In this document: positions 1 through 64,000 of the stretch, piece by piece
Numbering within the stretch: position 1 is the first letter of the stretch
Layout: each line of letters opens with the position of its first letter
Assembly: GCA_025716815.1 (NCBI GenBank)
Contig: JAIXMN010000028.1
Coordinates: 186,001-250,000, forward strand
Reading direction: 5' to 3'
Length of the DNA: 64,000 bases
Source of the DNA: Dichotomocladium elegans
Lineage: Eukaryota; Mucoromycota; Mucoromycetes; Mucorales; Lichtheimiaceae
Translations under genes and position numbers: made by a program
Notes under the pieces: generated by a model
Database searches by the model: none
Seen by the model: only the letters and a program-made list of their open reading frames with translations
What the model was told of the DNA's origin: nothing

Positions 1-950
1 GTGAGCTTCTACACGATCTCGACTGGAGATGTGCAGAATCCGTCACCTCAATCCAGGATGCTGTTGTATTATTTAGCATTGGTTTACGCCAACTGTTAGT
101 GTACTGCATAACAATTAGGTCCGGCTCAGCTCACGGCTTCCTGATACATAACGTGCCAGCATTTAAAGTTTGTGCAAAGCACATGAGCGGGCTTCTGAAA
201 CAGACAACCGGGACGAAGAAGCCTTTGTTTTGGTCCCTTTTTTTTCTTTTACCTCTGGCAGAGCCCGGTTTTGCTATCAGACAGCCCATGGATCCTACAC
301 AGCCGACATATCCATATTAATCCCCCTGCGTAAAATGAACGCATTTTAGAAATGGCAATTCCGGTCGGCCGGAAGCCACGCTCCGAACCTGTGAATTTTG
401 GTGGAATGTTCTGACCAACCTCAAATAGAAAAGAGGATGCCCCTTTCGGGGTGATGCTGTGGGACAACAATACAGTACCTTTTACGTATAGATATTTTTT
501 TTCCCGAGTAAGAAGTGACTGCCCTTTTTGAAAATATAGATGTCCTTCCCATTTTCTGTAATTCTTCAGGGTAGTTCTAACGACAATAGAGTGTTTAGAA
601 ATCCCGACGGTGTGATAATTCCCGGGTTGCATAATTGACACGAAATAATACTATAGTTCGGAAATTTTTTCTCTTTACTGCAAGGGCGCGTTAAGGGGAT
701 GAATGGCCTATGCACATCAACTTGAAGAATGAAGGTTTGCAGTAGAAATATTGAAATGACTCTAGTCGAGATGAGGATCGATCATTGCTGAGAGAGAGTA
801 TATATATATAAAATATATATAACTATATATATAGCCGTTTACTTCATGCATACGACCATTCTTCTGTTGCGTTAGTGCGATCATCCATCTAAGTCATATT
901 TTTCGTATACTCGTTCGCGCAGCGCGTGCCTATACAGCCCTCCAAAAAAA
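1..950. other. Left-edge stretch, no gene identified
   Basis: I see no exon chain or protein motif I recognise here on either strand. Open frames are short and have no recognisable domain. An AT dinucleotide tract lies at about 800-832. The last part is presumably the promoter and 5' leader of the chitinase that starts at 951. Confidence 0.4.
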
Positions 951-3371
951 ATGCTCCATCAGTGGCTTCTCGCCCTCGCCTTGCTCGGCTCTGCCGTTGC
1001 TTTTGAGGTTAGTACCAGCGAAGAGGCCGTCTATTTCCTCTTTTTATGATATGTTCTCCAAAAAGCTCACGTGTGCATTCGTCTATGTAGGATACATGCA
1101 ATAATAACGTGGTGACATGTAACGCATTGCTCACTTTGTCTGCAGAAACCGGTGAGAGATTAACAAGACTCATCCTCCTCGTAATATAGATTGGGGTCAA
1201 AATTCATATGGTGCTGCTCACCCAGCAGATAAGAACATGTGGCAACAACCTTTGCGCCATTATTGTGACGACAACGCGATCGACATGTTCCCAATCTCGT
1301 TCCTGACAACTTTCTTCAGCAAAGGAGGAAAACCTGAGATCAACCTGGCCAATGTATATCATATGCTTTTCCCCTCGAAGCAACACCGTTCTGACATTGC
1401 GCACGTATAGTTTTGCAACTCTGTTGATAACGGTGTATTTCCAGGAACAGCTCTTGCCAATTGTACATCGGTTGTCCAAGATGACATCAAATATTGCCAG
1501 GCACGCGGGAAGGCCATCACCATATCACTCGGAGGTGCGACGGGTGGTGTTGGGTTCAAAACAGAGGACCAAGCTCTTTCGTTCGCAGACACTGTCTGGA
1601 ATGACTTTTTGGGAGGATCCTCTAATACCCGCCCTTTTGGAAATGCTGTTTTGGATGGGTAAGAAAAAAGGCATAAAATCCGGTTTTTTTGTTTTCCATC
1701 GTCTTCTCTTACCTTCACAATACATTTTTTTACAGCATTGATCTCGATATTGAAGGCGGTGGTGCAGCACGTAAGCAAAGAAAAGTAATGGGAACGAGAG
1801 TGAAGACTCAACGATTCATTTTGGCTCGTAGACTATCCTGCATTCCTTCGCAAGCTCCGATCATACTTTGACAAAGCGAATAAGAAGTTCTACATCACTG
1901 CGGCACCTCAGTGCATTTATCCTGATGAAAATCTTCAAGCTACTCTTAACGCGTTTCCTCTCGATGCAGTGTTTGTCCAGTTCTGTGCGTAAAAACAGTT
2001 TCATTTTTTTCCACCATTCAAAATTAATCTGTTGACTAGATAATAATCCCTGCGGCCTCCCATCATATGGCCGAGCGAACCGATGGAACTTTGGACAATG
2101 GGACTATTGGGCGCGGAATATATCGCCTAACAAAAATGTCAAGGTATACATCGGTGCTCCAGCCAGTAGCTCTGCAGCCGGCAGCGGATATGTACCGTTG
2201 GCTACATTGAAAAAAATCGCCCTGGAAACCCGCCAGGCATTTCCTAGCTTTGGTGGTGTTATGTTCTGGGGTAATGGCCTCAAGTTTTGTCCTTTCCATT
2301 GCCAACAACAACGACTTAACACCTTGTTTCAACATAGACACATCACAGGCAGTTGCCAACGGGCGAATGGATTTAGGTATCAAGACAGCTATGGGTAATT
2401 GCCAGCACAAATCGTCTTTTCTTTTTCAACCGTGTTCGGCACCCAGCTGGGACCCATCCGGTCGCCTCTATACAGCGGGTAATCAGGTTTCACACAAGTA
2501 AGCAAAACTCTCTTAAGCTCTGTGCCTTGTCGATATAAATTGTATCTAATTGTCACCTCTGACCCCGTCTCTAAATATAATACAGTGGGTAAGGTTTGAG
2601 ATGGGATCAGCGAAATAGGATGGCAAATCGCCTCTTCCCCTAAGCCTACTAACATTTCGGCCTTAACAATTACAATTTATTCTTTCTATAACTTTCAAGG
2701 TACATATGGGAGGTATGTGGATAATAAACGGCTTCCCGGAAAATTCTTGTAGCCCTCATTCGTTCATGACACGATGGCAGGCGCTATGGTCAGCAAGCAG
2801 CGAACCCACATCAAGCCCCACTAGTGACTGGATGCCAGGTACATGCAGGATATTGCGGTGTAAACCTGTGTATATGTCTTGATCTGCTTTTATATCCTTA
2901 TTAGTGAGTGCCTGCACGAACAACGTGACTGAGATGGTCAGTAGTCCTACAGCCAGCGTTGGCATGGATGTAGATGAGAGCAGCAGTGCATATCACATTG
3001 CTCTTCCCATGGGATCAGGGGTCTGGCCGCCAGTGGCGAGCGCGACGGGAGCCATGGAAGCTACTGTTACCAGGACTGTGATCAGCACAATGAATGAGAC
3101 AGTCATGAGAACCGTATCAGCAGAAACAACAGTCTACAGGACGAAGACTGTTTTTGAGGCTACAACTACCATAACACCGGGTGATGTAGTTCGGCCTTCC
3201 ACCTCGTGCTCTCAGTACCAAAATTGGTCAGCCACAACAACATATGTAGGCGGAACACGTGTTCATTACCAGGGGAAGATCTGGTATGCCAGATGGTGGA
3301 CATATGGAGAAGAACCCAACAGCGGAGCACAGGTTTGGTCTTTAGAAGAGCCTTGTAGTGATGGGCAATAA
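951..3371 (+). CDS. Secreted GH18 (class III) chitinase with two CBM5/12-type chitin-binding modules
   Basis: Predicted endochitinase hydrolysing beta-1,4-GlcNAc polymers, probably exported for wall remodelling. The ATG at 951 opens a signal peptide (MLHQWLLALALLGSAVAF). Exons read by eye: 951-1007, 1091-1118, 1190-1353, 1411-1658, 1736-1770, 1832-1984, 2040-2270, 2337-2497, 2586-2588, 2700-2712, 2781-2838, 2905-3371. The frame gives the class III start VVTYWGQNSYGAAH, the SLGGATGG strand, and the catalytic motif DGIDLDIE (DxxDxDxE, glutamate intact) across the intron at 1659-1735. Late barrel motifs YNNPCG and GGVMFWD follow. A first CBM5/12-like module (APSWDPSG...VSHNGYIWEALW) runs into a Ser/Thr-rich linker. 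A second module (about 3209-3354) has CSQYQNW, YQGKIWYARWWT and VWSLEEPC. The 3-base exon 2586-2588 is inferred because it restores the NG of the first module. Family assignment is firm; some splice sites are less so. Confidence 0.9.
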
Positions 3372-3799
3372 CGATCGTCGATGATTTCAAAAAATGTATT
3401 CTTGTTCTCCCTTGTTCTCCCTTTTTACCCTTCACTATGTGTTTCAGCTTATGACTTATTTATTTCTCTCCCGCTATCTCTACATAATACATTATGCCAT
3501 GCGCTGTCATCACCTTTTTCTGTCCAATAATTTCGTCCACATGATGCATCCAAGGGTTGGGGATTAATTCACCGAGGATCTTTAAGGTTCTCAATGTGCG
3601 CATACCCCTTCCTTTTTTTATTTAGTCCTTACCAAAACCCAAAGATAAGCATCAGAAGCAGAAAGAGAAGCGATGGGAAATGAAATAGTGGATAATACAC
3701 GAGCCCTGCTGATGGCCAGAATCCCCTTTCTGCTATTTTTTTTTATATATAAAATCTCCCATATCTCCATCACTTTCTGCTTGATCCATTTTTTTTTAC

Positions 3800-5127
3800 A
3801 TGACAGCCTCTACTTCCACTGCGTGGACATGCGCTTTTCTAAAGGACTGGTGGTCAACGAACAAGATCGATAGTATTCGTAAACATGATCAGACAGCTAT
3901 GCACAGACTACTTGATAAATTTATCAGCGACCATCACCATGTTTTTCATATCCAATATCGAGACCAGCCTCATGTCCTTGCGCGTGTTTTAGTAGCACTT
4001 CATGAATTAGGCGGTAAATGAACACCATCGTCGGGGGGTGGGGAATGCTCCATTGAACAGAACATCTCACGTGTTTACCTCAGCCTCTCAGGACGAGCTT
4101 TTCCGAGGCTACTGCAATGCTTTCCCGACTTTAATACCATTTGCGCTGCACAGCGCACAAAATCAGGCATCGATCACAATCGACACATGGCAGTCCCAGC
4201 TCGGCGACGCAAGGTAAGTCTGAGGTGGAGGGTGAATTATGTATCCACCCATTTGTTCATTTGTTCCGCAGCTACTACCAGGCCTACCTCACGTTTTTCA
4301 GCGGCCAAGTTGCGATGTATGGTATCGACGCGGTGGTGGACGCGTTCTTCATCCGCGGGCCACTTTCTGCGTCCATCGGGGGCCGACTACAGCCGTTCGT
4401 GCACCTTACGTTTGGGATCAAATACGCCATGCCACATATTGTTGCTCAGAGTATGGCCTACCTTGCCACCACTCATTTGGACGCGTCCTTTCTTATGCTT
4501 GATGACAGTGACCAGCCCCATCGGATGGGTAGCGGGCTCGATCCAGCCACCGTTCTCCTCGAGCAGATCGCTATCGATCCACGCTTTGCAGGCCGCATGG
4601 CAGCTGCGGATCTGGATGCATACAAGCTCCTTATCAAGAGCCAAGGTGTGCTCCTTCGTACTTACATGCGCCAGTGCATCCATCCGACCCCGGCGGATGA
4701 TCTCATCCGACTCGCGATACGTCTTGTCGGGAACCCCACCATCCGCCTCTCTGTATCAACCCAGCTCCTTGAAGCGGCACGATCCATCGACCTCTGGCCG
4801 ACCGGCATCCGCCCTAAACTTGCCCAGCTCGTACTCCTTGCCATGTTCTGTACGTTTGTCGTCGAGAAGGCATCATCATCAACTTGTTCTTCGGCGGCGG
4901 CGGCCGCCACCACTGGTAGTACTACCAGTCTGAAGAACGCCGTTGCTGTAACATCAAAGCCTACTGTGACGTGGGAACAATGCGCAAAACACATCAAAAC
5001 ACTTGGCAATCCAACCCTCATTCTTCTTTTCCAGAACTTTGTCAAGCTATCAAAAGGAAACGACATTGCTGGTAGTGACCTGCTCAGGTTAATGGATGCG
5101 TTGGTGACGAACAACTCGCTCTTATAA
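3800..5127 (+). CDS. Questin-oxidase-like protein (DUF4243 family)
   Basis: Exons 3800-4013, 4084-4213 and 4272-5127 join in frame to a 399-residue protein. Family hallmarks I recognise are the early H..HVLARVLVALHELGAS segment, a WQSQLGDASYYQAYLTFF block, a central HLTFGIKYAMP/SMAYLATTHLD block, and the C-terminal HIKTLGNPTLILLFQNFVKL with its conserved GN and final helix. Characterised relatives carry out Baeyer-Villiger-type oxidation of an anthraquinone (questin) in secondary metabolism, but the family is broad and the substrate cannot be predicted. A poly-Ala/Ser/Thr linker lies around 4868-4930. There is no signal peptide and no neighbouring biosynthetic cluster, so a secondary-metabolite role is only a possibility. 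Confidence 0.8.
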
Positions 5128-6042
5128 GTGGTTGTTCGAGCATCTCTAGTGGAGTTGAACAAGAGCTGCGAAGTATACACTACATAGATCGCCCCTGCTT
5201 TTAATAACACTGATGGAGATAGAGAGAAACATCCTTCAGCGCACACAAAACCCACCCCCCCTTTTTTTTTCTGTCTCAACCAATGAAGCTTGCCTCGTTT
5301 TGTTTTACATTGCCCAAACTACATCCGTAGTTGCCCCGTGTGCTCCTTCATTGAACACGCGCTTGCTCGATACCATCTCGATTTCATGTGTGCACTGGCT
5401 ATCAACTGCACGGATTATCTCGCCATCTTCTGAAACGTCTAGAAAGACCTATAAAAGGCCAGAATACAGTGGTCTTAACATACCCCCTGTCACACCCATT
5501 CATATCCATCTTGGTCCAAACTGTCTGTCCAGGTTTGCGTTATCTTTCCCGGTCCTGAAAAGCTCCTTTCTCGCACCCTCACCCCCAAACTTGAGGGTGG
5601 TCAGGAGTGCTAATGCTGCTCTACACATTGCTCATGTTGTTGTTTTTTTTTCTTAAAAAGAGAGAGATGTGCACAGAGGGGGCTGATTGGCTCCAGATAC
5701 CATACTGGTCGGTAAGCGATCCGCTCATCGCAAATTGTTGCTTCTATCTGAAAGTACAAGGGATTGAACGACGACGTTCGATGTGTATGAGCTATGGATA
5801 CCAGCGTCGTTTTATTTATCTCCTGCGCCCCCGGGGAGGGGGAGTAAGTGGAAGGGGATGCATTTCGTCCTCGGCATCTGAAGCTAGCAAAGGGCATACA
5901 ACGTTGATAGTCATCTAGATAAACAGATTTAGGGGAAGCCATAATGACATCCAGGGCGAAAATATGGCGTGGATTGTATACAAGCGCTTATTTATTCTTT
6001 GAGTAATAAGAAATAGAGAGGAAAGATTGGGGTTTCCCCTTT
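5128..6042. other. Intergenic region between tail-to-tail genes
   Basis: This lies between the 3' end of the questin-oxidase-like gene (+) and the 3' end of prp4 (-). Open frames up to 147 codons exist but have low-complexity or unrecognisable translations. Nothing supportable beyond 3' UTRs. Confidence 0.4.
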
Positions 6043-8259
6043 TTACAGAACCATATTTTCATCTGCCCAGATCTTGAATGTACGGTCATATCCACATGAT
6101 GCAATGTATCGACCGTCTATGTGAAGAATGGTGTTAGTTGCACCTGTCTTTATCTCTCTCTTTCTCTTTCGTGACTTACCATCCGATAAATCCACACCCA
6201 TCACCTTGCTTTCATGGCCTTCTAGACTCTTGATCAGTCGGAAATCGTCACCTGACCAGATCTTGACACAGCCATCATAGCCGACCGAACTGAGATAGAA
6301 TCCTTCCTCCCTTTCAGGCCCCTTATTGTACTTCACATCCGCCACCAATGATTGATGGGCTGGTATCGTGTATACATTGCGCAATGTCCGCATATCCCAG
6401 ATCTTAACGGTATTATCGGCACTTGCAGACGCAAGCTGGTATCTATTGGACCCACTGTTAAGTCGGATTCATCTCATCTTCTCCGTCTATTACCCATTCG
6501 GAGCCCAGTCCAGACCGAGGATGTCTTTGACATGACCTTCCAGCGCCATAGTAGCTCGACCTGTTCGCGTGTCCCATACACGTCCTACACAGTCTAGACC
6601 ACTTTGCTTATCCGGTAAATATCTGCATTCATCTCATATTCTTGTCGTTTACTCACCCAGAGGCCACGAGACTGCCATCGCCTTGGAACGCCACTGTATA
6701 GACTTCCTTGCTATGGCCTTCCTGGAGGAGCAGTTCTGTAGATGTCTGAACGTCCCAAAGACGCCACGTGCCATCAAAGCCTGCACTGCCAAGAAACCGT
6801 CCAGAGGGATGGAAAGCAATCCGCGATACACGTCGCAAATGGCCCCTCAATGTCGCCAGAGGAGTGTCCCTAAGGATGGTGATGTATAAGCGTCAATATA
6901 TAGCGTAATGTTCGTACAAAGTCCTTACTTGTCAAGGCTCCAGAGATGAATGAGTGTATCTGCACTGCCTGTGGCAAAATTCATGACATTCTTCTCAAGA
7001 GACTTTGTCGCTTCTGGATGAAATGCAATACCGCCAATACGATCTGTGTGGCCCTTGAACGTCAGAAGCGATTCGCATCGTGGGACGGACCACAATCGAC
7101 AAACGCCTGACCAGGCACCAGTCACCAGCATCGATGAGTCAGGAGAAAAGGCGACCTGAGCCACTGGACGTTCGTCTGCGATCTGGGACGCCCAATTTGT
7201 GTAATTCTTGGGCGTGGCGTTGCCTTCCAGTTAGGTACAAAAGACCTAGTTTCTTATTGATAAAGATCACTACCTTAAGTCTAGCATGAACTTCTTTACG
7301 TCCCGCCTTGAGTTGTGGTAACGGTATTTCGGCCTCTGCCTTTTGCTTTTCTATCCGTTTCTTTGCCCTGCAGATACACGGACGCCTTAATGATCCCTCG
7401 TCGCTCTTTTTATGTCTTCACTTTCTCCTACCGTGGTAATGAATACGAAGTAATCCATCGCCGAGCCTCCAATAGCTCCTGTGAACCGGGCGTAAAGAAC
7501 TCCTCTTCTACCTAGAAGAAACAGAACAAATCGAATGAATATTTTCTCTGGAGAAGGTAGTTTGCCGCATAGACTCTATATATACACAGCATACCTCCTC
7601 TTCTTCGCCGGATTCGGATTCGGATGCGGGTGTTCCGGCAGTTTCTGTGGTGCTTTGGAGCGACAGCAAGTATCGCAAACGTTCACGTCGATCTTCAGGC
7701 TATTATAAGGTATTCAGTCTGTCAGTTCATAGCCGCATCACTCATCGGGAAGGAAAGTCTTCATCCATCGCAACTCACGCCTTCGGCAAACAAGCATTGT
7801 GGCTCGCCAAGTTCCCTCAATCGCTGACGAACGCGTGCATCATCGGTGGGCACAGCAAGGTTACGTGCACGTTTCCGCCGTTCGAATTCCTCTAGGATCT
7901 CGCGATCGGCCTGACGTGCACGCAATGCTGGATCAGAAAGATCGGTTGCATCGACTAGGATATTTTTAAGTCCATGTCAGCTTTCGCATCAATAGGTGAA
8001 TGTACCATCAACACATACACAAGCATACAGCATGCACAATAAGTACACATTAACATGCACGCGTATGTGTGCATGTGTGTGTGTCGCCATCTTGATCCTT
8101 ACCTAATGCATCCAAATCGATACCGCCAGCGGCAATCGATGTTGCTGCTGTCGTCGCTGACGGCTCACTGAGTCTGGCGCGTTTGATAATCTCGCTCTGC
8201 TCGAGCGATCCAAAGTGCACACGTGGTTTTGCTTTTAGTTTGCTAGCGTCAGGTTCCAT
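6043..8259 (-). CDS. prp4: U4/U6 snRNP splicing factor Prp4 (PRPF4), SFM domain plus WD40 propeller
   Basis: Spliceosomal protein of the U4/U6 di-snRNP that partners Prp3 and is needed for tri-snRNP assembly in the nucleus. The start chosen is the ATG at 8259 ([20 protein letters not shown]); an in-frame Met at 8361 is less likely. An exon near 7780-7930 carries the diagnostic SFM (splicing factor motif) segment: [20 protein letters not shown] followed by [19 protein letters not shown]. Downstream exons hold WD40 blades, for example FAVS-type repeats ending in RLWSVP, HLWSLDK, RLWDVQT, KIWSGDD and KIWADE. The stop codon is at 6043-6045. Several short introns separate the blades. It is the first of the minus-strand run up to 17.6 kb. 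Not all exon edges were resolved. Confidence 0.9.
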
Positions 8260-8468
8260 TGGGTTGTCGTGGACGTTGTTGGAAAATTGAAGAGAGCAAA
8301 AATTAGATAGTAACCCCCCCCTCCAAACACAAATCCCCTCATTTCTCCGAGTTTTTAGCATAAATCATTGTTTAATAGTTAGTTAATAACGTCTGGGAAA
8401 ATAACATAATATATATAAGTCATGGTTGTAGTAAGAAAAGCATTTAGAATAATAGGAGGAGTACATTA

Positions 8469-9832
8469 TTAAGGAGGGCCGGTGCGTTTGTTAAATTCAG
8501 AGTATTGCGAGTGTTCCTCATACATATCTATTTGGTCAAAGTCAAGTCCTTGTGGAGGGTTGGGGTGGATAACGTTGGGAAGAGCACCGTGATGAGCCGA
8601 GAACAGATGAGGTGCATCTTCTTCGGTACGACCATATCCTGTTACTTTCCTGGTATCGTTGGAAACAGGCGTCGCCGTGACCCAATGGACAGTAATAACG
8701 TTGATCTAGGGTAAGACGCTAAAGTCAACAGATATGCTTGGTGATGTGCTTTCATCAGCTTACCGTCACATCAATTGTGCACATGGTCAGGCAAACAAGG
8801 CCTCTCTGTTGACCTTTGGTGATGACGATACTCAGGGCGTTGAGGAAAGTGACCGTGAGGCAGACCGAGGAAGAAGCTAGCGTTCTTCTGGTGAGCTTGT
8901 AGAGTCTGGATTTATCCCATACGGCCTTGCCGCCAGAAGTATTGGTGAGGTTGAAACTGGTTACCAAAGGCCGGACAAAAAGCCAGGTTAGGTAGCTACT
9001 GAACAGCTACATAGTCTGTTAGTTATGGTTGGAATATTATATCCGAGTTAGATGCATACTATGTCATAGATCAAAACTGGAACACTGGCAATCAGCTGGA
9101 TGCCAATGATGCAAGTACCGTCCTCCTCAATGGTGATGTTCTTGAAAACGAGCTAGAAGCATTTGTATATAATAAGCATGGATATGCACCGCACGAGGAT
9201 GTGGCGTAATACATATATGTGAGGACAAAAAGGAGTAATGATGTGTGTATGCAATGGTGCCTCTTACCGTAAATATGAAAATGACGATATAGGGCAACAG
9301 TAGGCAGAGGAGAAGCTTATACTGGAATGTCTTGAGCCTAGCGGTGTTCACTGCTGAAACCATATGGACACGCTCAATGAGCCTGTAGAAGTTATGTATG
9401 TATTGAGCATATGCATACACCCTCCAAGAGGAACAGACAAAAATTACCACGCATAAATAGTGAATTTGGTCGCAGCATAGAACACATCACAGGAATACAT
9501 GCCAAGTGCACAGGACAGACTATTATCTAGATTAAACAGGTAGTGGATCAGCATGTGGGAGGAACATGTATGAGAGGATTTTTTTAGCAGGAAATGGAAT
9601 GGCGCTTACGATTGTTTGTCGAGACTAGAATGATAGACGATGCGGCAAATGCCCATGAGAAAAAATAAAGAATGATAACTAGAGTCCGTGCATAGTTCAA
9701 GGACCGAAGCTTCTGACGGGAAGTCTTTGATCCCAAGGCCGATGCCAGAAGAGTGAGGCAGATCAGGCAAATGAACTGGGATACAACCTCCAGTCCATCT
9801 GGACCCACTGCAAAGTAAGCGTCTGGATTCAT
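8469..9832 (-). CDS. Seven-transmembrane-helix, receptor-like membrane protein of unknown function
   Basis: Starts at the ATG at 9832 (MNPDAYFAVGPDGLEVVSQF), with a short extracellular-type N-terminus. Joining exons by eye gives seven hydrophobic segments: VSQFICLICLTLLASAL; TLVIILYFFSWAFAASSII; a segment around FYAATKFTIYAWLIERV; KLLLCLLLPYIVIFIFTLVF; IGIQLIASVPVLIYDILF; SSSVCLTVTFLNALSIVI; and MCTIDVTINVITVHWV. A hydrophilic Pro/Asp-rich tail ends GPP and the stop at 8469-8471. Seven helices, a short N-terminus and a cytosolic tail suggest a GPCR-like topology, but I recognise no named receptor family. Introns fall near 9604, 9451, 9160, 9065 and 8757. The ligand is unknown. Confidence 0.7.
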
Positions 9833-10264
9833 GCTGCTTCGAGAAAGTTGGGAAAAAACGAAAGAAAGAGTAAGTTCGTTGGCTTTGGATGGATGGACCA
9901 TCGTTATAAAGACTGAGACATCGACAATAACTAATAGGCACATCTCTCTCAGTTAAGGAAGACGTCTGGTGACTCCTTGCATAAGTTTAAGGCTCTGGAG
10001 TGTTCTTTCCCGTCAACTCCTTATGTTAGACTCCTCCTTTGCAGGCGTTTGTGCTCTGTAGAAAGCAAAAAATAAGATTGCGTTTTATCTCTAATTAACG
10101 GAGAAAGCCATTTCTTGCGCTTTTTTTTCAGGGGGGGGGAATTGGTTTGTTGGGAGGTGATATTTTGACAGTCTCCAAAAAATGGGCAAGTACATACGCC
10201 ATTGACAACACAGGAGAGCAAAAGAAGAGGAGGGGAGAAAGAGGGAGGGCGAGACGAGGAGGAT

Positions 10265-10967
10265 TTACTTTTTCTTACTCTTGGCCGTGGCACGGTTCCT
10301 TCTCTTTTCATCTTCCTCCATCTTCAACAGTTCCTCCTCAGCTTTCTTTGCTTCCTTAAGCTTCCTTTCCTCGGCTAGTCGAGATTCCCTTTCCATTTCT
10401 GCTTCTTGGATCTTCCTCCGTTTCTCCTCGGCCTCACGCAAAGCGACCATCTCGGTCCGGAGAATCTTTTGCCGTTCGTGCTCGAGCATCTGGGCCGCTG
10501 TCGAGAAAATCGTCTGGTTCCAGTTAGGTTTATACGTATTTGCCTCCTGCGCAATATCCTGCAGTTCTAGCACCACCTCCTGCTCGGCCACTGTGAAATC
10601 GCGCCAGAGATCGTCGCCAATGCTGCCCATCCGCATCAGCTGCTGCAATGCCGGCTTCTCCTGCTGCACCTCCTTGAGTCGATGCACGGCCTGCATTGCC
10701 CGGCGCAACAGCGCTGCTTTTAGGTGATGTTCCGGGACAGATTTCTCGCAATTAAGCAGAGCAATATATTGTTCTTTTTCGACATTTTCGCCAAACCAAG
10801 GCTCGACAGACTTGGTACCTTATGAAAAAAAAAAGCCGATGAACGATGATTTCCTTTGCATCACACGTACAGAGCATACCTGCCACTCGGCGATAGACAT
10901 AGGAAAATACACTCATGGCGGCAATGCAGCCGCCGAGGTAAATGGCGGGTAGCAACAATGAGTTCAT
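10265..10967 (-). CDS. sec66: Sec66 (Sec71), ER post-translational translocon subunit
   Basis: Component of the Sec62/Sec63 complex that drives post-translational protein import into the ER. Exons 10880-10967 and 10818-10265 join in frame to 213 residues. The start at 10967 (MNSLLLPAIYLGG) places a single N-terminal membrane segment (AIYLGGCIAAMSVFSYVYRR). The cytosolic part has the family pattern W-F-G-E-N, a helical block with HHLKAALLRRAMQAVHRL, then LQQLMRMGSIGDDLWRDF and YKPNWNQTIF. It ends in a highly charged coiled-coil tail rich in Glu, Lys and Arg (AKSKKK at the stop). An upstream in-frame Met at 11036 would place a GC dinucleotide tract in the reading frame, so the shorter start is preferred. 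Confidence 0.88.
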
Positions 10968-12263
10968 CGAGTATGTGCGAGTTTTGCGGGTGTGTCTCGC
11001 AAGGAATGAGGGAGACAAAGAAAGGAGGATGGACATTAATTGGCGCGCGCGCGCGCGCGCTCTTTTCTTCCTGCTGGGCGATCATGATTGGATCAGCTGT
11101 GAGTTTTTCAAGATCAGCCGATATTCATGATTGAGAGAAATGCAGTATTACGAACAAGGAGCATTGTCATCCGTCAAACACCAAAGTTTCTTTTTGACTT
11201 TTGATGCGATGATTGTGCCTTAACACCCATAAAGTTTATCAGCGTTTATCATACTCCTACTTTTCTTTGGTGGAGCCTGAGCGGTGGTTTTTGTTAAAGC
11301 ATCACTGTACAAGAATGATGCCATAAGCAACGCACGCGTGTTTATTTGAGCATTCCTGATCAGTGTGACAGACAACAGAGGAAAAGCATCGCAGTTGTCA
11401 CACAGAGGCAGGCATTATCGGTGAGCAAAGAGCTGCAGGATGCAGCCAATCCTCCAACTAGCGAGGGGAGGGAGATTCTAGGTGTTTTTTTTTCCCTCTT
11501 GCAGCACCCCTTATTAGAAGATGAATCAGGTACAAACTCGCAATGATCTAAATGAACAATGGCCTTCATAGATAGAAGCTCATTATATATGGAAAACGAT
11601 TGAAAGGATAAGGCTACAGTACAAGCATCCAGCAGTGATACGAAGGATTTCATGACTGTGTATACTTTAGTTTACTTATCAGAGTCCCTTCTCCTTTTTT
11701 TTTAAAAAACGAGAGTTTTCTCGATTTTTCTTAGGCGACTTGCACCATCATCTGATCTGCACAGCTGCTGATTGTTTTTCTTCTTCCCCCTCTTCCTTGC
11801 CCGACGTAACTATGTGTTGGGTATAAAAAAAAACACACACAAGGCTCAGCAACAGTCCGCATTACCACAAATATCCGTGGTAGTCGATCGAAAATAAATT
11901 GGTTTAAACGGAGAGGATCTGCACCACTCCGTTAACCTCGGACTCTTGGCTATATGCAGCAGAAACAAAGAAAGGATGCTGTTTACCCTCCCGACAGCAT
12001 CATAAACGAAAAAGGCACGACAGCTCAGGGATCTCTTTCCCCAAGGATTTATGATGCAAGGCCTGCATGTGAAGGGAGAAAGAGGAGACGTGGGTGCACG
12101 TGCTGGTGAGATGGGATAGTGTCGATTTTCGTAAAGACGGTGTCGGGTTTGGTCCTCAGCGCTTGGAGTGGTCGCGTGCGATGCGGAGAAATGCGCACTC
12201 TCGCCGTTTGCTCTCAAGTAAGCCAAAATGTTGAGACAGTGAGAGATAGTTTTATTTCTACTT
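10968..12263. other. Intergenic region upstream of sec66
   Basis: Short, overlapping open frames only, with no recognisable domain. It holds the sec66 promoter region and, at the far end, the 3' flank of the minus-strand gene that ends at 12264. Confidence 0.4.
11043..11060. repeat. (GC)9 alternating purine-pyrimidine tract
   Basis: An uninterrupted GC dinucleotide run sits about 80 bases upstream of the preferred sec66 ATG, in its 5' leader or promoter. Such tracts can form Z-DNA; any regulatory effect is inference. Confidence 0.85.
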
Positions 12264-14394
12264 TCAACCGCCCAAGAGCCATTCCGCCACCGTCTGTTCG
12301 TCTTCCCAATCATCTTCTGCTACAAACCACTCCTCATCCCCTACAATCACACCGCGTTCGCCTGCGTTGCTATCCGCACCACTGTTTCTACAACTGCACC
12401 TTCTTCTATTGCTGCTACTGGTACTACTCCTGCTACTACTGCTGCTGCTGCTTAGAGTAGGCCGCCCCACGCACAGTTCTGTTTGGACACTGGCGTCACA
12501 TGTAACTGTGGTACGCTGTGGCGGTTGTGGTTGTGGGGGTGATTGCGGTTGCGGTTGCGGTTGCGGTTGCGGCGGTATAAATGTAAGATGACGGGTAGCC
12601 GCTGGCGAAGGAGTTTCAAATTTGAGGATTTTGTCTTTGACAATACCACTGACACCTGCTCCGGTTATTGTGCCAAGCGTATTCCCAGCAATGAGAACAT
12701 TTTCATGGAAAGATAATGGCCTTGGATGAGTGCCAATCATAGACGCCCGTTTGACTGCCATACTCGAGGGACGTTCAATGGGTTGAACACGCGACGGTTG
12801 GCGGCGTGCGGGATATTGCGGAGACGACGGAGTCGGTGGAGACGACGGGGAGGGTATGGGTGGGGGGGTCTGTTGTTTATGTTGCTGTTCGTCTGGAAAG
12901 GACGTGGGTCGACGTGATGGCGGTTTGGGTGCCTGGCGGGGGTTTTCAAAGGGCGTAATGTCGCACTCAACGATCGATTCTTCAGAAAATGCCGGGCCAT
13001 TGATTTCAATTGACTTTAGTCTACTGGGAGTTAGAGACACACGGACTGTATCCCCTGAGCGGATCAGGTCTTCGAAATTGAGCGCACTGGGTGAATCCGG
13101 ATTATATACAGCGATAGCAGGGCCTGCCGACTGCTGATTCCCATTACTGCCGGTACTATCTCGCTTTTTGAACAGCCGAAAGCCCTTTTTGTGCCCATTA
13201 CTGCTACTTGAAGACGCCGTGGAGCTAATTGTATTCGTGCTGGTGGAGGTCGTCATGATTGAGATAGGCCGCTGGAGTGGTGATTGACGATGATGATCGA
13301 AGTCAGTGTCTGTCATATCATTGGCATCGGAGGTGCTGGTGGCGATGGCATCGAAGTACGGATCAATCCGCCCTGATTCTCGGTACTGTCGATTTTTAAA
13401 CGAACTTCTAGGATTCATAGGTAACACAGTCGATTGCCGAGCACCCATTTGTTGCTGTTGCTGGGTATAATGAAGTGATTGTCGTTGATGGGACGTCCGT
13501 TTCTTTATATATAAATGAGCTTCTTAATTACTCATTGATTCAAATAATGAAAGAAGATAAAAAAGATATGCCACTTTTTTTTTCTGTCACGCTTTCTCAC
13601 CTCCAATCGTGTCTTTAGCTCCATGCGATTAAACAAGGAGCAAATTTGCGCGTCATCTACGAAAGCTTGATAGACTTCCTTGATCCGGATATATTCAGTG
13701 TTGTGGACCTCAGCAGTCATGGCAACGGCCTACACGCATGTAGATGAGTGCATCAACACCTCTCCCTTTCGTCTCCACCACCGCCCCCCGAATCTTAGTT
13801 GACGAACAATGGAATTATGCATACAGTAAGAACATATTCTGCAAGGTGCTCAAGGATGCTCGTGACATAAACTGTGACAATGGGAGATATCCTCTCTGAG
13901 AATAAGGGTCGCCTTGTGGGATTATTGATCTGGTGGTTTTTTTCGGCGAGGGTGCAATAGTCGACACAGCCCTGTCTGAGCTGATCGATAATGTGGGCGT
14001 CGAGGGTGGCGAGCGAACGGGTCCGTTCGTAGGCTTCGTAATCAATTGTTTCTGCAACCTCGGTATATGACTTGACCTGCAATTCGGCCTCGACAATGGC
14101 GTTTTTGCCGAGATTAGAGGTGGGGAGCAAAGCGTAGACGCCCGATTTTATTCGTGAAAGATCGAGGGATTGTGCTGATGAGAGTAGCAAAGTGAGGAAT
14201 TCGTCGAGGAATTGATTAATTATTTGCAGGGCATCGGTCGATACACGCAATGGATCGACCTGGGTGACGATGGCATTAGCGGCTCGGTGGCAAATGAACC
14301 GCGCTTCGAGTACGGAGCCTTAAAGGGCGTCGTTGGGTGAAAGTTAACTAACAATCGGTATCTATAGGTTAATTTGATAGATACCTCTGGACAT
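12264..14394 (-). CDS. Conserved fungal-type protein with helical N-terminal domain and long disordered Pro/Gln/Ser tail
   Basis: I do not recognise the family. The first exon gives MSRG and joins at 'ctttaag' (about 14322) to SVLEARFICHRAANAIVTQV, then a strongly amphipathic helical segment (DALQIINQFLDEFLTLLLSS, followed by AQSLDLSRIKSGVYALLP). After exons near 13860-13830 and 13727-13603 (VHNTEYIRIKEVYQAF; LFNRMELKTRLE), the frame joins at about 13461 to a 394-codon exon. That exon is low complexity: Ser/Thr-rich, with proline and (QP)n repeats around 12540-12590, and acidic at the C-terminus. The architecture (compact alpha-helical domain plus intrinsically disordered tail) suggests a regulatory or scaffold protein. 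The 14395 side is intergenic. Confidence 0.65.
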
Positions 14395-15149
14395 ATTCTT
14401 TTCTTAATATAGGAGGGTTGGATTTTTGGTTGAAGTGGGAGGGGAGGGGACAAGTGTTGTCGAAAGTTAAATAGATAATTAACAGTATAGTAGTACGAAG
14501 GAACTAAATAAAAATATGTTACAATAATATCTCGTAAAGATGGATCGATGCAAGGGTAGAAGAGGATCGCTGGGGTTCAGCAAAAAGAAAAGCGAATATA
14601 AGAGAGAAGCAGAAAGGGAAGGGAGGGACGGAAGGGAGGGAAGAGGATGGCAACGAGGAGAGCTGGAGAAAAAGGCGCGGATAAGGGAGATGGGCGGCGA
14701 AGAAAAGAAAAGAGAGGAGTTTTGAGTTCAGGGATTTTTTTTTTCTTTTTTTACGCACGGCAGGCACCTGAGAAAGTCAGGTGTAACAGATGAATTGACA
14801 CGCGTACCCGCTAAGGGCAAGCAGCTCGTACTGACGTCGAAGAAAAAGCACGCGAGCAAAAGGAACAGAAAGCGACGAACGCGCTGAATGTAAGACAGGG
14901 AAGATGGGAAAGGACGGAAACAGGTATCTCTTAAACAAAACATCGTACAGAGACAGTATTGTCGTACATTTCTTTTGATATGCAAAGAGTCCATTTATGG
15001 CCTTGTCTGCTCACCCGAGCATAGACGTACTTTTCCATGCTCGCTAAACATGGACTCATCCTTAGAAATAAGTCGAAAAACACAGCTCACGAGAAGAAAC
15101 CGAAAAATAAAATGTTTTATAGTGTCTCTGCCTCGATTGGGATTCGAGG
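14395..15149. other. Intergenic region with purine-rich stretch
   Basis: No gene seen. A strongly purine-rich (G/A) stretch runs from about 14560 to 14725 on the + strand and creates long artificial open frames of Lys, Glu, Arg and Gly. Confidence 0.4.
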
Positions 15150-15954
15150 CTACTGTTTGGTGCGTGTATACAGCAGAAACTCATATTTGAGACCGTTGTG
15201 TGACTGGATTCCCTTAGGTACGGTTTGGCCGACGAATTCCTCGAGCATTTCATGAGGCATCACCTCAAATAAAAGGGGATCAACGGGTGCCATGAATGTG
15301 TCGCACTGGACCTTCTTCCCATCCTCGTCATATACGCGTGTTAGCAAGATATGGGTGCATAGTGCCATGGTTTGGTCATAGATCTGCGCACCGCCCATCA
15401 CAAATACTCGGCCCTGCCGTTCTTCAGCAAGCATGGTGGCCTTTCTGAGCGCCTCATGGATAGTGGTTGCTAGACCAACATTGGTATAGTGATGCTTCTG
15501 GAAACAGCTAAAATTTCCCCCTCGCGGGTTTTCGCTTATCAGTATGAAAACCCTCTCACCCACTCTTACCTCCCCCACCCTTCTCCTCAACCCCGTCCCC
15601 TCGCCCCCACCCCCACAGCCGCCACAATCCCACATCGACGCACACACACAAACACCCCTTTATCATTCTTTAATCGCTTTACTTGTAATCAGGGTTGCGT
15701 GAAATAATGATGTTATAACATTTAGGCATGGGCGTCATCTGAAGAGGTTTGGCTTCCCATGACAGCCGACCCATGACAACAACATTGTGCCAGTCACTGT
15801 CGTCCTGGATATGAGCGCCATGATATCGTCGTGTGATGAGTTGGTGAAGGTACTCCGAGTCAGCTGGGATGAACCATGGCAATTGCTGTTCTTTCCCAAT
15901 GCCCCACGTGTCAGCCATTGCGGCCGCCATGAGAATGACAGGCCCCAGTGTCAT
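15150..15954 (-). CDS. dfr1: Dihydrofolate reductase
   Basis: NADPH-dependent reduction of dihydrofolate to tetrahydrofolate for thymidylate and purine synthesis. Exons 15683-15954 and 15150-15507 join in frame to 209 residues, normal for fungal DHFR. Motifs: ILMAAAMADTWGIGKEQQLPW (substrate/Met20-loop region with the PW pair), VVVMGRLSWEAKP (the G-R-x-[ST]-W motif), IIISRNPDY, and the C-terminal NADPH-binding VFVMGGAQIYDQTM. The acidic active-site position follows the LPWFIPAD segment. A 175-base intron interrupts the region after the first third; in the genomic sequence it contains a C-rich tract. ATG at 15954 is the only suitable start. Confidence 0.93.
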
Positions 15955-16422
15955 ATGTGCGAAACGTGGTAAAAGTTTAAGAAAGGAACTAGTATGAAAT
16001 GTAGATCGGGTGACGCGATTCTAGACTGTGTTTGGCAATTTTGGGGGAGGGGATGCTGCGGGGAGGGAGAGAGAGGAAGAACGTAGCACTAGCTTATTTG
16101 CAAATGAGGATTAGGCAGTTCCCAAAAACATCCAAGTGCCTCAAAATATAAATAGAATAAAAAAGACCATACGGTAATATAGTATAGTGTACATTAGATA
16201 AGCGACACCAAGATTGTGGTTGAATATATAGAAGCATATGAGCTGGGGCTCTGTGTTTATGTGAAATGAATGGGGGATAATACAATACAAGAGAAAGCAA
16301 ATATAAATCAACGAACTGTACAAAGCAAATAAGGATGCGTTTGGGAGGGGAATGGGAGAATGTGTATATATTAGAGTTGTAGAGTGAGAAGAAAAGGGGG
16401 ATTTAAGGAGGAAGGAGGAGGT
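15955..16422. other. Intergenic
   Basis: AT-rich spacer between dfr1 and the DUF1752 gene on the same strand. It should hold the dfr1 promoter and the 3' UTR of its neighbour. I see no gene in it. Confidence 0.4.
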
Positions 16423-17564
16423 TTACCATCCTTGGAAATTTTCCCAATGATCGTTAGCCTGGAAAGATGGTTCTTTAACTTTTATGGGTGGAGCCATAAA
16501 CTCGTCGAAGAAGGCATTTTGCTGCTGCTCCCAGTCGACACAGTAGCGTAAGCTCTGTGAGAGTTCAGCAGAGTTTGAGGGTCGTTTCCGGTGGCCTATT
16601 CGTCGAGGGCGAGCCATGGGATTTGTGGGGTTGGCATTGAGCATAGAAGTCAGCAATGATCGGCGGCAAGAGAGCGGGGCGGGTGTCAATGCCCGCTTAG
16701 CAAAGTCACCCGTGGTCTCGATGCTGTTATTTCCATGGTGAACTGACCGTGAGGGCTTTTGACGAGCGCAGTCGATTTCCGAACGAACTGTGCTCCAGAA
16801 ACCGTCGTCATTATCACAGGCATTAGTAAATGAGTCATCATTATCGCTCTCTTCGTCGTCCGATAAAAAGAATTTGCTGCTCCGGGCAGCAATGGGTTTT
16901 GGAGCAGCAAGAAATGTCGTTGGCGTTTTTGCGGGGGGTTCAGGTGCGGCCATCCCCAACTTTTCTGGCGCAGCATCGACGACAGTGACAGTCGCTGTTG
17001 GAGGATCCGCAGTTACTGAAATTGTTGGTGAGACTTGTGCGGTGGTGGGACAAGGAGGTACAGAGGCAGCCAGGGCGGACGGTTGTGATACAGGCAAGGT
17101 GAGGGCGTGGTGGTCAATCGGGGTATTTAAGGAAGAGATCATGCGTTTGAAGGATGAAGGCGAAACATGCTTGAGAGAAGGAGGGGTCTGGATGTTGGAG
17201 CAGGTGGATGCGGAAGATGCAGAGGACGCGTAACTAAAGTAGTCCTCTTCTGGTGCTGAGACGCTTGGCTGCTGTTGAATGGGAATGGGTGTTCGAACAT
17301 GCTGGTCTTGTGTCTTTTCGATCAATGTCTCTCGATACCACAACCTCCAGCTCATGTTCTCTAGTCGACGTCCGTTCTCAAGATTATCCTTGCATTTGGT
17401 GAAGACTACACGGACAGAGGTTAGAAATCAGGACTGATAAAAGAGAGGTAGCAGGAATCTTTACCGGTCCACATGCAGGAGAGATCATCGCTCGTGATGG
17501 CATTCAACTTGTGGATATTTGGGACGGATAGCGAGACGACAGGGACGCCGAGCGATTGTATCAT
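16423..17564 (-). CDS. DUF1752 (PF08550) domain protein, putative nitrogen/stress regulatory protein
   Basis: Exons 17465-17564 and 16423-17405 join in frame to 360 residues. The N-terminus (MIQSLGVPVVSLSVPNIHKL) leads into the family signature across the intron: LSCMWTVFTKCKDNLENGRR, then LENMSWRLWYRE. In fungi this module occurs at the N-terminus of AreA-type GATA factors and in Mks1-like proteins. Here no GATA finger follows. The rest is Ser/Pro/Thr-rich and disordered, with an acidic patch (SDDEESDNDD), a basic RPRRIGHRKRPS patch that could act as a nuclear localisation signal, and a W-rich C-terminus (HWENFQGW). The role in signalling is inferred from the family. Confidence 0.82.
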
Positions 17565-19712
17565 TGAAGACGCGCGCTGTGGGTTGGTGAAATGGAGAAA
17601 GCTGGGGAACACTAAAAGAAAAAGAGGCGAAATAATTTTATACAGTATCAATCCGATAAACCAAAGCCGGGGCGGACCCTAAAAAAATGGCGGCTCTCAT
17701 TTGCCGAAACTGTCCCCAACCAGAACCCCCTTTTTTTGCCTTTCTTTGGACTTATGGATTATCGTTGATTAATCTCTCCGTGGCCAGACATGCAGAGCGC
17801 ATATTTTTTTCTGCATTCTCTGCGTCTTTAATAACCAATGAAAAAGGGACTCCTGGGGGCTTATCAAGCGGTGTCGTCGATAAAACATCGTTTTGGCGCC
17901 CTTCGGCAACTAACGGAGTAACGGCCAATCAGATACCACACACAAACGCAAATGGACGGCGATCTTTCCGACACCTTCCTGTTTGCTTTTCTTGTCGAAG
18001 CTCAAGAAAAAAGTCCTTATCGGGGGAGGACCAGAAAAAGGTTTTGTGATGACAAAATGTAACCAACTTTTTTATTGACATTCCTTCAATTTTTGCTCGA
18101 ACTAGTTCCCATGAACACCTATCTTGCGTTGTCTAGCGATAAAGACATGGGTGTGAAAATTTGCTTACGATAGGCTTGGTGATTATGTGTCGCCCGTGTC
18201 AGGGTCTCGAACATCCAGCGCTAAAGAAATGGGCGACAGCTCAAAGCCATTTATTTTTTCCCAGCATTAAAGACAGAGTGGGTCGAGACTTTTTTTTTTT
18301 ACACACAATAAATGTCCGGGCCAAGAAAAGGACCCGTTCGAGCTATTTTCGTCACATGACCGTTATCTGTCTAAACCGATCAAGGCGTGCCTTGCTTATC
18401 CAATCTGAAATCGTGTCCCGTGCGCGTTCATTTCCTCTATCTTTCTCTTTTGGAAGATTAAAATAACCATCGACGTGTGTATATAATTACAAAAAGTGTG
18501 GGTGAGACAAACTCCCCCTTGTGCCATATCCTCGCACCGATGACCCTGCAGAAGTTGTACCATCCATCCTTCCCGGTCTAGGGAACCATCATTTTACCCC
18601 AACGTAAATTTCTCGCTTGCCCTGTATTTTTAAACCCGCTTTTCGGACTGTGCGACCTGGGGTTTGAACCTTGTTACGGACACTTCGGACGATTCCGCTG
18701 GTGTGAAATGCTGCTAGATACTAGTTTTGATTTATCGATACTATGACAGGTTTAATAACTGATTTAAACACCTTAGTAACTACCTCCAACAAAAAATGTC
18801 TCTTCTATGATAGAGTCTCCTCTGTGGCCATACCACACATGACAATATCTGTCGGATGATAACGGATATAATTGTTTTCAAGCCTCGCACCATGATGACT
18901 GTGTGTGTATGTGTCTGTGCATGTTTCAATGGACGATTTCCAAGGTTCTGTTTCCCCATTCTCAGGTTGCGGTTTTATTTCTTGTTTGATCTGTAACAAC
19001 AATTTCTGGCGATGGTTCTTTTCTTTCTTGGATAAAAAGCATGGGAAGTTCCTTGAACAAATCATGCGGTTGTTAGTCTCCCACCATCCTCAGTAAAAAG
19101 GAGAGGGAACAATGTAAATTTGACTCGTTCAGCATCTCTAGTTGCGCAAATAAGATAGCTATAAATACCAGAAAGTTAGTAATCCCGCAACCTCAGCCGG
19201 TCCAATTTTAGTCATTTTGGGCGAGAGAATGAAGAGATGGAGTATGCACAGACCAGCAAATTTGCTGCATGAATATTCTTAGAGATACATCTCTTTCCAT
19301 ACATAAAACCCGTTATAATTTCAGTCGCCTTTGCACGCATGCTCTGCATGAGTAACCACGGAAAAAAGAATTGGCGGCAACCTGTCAAAGAACTGTGGTG
19401 GAATCCAAGCGGACGGCAGGTAATAAGATTGTAAATATTTCTGTACTTGCGTACACGTGGACAGATTCAAACGCGTTGAATGCTTCTGTGATTCAGGTGA
19501 GGTCACCTGGTGTCTATCCAGCCACTACTCTTCAACGCCCATTGGGTATGAAAAACCACGCGCGCTTTTTTTTTCTGTGTTTACAGCCTTACATGTTTTG
19601 GGCCAAAGTAAAGTAAAGAAAAAAAAAGGTATAAAGAAAGCCTCGTCGGGTCAATCCTGTCTTTTTTCTTCTTTCTCTATCTGCTTTTACTTGCTAAGTC
19701 CTACTATTCTCA
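17565..19712. other. Long intergenic region between divergent genes
   Basis: Separates the DUF1752 gene (-) from the MYND gene (+). Open frames of up to 120 codons have no recognisable domain. A TATAAA at about 19631 lies roughly 80 bases before the MYND ATG and is its likely core promoter. Confidence 0.4.
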
Positions 19713-20372
19713 ATGCCTTCCATTCTTAATTTTAACACTAATTTGCTTCTTCGCTCGCGTCGGGTTCCGATGCTGGACTCGTCACTTCCCTTTGTTCAAT
19801 CACCAACCGAAGTACAAGACACTCATCTGATATGTAACGAGGCACTCTTTCAGTCCACACTAAACCGGCTCGATCACCCGGACGAGTCGCTCTGGGCCCT
19901 CGGCAAGGCCCTCAAGGCGCAGGAGGACGAGGAGGGTGAGTACTACCACAGCACCGAGGCTTGCTTCCGACGGGCCATCCGGATCATCATCTACCATGCA
20001 AAGGGCGCGGCATGCCATCCGAAATACTATAGGAAGTGTACCGAGATTGAAGCGCCCGTCTCCTGCGGTTGCTGCCCACCCCACATCGTTTCTGCCCTCC
20101 GAGAGATCCAGACGTCTGCTGAACACATCTACAGCTCCATGCAACGTAGTCCGAGCTCTGTGTCCATGACAAGCATTCCCAGCACCAGGAGCAGCAGCAG
20201 TTGCAGCAGCAGCAGCAGCAGCAGCAGGAGCTCGACCCGATCCAACTGCAGCCACTGTGGGAAGGAGAAGCGTGGGATGCCGGTGTGCGCAAAATGCAAA
20301 GCACAGGCCTACTGCAGTCTTCGTTGCCTCCATGCCCATTCCTTGGAACACAACAAGACATGTGCCGCCTGA
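19713..20372 (+). CDS. MYND-type zinc-finger protein
   Basis: Single-exon gene of 219 residues. The C-terminal 45 residues form a MYND zinc finger: CSHCGKE...CAKCKAQAYCSLRC...H....HNKTC, matching C-x2-C, C-x2-C, YC-x3-C, H-x3-4-C spacing. Such fingers bind proline-rich peptide partners. A Ser/Arg/Thr homopolymer-like linker (about 20160-20240, AGC repeats) precedes it. The N-terminal 150 residues are helical, contain a Cys-rich insert (CTEIEAPVSCGCCPP) and match no family I know; no SET domain is present. An earlier Met could be used internally at residue 20 (MLDSSLPF), but the first ATG is retained. Confidence 0.75.
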   Translation: MPSILNFNTNLLLRSRRVPMLDSSLPFVQSPTEVQDTHLICNEALFQSTLNRLDHPDESLWALGKALKAQEDEEGEYYHSTEACFRRAIRIIIYHAKGAACHPKYYRKCTEIEAPVSCGCCPPHIVSALREIQTSAEHIYSSMQRSPSSVSMTSIPSTRSSSSCSSSSSSSRSSTRSNCSHCGKEKRGMPVCAKCKAQAYCSLRCLHAHSLEHNKTCAA

Positions 20373-21535
20373 AAATGCGTCATACTCTCATGTACCTGTT
20401 GTTTATTCCCTGTGATATATCATCCAACATATATATATATATTATACTACTATTGCACCCTTCTCTGCGTCTGTAATGAAATGTTTTGCGTGTTTGCTAT
20501 AATCCAATGAGTCATTTTTCCCTTTATCTCTCTCTCTCTCTCTCTCAAACGACTGTCCAAGTTAAAACAAGCTCAGCAGCATAGTATAACATGATACTTG
20601 TCTTGCGTTGTGTATATTTGTATCCGTCGATGCATGCATGGCATCGCAACATGTCATGCTCATTAATGAAAATGGGGATTTGAACAGTTACACGGATGAT
20701 CCAATGACATACATAGACGTTGCTCAATGGTGGTCATCCTCGGGATATCACAGAGATGCCGCACAGGAAGAAATTAGGCATTCCGGACAAGTGCCAATGA
20801 AACAGTACTGCTCTTCCCGCGCCACATTTGGTATTCAGTCGAAATGAAATCATCCAATTCACAAAGGACAATGGTACACGTGTGGTTATAATATAGTACA
20901 TACTTGTCCAAAAATGCATTACTGAAAGGAAAAACGGGAAAATCCTTTGCAAATACACATTTGTTCAAATAGTACCTGTTCTGCTGTTTCAACGCCTATC
21001 TGTGTACAAACAAAGGCGTGCCATTTCTTCAAATACTATGGCGTAACCGATCTATTAAGACGCATTGCATTTTTCCCTTCGGGCAAGCGCAATTAAAAAG
21101 ACACACACAACACAGCATAGTCGAATGCATAATTTCAAATGGTAACCACTTCAAGAGCATGAAACAAAGTGTACAAATGGCTAATGTGTGTGTTTATGTG
21201 TGTGTGTTCATGGCAAGAGCAGATCTTGTTTCAGGAACATTTCGAAAACTTACGGAATTTATAAAATACGCCATTGCGACACTCGCACATGAGTCTTAGA
21301 CGTAAAAGGTGTTATTGAGCAATGATGCACATGCGGAGATGAGGAAGAAAGAAGATAGAGCAGCTTTCTTTTGGGGGGAGGGGAGGCTTCGTATATTTGT
21401 TATTGTCATCGGTTCCATAATCCTTCTGTGTATGAGTGTAAATTCGAGTTATTATTTACAAGACCTCGGATATGTCGGCGTTCGATAGATGCATGGTCGA
21501 GAAAAAGAAGGGAACAAGAGGAAGAAAGGAACAAT
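20373..21535. other. Intergenic
   Basis: Holds the 3' flank of the MYND gene and of the FYVE/ARM gene. Simple repeats include an AT run near 20430 and a (TC)n run near 20527-20546. No gene seen. Confidence 0.4.
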
Positions 21536-24087
21536 CTACTGCTGTTCTAGAAGGTTGTTGCTGCTATTAGTCTTTTCCTTGTTCTTTTTACTCTTGCTCA
21601 GTTTTGACTGCGGGGAAATCACATCGACAGGTAAGCTCTGGTCCTCAATGATCTCACCATTGAATCCCGCTTTTTCCGCTTTATCACGAATACTGATGGC
21701 ACGCTTAATTGTGTCCGCGTCTTTACTATCCTCGAGTATACGCAAGATAAAAATGTAGGCATCATGGAAAATATCGTTCCAGTCCGGCTTTTCGTCTTGA
21801 TCATCCAAAACTAGTCCCCAACGCCCAGCTCATAGTCAGATCTGGACGCTTGGTCCTGACTCAGTTCCCTTCTATTTTTTCTTACCATAAGCACTAAGGT
21901 TATCAATGGCACGCACGATATGCCTTTGAATATCACTTGTCACATTAGCGCTTTGACTTAGCGCTAAGAGCGTCGGTAATACATTGTATGCATTTTCTTG
22001 TCTTTTGCCATATGCTAACATGAGCGCATTACTTTCCTCTGGGAGAGAAAATGTAAGGAATCCATCAGATTCTTTATGATCGCCTTGTCCGAATATCACA
22101 TACCATAGAGCGCAAGATTCGCAAGGCACCGTGCCACATGACGATGAACTTCTGTATGATTGGGAAACACCGCTGGAACATTGCAAATGTACTTCAGCAA
22201 GTGGGGCTGGGCGATTAGGTTCATCTGTGACTCGTCTGAATAAAGCAATATATTCAGGACGTGTTTTCGGACTTTAGCATATTGGAGAGAAAAAGAAGAC
22301 TTACGGTTCGTGGCAAAGTTGGCAAGTGCGCAACATGCGTGCGAAACTGCAGATGGACTTTGAGAAGGATATTCCTCGAGTACAGATTCGTCTACAATGC
22401 TCCGAGATAAGTAGTGCGTGAGATCTTGCTTACGGTCTATGCTGCCATCGTCTTCTTGAGGTAACAGCACAATGATCGACACAAGTGCACGGGCCACATC
22501 ACCACCTAGTAGCGCAGGCTTATACCTGTCTATAATATCGCTTCAGTTATGATTGGTTCATTACCCATCACTCGAATTTGGTCTACTCACCATTGCGTAG
22601 GGACAAATAAGCAATCGATTTGGCAATATATTTTCGGACTTCCTCATTGGTAGATCGGAGCAGACTAGCGAATTTATCGGTTGCCCGGACATGCTCAATG
22701 ATAGCAGGTTGATGTGACACTAGTAACTGCATTAACCGTGCCTGAATCGTACGTTCTTGTCTATTGAATCAGCGTACTCACCTTGCCCGCTGATCGTCGA
22801 CAGGGTTTTTGCTGCCAAACTTTGGATGATACTAACACGTTGTCGTAGCTGCGCTTCCTCTACATTGCCCTCATCACCATCAGCAGCCATTCCATCGTTA
22901 TCAAGTACGGTACGAATGGTTGGTTCAAAAGCAGCTAGTGTTAAGAGCGTGGAAAAGACACCATCGTCGATGATATTTGTCTGGCTAAGGATGCCCGCTC
23001 GTCCGAGTTGGTAAAATACATGGGTGCAGTTGATCAGAATTTCCAGTACGACCTCATGCTGCATATCATCGCTGCCACCGCTGTTGCTGTTATCATTCTG
23101 CTGCTGCTGCATTTGTTGTTGTTGTTGTTGTTGTGGCGGCGGCGAGGTGGGAGCAGAATAGACAGACCCGGTCCGTGTTTTATTGCCTTTACTATCATAA
23201 AAAATATAATGTTCCACCAGGTGTAATAACGGTGGGAGCGCCCATTTGGTGATAATGACCGGACGAACAGATTCTATTGATATGGACTTAAGAAATTTGC
23301 TTATTTCGCTCTTATCGCGGTCTGTGTTCATACCCTTTTCTGCTAAAAGAGCAAGTATTGTGGTCGTCAGATGGTGGATATGGACACTGGAAGATGTCCT
23401 GCAAAGCCAGATAAGCGCATCAATCCCACCATATGCAACGACATTATGAAGGTCTTTCTCTATTTAAAACTCGAGTGAGCATTGCCGACTTATTTAGCAT
23501 TGCATTTAAATCTTGACGGCAGCAAACCATGATCTTTTTCCACTAATTCGAGGAGGCCTCTGGTACCATGAATCTAAATCAAGGATACCGATCCTCGTCA
23601 GTGAACCATGAGACCATATTCCGTCCATTTTTCAGCTCTCCTACCTGGGTCGATATGCCATGGTCATCGTCAATTGCATAAGTGACGAGATAAGCAACCT
23701 CAAAACAGCCATTGCATACTCGCGAAGGTTTTGATCCATAGCCGAGCTGGGGCAGTGGAACGTTCCTGGAGGAGCATTCATGACAAAAGATGTTCCCGCT
23801 TTTCCAAGGTACGAATTCCATTTCTTAGTTCCCATTTATCCGAAATATTTAGGCTGGCTCATCAAGAGATAAGAACATTAGAAGAAGAATTACCAATGCC
23901 TGCAATGATGCTATATCACCAGGACATGTCAGAAGAATGACAACTATTTCTGGATGGAATGCGAGCTTACTCTTCGACGTATGGCGTTAAAAGATGCATT
24001 GCATGATGCGCAGTGTGTTACATCGGCGTCATTGACCCACACAGGGCGAGGAAGTAGAAATGTTTGGCGGTCATCTTGAAGTTGCAT
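21536..24087 (-). CDS. FYVE zinc finger plus armadillo-repeat protein
   Basis: Likely endosomal PI(3)P-binding scaffold. The start chosen is the ATG at 24087 (MQLQDDRQTFLLPRPVW). Exons 23971-24087, a 17-base exon 23894-23910, and one ending at 23798 assemble the FYVE core: WVNDADVTHCASCNASF, then RRRHHCRHCGNIFCHEC, then YGSKPSRVCNGC. All eight zinc-binding cysteines and the basic RRHHCR motif (here RRRHHCRHCG) are present, so membrane PI3P binding is expected. The remaining exons (about 23560 to 21536) encode helical repeats typical of ARM proteins, including DLHNVVAYGGIDALIWLC, ALVSIIVLLP, VSHACCALANFATN, HLLKYICNVP and RCLANLALYG. A poly-Gln run lies near 23100-23140. The C-terminus is Lys-rich. 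The combination at the N-terminus is unusual to me. Confidence 0.82.
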
Positions 24088-25133
24088 AATCCACGTAAGA
24101 AAAGGGAAAGATCCCAAAATTCCGAGTCAGCTGGGACGGCAACGGTTGAGGGACGCTTTAAAAGGGGGGTGGGGCGGTTTACGAAGATAAAGAGATACAA
24201 TAGCTCAAATTTTCCAATCCACCACCAAAAAGACTCAGGTACAGATATTTCACTCGCTCCCATTCGTATCCTTTTGACCTCATGTCGACTTCCTCCCTAC
24301 AGGTCCCCAGAGTTATGCGTGCACAAACCCCTTTCCTGCCTCTGAAGTTAGCTGTCTATCGATTTCCATGGTCAATCCCCTTCTCCTAAATCAGGATCCA
24401 CAATTTGTTGGCGTTTTCTGTAGCTATATTACAGTGAGTGAATGTATGCTTTCAATCTTTACAGCAACACGGGGGCATAACAGATGACGTTGCTCTGAGT
24501 GCATAGAGAAAAGAACAATAAGTAACGACACGAGCGCGCGTCTGTACATAAACACAATTATTTACATTAATTGTTCGACAACGTCCGTAGATATACATAG
24601 TACTGTATTCGCACGACGGTGCAGGCGTCTGTGTGTATGTATGCATGTATGTGTATGCGTGCGCGTCATACATCCTGTATTGTACCATATTGCACCCACT
24701 GAAGAAACTCATTGGTCAATGTGTCTCACGGCGCATCTAAGATCAATCCTTGGACATACATCTGTTTCCAGGATCGAAGAAGTTGTGTGCAGCTGTTACT
24801 TTTGATTATGAGATCTGATCGTACATGGTAAATTAGCTGTAACATTACGGCATTTGCATGTCCAATCTCAATAATAGGATCCTCATTTATACAGACGGGC
24901 ATATCCCAGTCCTTTAGCTGTATGTAATACAACAGAAATATACAAGTGCTACTGCATACAGCAGTATTCACAAACGAAGATTACTCGTTTCAACAAGAGA
25001 AATATAAGGCACTATCTTTTGGGACCAGGAAGAGATGGCTTCCCGCTGCCCAGTATACATGGAAATCATAGAGTGACTGCAAGACATTTGTAATTTTTTA
25101 TTGATACTATCGTCATGGTCGTCGTCGAACTGT
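24088..25133. other. Spacer downstream of uL2 with one unexplained coding-like segment
   Basis: Divergent to the FYVE gene and downstream of uL2. Most of it looks non-coding, with GT/CA-rich tracts near 24630-24665. The exception is the minus-strand block 24729-24917, described separately. Confidence 0.35.
24729..25080 (-). pseudogene. Possible 3' exon(s) of an unrecognised gene or gene fragment
   Basis: Minus-strand frame 24917-24729 encodes a well-formed C-terminus (LKDWDMPVCINEDPIIEIGH, ending VQGLILDAP and a stop). Upstream, at about 25070-24980, another segment with coding character (REAISSWSQKIVPYISLVET) is separated by sequence resembling an intron (acceptor 'acatacag' near 24918), but I could not find a donor that keeps both frames open. 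There is no obvious start, and uL2 lies immediately upstream on the same strand. It may be a truncated gene copy. I do not recognise the family. Confidence 0.3.
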
Positions 25134-26047
25134 TTACTGGTCCTTGACCTTCTTGGTACCGCGGAGCAAACCAGTACGTCTGGCAGCAATAAGACCAACC
25201 TTCTGACCGGCTGGAGCGCTGCGGGAGATGGTAGAGGCCTTACCAATGTGCTGATGGTTACCACCACCGTGAGGATGGTCGACGGGGTTCATGGCAACAC
25301 CACGGGTACGGGGCCAGTTGTTGCGCTTGGCCTTGGCCTGATGGTAAGCACGACCAGCCTTCAAGAGGGGCTTGTCAATACGACCGCCACCAGCGACGAT
25401 ACCGACAGCGGCACGGGCGCTGGAGGAAACAATCTTCTTGGCACCGGATGGGAGACGAATACGGGTCTTGCCGTCCTCACCGTGGCCGATGATGGTAGCG
25501 TAGTTACCGGAGGTGCGGGCAATAGCGCCACGGTCACCGGCCTTCTCCTCCACGTTGCAGATAATAGTACCTTCGGGCATGGAGGCAAGGGGGAGAACGT
25601 TACCAATGTTCAAGGTAGCCTTCTTACCGCAGTAAACGAACTGGCCGGTGTACATGCCTTCGGTGGCAATGAAGGTTTCAGTGCGAAGCTTGTACCTTTT
25701 GGAAGAGAGGGGGAAATGATAACATGTGAGTCCATTGTACTACAAAAGATCTTACTATCTCTGGAGATGGGATATTTACTTGTAGGGATCGCGGAACACA
25801 ACCTAGAATAAACACAGCAATCTTAGTAATCTGAATCACTTGAACTAATCAAAAATCTCCAATTTACCTTGGCGAGGGGAGCACCACGTCCGGGGTCGTG
25901 AACAATCTCCTTGACGAGACCGCGAATGTAACCGTGGCGTTCAGCGTAATCGGAAACACGGAATTGAGCGGCACCCTTGCGACCAACGGTGTGAGCCTTG
26001 AAGACGCTTCCGGCACCCTTTCTCTGAGCACGAATGACACGACCCAT
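25134..26047 (-). CDS. rpl2: Cytosolic large-subunit ribosomal protein uL2 (RPL2/RPL8)
   Basis: Core ribosomal protein near the peptidyl transferase centre, needed for subunit association. Exons 25868-26047, 25780-25802 and 25134-25695 join in frame to 254 residues, the expected eukaryotic length. The start [20 protein letters not shown] is canonical, followed by [34 protein letters not shown], and the C-terminal [19 protein letters not shown], which contains the universally conserved histidine loop of uL2. The small 23-base middle exon is worth noting for gene prediction. Codon usage is more biased (C/G-ending) than in the neighbours, as expected for high expression. Confidence 0.97.
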
Positions 26048-28883
26048 GTCTACTTGTAATAAATTCGTTTAATCCATCCGTTCTATGTGTCCATCCATCC
26101 ATCCATCCGTCCATCCATCGAATGTCTATCAGCTTAGTTCGAGTGCTGACCTTAGAGATTTGATATGGGAAAAGAGGCAGGATTACGATTGCATCTCGCA
26201 CCCCTTTTGCCTCGTCCCACCCCCGCCCCTTCGTAGTTTCCAAATTAGGAATGACTCAAAATCCGAATTTCAGTCGTCAATCCTCGGTGAAATACACCGT
26301 TATCCCAAAAATGAAGTCGAGTCTCTAGCAGTTCTGAAGTCGTGTTTCCCAGAAATCTTCGCGCATGATGACAAACCAAACATTGCATGAACAGCGAAAA
26401 TGTCGTACAAAAAAGCTTGGAGAATCCATTAGACATCTGAAATGAGTAATCTATTTTTTCACGATGATGGGCAAGGCCATGCCTTTGATGAGCATGGCTG
26501 TCCTGAACCCAATGGATTATGTCGTTGAAGAAGAGATATGCCCTCTTTAATCCGTTTGTTCTCACACAGAATATCTGGGTAGTCTATCTTGCGGGGTTAT
26601 CTTGATCTTGTTGCTACGCATATTCTCAAGCAAAAGGATATGAGCATTCAGATCGAAGAAGCAGATTTTAAGCGCGGCTACAATGTACACCGACAAGGAT
26701 ATGATCAGATTTTTCACACAGATGTTTGAGAAGGTCTTGAGTGCATCAACTGCTGCAAACAGCTAGAAATACATGTTCGGGTCAACTCAGCGATGGGTAT
26801 CGCATTAGGGAAAGGACCCTGATAGCTGTTTAAGAAATGTAGACGGAGAGGTGGTATAAGTTTCTCAACGAAGAGTATAAGGGTGTTATTTAGAATGGGT
26901 TGATGGAGAATCCGTCAATTGTCCTAGAGCAACTGATGGAACAATTGATCCAGATTTGAGGATCTGAAAGTATCGAAAACAATGCGCCATCGATTTATGA
27001 AAAATGAATGCAACTTGTCACTGGAAAAGGCTCTTTTTCAATCTCTAGACAGGAACAATGATGCAAAACTTTATGAACGCCTTGACTGGGTGTGCCGATG
27101 GGAAATGACTGACAGTAACAATATAAGAGCTGTGCTTTCCTTCATGAGTCTGGCTTCCATATTAACATGAAGCGCAGCATGGCATGTCCAAGAAAAGGAT
27201 TTCTGAGTATTTACTGCCAAATCAAGAGCGAAAACAATTACGACCTTGGGAGCAACTTTGGCATCAGGCATCATTAAATATAGTTTGAGACACCCACAAC
27301 CACTAGCCGAAAAAAGAGCGGGACAGTCCACAGCTGCGAACAAGAGAATGTAACTGAACATTGTCTTAGCTTTCCTAAAGCCAAGTATCATGGGTGAAAT
27401 GAATAGTACGACCATATGAAGGGCCATTTTTTGGAAAGGACAATGTACCTATTAATAAGGCTGAGGATATCTCTAAATATATCGAGCCTCGAGGATATCG
27501 GTGTGTTTATGTACCATCCTACTCCCCTGAACTCAATCCTATTGAACAGTTTAAATGGTTGTGAAGAGCAAAATAAAATGTAATAGGTTCATGTAAAGGG
27601 AGACATTGATAGCCTGAATTAGTAAAACATCAAATAGCCTACAGTCGAACTATTTCGAAGGATTGATCTCTCATTCTTACAGGCGTTTAATTAACTGTCC
27701 TAATGGAAGAAAACTATGACCCGACTTGTGATAACTCTACAGACACCATCACGGTATGTATATAGAAATGAATATGTTAAAAAAGGGAGAAAATGAGTGA
27801 ATATGAGAAGATATCGGATCTCTGATCTCTTGGATATGTTGAATGGATTGTTGAGATATAAAGAACATTATTCCTCTATGCAATCATGCAGTGTTAGGTC
27901 GGACCTCGGATAAAACGAAAATAGACTCTCTAATTATGACGTGTGAGTGATCATTAGTCTGATTGTATAGAACAATTCATCAGCGAAGCAGGTGATAAAG
28001 AGCTTTTTACATGCAGAGGAAGGGCTGTGAAATCTTGAGGAGTGTATGTTCGTTTGTCACTGATAATAAATGTATAATTACACATTATTCATTGATATGA
28101 GACAACAAGTTCAATGCAGTAGTGGTTTTGGTAGGTAGCCTGTGGTGTACAACAGCACATACTCTCTTACTGTCTCGTAAATCAGTCAATATCATTTCGC
28201 CCATTATGTATCCCTGATGCAATGATTTGCAGCTGAGCCATCGCCTGTGTGTATATTGATCATCATGATGACCCTATAAAAATCAAAACAAGAAGCATCG
28301 TGAATAGCGTGGTACAGTACTTGTTTCAGCATTGTCAATCATATGGTGACTGACTTCTTATAAACAATTAAAGATTCTGGGAGAACCCTTTCCTCTTTAT
28401 CAAATCTTTCCTTGGCCTCTCTTCCATGGGTTATCCTATGAATCTTTATATCGCCTTACTTGCTATTCGAACGTAACAATTTCTGTCTTTTGCAGATTGG
28501 CCAATCCTACCCATACTTGATGAACCATGGATGAGAGGCCAATACGAAGTCCCATCATCCAGCGGGACCGCGATTTGGCTGCCTTCGGGCAGGATCTTCC
28601 CCTCATATTTTTTGCGCCTTGCGTTATCTGTGCCTGCCCCTGCCGCTGGCCCGCCTTTCGCCGGCTTCGTGGCCGTTATTGTGCTTCTGGCCGGTGCTCT
28701 TGCCTTTGCTTTGGTGTTGTCTGTCCTTGCTCCTGCCGCTGCTCCTGTCCTACCACCAATCTTCCATCATGTACAGACATTATTTCATCTTTGCGAATTT
28801 ATTTTTTAAAAAAAATTAGTTATGTCATGCATTTCTTCTATTATTTTCCTTTTTTGTTTTTTTTTTTAAAAAAAACAGGCATT
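26048..28883. other. AT-rich gene-poor island with transposon relic
   Basis: Contains an ATCC tetranucleotide repeat (about 26086-26120) near the uL2 start, a decayed Tc1/mariner element (listed separately) and otherwise degenerate AT-rich sequence. A GC-richer islet at about 28500-28780 is open in all three + frames without a convincing gene. Confidence 0.5.
26440..27660 (+). pseudogene. Decayed Tc1/mariner (DDE superfamily) transposase relic
   Basis: Frames interrupted by many stops and shifts still spell a Tc1/mariner-type transposase in order. About 26750-26990 shows helix-turn-helix region remnants (FLNEEYKGVI, ENPSIVLEQLMEQLI). About 26980-27110 reads MKNECNLSLEKALFQSLDRN. About 27130-27185 reads FLHESGFHINMKRSMA, the first catalytic site, where the expected FxDE Asp reads His. 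About 27500-27560 reads YRCVYVPSYSPELNPIEQF, the YSPELNPIE catalytic-Asp region. The element cannot encode a working protein. Terminal repeats were not resolved. The upstream segment 26500-26790 is repeated at 34850-35120. Confidence 0.75.
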
Positions 28884-30767
28884 TCATGATGGAGTCTTTG
28901 GGTCCTCAGAAGATGTAATAGTATTGTCTCCAATAGACGACTTTACCAGATTGATAAGCTCGAGACGCTGTGCGAGTCGCTTTGTTCGACGCTCTGAACC
29001 ACCTTCGCACAGGCTTATTTCAGCGTCTGACTCGGGAAGCGCACGCGGAACTTTCACAGGGATGTTAAATCTGTCAATGGCGACTATTTGACGTGTTGGC
29101 AATCATTAGCAGCCTGACTATGTGTATGCGTGTTCGTGCTTAATTTCAGCTTATGCCGTACCGATGGTGAAGAATCCATCATTTGCAAATTTAATGTCGC
29201 TCGTCTGCATGTTTTCTGGAAATCAATTTCAGTGCTTATTCTCTTGTTCAATCTCTGCTCCGCAAGCTACCTGCTTCTACAGTGACATAAACTTCCATGG
29301 AGGACGTGTATGTCCGCGACACCATGGATCGGATAGTTACTACATCGCCCACTTTGGTCGGTCTGATGAATTGAAGCGAGTCCACACTAGATGCAAGTCG
29401 TTTGTAAATAGCCATGATGCTGACGCAGGCCATCCTTCCGTGGCTCCCCTACCTGGCGGTCAATAAGTAGGCATGCGCGAGTCGGTTTGCGCTGACGAGT
29501 GCACATGCTTCCATCCACGCCATGATTTGTCCGCCAAAAGTGATGCTTAGCGTGTTGGCATGTTGTGGCATTACGAGCTCGACCAATTCTGCAAACGTGG
29601 AGTCCATACTTTTTTCCTCGTCGGCCTGGAGAAGCATAGTCGGATCCCTAGAGTAGCGTCGACTTGCATGGGCGCTGTAAAACTGATCCTCTCCGAGCTG
29701 ACTTAATATCTGTTCATCCTCATCGTCCCTATCGTTCGCCTCTAGAGCGGGATGGGTTCTGATCCGTGCTGATGAGCCGTTCTCCTCCGCTGTCTCTTTG
29801 AGGCCCTGAGACAAACTCTGCATGTGCTCGCGGACACCAGAAAGGTCAGGCAGCTTCCTCTGGAAGCGCGATTGTCGCCGCTTCTCGGCCATGTCGTACC
29901 GCTTCTTTTCCATCGCAGTGTGTGGGATAATCTCGGGGACTCGGATAGGCGAATGTTCGAGAAAGATGGAGCCAAGGTACGTTTTAGCTTGAGGTCGAGG
30001 TGACAGAGCAACAAAGGTTAAGTAGGCGTGAGCAACGAAGAATCGTTCACCTGTCATTGGCGTCTCTGCCTCGACTTTGACACCGACCTTTGATGATAAA
30101 AGATAGGGATTAGTATACAGTGTCATATATGCACCTTATCTTGTCATTCGCTATCTGTTTCTCTCATCTTCCTTCTACCTCCATAGATGTCTTCCAGGCC
30201 TTATTGACAGTAGCTTGTATGGTGATCTACAACCGTAACCATGTTAAATTGAACTGACACTCATATAAGTAGCATCAGGCCCCGCTGCACTTGCAATATC
30301 ACCAATCTGAACGGTATGTAAGAAAGCAACATCATCGACAGAACGGGTGACCTTAGTTATTGATGTTTGGTTAGAGAAGTTCTACTGTACAGAAAAAGGA
30401 GACAAGGAGATGTTACTTACACATGGTGTGAGGGCATGTCGCTTTGCCGATATGCCTGCTGCCACATCGATCCAGCCAAGGATCGTACCTGCGTGAGCGA
30501 GACCCTGAGTTTTTGACGAGCTATTAGAGCAATGTATACCGATCAGCTTCAGTCGATTAAACTCACCTTAGCATTGCAATGTTGGGGAAAAATGGTTTCG
30601 GTCATTGTGATTCGACTCTCATGAACTGGTTTTGATTGTACGCGCTCATGACCGGCAGCAAGATAAGGATCAGGAAGCAGTCGAGGCATAAAAGGACTGA
30701 CTATGAAAAGTATAGTTCTTAACCATAGCGATCGAATGAGTTCAAATGCTCTGATGAATATTGCCAT
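28884..30767 (-). CDS. Double-hotdog acyl-CoA thioesterase (ACOT11/12-like)
   Basis: Hydrolyses acyl-CoA to free fatty acid and CoA. The start at 30767 gives a hydrophobic N-terminus (AFELIRSLWLRTILFIVSPF), a possible membrane anchor or organellar leader. First hotdog domain: KPVHESRITMTETIFPQHCN, then across a small exon GLAHAGTILGWIDVAAGISA (the catalytic-helix region), a RSVDDVAFLHTVQIGD-type strand, and MEVGVKVEAETPMTGERFFV. A charged linker follows (about 29700-29930). The second domain has ELVMPQHANTLSITFGGQIM, AWMEACALVSANRLA, DSLQFIRPTKVGDVVTI and SMEVYVTVEAG. There is no START domain. The stop is at 28884-28886. At least six introns; small exons near 30320-30480 were only partly resolved. 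Confidence 0.85.
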
Positions 30768-32724
30768 GGCGGCGGACTGCGCAGGGAATAAGGTAGTTCA
30801 ACACAAGTCAGAGGAAAAAAAAGAGAAAGAAAATATATGCGTATGCGTGAATATTCGTGCCACTCATTGTGTGCGAGCCCTTGCATTACAACAGGCCTAT
30901 GTGATTCACATGACTCACCGGATTTTTAATGTTGTCTTCGTAAATCGTTTGCAACGGGGATTCAGACAAAAACCACGACCTTCAGGACTATATTCTTATA
31001 TGTGTGTGTCATCTCCACATCGTGTGATGGATGTATGGAATTATCTAATCACATTTTTAATTTGGGATGGTGGACTGTATACAAACATGCTCTCCCTTCT
31101 CTCTCGCTATTACGGCGGTTTCCCATATCCGCCTCCTGGTCCTGACGTCTCCATCGATGGCATTCGTATTGACAATCTCGAGGAAATTCTCTGCTATGGA
31201 AACAAGGTCTTATTCAAAGATCCTGGTGCAATTTATTTAATGTGGGAACGATGATCGAGTATTTAGAAAGGATTGATAATTCATGTGAACGTTATTCATG
31301 AAAACATTTTCGTGTACGAAAGCTAAAAGTAGTGGGATGGGATTTATGAGCCGGACATGGACGTTTAAGGAAGTCTGATTAGAAGTCCATTTACGAGTTA
31401 CAGATACATGTGGCGTGGAAGTTCACATGGTGCTAATGTTTTAGCTAGTCCTTTTTTTTTCCATGTAGAAAAAGTCAGCTCACATTATGCCAAATCACAA
31501 TTGCTAGCACCAATTACCACAGCAATGCCATTCACGTTTTTGCAATACTTTATGAGAAGAAAAAGCTTCATCTGTACATATATCTTGCTTTCTATCATTT
31601 TAATAGGAAAAAGATACCTAATTACTGCAATAAAAACAGAACGTCATTGATCGGGCGACATTCAAGAATTTACGCCACATCAAAGTAGCGCGCACGACAG
31701 GCGGCATGCCGGTTCATTGTCGTGTATGGGGTGTACATTTGCTGCGTGCTTCACGTAGAAAAAATTCCCCTCTGGACATCAGTGCAACAGGACTCTCTGT
31801 TGCAGCATCGCGGAAAAGTCGCCGGCAACTTGCAAAGTTTTTCGCAATACCTATCCAAGGTATCACAAGCGCCACTGTGGATCAAACTCGTCGAACAAGT
31901 CCGCTATGCTTTAAATGCATGAATTGGTGCCCTATGGACAAGTGATACTACATCGGTCGACTGTCCCCATACGAGCAGGGGGGCGAGAGATAATTCCAGT
32001 TAATGGCCAGGATAGTATCTCCCCCATGATCAGCGTTTATGCCGTCCCTCCTTTCAATGTTTGGCAGATCGTTTCATGTCTGCTTAGTAGAGGTTTATCC
32101 TAGCTTCTCTTTAGTTCTATTCATATCCGATCGCTCCTTGCAATAAGCTCATCTCCCACGCCACGCAGTAAAACGATAAATGAAAAGAAATACAATGTGA
32201 TAGGAAATCATGCGAATATGGTGGATAGCCGGGATGCACTGCTATTTTGATCAACCAATCCTCTATCCCTTTCGACCCTTAGCCACCATCGTTTTCTGGC
32301 TTCTTAAATGGGGAAAGGATCGGGGGTCACATAGACCCTATTTTGGGTTGCTGTGCCAGAATAAAAAAAGGGTCCAAATGTTTGATAGCAATGTCGGGCT
32401 TTGATTGCATACATGGGGTTACCAATAGACAAATAAGTTCCTGTGCAACATATTGTTTTTGACGAGACACGGGGTCAATCTTTAGACATCGGTCAGGGAT
32501 GGATCTCTTTACTCTACTGGGGGGTTCTATGCATAGAATGTAAAGTCTTGTAAGAGGGAGAAAATGCTACGGTAGATTACAGATTAACAGGTTGAGAGAG
32601 GAACAAAAGCAACGAAGCCAGCGTTGTACGACGTTTACGTGCATGCGTTGAGATTGTGTGTTCGTATTCGTATTCGTGTTCGTGTTCGAGTGTGGATGTG
32701 AGTGTGGGTGTGTATGATGCGTGC
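30768..32724. other. Gene-poor region with orphan coding-like segments
   Basis: Two + strand segments have protein-like composition. At 31090-31254 (RYYGGFPYPPPGPDVSIDGI, ending LMWER and a stop) there is no clear upstream start. At about 31722-31945 two overlapping frames are open. I could not join them into a gene and recognise neither. They may be remnants. A (GT/TC)-rich tract at 32650-32705 adjoins the 3' end of the phosphatase. Confidence 0.35.
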
Positions 32725-33087
32725 TTATATAAAGTACTGGCCACCCGAGCCGCCACCAGCACCGCCGAATCCAGTTCGTGCAGGTGCGAACCTCTCTTGA
32801 TCGGGAACTGCATGGAATATCTTGAAGTTTCTTTCTGGAACAATCTGTGCATCCTTGACCTCCATAATGGATGCTACGTTGCCACAACGATAGCAGTAGT
32901 TAGGTGCAGACCATACAGTAACGAGCTCGTCGTTTGGGAACATGAACTTATAGCCTTCCTGTACAAGCTGGTGCGCACGTGCAATAAGAGAGAGGCCGTT
33001 GATGTGGTTGAACTAGAATTGTTTTTATCGCATACGCAGCCAGATGTCAACATAATGTCAGATGCACCCCATGCACACACACACACA

Positions 33088-33123
<36 letters not shown>

Positions 33124-34212
33124 TTTCATTTTTCCTTACTTACCTCTGCTGTAACTTTGCCACCAAAGAGCCACCCGGCTCCACGCGGACTTACAGCCCA
33201 CGTATCTATGTCTTCAGGGTCAGACCACATCAGATCACAAAACGAGCCTTCATGTGGAATCTCCTGAGCACGGTGGATAGTTCTAATTTGATCAAGAGTT
33301 TTGACATCAGGCGAAAGACCGCCATGCACACAAAGAATTGATCCATCAATGATCTACCATTGTAAGCTGTTGAGTGCCAGTCCTTCCTCTTTGAGAGCGT
33401 TTTCAAACCTACAGCAGCGACCGTCAAATAATCGAAAACCGAGCAGCACATTTTCCATACATTCGCGCTCCCATATTTCGCTTGGCACTCATCTAATATT
33501 TATTCGTTTCGGCGAAAAAAAAAACAATAATAAGCACGATAATATTCCTTGCACCATACAACCGAAGAAAAAAATACCATAAAATCCGTACACCTGCGTA
33601 ATCTGTCTGCTCTCGTGATTGCCGCGCAGGAGGGTGATTTTGTGTGGGTATCTTTTTGATATATTGAATTAAAAAGGCGGGGTATGTCAAAAGAATAACT
33701 GATAATGGAATATTACCGTGCTTTCAAAGCCATTAACAGAGTAAACGTCTCCAGACTGAAATATCCTCGATCGACGAAGTCACCCTAGCAGAGGGAGCTG
33801 GTCAGCGAAAAAGGTATGGCAAACATCCAATATATTTTTTTGTTACCATAAAAATATAATTAGTATCCTCGATATCGCCACCTACTCGAAAAAGCTCCAT
33901 AAGATCATAGAACTGGCCTGCAAGAAGAGCACCGTTCTTATTTAGTCTTGAGCATAAAAAGATAATCGAAAAAAAAACTCTTCATACCATGAATATCACC
34001 GCATACTGTCACCGGTGATTGCACTGGTTGAATATTGGATTCTTCCACAAGAAGCTCTTTCACCTATGGCATGATATCGACTGAAGGAATTAGCGACCAT
34101 CAGAATTGGACATTGGTTCATGCCGTACCATCTCACACAGTTTTTTGATGTCATTCTCTGGAAGGTACTCGCATTTACGAACTGTCTCGAGCCATTCATC
34201 GGGGTTACCCAT
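32725..34212 (-). CDS. ppe1: PP6-type serine/threonine phosphatase catalytic subunit (Ppe1/Sit4 family)
   Basis: Metallophosphatase of the PPP family controlling cell-cycle, TOR-linked and chromosome functions. The start at 34212 gives [20 protein letters not shown]. Exons give [28 protein letters not shown] (metal ligands D and H), [81 protein letters not shown] and [17 protein letters not shown], so all catalytic motifs are present. The C-terminal YFI ending and the [13 protein letters not shown] and [10 protein letters not shown] variants favour PP6/Ppe1 over PP2A or PP4. A Gly/Pro insertion precedes the end (GGAGGGSGG). An upstream Met at 34305 in the same frame cannot be excluded. An intron near 33075-33130 carries (AC)n(TA)n. 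Confidence 0.93.
33077..33121. repeat. (AC)n/(TA)n compound microsatellite inside a ppe1 intron
   Basis: About nine AC units are followed by about fourteen TA units, directly visible in the sequence within the intron following the RAHQLV-containing exon. Likely polymorphic in length. Confidence 0.9.
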
Positions 34213-34734
34213 CCTGCTGCAGCCGTACAAATAATAAAAAGAAAATAATACAAAGGAGGAAAGAGGAGAGGGGAGAGCGCGAGAGGCGTCAGGGTTCGCG
34301 GACATTTTCCCGACTTTCCACACAAATTGCAAACCACGACCGCGACAAGAAAAAGACTACGGCTTTTCAGCCATGGCAATCAGATAACTGGGCCTTATCC
34401 AAGGCGTTTGATCATAAAATGTAGTTCTTCAATATACCATCATCTTTCACGGCCCTGTATTGCATATAAAAATGAATCTGTACTGTATTTTTTCATATTA
34501 TACCCATGCCTTAATGACGATAACACTCACTTCGCTCGGCTAGACCTATATAATACATACTTGAGAAAAACACTGGACAAAAATATTTACAATATAAAGT
34601 TTTTCGTCGGTTTACACATCATATTCATGTAATTAATATTCATTTTAGGGCCTAAATGTGCCCATTTAAAGATTAGTGAACTGCGCTGAGCAGTTATCAA
34701 TACGCGGAGATACGCAGATAGCTTTTAGCTTTCG

Positions 34735-35120
34735 CCATAAAGATATTTGTCTTCATCTAATGATCTTTCCCCTACCACATACATCCATCACTCTGCCATG
34801 AGTAATCGATCTCTTATGAAGGCGGCGTGTTATGGATAAAGCACGGCTGTTCCTGAGCCTCTGGACAGTTTCATTGATGAGGACACATATTCTCGTCAAT
34901 CTATTTGTTCCTACATAGAATCCCTGCGTATAGCTATATCCCATTGGTAAACTCTGGATTATTGTAATATATATTCCATGCGAAAGGATGGAAATATTCT
35001 GATGGAATGAGCAAGTTCTGCGCGCTGTTACACATGTATACCGGTCAAGGCAAATTTGGTATCTTTTAAGCTGAAGTTTGAGAAATTTCAAGTGTATCGC
35101 TTCCGCAAAACTGCTGGAAA
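34735..35120 (+). repeat. Diverged copy of the transposon-associated repeat at 26500-26790
   Basis: Colinear resemblance by eye to 26500-26790. Examples are the stretch with 'tttgttc...cacatagaatcc' against 'tttgttctcacacagaata', 'gcaaaaaggat..' against 'gcgaaaggatgg', and near-identical 'agaaatacatgttcgg' against 'ggaaatacatgtccg'. I estimate roughly two thirds identity over about 300 bases. It is probably the 5' part of an old Tc1/mariner element whose transposase part is lost. Confidence 0.55.
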
Positions 35121-35322
35121 TACATGTCCGTTTGATGAGAAAGGCTTCTCAGACTGGCCGCATTTGAGGTCACTGGTATCAATTCTCCACGCGCCTCGAC
35201 CGAAGATCTCATGTCGATAATCGAAACAAGGACCTCATTGGTATGTTCAGAAGTAGACCCACTGCGTCACTCTCCCAAAAAAGGTGCATTGCTCCCTAGT
35301 AGATGGTATTTGGGATCATTCA

Positions 35323-35695
35323 CTACTTCACTTTCGGCAGCGCCCCAAAACGGACGCGGTAACCTGTGAAAGGAACATCCTTTAGTTTCAAGCAGGCCAA
35401 AGCATCCTTGATTATCGTCACGTATGTCTCTCTTTCTTCAGATGTCTGCGGTATTTTGATTTGCTCCTGCCATTTGCTTGCAGACGCTTCGTCGGATTGA
35501 ATATCAAGAGCAGAAGACATCCCAAAAACCATGCGCTGCAATTACATCACTAAAAATTGTGATAGGAGCGTCAGCTATAGCTACGATATGGCTTTTCATT
35601 GTGGGTGCACAATCGATATGGAAATAATATCCTACTCTCCCCCCCCATCCCCAACCTCCTTTTGTCCATAGGAACAATGGAGCCTCAATTTTCAT
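35323..35695 (-). pseudogene. Broken gene fragment of unknown family
   Basis: Two minus-strand frames, 35695-35560 (YYFHIDCAPTMKSHIVAIAD, then APITIFSD) and 35540-35323 (MVFGMSSALDIQSDEASASK, ending YRVRFGALPKVK and a stop), read as one continuous protein if a frame change is allowed at about 35545. The gap there is only about ten bases, too short for an intron. The fragment has no clear start and sits in a transposon-rich island. I do not recognise it. Confidence 0.35.
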
Positions 35696-37149
35696 CTCAC
35701 GAGATAGGTTGAGTTTAACAAACTTTCCGTCAACATTAATTAAGTTCAGCAGGTTAGAGCGTGCGCGCCTGCGCTTGTACAGTATCTTGGTCTCTATTTA
35801 TGAGGACATAAACATCGGATTTAATAAGGTATGGGTTATACACCGCTCTTTTTTTTGGTCTCGTAATGGAAAAGCTTTAGCAACCTAACCTTTCTATCGA
35901 TGAATATAAACAATTTTCAACCTTGTTACCGCTTCTCAAGTACTCTAAACATGTGCTTACAACACACTTTCCTACCATTTTTTTTTGCTGATCAATTTTA
36001 CACAGATTCGTATTTTGTAGCAAGATCGACATCCTCAAGATTTTGGTTTATCTTCATCACAAATATAATATGATGCCCTGGAAATACTATCCTTACCAGC
36101 AAAAAGGAAAAACTCCTCTATTACGAACTAGTACAGTTCCTAGAAATAATGCCTTTCAACCAAGACGTCATTGATTGCTCCGCTAATGACATGGTAACTT
36201 TCCTAAGACTGGTGACCGGGAAAAGAGACTATGCGCAGATTTGGTGACCGTTTAAGAAAGTGGGACTCATAGAGATCCCTATGAGCAAGAAACTGGAGAT
36301 GTTACATATGTTTATAGATATTACTACAAAAGAGCGCTGTTCCAAGGCTCTCCAAATTTTTTTTATCGTCCGCAGAGATAAGGTTCTGTGTGTGTACCTG
36401 AGTATAGGCTCTGCCGTTTTCGGCTGTCATCAAGAGTTGTGGATTTGCTTTGGTTTATAGGAGCGTAGATCTCCTTTAAAACAGAAGTTAATACTTTCTG
36501 ATCTGAATACATATTTTGGTAGTTTAGGCTCTTTCCCGGCTTCACCCTCCCGCACCCCTCAAAAAAAAAAGTATCTCTCGCCCGGCTGAGTAAACTCATA
36601 ATTTCTGAAGACCAAGCGCACGCAACCTCCTCTAGTTTTGTATGGATATCCCTTTGACAATCTAGGAGATTGACTACACCTTACTAGGCAGCCAAAAAAG
36701 GCATTAATTGGGATTAGGATGATCATGTAGCGCAGGGATCAGATCATCAATTAAGCTGATCTTCACTGTAATATACAGCAATGTACTAAATCCAATAAGT
36801 CTCTTGAAAAGAGCTTTTAGTCTCATATATATATATATATATCATACACAAGTTAGCAGACGTTTGACGGAGCCTTCATGAAGTCGAACTGCGTAGCAAG
36901 CCTTGTGTGTATCAATCCACATAGGAGTAGATACATAAATCCCGGAACGGGAGAGAAAGGGTTTGCGGTACAAACACCACGACAATCGCGAACATAGCCA
37001 ATGTTCACATGGCAAAAGGTTCTTATATTGCTCTTGTTCTCACCATTTCGATGAGGAGAAACCGCTATGTGTTCTGGAAGGGGATGTTCGAGTTAATAGA
37101 GAGAGTGTATTTCGAAAAAAATCACTACAAAAAGACGACAATAGAAGTG

Positions 37150-37156
37150 TATATAA
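37150..37156 (+). promoter_or_regulatory. TATA box of the 37216 gene
   Basis: TATATAA, 60 bases before the ATG of the small acidic secreted protein, with a purine/AT-rich leader between. Confidence 0.6.
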
Positions 37157-37215
37157 CCCAAGAAAGAACCAGAGCTATAATTTAAATCTTTGCGACAACC
37201 CAATCGGTATCACTC

Positions 37216-37599
37216 ATGCGCTTTTCTGCCGTCACCTTTACTTCTGCTGCTGCTGGTGCTCTCATATGCCTCGTCTCTGGTGTTCATGGCGCCCCCGCTG
37301 CAGTATATCCAGGCATCCGGACGAATCCTTCACTTCATACGATCAGCAAGCGTGAAGCTGAAGTTGACAAGGATCTTCTCCGTGATGTCGTTGAATCACT
37401 TAGCGAAATTCTAGAACCAGGACTTGAACTGGATGATCTCGAACTGGACGATCTGGTCGAAGAAGTTCTTGACGGTCTTGAAGTCGAAGATATTGGTGAG
37501 GAAAGCCTTCTGACCAGCGTCATTGACGTCGTTGGCTTTGCCCTGGAGAGTCTTCTCGATGTTATCAGCAATGCCCTTGATGATACGATCAGCAGTTAA
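37216..37599 (+). CDS. Small acidic secreted protein, probable divergent member of the 41-53 kb secreted family
   Basis: Single-exon gene, 127 residues. The N-terminus MRFSAVTFTSAAAGALICLVSG is a signal peptide with an Ala-Pro cleavage region (VHGAPAAVYPG). A dibasic KR at residues 47-48 (HTISKREAE) suggests Kex2 processing. The mature part is very acidic and Leu/Val-rich with no cysteine. It follows the helical register of the larger secreted proteins: LLRDVVESLSEIL, ELDDLVEEVLDGL, IGEESLLTSVIDVV and FALESLLDVI align with LLRELYPTLD, ELDIIVANVLDLL, LGESILHGRIGLL and TIQQLV of the member at 52478. The paralogy is inference; the signal peptide and KR site are visible. Confidence 0.7.
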   Translation: MRFSAVTFTSAAAGALICLVSGVHGAPAAVYPGIRTNPSLHTISKREAEVDKDLLRDVVESLSEILEPGLELDDLELDDLVEEVLDGLEVEDIGEESLLTSVIDVVGFALESLLDVISNALDDTISS

Positions 37600-40500
37600 A
37601 TATTTTGAAAACCATAGATAGCTCTTTCCTTACCTCGCCCAGATCGTTTTACCCTACCGTCTCATATGGGTCACCTTGTCTCAGTGTTATTACTTGTAAT
37701 CATTTAATTGATAAAGTATCGTTTATTGTGAAAGTAGTAGCATCGTGTTTGCATATTGGATCTGGAGCCTCGATACCGTACAAATGAGGTGTGTAACGGG
37801 TTTACCCCAGCCGAGCCATGTACTGCAGAGACGTACTGGTCTGACTGAAACAAGGAAATATCAGCAATAGTTCCATCTCAGTATCGGTAGCTCGGTAAAT
37901 GTCTGAAGCAGGATCTAAAACAACATATCTTGGGCTCGGACAGAGTATAACAGAATAAGCACGGGCTAGTCATGGTTACTCATGTTTCTGGGCTCCTACG
38001 TGGTCAACGTTCTTTCCTTCAGGTCGAAAGTGCACCAAAATGGATATTGCTGAAAAATCCCACAGTCAGGCGTATTTGACAAGGAAGCTTGGTGGTGGCC
38101 GTCTGCAGGCATTTATTTCTATGCGCAAAAGCTGGACTGCCTGGCATGGATTTATGTCGGAGAAGCGGGCTGCTGCTGCTTTCTTTATACTGAAGATGAT
38201 AACTTCTGTCACTGCTAGCATGACAACAAACGAAGCTCTCTCGTCTGCTCCTTCTGAGACAGGTGTCAGGAAACCCTCAAAGGGATCATTCCAATCCTAA
38301 TTAAAAATTGGTTAGTGGGTTTCTGAAACAATGGAATCATTATAGGAGAAAGTCTGTATATGACATATCGAAATTTCCTACGGTGAATGGTCTCTATGAA
38401 GCGCTTAGCCGAGTGCTATGCTGGGGTGAGCGATGACGATAAGCATGGTTACGCTGAGAAAGTTATGGAGCATAAAGGCTTCTGTTGGTCTCAAAGGCTG
38501 TGTACGTAGAAAGCGATCTGAACGATGGTTCACATACACTACATTAAAGAGATACACAAATGCTCAAGTCTGTCGCAGGCATGGAGAACATTATCGTCTG
38601 CTGTCGATTTGCTGCGCAAAATTGGTCCTTCACAAGCAGGATGTCCCCAAGTCTACATATGCACTTATGCGGGTACTTGTGAACAACCGGCACGCTGCGT
38701 CTTTTGCCCCAACTTCAGTAAGCTTCTCGATCTGTGTTTCTATCTTTGACTCGGTGAACCCGCAAATGATTCTGGTGGTATAGTTTTTTCTTGCACTCGG
38801 ACTTGCTAAATGCAAAAGACTGGCGCAATCCATGTGGAATCGGTTTCGTCGCTTTGTACACACGTTCGCCGAAAGGACCACTAATCAATAATGCTTTTCA
38901 ACAACTCTAATTTGGCTGATTGACTCTTTCCATTCCAAAACACCTACTATCCATTCTATAGGGAAATTAACACTACTTTTTAAGCAATGACTTTTTCAAA
39001 CGGCACAGTAAGAACAGAAAGTTCCATCACCATCTATGGGCGCTATGACCTGCACAATAAACTGCTTATACCTGTAGCTATTCAATCGCGCTTAGCTATG
39101 ATCTTAATCGGAAAATGAGGTTCCAGGACTAGCCTTGACGACCCACAACAAAAAGTCGTAATGAATACATCAGCAGGCTTAAACAATGACGGCAGGAGTA
39201 GGCAGGCAAGCCGAATGGTTTAAATCTCCAAATAACGCCTTACCAACAATTTTCTACAAGAGGCCAATGAAACTTACTAATCTAATCTCTTGTGCCTTTT
39301 CTTGACACTTGGATTACATAACCACCAGCTAGTATTTGCGATGACACCACCAAATAGTTAACTGCCGTGGATCATCCTGGGATATCCCCAATCTTAGCTA
39401 TAACCATAGAGCTATTGACTTGCTTAATATCCTCCTTTGATAACACGTTCGTGGACATGAAGACGCGATGCAAAAGTCACTCGTCGATCATCTCTAGGCG
39501 AATGATTGTGACAACTTTTCTGGTTTTCCTTTTAGTATACAAGATAAGGTGCGGATCATGGATGTATGGACTACTGCATGTAAATTTTTTATAGTCCGGA
39601 AAGATCTCCTTCGTGCGGCTGATTCGTTGTCTCTAAGCTAAATGTGCTTCGGAACAGGGTGGGGGCAGGGCAGTAACCCTGCCTCTGTTCCTTAAGTCAA
39701 TAGTCACTGAAAGAACTACCCATGCTTTCAACCCCCTTAAACTTTTATTTTTTGACACTCTACAAAGGGATGTATGCGGTTGTCGTGTGCTCTTGCAGCA
39801 TTGTGTGTATGTGTACACAAAACACTATCTAAAGAGCAGAAAGCCTTGAATTGTTGATTGCAAAATAATTGACAACTGAAGCGAGCTCTAGCAACAGCAA
39901 CATACTGTTCATATGGAAAAAGGAAACTAGCGTGTGGGGTATAGCGCTCTGTCATTTTGTCTGTATTAAGTCTAAGCAATATCCAGACTTGCAACGGGTT
40001 CTTATACACTACATGGTAGACCATAAAGGCGGTAAAGTAAATAAACAGAGCATATCCGCAGTAGGATCCATCATCAGGGGACATCTTGGCATATTTTTGT
40101 TTTCAACAGCGGAGGTTCGAAGAGTTTGCTGCGCATGGAATCGTTGCTAAGAGCAAAGATATGTTCAGGATATGCATGTCCTCTGGGTAGATGAGAAAAG
40201 GGGATGACGGATCTCTTCTCCCATCCCCGCCCCTCTTTCTCATTCTCTCCCTCTCTTTGCAGACTGAAATGTACGCGTATTCTCCGCTGTTGCTGAGCTA
40301 TTGAACATCCAATTCGACGACGATCATCTGGAATATCGGGTCTTTTCTTTCCGTTAAGTCCACTGAATATGCAGAATGCATATCGTCTGCAATGTTTACA
40401 TTGTTCTCCTTGGAATATACTGCATGGCATTATTGCTCGTCAGATCCATGCAGTATTTGATTATGTATATAGATCGATCCAGCTCCCGCCATGAGATTCT

Positions 40501-41340
40501 CTCAGTGCATTTCGTCTGTTTGAGCCCCTGCCTCTGCCTCTATGTCTGTTCAAGGGGCCGCGAGTGAGCTCTTTATCCCTAGCCGCAGATAACGGAAGGA
40601 TCAGTTTAAGGAAATGAGTAGCTACTCCGGCCCATGATCGCAATGAAGTCATATACTTGTTGCGTTGATAAGTCTTCATGTTCTTTGAATTTATCGGACC
40701 AGCATACAGGATCGCGGCACTCGTGTACTATTAACAGCTGGAAGCGACCTTGCTGCGATTAAATCCTACTGCATCACCTCGTTGCGGAGGGACCATCGGT
40801 GATCTACGCTGGAACCTCATCATTACAATGCGAGGCGAATCTTGGCGCGTACATGCCTCTACTTACCCTCTTGTTTTTTAACTTGCAGGAATGTTAATCA
40901 CAATAATAGCTTGTCGTGCCACGGCTTAATAACGGGCGTGACTCTGCAAAAGTTCAGCAGACATCTCACGATCTTCTTTTTCAGTTTCTAGTCTGCGGTC
41001 TTCCGCTCCTCAAACAATGCACGATGTATTCCATAAAGAAAAGGACGGTGCACACGAATGTCACTCCCGGTAGTCAAGGAGGAAGAAGCAGGGTTGCAGC
41101 TCAACGGATATTGTCCTCACATTGCGCATGAGGCATCATTATCCCGCTCCCCCTCCTTTCTTTTTACCCTGTCTTCAATGCCCCTACTTTTGATGAGGGT
41201 ACAGGCCCGCCGCAAAGGAAGACATCCCTGTGGCGTCATCCATGCTCCTAGATATGCTTCTGTTTGGATACATCTTTGGGACCAAGACGCGCCAAGCTCA
41301 AAGAGATTGGAGAGGCGATCGAAAGATGGGCACCAAAGAG
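37600..41340. other. Gene-poor AT-rich region
   Basis: No intact gene seen. Open frames (for example 38040-38300, 38433-38783, 39737-40084) lack recognisable motifs, and the composition resembles decayed repeats. I could not identify a specific transposon family here. Confidence 0.4.
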
Positions 41341-41348
41341 TATAAATA
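41341..41348 (+). promoter_or_regulatory. TATA box (TATAAATACC) of the 41416 gene
   Basis: TATAAATA followed by CC, 75 bases before the ATG. The same ten-base string precedes the 44641 gene and, in reverse, the 49471 gene. Confidence 0.7.
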
Positions 41349-41415
41349 CCGGCTGGTCTTAACGATCTGAATGTCTTCATACTTTTTCTTCTAAACAGTT
41401 TTATCCAAATCAACC

Positions 41416-41931
41416 ATGCGCTTCTTTACTATTACTTTTGCTGCTGCTCTATGTCTTGGTGCTTTTGTCCAGGCCGCTCCTGGTTCGGTTAAGCGTGGCG
41501 GAGCTACCTCCGGTTCTGATGTCCACGTTGCTAGCACCAACAACGGCAATCCTGGCGGTAGCGACGTGATCGACCAGTCCTACACTCGTGGCTCTTCGCA
41601 AGATGTCCATGAAGCTGGTCAACGCCCTCCGGCTCCCGGCAGTGGTGGCTGCGGTGACTTTGACCGCTGCCCTACTGGTCCCTCCAGTCCTACTGATTGT
41701 GTCGGCATCATCCAATCTCTTCTGCGTGAGCTTTATCCTACGCTCGACTTCACTGCTGAACAGCTCGATATAATCGTCGCCGATGTTCTCCGTCTTCTCG
41801 GTGCTCACGATCTTTCGTATGCTTTCCTACACGGCCGCATTGGTCTTCTCAACGATCTCCTTGCCTTGTTGGGATGCACACTCAGTCAGCTTCTTCTTGC
41901 CATCGAGAGGGTCGTCACTGGCATTATCTAA
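41416..41931 (+). CDS. Secreted four-cysteine-domain family protein, member A
   Basis: Single exon, 171 residues. Signal peptide MRFFTITFAAALCLGAFVQA, then APGSVKRGG with a Kex2-type KR at residues 26-27. The middle is Gly/Ser/Asn-rich. The C-terminal 85 residues are the family domain: GGCGDFDRCPTGPSSPTDCV, then GIIQSLLRELYPTLDFTAEQ, LDIIVADVLRLLG, FLHGRIGLLNDLLALLGCTL and a hydrophobic end (ERVVTGII). Four cysteines (GGC, RCP, TDC, LGC) could form two disulfides. The amphipathic helices suggest a compact helical domain that may bind lipid or self-associate. I know no named family; it could be an effector-like or wall protein. Members B (48881) and C (52478) are nearby. The evidence for a real gene is strong. 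Confidence 0.85.
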   Translation: MRFFTITFAAALCLGAFVQAAPGSVKRGGATSGSDVHVASTNNGNPGGSDVIDQSYTRGSSQDVHEAGQRPPAPGSGGCGDFDRCPTGPSSPTDCVGIIQSLLRELYPTLDFTAEQLDIIVADVLRLLGAHDLSYAFLHGRIGLLNDLLALLGCTLSQLLLAIERVVTGII

Positions 41932-42940
41932 AATATTACAAACGATCATTTTCTCCACCCCCCCGCAGCTATTTCTTTCGGTCCATCCGCCGCTCTTTAT
42001 CTTTTTGTATCAGTCTTTCGCCCTTGGGGGGGATGCATGGCAGCTCTTCAGGTTTAGCCCTGAAGACGAGTATCCCCCGATATCAAATGTGCTCTTAATA
42101 AAATTATGAATGTAATATCCTCGATGAACACCGTAAGAGGTCAATTAAGTTCGCCGACCGTGATCCACCTTACATATCCAAGGACCAGTAGTGATTGTCT
42201 TAAGATACCTCTCTATCTTCCCCTCCTTCCCCTTAAGGGATGGAAGGTTTATGCTCATATGCGAAGCGTGATCAATGAAGCATTGGCTCGCGAATATGTA
42301 CGTGCTCGCCGTTTCAACGGAGTTGACATACCTGTGCTTATGTAGGGCTCCCAAAAAAAAAAGACCCGTGCGCCCGTGAGAATGGATTGCGAAGCATCAC
42401 CGACAAGACACAGTGGGTTCCAGGAAGTTACTTAGTACGCCTCACCAGTCATACATAGCCCAATGTCGGATATAAATGGACTACTACTTTTCGGTATAGA
42501 GAAAAAAGGCCTGATTTTTACATTTCCTTTGGGAGAACAGGCCGTGGGTTGCATTCACCAGGAGTGGAGAGGGGAGGGGGGGAGTTTGGAGGTCAAGGAC
42601 AGTGCGATGTACACTTGTTGGACTGCCTTACAAGGAGCAGTAAAAAAATTCTGGCGCTCTCCAATTCCCCCCCCCAAGAACTGTCACTAAAGCGCTCACG
42701 GAAGCTCACATACGCATTTTACTAAGGAAACTATCTATTTCTTGTGTCTCAAAAAGGGCGAAATAGCGATGGCAGCAAGCCTCGGACAATGGCTCGCATG
42801 TATGCCGGAAAAAGGGGACCCAAGGTGTGGCCAGGAGGAGAGGGGGGAAAGAGGGGAGAAGCGCGCGCCTGTGTGACTTGAATTCAAACACCCCCTTTCC
42901 TTCCAGAGAATTGGCCCTGTCGGTCTGTTCCGAAAAGAAA
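41932..42940. other. Intergenic
   Basis: 3' flank of secreted member A and promoter side of the coiled-coil gene at 42941. I see no gene or clear repeat here. Confidence 0.4.
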
Positions 42941-44516
42941 ATGTCGCTCGATAACGCCATTCAGCACGTCCTCGATCAGTCGAAAAACACAGCCTCTGTT
43001 AGGCTTCGAAAGGGATCTACAGCTGTACTCGACCAACTATATGAGATTAAAGCCAGCCAGGAGCTGACAAGGGATGCTGATGCGGACGAGTGCAAGCTGT
43101 TCCATGTGAGCAACAATGAATATGCAGCAGCAAGGCAAGGCCCTCTCCTCTCTCTCTCTCTCTCCCTCCTGTCATATTCACACACAAACACAGAGAGACA
43201 GACAGACAGACACACATATATTCTTTCCCTTTTACATTAAGTATATAGTCAACTCATAAGGTGAACAGGGTCCATGACGAAGCCTTGCGAGGAACGCCTT
43301 CTCAATCGCCTTACCGCAATATCGAGCGGCTACTGCCGGCCCTGTCGGCGTTGAACCAGATTTGGTAGTTTTACTGCGAATAAGGAATGGATGTAGGGAT
43401 GATGTCCTAACGTTTTCTCTTTCAAAAGCCCCATACCAGACCTAGCTGAAGAAATCGAGCAACTGCAAGAAGAATATAGTTCCAAAGAAACTAACATCCA
43501 GTTTCTGAAAACAAGCTTTGATGAAGTATGAAGCGTTTTACTGGGCAAAAAAATGCGCGGGCATGCGTTGCGCGTTGACGAAGCATATCGAATGCTAAGC
43601 TGATGATCCAAACGGTGCAATGTAGCAAAGAGTTGATTTGGACCATCTGTTACGTGCATCCAATGCAAGACATACGAAGCATCGGCGTGTAGTAAGTGAA
43701 ATGCGCGAGTGGAATCAAGAGAAGGAAAGGGGGAGGAGGTGAAGAGCGACAGGGTGAACCTTAATTGAGTTATGCTCAGGAACCCAGCCGCCAAATGATT
43801 CAACAGCGAGAACAGGTAACTGCACGGAGATGTTGGCAGATCAAGCGCTGGGCACCAATTGCTGACTGGGTCAGGAGCTGCAAATGCTGGAAAGTAAAAT
43901 CACAAAGAGGAAGCAGGACTTGCAGGATTATGGTATGACGAATCGTCTTCAAGGGACAATTGCAGGCTGATCATCAAGAATATTTCTCTTTCTCCCTATC
44001 TCTTTTCTTTTCTCTCTTTATTCTTTTATAGACCAACGGATACGTGAACTCGAAAGGGATATAAAAAAGCAAAAGAGAAAAACACCGGACGAAAGCTCAG
44101 AGAGTGATGTGCCGGTCTCACAATACAATATGCAAGATATCCTGAGTAACCCCTCAAGCGGCACGGATACCTATGCTACCAAATTCAGGTAGGAAAGAAT
44201 TTGTCCTTCATGTTTAGGCATTTTTCCTAACTTAAAAATTAGTACCATACGTCGCGAGTTCGTAAGGTTGACATTGTCAGACGAAGAACGGGCCAGCCCA
44301 GAGAAGAAGGTGATGGCCAAAGTGATTGAAGAGCTGGAAGACCAGCCGGATCATCGGATGTCATTTTCGGATTTGAAAAGGCCTGTCACTGAGTTTGCGG
44401 TGTCGCTTGGACTGGATGAAGGTACTGGAGCCCATGTAATCTATAGGCTCAGCATCTTTAATATAGTCAAACTCGATCGGAGCGATCCTCTCAAGCCTTA
44501 CGTGCAGCTAGCATAA
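42941..44516 (+). CDS. Coiled-coil protein of unknown function, multi-exon
   Basis: The start at 42941 gives MSLDNAIQHVLDQSKNTASV. Further exons carry SQSPYRNIERLLPALSALNQ (about 43275-43362), PDLAEEIEQLQEEYSSKETN (about 43431-43520), short exons to about 43930 rich in Gln/Glu/Lys, and DQRIRELERDIKKQKRK (about 44032). The C-terminus from about 44242 reads STIRREFVRLTLSDEE and then a small, probably winged-helix-like domain (VIEELEDQPDHRMSFSDLKR ... IYRLSIFNIVKLDRSDP), ending in PYVQLA and the stop at 44514-44516. Overall: coiled coil plus small C-terminal domain, as in kinetochore or spindle-pole proteins, but I cannot name a family. A (CT)n tract lies in the first intron (43145-43170). Confidence 0.6.
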
Positions 44517-44586
44517 AGTTTCTTTGGATGTATACAGAGATATTAGGGAGTTGATGTAGGGAGGAAATGTTACCTTTGAATTGGGT

Positions 44587-44594
44587 TATAAATA
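44587..44594 (+). promoter_or_regulatory. TATA box (TATAAATACC) of the 44641 gene
   Basis: TATAAATA followed by CC, 54 bases before the ATG. The preceding coiled-coil gene stops only about 70 bases earlier, so this promoter is very compact. Confidence 0.65.
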
Positions 44595-44640
44595 CCAGGC
44601 TTCCCGAAGGCCACTGGCACCCATCACTATCATCATCATC

Positions 44641-44853
44641 ATGCGAACCGTCGTCACTGTCATCTTCACTTTGTTATTCCTCTATACTCTGCCTGCCCAG
44701 GCTATTCCGATGGTCAAGCGAGATGGACCGCCACCAGGCCCACCACCATCTGATGTTAAATTAAACGTTGGTACTGCCGCGGTTCAGTCCACAATGGGAT
44801 CTGTTCAGGGAGTCCGCGTCGGAGGTCCACCACCGGAGGGCGGCGACGAGTAG
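44641..44853 (+). CDS. Small secreted Pro/Gly-rich peptide precursor
   Basis: Single exon, 70 residues. Signal peptide MRTVVTVIFTLLFLYTLPAQ, then AIPMVKR with a dibasic Kex2-type site at residues 26-27. The released part is DGPPPGPPPSDVKLN..., ending VRVGGPPPEGGDE, with two Pro-rich blocks flanking a short polar centre. There are no cysteines. The signal peptide plus KR layout and shared TATA string link it to the neighbouring secreted family, but it lacks the four-cysteine domain. A peptide-hormone-like or wall-associated role is speculation. Confidence 0.7.
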   Translation: MRTVVTVIFTLLFLYTLPAQAIPMVKRDGPPPGPPPSDVKLNVGTAAVQSTMGSVQGVRVGGPPPEGGDE

Positions 44854-45568
44854 CGTTTACGATTCATTCTTCATATCATACATATCCATTACCCACCATC
44901 TTGTATCACTTGAACAACTTCTCTGGTCTCTGAATTATCGTTTTTATTTGCTATAAACCGGGGGCGGGGACTGTACCCAAAGAACGTTTCACCCATCATT
45001 TTTCCTCTAGAACATTTGTGTCCATCCGTAGGTGTAACTTGGTTTGGTACCAGAGTGGAGTTGAATGTCCGTGGCATACAGTCATATATGCCGCCGTGGT
45101 GGATAGGGGTTGGGGCGGATGTGTACAAAGCGACGGAACATTGTTGAACGGCAGTGCGGAGCAGCTCATCGTCTTTGGTGGGAGGGACGGCGGGCGGGTG
45201 GGTGGGCAAAGCGGGCGGCTATGGCCGGGTGTCCCTGGAGCGGTTCCGTATGTACAACAAAAGAAGGGCCAGAAGTACCACACACCGTATTCAACCCAGC
45301 TCGCTTACACAAACCCACGCACGCACACGCACAAAAAACCGATTCTTTTTCTGTCGCTCAGCCCTGGCATGACAAAGCAAGAAAAACCCGCGGATAGAAG
45401 GACGGGGGTGAGTGTTGAGTCAAGGTGGTGAAGTAATGAGAGGCCATGTATTTGTTTCCTTAACAAAGATGCACACTTCATTCACCAGACCTATACAAAA
45501 AAGTCACGTTGTACATGCTACCTTCGCAGCCGTTTGTACAGCCGTTGAGTTTCATTCGCGCGCGCTAT

Positions 45569-45610
<42 letters not shown>

Positions 45611-45651
45611 TCCCTGCACCCACCCCTTTTATTTTTCTTTTCAAATCGACA
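44854..45651. other. Intergenic, with (TC)n tract before ypt6
   Basis: 3' flank of the 44641 gene and ypt6 promoter. A (TC)n repeat at about 45571-45600 sits in the ypt6 5' leader. Apparent open frames around 45018-45430 have low-complexity translations. Confidence 0.4.
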
Positions 45652-46846
<1,195 letters not shown>

Positions 46847-47130
46847 AAAGGCATTGGCTCATTTTTTATATTTGTTCCTCTTTACAGACCATTAGCTCTT
46901 CTTTTCTCTCTTTCTCTTTCTCTTTTAATCTACTTATATTTACACATACTCGTTTTTGGAAACCCTCGCTCCCCTCCCTGCACTTAAAATAAACTTTGTG
47001 AGATGTTATACCCTCTTCTTTAAGAAAGCAAAGGGGGTCATGAATAGAGAGGACCCTCGTTCATAATTTAAAGCGTCGGACTTCACGGGAATAAAACACT
47101 TCCCTTTTTTGCTGAAACAATTTACACTTA
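46847..47130. other. Short spacer between ypt6 and the SurE-family gene
   Basis: Pyrimidine-rich 3' UTR of ypt6 followed by the promoter of the next + strand gene. No other feature seen. Confidence 0.4.
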
Positions 47131-48595
47131 ATGTCGGATAGACCATTGCGAGTTTTGATCACCAATGATGACGGTGAGCCTTTTAGAGCTCGAAAGGGTG
47201 GACCTGGCCACATTCTGAACGCGGTGTTTTCGAAACAGGACCTCCGTGCAAGGACGAGTCGCCGTTCATTCTGCCATTCATTGAGCACCTGGAGAGCCTG
47301 GGTTGGGATGTCAAGTATGGAAGCGCAGCGCCCTCTGATTATGCTGTTTGTGTATACATACGAGCCGCCCTATTTTTAAACCATTCCTTCTCTGACTAGG
47401 GTTGTTTTACCCGACTGCCAAAAGTCGTGGATCTCCAAGTCGTTCATGATCAAGGACCATATCGAGCTAAGCTACTACCACAGGGACACGGGACATACGG
47501 GCTACCACCGCCGTTCTGACCGCGATTTCGTCTTGGTAAGTGGCAAACGCATACTATATATGCATATAGAGAGGACTAATTTTTCTAGCTGAGTGGCACC
47601 CCAGCTACATGTATCAATATTGCCTTGTATCATATTTACAAACACATCGACTTTGACCTGGTCCTCGCCGGGCCCAACTTTGGCCGTAACTCTGCAAAGT
47701 AAGTCTTCCACATGCCGTGTGCAGTATAATAAATAACGAACGATCGGATGAACGGATGGTGTGCTTTTTTTTCGACTTGAAAAGCATATACACTTTGTCG
47801 TCAGGCACCGTTGGGGCTGCATTGTAAGTGGTGGAACTACAATGGAAAAAAGGGCAAGACGACTGATGCACGCACACACAAAGAGAGTCGACGATGTGCG
47901 AAAAGAAATCAATTGCGCTCTCGTTTGCCTTTTATTCCAGAGACTTTAGCAGGGACAAGATACAATGCGCGAGTGTCATGGGTAAGCAAGCCTACTACGA
48001 TCTTCACTACTATTATTATTATTTTTTATCTAACTGCACAAAGCAACGAATGTCATTCAACATTTATACGAGCGGGACAAGTGGCCAAAGAACGGCTTGT
48101 TCAACGTCAACGTGCCTCTTGTGAACGAACTGCGTCCTGTACGTCTCACGCGGTTCCACAAGACCCACTACGGCAGTCTCTTCAGGCCGCTTGTCGACGT
48201 ATCTCTCGAGGCGGCGGACAAGGCAGTAGCAACAGCAGCAACAGCAGCAAAGCAGGATGCTTCGGGCGAGATGGCGGAGCAGAACATGCGCCAATTTGCC
48301 GAGGGACATGAGTCTGCGCGAACCGTGTTCCATTTCGCACCGGATATAGCGTCCATGAGCCATCCCACCGATCCCGCGGAAGATTCAGACGCCTGGGCTT
48401 TGAATCATCGCTACGTATCTGGTAAGGAATTCGGACTACTACCTCTCTCTGTCTCTGTTTCCTCCAACCTCGGATGTTGTTAACTCATGCTCTGATGCTC
48501 GCTGATATCAAGTGACGCCGATGACAGCAGCTTATCAGGTTGGCGATATGACGGTAGACTATGGCTTAGACCGTCTGCATACGGCTAAGATTTGA
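47131..48595 (+). CDS. SurE-family 5'/3'-nucleotidase / acid phosphatase
   Basis: Metal-dependent nucleoside monophosphatase family. The start at 47131 gives MSDRPLRVLITNDDG, the hallmark SurE NDDG metal site. A 60-70-base intron then joins to GPPCKDESPFILPFIEHLES. Next come KVVLPDCQKSWISKSFMIKD, VLLSGTPATCINIALYH, DFDLVLAGPNFGRNSA (the conserved GPNxG site), an exon with YTLSSGTVGAALEG and SLSFAFYSRDF, WPKNGLFNVNVPL, and the C-terminal ALNHRYVSVTPMTAAYQ, ending in a TGA at 48593-48595. An Ala/Lys-rich insertion lies around 48210-48280. Fungal relatives are cytosolic; a second domain such as the tubulin-tyrosine-ligase module of yeast Pby1 is absent. Confidence 0.9.
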
Positions 48596-48880
48596 AATGC
48601 AGTGTTCGTCAGATGACGACATCTTCGTCGTACCTGCGTTCTGCACTCTCTCCCCCTCCCCCCACTTCCGACCCACGTTGATCACGTGCACTTCCAAAGA
48701 CAACCACTCATTTTTTTTGCGATTAAGAAAAGGAATGAAATACGCCGACACTTATTATTTTTATAACTGTATCCTGACAAAGTTAGGATGTATATCGAAG
48801 GGGATTACAACGAGACAAGAAAGAAAAAGGGCGGGAGGCTAGCAAAAAGAGGTATATAGATAAGCGAAAGATTATACTCT
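48596..48880. other. Convergent intergenic spacer
   Basis: Lies between the SurE gene (+) and secreted member B (-). No gene seen. Confidence 0.4.
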
Positions 48881-49471
48881 TTAGTGGGCGATGCCGGAGA
48901 CGACCTGCTCGATAGTAAAGACGAGCTGGTCGATGGTGCAACCCAGGGTGGCAAGGAGGTCATTGAGGAGACCGATGCGGCCGTGAAGGAAGGCGTAGGA
49001 GAGATCGTCAGCGCCGAGGATGCGGAGGACTTGGGCGACGATGATATCCAGCTCGTGTGCGGTAAAGTCGAGGGTGGGGTAGAGCTCGCGCAGAAGCGAC
49101 TGGAGAATGCCGATGCAGTCCGTAGGATCGCTGGGGCCGACAGGGCAGTCGCCGCGGGAAGAGCAGCCGCCCTCATGGGGAGGAAGAGGAGGCGATGGAG
49201 GGTGGTGGGGGCGGGGAGCATTGCAAGAGCCGTCGTGATCCGAGCAGCCGCCGCTGCCAACGCCATCGAGAAGACCACGCTTGCCAGGCGCACCGACCTT
49301 GGCAGGGAGTCCGGCCAACGCCGCAGTGACAGCACTGAGAGGATTGCCGCTACCGAGGCCGGCGGGTCCACTCGACGCAGCGCCACGTTGAGCACCGTCT
49401 GAAGGAGGAACAGGCGTGGCAAGGACACCAGCAACAAGGCACAGGGCAACGGAGATGATAGAGAAGCGCAT
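48881..49471 (-). CDS. Secreted four-cysteine-domain family protein, member B
   Basis: Single exon, 196 residues. Signal peptide MRFSIISVALCLVAGVLA, then TPVPPSDGAQRG. A KR site (PGKRGLLDGVGSGG) at about residues 68-69 would release a C-terminal mature protein; the GLL after KR is shared with member C (KRGLLGGGL). The middle is Ala/Gly-rich then His/Pro-rich (PRPHHPPSPPLPPHEGG). C-terminal domain: GGCSSRGDCPVGPSDPTDCI, then GILQSLLRELYPTLDFTAHE, LDIIVAQVLRILGADDLSYA and FLHGRIGLLNDLLATLGCTI, ending QVVSGIAH. It keeps all four domain cysteines and has two extra (GGCSDHDGSC). Function unknown; extracellular location is expected. Confidence 0.85.
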   Translation of the reverse strand: MRFSIISVALCLVAGVLATPVPPSDGAQRGAASSGPAGLGSGNPLSAVTAALAGLPAKVGAPGKRGLLDGVGSGGCSDHDGSCNAPRPHHPPSPPLPPHEGGCSSRGDCPVGPSDPTDCIGILQSLLRELYPTLDFTAHELDIIVAQVLRILGADDLSYAFLHGRIGLLNDLLATLGCTIDQLVFTIEQVVSGIAH

Positions 49472-49561
49472 ATTAAAGAAAAATGGATAAAGGACTTTTT
49501 TTTTTGGTGTGTATGTGGCGGTTGTGAGTGAGGATGGATCCACTCTTCCATTCCCCCCGGG

Positions 49562-49569
49562 TATTTATA
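49562..49569 (-). promoter_or_regulatory. TATA box (TATAAATACC) of the 49471 gene
   Basis: Reading the minus strand, TATAAATACCC lies about 91 bases before the ATG at 49471. This ten-base TATA string matches those of the 41416 and 44641 genes. Confidence 0.65.
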
Positions 49570-52477
49570 TTATATCGTTTTCGCTCGTATACAACCTCCC
49601 TATGCATCCAATATTCAAGTTAGCTCCTGAGCACACGAGGTTTCCATGGTAGATAACGCTTGGCTACATCTGCAGCCAGCTCTACTTGCTTCATTCAAGG
49701 GAGTTAAGGGTGCGCGCATTTCGCATCTTTCTTCTTCCCTCCCTCCCCCCTTTCCGTCCACACACATCTCTCCCCCCTCAAGGTTCTGTCTTCGATCATT
49801 ATTTTCCATGGATGTCTGGTCTTGCTGTTGCTCATGATGTTGATGGCTGCTCCGAAACAAATGAGCTTTTTTGCATCCATGATACGTAGGCACACACACA
49901 CGTATATCACACAGTTGCGCGTGCGCGAGTGCGAGCGTAACGCTTCATCTTGAACACACACGCACACGCGTTGCACTAGTTGCAGCTGCTTTCATTGACA
50001 CTGCTGGTGGGGGCGATGTATGTATGCATCATGCACCTGAGAGATCCTCTTTCTGTAATACACACGGGTTGAAGAAACACCTCAACTTTCATGAGATTTC
50101 TCCTTATTCTTTAAAGTATTCTATGCCCGCACAAGGACCAGCAGATGTAGTAGAAGAAGAAGAAGAAGAAGAAAAACCGCTCAAAAAGAAGGAGAAGTCG
50201 ATCGCTGCGCTTCGAACCAGTCAATTCGCGAAAAACTCGTACTTGAATGACATGCCACACTATCTAAACGATTGTACCCGGGATTTTCAAAAGAGGATTT
50301 CACCCCCTCCCCCCTTGCGTACATTTGCTACGGCCAAGTCTATAGCAGCGTTGCTTACACACACGCACACACAGAAAGATAAGCGTGATGGTAAGGCCAG
50401 GTTCCCGCTTGATTTCCTTCATGCTTATCGACATCGTTTTATCCCTTTCCATCAACCGAATGGCTCCCCATCCCCGCTACCTCTCTCTGTAAACTCTCCT
50501 CTTCACCCACCCACTGGAAAAGAAAGAAAAACCAGCAGCAGGCGAACACAACATGAATATATATATATATATATATAGTCGTGTGTGTGTGCACGCTCTC
50601 TTCTGTGCCCAATGTCCCCTCGTGATAGTATGCAGACGCTCTGAAAGCTGTCCAAGAAAAATGGAGACACCTGTTTTCTGTGGATCGTGTTTTTATCACT
50701 GATAATATATAATCATATTGTCTGTGTTTGCACACATTCTCTATCTCTATCTCTTTTACACTATATACATTTTGGAGGGGGAAAGAGAGAGAGAGAGAGA
50801 GAAACTATATCAGCATGTGGCGAGAAAATTTGTCATGTATGAGCAATGATGGTTTGTTTATTTCTCTCTATCTCGGTGTCCCCTTGTCCTTTCCAAAAAA
50901 AAAATGGAGCATGTCAATGAGACACCATTGGGTTCAGGAGCAAAAGAAGTAACAGGAGTGAATGAAGTGGTTTTTTTGGGGGGGGGCGGGTATGAAGTGG
51001 GTTTAGAGAGAAAGGGGGTGGGGATGAGTGAGAGGAAACCTAAGAATTTCTTTTCGAAACATCCGCTTCTTTGAGAGCAACCTGCTTCAGTAACCCCGTT
51101 TCCATCACAAGGCAATGTTGTTGAATGCATCGAGCAAGCAAGCTGCTGTTGAAAGAAGTTGTTAACTAGGGAGAAGAGAGACAGAGAGCATTTTCGGAAT
51201 TTGGACCGAAGTTCAGAAAAAAAAAGGAGACATTGGAGTGGTAGGATGTGCGCGCGCGGCTGATGTGAGGCCCCGGGGGGGAGAGGAGGGATGGACGAAG
51301 TGAAGTAAGGGGCAAAGGAAATCGTGTAGAGTTTCTGCGCATAGCTTCTTATCTTTGCAGACAAAAGTAACAGCAAACAGCGTGGATGTGCCTTACAAAA
51401 AAGGAGGACTCAGAGCAAGGAGGGAGGGAGGGCAGTAACGTATTTCTCGTGGATGTGTAATACAAGAAACACGTTTCCAATGTAACTGTTCTGTACTAGT
51501 GGGGCCTCGGATCATTGATTTTAACGCACTGTATTAAAACCATTTCTAATGTGCGGGATGGTTTCTGGGCTGTCGCTAATCTTCAGCAACAATGTCTCCA
51601 TCTTTTCTTGGGATGACTGCCTTGGACTCCGTGCATCGCTTTCACCTTTTTTTTTTCCTCTCTTTCTTCCTGTCTGCATGTGGAAAAGGGAACGCTTCTC
51701 CCCCCTCCCCCGAGGAGCGTGCGCATGTGTGTATATCCATGTCGCAATCGCTTTCACTCTCTCTTGTGAAGGGGAAAGACGTCATAGGTATTTAAACTAG
51801 GAAACCAATGGACTAGGCTAAGAACCTGCATTCAATGGCCATGCTAAACTTCCTGATCTCATCCAAATGGAGTATTCTTTCTAATGCTCCCTTAGTCCCC
51901 CGATTGCTGATGATTCTCGTATATTATGCTCCATTGTCCTGTAGTACAGCTAATAAAGATTGTAAAATAAAACGAGTGTCATCTACAGAAAATATAATGT
52001 CGTCAATTCACGTGTTGTTAAATGGCTAATATACATTATAGATGAGTTGCTCCTCGAACGCTATTAATACGAGTCTAATAAAAGTCTGTTTTAATGAAGC
52101 AATGCAAAAGAAAGGAGAGAGGACGACATCAGCAGCATCCCCGGTTTCTACTCTATGCGATTCGTGAGCCATGCAGCGGAAGAAGAGGACCAGGATGTGT
52201 GTTTGTTACTTTGATGTTATAACACGAAAGAATGTTGGTGTTCATAGTGTTATAAGTCACAGAATATTACGATAATTTATTTTAATCGCTCTTGGAAATA
52301 AAGAAGATGGCTATGTAATGGGGTATCAATTGCATTACAGCGAGGAAACAAAGCGAGCTGGGATGAATATGTAAAGAAAAAAAAAAAAGTAAAATGAAAG
52401 GCGTGGTTGGGTAATAGTTGGATGATGTTGATGACAGTCGCTTCTTTTTTTTTTTGGTTCGTCCCGTTCTTTTGCTT
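49570..52477. other. Long intergenic region with simple repeats
   Basis: Many simple repeats: AC-rich tracts (49890-49980, 50355-50375), an AT run (50560-50577), GA (50785-50803) and G/A-rich stretches (51240-51300). The + strand frame at about 50126-50400 (MPAQGPADVVEEEEEEEKPL) is low complexity and not convincing as a gene. Confidence 0.4.
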
Positions 52478-53251
52478 CTAGTTGTCAACCAAGCCGTCAA
52501 CCACCTGCTCGAGGACCATGACGAGCTGCTGGATCGTGCAGCCGAGCAGACGGAGCAGATCGTTCAACAGGCCAATGCGTCCGTGAAGGATGCTCTCTCC
52601 GAGAGAGTCGAGGCCGAGGAGATCAAGAACATTAGCAACGATGATATCCAGCTCGTGGGCGGTGAAGTCCAGCGTGGGGTAGAGCTCGCGGAGAAGGGAC
52701 TGGATAATGCCAATGCAGTCGGTTGGCTCGGTCGGGCCAGTAGGGCAGCCGTGGCTCGGGCAGCCGCCATGGGGAGGGTACTCGGGATGGCTGGGATGCT
52801 CGGGATGGCTGGGGTGCTCGGGATGGCTGGGGTGCTCGGGATGGCTGGGGTGCTCGGGATGGCTGGGGTGCTCGGGGTGTTCGGGTTGCTCGGGGTACTC
52901 AGGATGCTCGGGGTGCTCAGGATGCTCGGGGAACTCGGGTTCCTCAGGATACTCGGGATGGCCGGGCACATTGTCGCAGTTCTCAGGGCAGTTGGACTGG
53001 ATGAGACCACCTCCGAGGAGACCTCGCTTGATGGCTGCGCCGCCAACTGGAAGTGCTTTGGCGGACGTGGCGAGGTTAGCAACGGGGAGCTGCTGGGTGA
53101 GAGGATTGGTGCCAGCGAGGGAGGCAAGGCCGCCGGAGCCCGCACCCTGCTGGCTAGGGGATGCACCTGTAGCATCGGCTTCTGGTTGGACGGGAATAGC
53201 CTGAACGCTGGCAATGAGGCAGATGGCAAGCGAAATAGCGGTGAAGCGCAT
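52478..53251 (-). CDS. Secreted four-cysteine-domain family protein, member C, with His-Pro repeat tract
   Basis: Single exon, 257 residues. Signal peptide MRFTAISLAICLIASVQA, then IPVQPEADATG. A KR at about residues 75-76 (AIKRGLLGGGL) suggests Kex2 cleavage. The central region is a tandem array first of E-H-P and E-Y-P triplets, then of the hexad HPSHPE. This comes from an 18-base DNA repeat at about 52780-52872. The domain follows: GGCPSHGCPTGPTEPTDCIG, then IIQSLLRELYPTLDFTAHEL, DIIVANVLDLLGLDSLGESI and LHGRIGLLNDLLRLLGCTIQ, ending VVDGLVDN. Four domain cysteines are conserved (spacing one residue shorter between the first two). The His/Pro/Glu tract could bind divalent metal; that is inference. 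Confidence 0.87.
   Translation of the reverse strand: MRFTAISLAICLIASVQAIPVQPEADATGASPSQQGAGSGGLASLAGTNPLTQQLPVANLATSAKALPVGGAAIKRGLLGGGLIQSNCPENCDNVPGHPEYPEEPEFPEHPEHPEHPEYPEQPEHPEHPSHPEHPSHPEHPSHPEHPSHPEHPSHPEYPPHGGCPSHGCPTGPTEPTDCIGIIQSLLRELYPTLDFTAHELDIIVANVLDLLGLDSLGESILHGRIGLLNDLLRLLGCTIQQLVMVLEQVVDGLVDN
52780..52872 (-). repeat. 18-base coding minisatellite (HPSHPE unit) in secreted member C
   Basis: About five near-perfect copies of an 18-base unit (CGGGATGGCTGGGGTGCT on the + strand), flanked by degenerate 9-base half-units up to about 52960. In frame, so copy-number changes would vary protein length without breaking the reading frame. Confidence 0.85.
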
Positions 53252-53326
53252 GTTGTCAAATGGAGTGTTGGCTGCTGTTGTTATTTACTGATAAAGAATA
53301 TCTCTTGATCCATTCGTCTCGTTGCC

Positions 53327-53334
53327 CTTTTATA
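53327..53334 (-). promoter_or_regulatory. TATA box of the 53251 gene
   Basis: Minus-strand TATAAAAG (then GGC), about 76 bases before the ATG. It is similar in position to the TATA boxes of the other family members but differs from TATAAATACC. Confidence 0.6.
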
Positions 53335-54661
53335 CGGTTTGATGATTTTGCTCCCGTCTTCTCCCCTTCTCCCCCCCCCGCGTTGGTAACCCTATTCAAT
53401 GTAGGTGTTTGGGAGACTCCTTTATGACGGGCTGTAGGTGCATACCCAACAGCAATATGTGAGCGTTTTTTTTTTATTCGTTACTAGATGTACCGACAGC
53501 AGCCAATAATGATGAGTGTACATATGGGCCCCTCACCAATCTTGAAGGGAAAGTTTACTCCCTAGACGAAGAAGGGGTCTCCTTCAAACAAAGGGGTTAC
53601 ACTGCGTCCGACCGACCGTGGCAAAACTAGCAACGAAGGAAGGTTTTCGTTGGTATCCATCCTGGAGTTTGTTGGCATAACTTTTTTTTCTCTTGACAAC
53701 TGGAATGCTAGGTCATTCCCTTGCTCATATTTCGTCACTGATTTCGCATGGTATCGAAAGAAAATCGTCGCATTGTGACGGACCTGAGACGTACGTACGG
53801 ATGGACAACAACCCCTCGCATAAATTCATCTCCATGAAGCGCTGCAGGCGGAGTTTTATCTCCATGTGCAGCATCATTGTAGGGAGGTCATAAAAGCCTT
53901 CCCACTACTGGTATATTGACAGTCGACTACCTATTATGTTAAGATGTGGGATCGCCGTGGTGGTCGCATACCCAAAAGATTGGGCAGATTTTGCGCGGGC
54001 GAATAAAAGGATGGAGAGTGCGAATGAAAGCGAAAATGTGATGGTTTCGTTGCACTGTACAGACGCTCTATAGCTTGGGGGTTGTTGGGAAGGAAGGGGA
54101 GGCATGCCTTCGTACAAGATGAGCGGACGCTGTTTTACACCGACACAACCTCGCCATTTTGTTTCATCCTGTGTATTGGGATGAAACTAAAATGGAGTCA
54201 TCCGGTGTTTACATAACACGATCTGTATGTGGGATGCTGCATAATGTGCCTGAACTCAATGATAAAAACATAATTTTGATAGGTTCTTAATGTTTGATTA
54301 CTGTCGAAATTGCTAAACAGCAATGTATGTATCTGCTGCGATTTGGTCAATAGCAATCTGCTAGTGCTGTGCATCTTTTTAATTGTTTATCTTGTGGTGT
54401 TAATTAAAAAAATAAACGATAAATGACGCGGTATGGTAGCACAACGAACAAGTGGATAAGGGGATCAAGAAGGAAAATATACGCTGTTCCTATTGAGGCA
54501 TAGTTGGAGGGAAGGGGTTGGAGTCGGACAAGCCATCTCTTATGAAGAAAATGGAGGCTGTTTGAGAATAGGAGGGTGATGGGGAGAAGGATCGAATGCG
54601 AAAAAAAAAGAGCAATGAGAGACATTAAGGTTTTCGCAGGGGAATAAAGGAGGCACTTTGC
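53335..54661. other. Intergenic
   Basis: No gene recognised. Open frames up to about 70 codons lack motifs. Confidence 0.4.
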
Positions 54662-56406
54662 TTAGTATTCGCCGGACATGCTGCCGGCATCAAACGGGCG
54701 GTTGTGAAATGGTAGATTGATGAGTGGCTCAATAGAAGGCAAACTCCTGTAGGTATAGACCCGCGATGCAGTCATCATTTGAGTTGCTTTCTCTTGCAAT
54801 TCTTTGTCTCCCTGAGTCGATCGGGCATGCAGCAAGTCCCCGTTCGCCGTCATCGAGCTCTTGAGTGACCACTGGTCCTGATGCTCCCGGCATTCGCGTC
54901 TCCTTTGTGATGCATATGCAAACCAATCCTTCTGATGGACCTGCATCTGCTCCGACTGCGGCGAGACGGAAAACTTGCGGGCGATCAGTCCCACTTCTTC
55001 AGCCAGCGGGCGATGGTCAGGCCGGGGTTCCAGGCATGCCATCGTCAGCTCCTGGTACCAACGAGGTACGCCCGGGACCCACTCTATTCGGTATACATCC
55101 TCCGAATCAAATAACACCTCTGGCGAGGGGAACACGACGCCCGAGACCATCTGCCACATGATAATGCCCAGCGAAAACACATCTGACTTTTCCGTATAGA
55201 TTCCCTGTCGAACTTCTGGTGCGATGTATGGTATTCGACCTGTATACGTACTCCAATGTTAGGAGAAGTTTTGGGAATGGGAAGGGGGGTACAGGGTTTG
55301 TATCCACAAAACAAGATGAAGAAAATTACCGTAGTGGCCTTTGAAGGACTTGGTCACCCCGGTAGCTTCATTGGATGCCGTCGAAAAGCGAAAGTCGATC
55401 AAAAAATAGTCATCTTCAGCGCCCAAGACGTTACCCGGGTGAATGTTGCGATGACACATGCCAATCTCATCGTGCAGGCTCGCCAGGTTGAATGCAAGAC
55501 GGCTGACAATGTCAGTGACGCTGACCATATCAAGCTCGTACTGGGCAGGATTACCAATCCGATGCTCAAGATTCCCTTCCTCGGCCAAGGTGGCAATCAT
55601 CAATAGGTCTCCTGTGCTTTCGCATACCGTGATGCCGTGGAATAACAGCGCGAGAAAAGCTCTCGATTGGACAATGATCTGTCATATCGCACATTTTAGG
55701 AAAAATCCTAGATCCCCCTTTTTCTTTCTTGTCCATCCTCTTGCCTCGTTCAGAATCTTTTCGTCCACCACTTTTATCGCAACGGGCCGTTTACGAACAG
55801 TTAGATTGCGGTCCATCTCGCACACATCGTATAAAAGCTCGATATGGGCAGCATATACCGCCGAGAATCCACCGGATCCAATATGCACCAGATCTGAAAA
55901 CCATCGCCAAGGATACCAGCGCATATATCGAGCAAGGTCGTGTTTGAAGATAGCCTCCAGAGACTTGTGGCTCTTGGGGTGAAATGACTGTATGAGCCTT
56001 TCCGTGTCGCCATTAATTAATTCCGCAATGCTCTCATACGATAAAGCTTGTCGCCACGCAATGTTCCAGTTCTGATAACGAGGAACATGAGTACATATAG
56101 GTGTGGTGATGCACCATACACATACACCAAAAAAAAAATAAACAAAGGTTTTACCCAATGGGAATCAAACGAGACATTCTGTGAACGATAAAGCGAAATG
56201 GTTTCCAGGTAGAGCCGGGCAATGGCCTCCTGAACGGGGATGGTGGTTTTCTCTGATGCCGTGATAAAGTTGAGGTCGAAATCTTTGGGGTATAATAGTA
56301 GCAGACTGTGAATCGACCTTATTGTCTGATTCACGAGGTCTGTCTTTACAATCTCTTGTTGGTACTGGTGTGCAGGATCATTGCGATTTCTATAGCCTAG
56401 ATCCAT
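54662..56406 (-). CDS. Protein kinase-fold protein with degenerate catalytic motifs (probable pseudokinase)
   Basis: The start chosen is the ATG at 56406 (MDLGYRNRNDPAHQYQQE); frame continues open upstream without a better ATG, so an extra 5' exon is possible. The N-terminal helical region (RLYLETISLYRSQNVSF, WRQALSYESIAELINGD) precedes a kinase domain: glycine loop HIGSGGFSAVYAA, VAIK lysine (KRPVAIKVVDE), then a hinge region (LLMIATLAEEGNLEHR). The catalytic loop reads CHRNIHPGNVL, so the HRD aspartate is Asn (codon at 55445-55447). The DFG motif reads IDFRFS (Arg codon at 55388-55390). The activation segment and APEVRQGIYTEKSDVFSLGI (APE) are intact, followed by RPDHRP. The tail from 54960 is unstructured. 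The layout resembles the large mucoralean kinase families; loss of the catalytic Asp suggests little or no phosphotransfer. Confidence 0.8.
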
Positions 56407-56650
56407 TGTAACAACTCTCCTCGCCGTATCGCCCGGTTCTGCCGATAAACTCCATGTTGGTGACTTTGATTTCCTAATCCAGAGCGACAAGATGTTCGGG
56501 TCCACTCCCAAAATCAAAGGTCGCACATTTCCCCCCCCCAAAAAAAAAAGATCTTTGGGAAAGATAACAAATCTACTGTTGTAGCAAATTCATCTCTTTA
56601 AAAGTGCCCAGGTTTTCGGGATTTTGTCTATACACATTTTACAATCGGAA
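56407..56650. other. Divergent intergenic spacer
   Basis: Short spacer between the kinase-like gene (-) and the Fanzor-like relic (+), with a homopolymer C9/A9 tract near 56530-56550. Confidence 0.4.
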
Positions 56651-57500
56651 ATGAACAATTTATTTTTTTACTACAACGGGCAGGGCCATGTCAGTGACGA
56701 GCATATACAAAGCAGCTTCAGGATCATATGCGGAACCAAGGGGTACCGCAGGTTGAAAGAACAAGTCAAGGTAGAGCGGCCTGAGATGGCGTTGGCCGAA
56801 CAATATCTATCTTAGTTCCAAAATCGTACATTTTCCGTACTCGACTACGAGGGATACCTCGCTGCCAAGAACCAGGTCTCGAGGCTTCTCAAGACTTTCT
56901 ACGCAACCACCACAACGAAGCCCCAATTTTAACTTCAAACACTTCGCCTTCCCGCATTTTACAAGAAGCAGTAAGCTGATGAAAAGCTCCCCGACTCTAT
57001 GAACGCGAAGTTTGCAAGCAAGGCCATGTTCATAATGGGGAATGGGTCTGCGCCAAATACCAGATATACTACGATCCTAATATCCGCGGCGTAGGCTTTC
57101 GGAGGCTGTTGAAGAAGAACGATTGCAATGTGTATTTAATCGACGAGTATAAACCAGCAAGTGCTGCCTCACCTGCGGTAATGAGTCTCTCGCTATCTTC
57201 AAATGGTGGTTAATCCACGCCTTTATCAACGACACAATAACCCAGTCACCCTCTGCCATGGCCTGTTATGGTATGAAGGGCTCTCAGAATGTGTATATTT
57301 TTCCAAAATTTTCTAATCATTGATGCTTCAATATATGTTCAAATCAGAGTTGTACAGCAGACATGACAGAGGACATTCGTCAGTCAAGGTTATGAAGTAG
57401 GGATCTGGCGGTGGCTCGTAGCATGTAGCATATCCTTCGTGATCTTCGGGAAGATGGCATCATCCCAGCAAGGTTTCGGAGAGGAAGTACTGCACAAGCG
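56651..57500 (+). pseudogene. Decayed Fanzor/TnpB-like (RuvC plus zinc ribbon) nuclease relic
   Basis: Frame-broken but in order. It begins at 56651 with MNNLFFYYNGQGHVSDEHIQ, an in-frame stop occurs near 56813, then about 56820-56935 reads VLDYEGYLAAKNQVSRLLKT. About 56940-57065 reads a RuvC-I-like stretch (LRLPAFYKKQ*ADEKLPDSM, then FASKAMFIMGNGSAPNTRY). A +1 shift follows, into DPNIRGVGFRRLLKKNDCNV and YLIDEYK, the RuvC-II glutamate region. A further shift gives SKCCLTCGNES, the first half of a zinc ribbon; the second half is read as VTLCHGLLWYEGLSEC in another frame. About 57412-57450 reads SRDLAVARSM, the RuvC-III Asp region. Stops and frame changes rule out function. The match to eukaryotic TnpB relatives (Fanzor) is from motif order. 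Confidence 0.65.
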
Positions 57501-59370
57501 TCTACAGCTCGTGGAAGGTCACGCTTACTCGAATCACAGCAGTTATCGCTGACGCACTCAGGATAACCACAGCTTTTAGAGGTAAACCCTCTTCCGTTGG
57601 AAGAACGGTGTGTTATAAGTTCACGGATGTCATGAATGAATAAAGCTTGCTGTTGACTAGCATACTTTAATCCATGAATGCGAAATCTTTCTTACCTATT
57701 GATATGTCTTTGTTTTCGTATTTTATACGCCATTGTTTTTACTCGGTATATTTTGGATGATTTCAACATCAGTAGCGATATGTACACCTAGTATCAGGCC
57801 TCAGATCTAGGCTCAGGAGGACTTGACAGCTAGTTAGTAAGTACTCGGTGATACGGATTTTTTCCCCATCGCTTCCTTGATTCCTGCGCAAATGTTATTC
57901 ATTCAGGGCAGTTACTATACCAACAAAGAGCTTAGATAACAAGTACATACTTGTTAAGAAGACGTGGGTAATATCTGAGGATTTCTTGATATATTCAGGT
58001 ACTGTGCTCGCGGACTATGTATGCCACACACACGCGGCATGAATCTTGCATTTTGGTTTTGTACACATGATCCGCCCTACAGCTATTATCAACACTTGCT
58101 CACACGCATTGCGTCGTCCTGTCATGATTTCACATGTCCTCCTCCCGCCTTAATGGCAAAGACATGTTTGGGGTTATATAAGGTGCTCATAGATTATCCC
58201 AAGTACATTTTGTATCGCAACAAGGTCACTGTGTATATATTTCCAATGGATTGTAATTTTGATAAATGTACTGCAGAGAGCAATGGAGTCCACCTAAAAC
58301 CTCTCGAGAGGCACTTTCGGGACTTCCCATTTGCCCCACTCATACTTTTCATCGCTTTCTCCCTCCTCCCGGGCCAAAGAAGGGCTGTTGACATATCTAC
58401 CTTGGATTTTATATTTTATGCGCATTATGAGTAAAGAGTAAATGAAAAGAGCTGGATGGTCTATCGAACGACTGCATGCAGCCTTATTGTCACAGGCTCC
58501 TATACTCCGTATAATATGTATAGCACACTTGAAATCCCAAAAGCCAATGGTAGATAGTTTTGGAAGTTTCTTCGACCAAGGGCTAGTCACTGCCAAACAC
58601 TGTTGTTGGACTAACCCTCTCGCGGCTACCAATTCTTGAAGGCATACCGCCAATTGCTAACCTCATCAAAGATGGGGTGTAAACTATACCCCAAACCCCC
58701 CGGGTAAGATTAGTCCTAAGGGGATCTCTGTCATCTTTCTACATATTGGCTGCTTTAACATTACTTCCAAGTAGTACGTACACGCGACATCCACCATGAG
58801 GTTGCGAAATCTTGATAATACCTCTGTTTTTTTTTTAAAAAAAAAAAAAAAAAAAAAAGAAAAAGGAAAAGGTGAACTTGCTAAAGAATCTCTGTCACGT
58901 GATTTTTTCAGATAAACTGTATGCAGCAACTGGTTAGTCTCGGTGAACCGCAGGGTACTGCAATGTGAGTGAGCAGAACAAAATATAAAATGGGAAACAA
59001 GGTCGTCATCAGGGCACCTAAAGGCTTTATAAATAATTGGTTAATCTGTGGAAGAAGCCCTCTATTAACAGTACATTTTGTTTGAGTCCATGCAATAAAG
59101 AAGTGTCAATTGTCACGGACTTCTTTTTTACCGCGCTGGCAAAGGAAACCGGTGAGGTACCATTTTTGATGCCGCACGTGCATATGACTTTTTTGGATGT
59201 CTGCGTGAAATTACACTGCTTTTGTTTGGCCGGTTACACACCCTGGCTGACACGTCTGTCTTGGATTTTGCATCGCCGCCCTTTTGTTCTCCTCACCACC
59301 CGGCGCCGCGAACGCTCCCCCCCCCCATATCCCGAAAAATAGAAAAACCTCTTTCTCCCTTTCTCCCCCA
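57501..59370. other. Gene-poor region after the Fanzor relic
   Basis: No intact gene found. A + strand frame at 58021-58434 and a minus frame at 58294-58653 have no motifs I recognise. A T/A homopolymer junction (about 58828-58858) is conspicuous. Confidence 0.4.
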
Positions 59371-59374
59371 AACT

Positions 59375-59381
59375 TATAAAA
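59375..59381 (+). promoter_or_regulatory. TATA box of the 59527 gene
   Basis: CTTATAAAAAGGG around 59373-59385, about 150 bases before the ATG, followed by a pyrimidine-rich leader ('cttcttccctcttctctctg'), as seen before several genes here. Confidence 0.6.
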
Positions 59382-59526
59382 AGGGTTCAGATTTTCTGGT
59401 ACTTCGACTTCTTCCCTCTTCTCTCTGCTAACTGCCTAAGACCCCATCTTTACGCCCACAAGGAAAACATATATATCGAAACACAAACGAGAACGATACC
59501 CATACGCACTCTTTCGAATCACCATT

Positions 59527-59694
59527 ATGCCTTGCAACTACGTATACAATAAGCGAAATGTCACCGGGAGATCTTCCTTTGGGAGTCCACCCACCGTGTC
59601 ACGGACAAACGGTTGCAATGAAACGTCAAACAAAATTTGCTATCTCTGTGGCTCGACGAAACACGCCTCATCGGATTGTCCACTCTACGCATAA
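59527..59694 (+). CDS. 55-residue CCHC zinc-knuckle microprotein
   Basis: A short single-exon frame MPCNYVYNKRNVTGRSSFG... ends in the CCHC knuckle ICYLCGSTKHASSDCPLYA, followed by TAA at 59692-59694. The motif C-x2-C-x4-H-x4-C fits exactly, typical of RNA or single-stranded nucleic-acid binding. The N-terminus is basic and polar. An upstream TATA box and pyrimidine-rich leader support expression. It may be a stand-alone peptide, or a gene relic of a gag-like or CNBP-like protein; no flanking retroelement motif was seen. Confidence 0.55.
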   Translation: MPCNYVYNKRNVTGRSSFGSPPTVSRTNGCNETSNKICYLCGSTKHASSDCPLYA

Positions 59695-61372
59695 GCGCCC
59701 CATGGCCGCTTTCTCTGCACACAATCTCAATCCAGTGAATGCCCTTTTTATTCCTTGCTGGTCTGGACTCGCATGTCCGTTCATTCGTTATCACTCAGCT
59801 CTTTTGGGATGATCCAAGACACACTCGCCGCTCTCTTTTTCCCAATTCATCATCCGTATATGCCATTCTTTATGCACACATCCGAAAAGTTATGAAGTAG
59901 CAGTAGCATCTCCTTTATTCATTAGTATTCGTACTAATACTCGTAGCAGTAACAGTAGCAAATAAGTATGGCTAAGCATCTTTACTCTGTATATATTGTT
60001 TCTATCAAAATCTCTCTCGCTCTGTCTCTCATTTCCAACAATTAAATCATGATAACCGCCGATCTTTTTACCTTTCGGTTTCCGAGCTTCAGATACGCTG
60101 TGACACAAACATACATATGCGCCCAATTCCAACCATCCTCCCCCCCCCCACCCCCCGGGAAATTATTATGCTCGTCTGGACTGGCCTCTCCCCACCAGGG
60201 CCTTAGCAATTTGTGTCATGATCCTGATGCGCACGCACTGGGGCTGCAGTATATCTTTGTGCACGCTTTTTTTTCCTTTGACGTCCCTCATGCATGCTGC
60301 CTCAGAGGGAGAGGGCAAGGAGGGAAAAAGCCAGATCCAAGTCTAACGCACTACGTAATCGGCAGCGATGAAGGCTTACAGTCCAACACGAACGCACGCA
60401 CGCGCGCGCGCGCACGCTCTCACTCTCTCTCTCTATCTCCCTCACATCCCTTCCTGACCCTCTTTTTCATATTCGTTATAGCACTGGCTCGCTTGCTTGT
60501 ATTTCTTGGTCCCTCTCTCATTTTATTTCTGCTGGTCTGTTGCAATGTATTCGATCAGGTTTTTAATGCAAGTCCGCACCACATGGTATTAATGAATTGC
60601 CCAATACAAATACTGTCAACTTATTAGTCTTATAACCAAATATTTTATTCTTCCCCTTTATTGTCTCCTGCCCGAATTGTACTAGCGACTTTGGCATAAA
60701 AGACAAACGCGACAAGAGCATCTATGTACTAGCGCTGGTGCTAAAACCGCTGGTGCTGGTACTGAGGTTCATGCTCCTGCTTCTGTTTCTAGCTAATATT
60801 CCCTCTCCTTCTTCCCTGTAGATTAATAACACGAGTTCGCTGCGGAATCTTTCTTTTCGCCTTTGAATGATCTGACATGGCGTCATCGACTGTCCCTTTT
60901 TCGGCAGGACAGATGCATCCGCTTATGCGCACGCGTCAATAAAGAAAAGACGACAAGTCAATGCTTTGCCCTTTTCCTTACGTCTTTGTAAAAAACAAGC
61001 TAGTTAAATGGGGACCCCTGTCCGTCCCCACTCCTGTTTTGCTTTTGAAGAGTTCACACACACCAACCATATCGCTGAGTAATTAACTTGTAATGGATTT
61101 CTTAAAGGAGAAAGTACACATCCTGGAAGGAAAAAAAAAAAAAAAAAAGAGGGATCGCCGATCGCTTCTTGATGCGGAATTAACAACCCCATTTGGGGGG
61201 AGGGGGCGAGAGATGCCGATTTCTCCGACTGAAGGAAAGGAACGAGCAAAATCTTTCATCTTCAACAATCCCCTCCCGAGCTAGCTATCATACGTGGAGA
61301 GAGGATGATGGATTCTTTTTATTAGTGGTTTAAATGACATGTGTTCCCTCGAATATACCCGAGAATCTATCT
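59695..61372. other. Intergenic with simple repeats
   Basis: Contains a C-rich run (60130-60150), a GC/CA-rich alternating tract (60393-60420) and a CT tract after it, plus a short Ala/Gly/Thr-rich segment at about 60727-60793 with no start. No gene supported. Confidence 0.4.
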
Positions 61373-63453
61373 TTATGGCCTTGTTTTGCTCTTGGCTCTG
61401 CGGTAATCAGCAATTTTTTGTCTTCCTTGCAGACGCAAGTCATGGCCCTCTTGTTCCCATCCCTGATGATGCATTACTTTTCCCATTTTCTCCTGAAGAA
61501 AACGCAAGGGGAAAGGACGTAGCTATCTGAGTCAATCCATTGTCCCTTTCTTTCTTTTTCTTCCCTTTTGTTGCAAAACAACGAATTCAAACAGTACCTT
61601 GAGTGAGCCGCGACGGCTGTCCACCATGCCAGAGAGATAGCTTTGAAAATTGCTTCGTCTTGCGGGTTCTTCTGGCGACGATGGTGTTGCTGCTAGCTCA
61701 GGCGGTGCGGATGGATGCTCTGAATCGCCCGCGACGCCACGGTTTCCGATGGATGATCCGTCGTCCGTTGGTAAGACATCATTGGTAACAGTACTACCAT
61801 TCGAAGGTCGGGTTCCATGGTAGTCGCTGATCTCTTGTGTAGCCAACATCATCGTCGCCGCTGGGGTCTGTGACACGGCACTCCGCGATAACAAGATCTT
61901 CGGGTCTGGGTAAAACAAAGTCCAGATGCCACAATCATTAATAACGGAAAACACGTGTTACACGCATACTCAAACACATGATCGCTCTAGCTTTACTCTG
62001 TCTGGAGAAAACAGACATTGGCGTCTGGTCCTAGAATGAAAGCAACAACACCCCGATCTGCACCGTCCTCAACGCCCCCCCCCATCTAACAACGCCTCCA
62101 AAAAAGGAAAGGGCAATTGGGTTACCCGGAATGGTATTTCGCGTGCTAATCCAAACGCGGTCTTGGTCCGAATGAGGTGAGACAGGCGGAGCATGGGCTA
62201 TTGTTGTTGTAGCACCCAGCCGAGGACTGTCATTGTTAATCGGGTCAGCTTGGCGTACGCCATTGGCGGATTGTTGTGGATAGGAGGAATTAGAGGAGGA
62301 GTGGCTTGCTGAATCGGCCTTGACGTTTTGGTCGAGACTCGGCCTCGTTTGAGTGCTGGTGTAACTTGTCCTTGCGGTGACAGGCTCCAGATGACCGTCC
62401 TCGTCTGGCCTTTTCGTCAATGCGCTGCTGCTGTCAACAGACGTATGTCGATATGGATGATTTGTCACCGCCATGCTCGCATCGTCACCACCTTTTATGT
62501 GTATGTGTTTGTGGGCAATTAAACGCGTCGTTATCGGGCACAGACGCAACATGGAGTTTTTTTTTTTTTTAGCAGATGCTTTCTATTTACCACTCATCGG
62601 GGGTATTTCTGTTTACCTTCCTCTTTGCGGATCTCATGAGGGAGTGGACTTGCATCAGGGCTACAGCCGGATTCTGTATTGGGCGTGCCGTTCCACGACG
62701 TCTTGCGTGTGTAGACCCCTTTTGACATAAACAGTTGGAAAAAGACTGGATCGAAAATAGGTTGCAGAGCTTTGCTTTTTCTCACCCTGACTGGCCTGTT
62801 CCCATTTCCAAGTGTCTTGTGGGTATCGATGGGCTATGGTTCAAAAAGATTAGCCAACGATTGCGACTAAAGCCTTCTTCAAAATAGACAATCCTGTCCT
62901 AATTGCCTTTTCTCTCTCTCTCTCTCTCTCCACACAAAAGAAACAGAAAACTAATCTTTACGCTGATTCGACTGATGTTGTAAAACCAAAAGAGGCTGGT
63001 ACAGCTCGTTGGCATGGTCGAAGCTGGTAGGCCGGGTCAAATCAAACGCATTGCGGCCTGGCTTAGTATCTTCTCGATACCGCATGAATTCCTGACTCAT
63101 CGCCGAAGACTGGTCTAAACCAAATATATCGCCATTCTCAACGGCGCCCATGCCATGGTAATCATGATATTGGGGCCTTGCGTTGCCAGCCGAGCCAGCT
63201 TGATGCTCATTCGAGGACTGGTCGAGGCTGTCATGTCTATAGAGGCACGTGCAATTCAGCCCATCCATCCCCCCCCACGAAGCGATACCATGCGATTTAA
63301 AAACTTGGATGGACTACTCGAAGGATGTCTCTTACTTGTGGGTATGTTATATTACCTCTGTGGTGATTGATACTTAGGGCTCAGCGCAACGTTGGCTTCT
63401 TCATCATAATAACTCGGGAAGAAACTTGCTGCTTTTCTATAGATATAATCCAT
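61373..63453 (-). CDS. Ser/Thr-rich multi-exon protein with a CsbD-like C-terminal segment
   Basis: The start at 63453 gives MDYIYRKAASFFPSYYDEEA. Exons 63356-63453 and 62962-63236 join in frame to HDSLDQSSNEHQAGSAGN and on to NELYQPLLVLQHQSNQ. The next exons (about 62836-62800, then about 62730-62630) give PHRYPQDTWKWEQASQG and VYTRKTSWNGTPNTESG. Then 62500-62128 is very Ser/Thr/Gln-rich (DSSSALTKRPDEDGHLEPV). The segment to about 61600 reads EEPARRSNFQSYLSGMVD then SRRGSLK|EKMGKVMHHQGW, and ends EQEGHDLRLQGRQKIADYRR with the stop at 61373-61375. The GSLKEKMGKV...EGHDLRLQGR end resembles the CsbD-like repeat of stress-associated fungal proteins (weak match). Function unknown; no membrane segment. 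Every splice join checked keeps the frame. Confidence 0.65.
62919..62936. repeat. (TC)n microsatellite in an intron of the 61373-63453 gene
   Basis: A run of about nine TC units in the intron between the second and third exons of the Ser-rich protein, just before the 'cacacaaaag' stretch. Confidence 0.85.
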
Positions 63454-63703
63454 TTTCGATACATGGGAAAGGGTATGCGGCAAAAGGCGTGAAAGGTTTT
63501 TCTCATTTCTTTCTGACCTCGATTAACCAACAAGGGTATTCCCAGTTGAAACCTGCCCTCTCACTATCGTGTAGAAGCTACTGGCACACACACACGCACA
63601 CCTAAACAAGTGATGCTTATTCTGACCAATGAATGGGGAAAGCTCTGATGCCCTGGTTCCAATCTACGTATACAAACAAGAACAGCTTATCGAAGCCTTC
63701 AGT

Positions 63704-64000
63704 TTACGCATCCTCTCTATCCATCCGAGGGGAGGTGGTGCCCACGGGCTGTTCCAAAGAAACGAAAGACCTGCTTAAGGAACTACGGTCCCCTTTGACA
63801 ATCTGTCCATCCGCACCCAACGTCTTTTTTGCTATATTTCATGAGTTAGTCAGCATCGATCAGAATACTAAAAGGAATATGTTGTCCATAACCTTTTTAA
63901 AAAGACAATGGAGCTCTGCTTACCCCGCCAAGGCTTTTTTTATGTTGCAGGCACACCCGCCTTTCAGGCTGTCCAGCTACCTCCAAGTAACTGCTTGGCC
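63704..64000 (-). CDS. Partial gene at the right edge (3' part), unrecognised
   Basis: Minus-strand segment from the window edge reads SSYLEVAGQPERRVCLQHKK (64000-63925), then a likely intron (donor GTAAGC near 63924, acceptor 'aatatag' near 63832), then LGADGQIVKGDRSSLSRSFV ... SPRMDREDA and a stop near 63706, or a second frame ending sooner. I could not find one donor that keeps both stretches in frame, so the exon structure is uncertain. Gene identity is unknown. Confidence 0.3.

Follow-up and report, generated by a model that had tools for sequence, protein, structure and literature searches.

An apparently undescribed four-cysteine domain shared by three putatively secreted, KR-containing paralogues of Dichotomocladium elegans

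Three neighbouring genes of Dichotomocladium elegans, here designated P1, P2 and P3, are old paralogues kept by purifying selection on a common C-terminal domain with four fixed cysteines. Judged from their sequences, they make up a real and apparently undescribed family of secreted-type proteins, seemingly restricted to one lineage and built around an orphan domain. All three genes are intronless, run in a single frame from ATG to stop and lie inside 12 kb of the window, by which we mean the whole 64-kb stretch of DNA analysed (Table 1). The explanation that we put first, if only tentatively, is that the genes encode extracellular proteins restricted to one lineage and matured by Kex2, and that their constant domain assembles, or docks, at the wall or the aerial surface. 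The initial annotation had seen in this cluster a candidate for an undescribed “system”, which is too strong a word for a small paralogous gene family with no partner gene recognised nearby.

Table 1. Features of the three genes, in window coordinates
Feature	Position	Strand	Description
TATA-like TATAAATACC	41341..41350	+	starts 75 bases upstream of P1 ATG
P1	41416..41931	+	171 aa; signal-peptide-like start, KR at residues 26-27, Gly/Ser linker, C-terminal domain
P1 C-terminal four-cysteine domain	41644..41928	+	four fixed cysteines
P2	48881..49471	-	196 aa; KR at 64-65, extra Cys pair, His/Pro linker, C-terminal domain
P2 C-terminal four-cysteine domain	48884..49171	-	four fixed cysteines
TATA-like TATAAATACC	49560..49569	-	starts 98 bases upstream of P2 ATG
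P3	52478..53251	-	257 aa; KR at 75-76, extra Cys pair, HPE/HPSHPE repeats, C-terminal domain
P3 C-terminal four-cysteine domain	52481..52768	-	four fixed cysteines
P3 linker-coding tandem repeat (HPE/HPSHPE)	52776..52960	-	period 18, also 27 and 54

The three genes and their common domain

The common domain is 95-96 residues long, with a pairwise identity of 69-76%, and follows the pattern C-x4/5-C-P-x-G-P-x2-P-T-D-C with the fourth cysteine at GCT; even for the looser C-x4-6-C-P-x-G-P-x2-P-T-D-C, a scan of the 64-kb window in six frames yields exactly three occurrences. That three proteins share such a domain, as first noticed, is thus borne out. When the 458 segments that run from stop to stop over 60 residues or more were compared all against all by BLASTP (E <= 1e-5, with masking of low complexity), P1, P2 and P3 with their antisense shadows emerged as the sole related set in the window, bar one weak pair at 6656-7230, and P1 matches P2 over the full length (E = 1.5e-51). 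For P2 the ATG at 49471 is the likely start, as against the GTG of the mechanical ORF of 220 aa.

The differences between paralogues are concentrated at the third codon position (24/12/44, 30/15/55 and 23/14/43 at positions 1/2/3 in the three domain pairs), which shows that the frame is coding. By the Nei-Gojobori method dN and dS are 0.20 and 1.14 for P1-P2, 0.28 and 2.22 for P1-P3, a dS that is near saturation and imprecise, and 0.24 and 0.83 for P2-P3, giving dN/dS ratios of 0.12-0.29. In shared codon boxes only 23/45, 10/41 and 20/42 of the fourfold sites are in agreement, and these three measures together identify old duplicates under purifying selection, neither recent copies nor the outcome of recent gene conversion across the domain. 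The earlier description of the domain as conserved can be upheld only among the three paralogues, since no relative was found in another organism.

The three-sequence alignment of the domain has 97 columns, of which 61 are invariant, 45 of them among the 61 columns from 19 to 79; unbroken identical runs of 15 residues (columns 24-38) and 12 residues (62-73) include R, E, D, H and N. Of the 24 mostly polar columns 12 are invariant, against 49 of the remaining 73. The domain contains no lysine, has a net charge of -6 to -10 and is hydrophobic after PTDC (GRAVY 0.78-0.99, compared with -0.88 to -1.80 for the linkers).

AlphaFold2, given the alignment of the three sequences, placed four helices in the domain of full-length P1 (pLDDT 46) and five helices with no strands in the isolated P2 domain (pLDDT 58, pTM 0.45). 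The domain thus probably consists of four or five helices, which agrees, at low confidence, with the helical character first proposed for it; the models are too poor for a fold assignment or for showing a hydrophobic patch, and Foldseek and VIA-align searches with these low-confidence models gave nothing above noise. With helix limits set by hand, amphipathic character is clear for helix D (shuffle fractions 0.001-0.003), marginal for helices A and B (0.039-0.096) and absent from helix C, which is evenly hydrophobic. An internal duplication of helices A+B as C+D, an idea formed by eye and weakly tested, gave shuffle fractions of 0.001 to 0.087 over nine pairings (0.087, 0.003 and 0.008 within the same protein) and only 4% probability in a profile comparison, and we do not claim it.

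Upstream of the domain the three proteins diverge. Each begins with MRF and a hydrophobic stretch that reads by eye as a signal peptide, its cut being placed likewise, and each contains exactly one dibasic site (KR, RR, KK and RK counted), so that the MRF-type start and the KR attributed to each protein are both present. The KR of P1 begins about 5 residues past the likely signal-peptide cut, leaving almost no pro-region, compared with pro-regions of about 45 and 56 residues, Gly/Ala/Pro/Ser-rich by eye, in P2 and P3. Residues 1-70 of P2 and 1-81 of P3 align with 43% identity over 82 columns (E 5e-12 in one direction and 5e-10 in the other), the similarity running through the pro-region, past the KR and into KR-GLL. 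The linkers proper cannot be aligned: that of P1 is Gly/Ser, that of P2 His/Pro, and that of P3 is encoded by a tandem repeat with a period of 18 bases. The first reading, that the middle regions do not align, consequently holds for the linkers, which do appear to be fast-changing, and not for P2 and P3 from the pro-region to beyond the KR.

We infer secretion of P1-P3 from these signal-peptide-like starts. Cleavage at the KR by a Kex2-type protease is plausible too, because the D. elegans genome encodes the proprotein-convertase P-domain (P_proprotein, four matches on three contigs). P2 and P3 carry an extra cysteine pair before the linker (GCSDHDGSC and NCPENC, respectively) that P1 lacks, and the mature chains would hold 4, 6 and 6 cysteines, even numbers that suggest disulfides in the domain.

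Fourfold codons ending in A number 5/105 in P1, 5/131 in P2 and 11/142 in P3, close to the 2/100 of the uL2 exon, against 215/879 in eight other window ORFs (Fisher p = 4e-7, 1e-9 and 2e-6, respectively); these eight were hand-chosen among the longer ORFs, are not all verified exons, and include three that were tried against Pfam, none of which rose over the cut-off. The ORF at 4141, outside this set, has an A3 fraction of 0.16, compared with 0.07, 0.04 and 0.07 in P1, P2 and P3. Such a ribosomal-protein-like codon choice hints at high expression. The TATA-like TATAAATACC occurs four times in the window where 0.16 would be expected, before P1, P2 and the ORF at 44641 and once more at 19160, with no obvious start close by; P3 is without it and has instead the TATA-like TATAAAAGG about 83 bases upstream. 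The motif was chosen post hoc and the three 600-base upstream regions have no 8-mer in common, so that we make no claim of common regulation.

Relatives and genomic surroundings

A search of the D. elegans genome (39.4 Mb, 122 contigs) with P2 and with the P3 domain recovered the three loci each time and, among the best candidates, which are all that this search scores, no other credible copy; a fourth match of P2 on contig C57 (E = 0.35, 34% over 59 residues) was judged chance. Against 5.8 billion proteins P2 found nothing among 1989 candidates besides P2 and P1 themselves, and a profile of the three sequences at E <= 10 again found P2 and P1 alone among the best 7994 scored. This absence is soft, because P3 was not returned either: though within the length limits, it is missing from the results, and so one in three known members escaped. 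The lack of relatives elsewhere may reflect gene calling. An open frame of 296 aa lies antisense over P3 (window 52418-53308, +), perhaps a by-product of the codon bias and repeats of that gene, and may be the reason why P3 is missing from the results. The initial annotation had itself raised the prospect of there being no homologues in related genomes, and this doubt is touched by the result: none was found, but unannotated relatives could escape a protein search. As a control, uL2, a far easier query, returned named Mucorales proteins from the same database, with Fennellomyces sp. T-0311 (91%), Rhizopus microsporus (85%) and Parasitella parasitica (83%) among the named clusters in the best 120 of 7883. 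The sole locus from a scan of viral contigs matches over 21 residues at 62%, in a short frame between stops antisense to an ORF of 188 aa, and the sole locus from bacterial and archaeal genomes over ten residues, close to the beginning of an ORF of 178 aa that shows no further likeness; we regard both as chance.

Neither Pfam nor NCBIfam recognises the domain. In Pfam at E <= 10, where the HMMER filters drop most matches above about 0.1, P2 and P3 have no match and P1 gives DIM (PF08194) alone, scoring 12.5 bits where the cut-off is 20.8 (E 0.17) and covering residues 1-25, that is, the signal peptide only. NCBIfam has no match inside the four-cysteine domain, the four matches of P3 (E 1e-7 to 1.9) lying in the repeat region and far under their cut-offs. 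PDB sequences contain no significant match to the domain (best E 2.3), and PDB profile matches to COP9 subunit 2, at E 2.3 and 2.5, were dropped. Among the titles and abstract starts listed by keyword searches of open-licence papers, none points to such a domain. The statement that the domain belongs to no named family is accordingly upheld for Pfam and NCBIfam. Fungal secretomes contain many small, lineage-restricted cysteine proteins without an assigned function. Orphan small secreted proteins are in this sense a known kind, and the isolation of the domain is interesting but rests on incomplete databases.

Several other features of the genome may be recorded here. Between P1 and P2, at 44641-44850 (+), lies a 70-aa ORF with a signal-peptide-like start, a KR, a Pro/Gly-rich end and TATAAATACC upstream; it has no Pfam match, no four-cysteine domain and one weak paralogue (33%, E 0.001) starting with MRF at 1486-1698 (+) of locus L013 on contig C30. 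Adjoining this paralogue, at 2226-2834 (+) of the same locus, is a candidate for another secreted, processed protein: an ORF of 202 aa whose start resembles a signal peptide and which contains a His/Gln stretch and several dibasic sites. Ten neighbouring or window ORFs compared with Pfam yielded two Ras matches above the cut-off, one to kinase families and one to a thioesterase below it; the remaining six, the 44641 ORF included, had nothing at E <= 0.1. The ORF at window 2904-3371 (+) ends in YQNWSATTTYVGGTRVHYQGKIWYARWWTYGEEP, which by eye we take to resemble a chitin-binding CBM5/12 module. CotH gives nine matches in the genome, all over the cut-off; CotH families are usual in Mucorales. 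The uL2 exon (window 25134-25655, -) has four genome copies that are 100% identical in protein (contigs C44, C50, C52 and C112) and one at 42% (C90), the identical copies pointing to large-scale duplication or recent copying.

A possible role at the surface and its rivals

Under the explanation that we tentatively prefer, the signal peptide would export each protein and a Kex2-type protease would cut at the single KR. The mature chain would then join a flexible, polar, non-conserved spacer to a compact helical domain that is hydrophobic, acidic and free of lysine and that disulfides probably close. This constant domain would self-assemble or dock on a common partner, either in the wall or at the surface of hyphae, sporangia or aerial parts, whereas the Gly/Ser or His/Pro/Glu segment, which varies, would be an exposed spacer that can change freely. 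That stretches of 15 and 12 residues, charged ones included, have stayed identical at a dS of 0.83-2.2 suggests a specific interface and not hydrophobicity alone, an argument weakened by the lower invariance of mostly polar columns. The likely abundance of the proteins, taken with a Pro/His- or Gly/Ser-rich spacer, suggests a structural protein of the wall or surface. Strong conservation of the domain would fit a ligand or receptor equally well, and no wall-binding or adhesin family in Pfam matches P1-P3.

It is somewhat unlikely, in our estimate, that P1-P3 are instead small cysteine proteins of an effector or antimicrobial type, activated by Kex2 and directed against competitors or a host. 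Paralogues that lie in a cluster, change fast in their linkers and are found in one genome only, as here, are typical of effector-like genes, but the domain is strongly conserved, and its acidity contrasts with the mostly cationic nature of antimicrobial proteins. In their layout of pro-region, KR and mature domain P2 and P3 fit published proteins with a Kex2 pro-domain (PMC8528282), while P1 has almost no pro-region and the ribosomal-protein-like codon bias suggests constitutive abundance.

An unlikely role is that of a carrier of a hydrophobic ligand such as a sterol, fatty acid or apocarotenoid, in which a small, disulfide-closed helical bundle would enclose a lipid cavity. Elicitins and lipid-transfer proteins have a comparable layout, and the helices without strands in the low-confidence models, the one clearly and two marginally amphipathic helices beside an evenly hydrophobic one, and the invariant polar residues would all suit such a cavity. 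The fixed cysteines number only four, however, no Pfam family is matched besides DIM in the P1 signal peptide, and the low-confidence model found no fold match.

That the KR-released pro-peptide is the product, acting as a signal, with the C-terminal domain a mere folding or sorting module, we consider very unlikely: Kex2-processed secreted peptides are frequent in Mucoromycota (PMC6339444, PMC7329392) and a relationship between the P2 and P3 pro-regions can be recognised, but the strongest constraint falls on the C-terminal domain, P1 has hardly any pro-peptide, and each protein has one KR, with no repeated peptide between KR sites. An artefact of chance ORFs or repeat-driven similarity, to which the low-complexity HPE repeats of P3 and the long antisense ORFs overlapping P2 and P3 might lend some colour, is extremely improbable in the face of the codon-position pattern, a dN/dS well below 1 and conservation beyond the repeats.

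Comparison with known systems

Among processed proteins the K2PPs invite comparison. Kex2 removes a pro-domain from them, and their N-terminal pro-region, which promotes disorder, is followed by a KR within the first half of the chain (PMC8528282). P2 and P3 resemble them by layout, with a signal-peptide-like start, an apparent pro-region, one KR in the first half and a cysteine-containing putative mature domain; the class was, however, defined for plant-pathogen effectors and by processing instead of sequence (same source), so that P1-P3 are compared with it by layout alone, and P1 is almost without a pro-region. KEPs, which are common in Mucoromycota, consist of repeated peptides separated by Kex2 sites (PMC6339444, PMC7329392). 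P1-P3 resemble them in their secreted type and KR site, and P3 in having repeats, but its repeat contains no KR, and with exactly one dibasic site each the three proteins are not KEPs. Ustilago Rep1 is secreted and cut by Kex2 into many short peptides that form fibrils (PMC8528282). It is like P1-P3 in the Kex2 maturation, secretion and surface role that we propose for them, and differs in that they have one putative cut site and a folded-looking domain.

Among surface proteins, hydrophobins have eight cysteines in the order C-CC-C-C-CC-C; HFS proteins also have eight-cysteine patterns, and cerato-platanins have four cysteines (PMC8596622). All are small secreted cysteine proteins, as P1-P3 appear to be, with a surface role that is possible for P1-P3 as well. 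By their cysteine pattern, however, P1-P3 are not hydrophobins: the mature chains have 4, 6 and 6 cysteines, no CC pair and no Pfam hydrophobin match at E <= 10. The likeness to cerato-platanins is limited to the count of four cysteines, with no Pfam cerato-platanin match. Hydrophobins and cerato-platanins have beta folds, in contrast to the helices predicted for the domain of P1-P3. A genome search with PF01185 gave zero matches, but its control was equally silent and the result is uninformative. Elicitins and lipid-transfer proteins find no Pfam match either; here helices are predicted, the models being of low confidence and the fold search uninformative.

Hydrophobins had been described in Dikarya only, before candidates were reported in a chytrid and one in Mortierella (PMC6784888), and PMC12239770 cites a paper whose title speaks of Mucorales spores without rodlet hydrophobins. 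What coats the surfaces of Mucorales in their place is on these grounds a fair question. A bolder version of our explanation, which we regard as unlikely, would have an undescribed secreted domain, born or surviving in one Mucorales lineage, form a protein layer over its wall or aerial structures in place of the hydrophobins that these fungi mostly lack, with interchangeable spacers tuning the surface. With three paralogues, a sharply conserved domain, free linkers, a hint of high expression from codon bias and a simple gene layout, the family makes the constant part directly testable.
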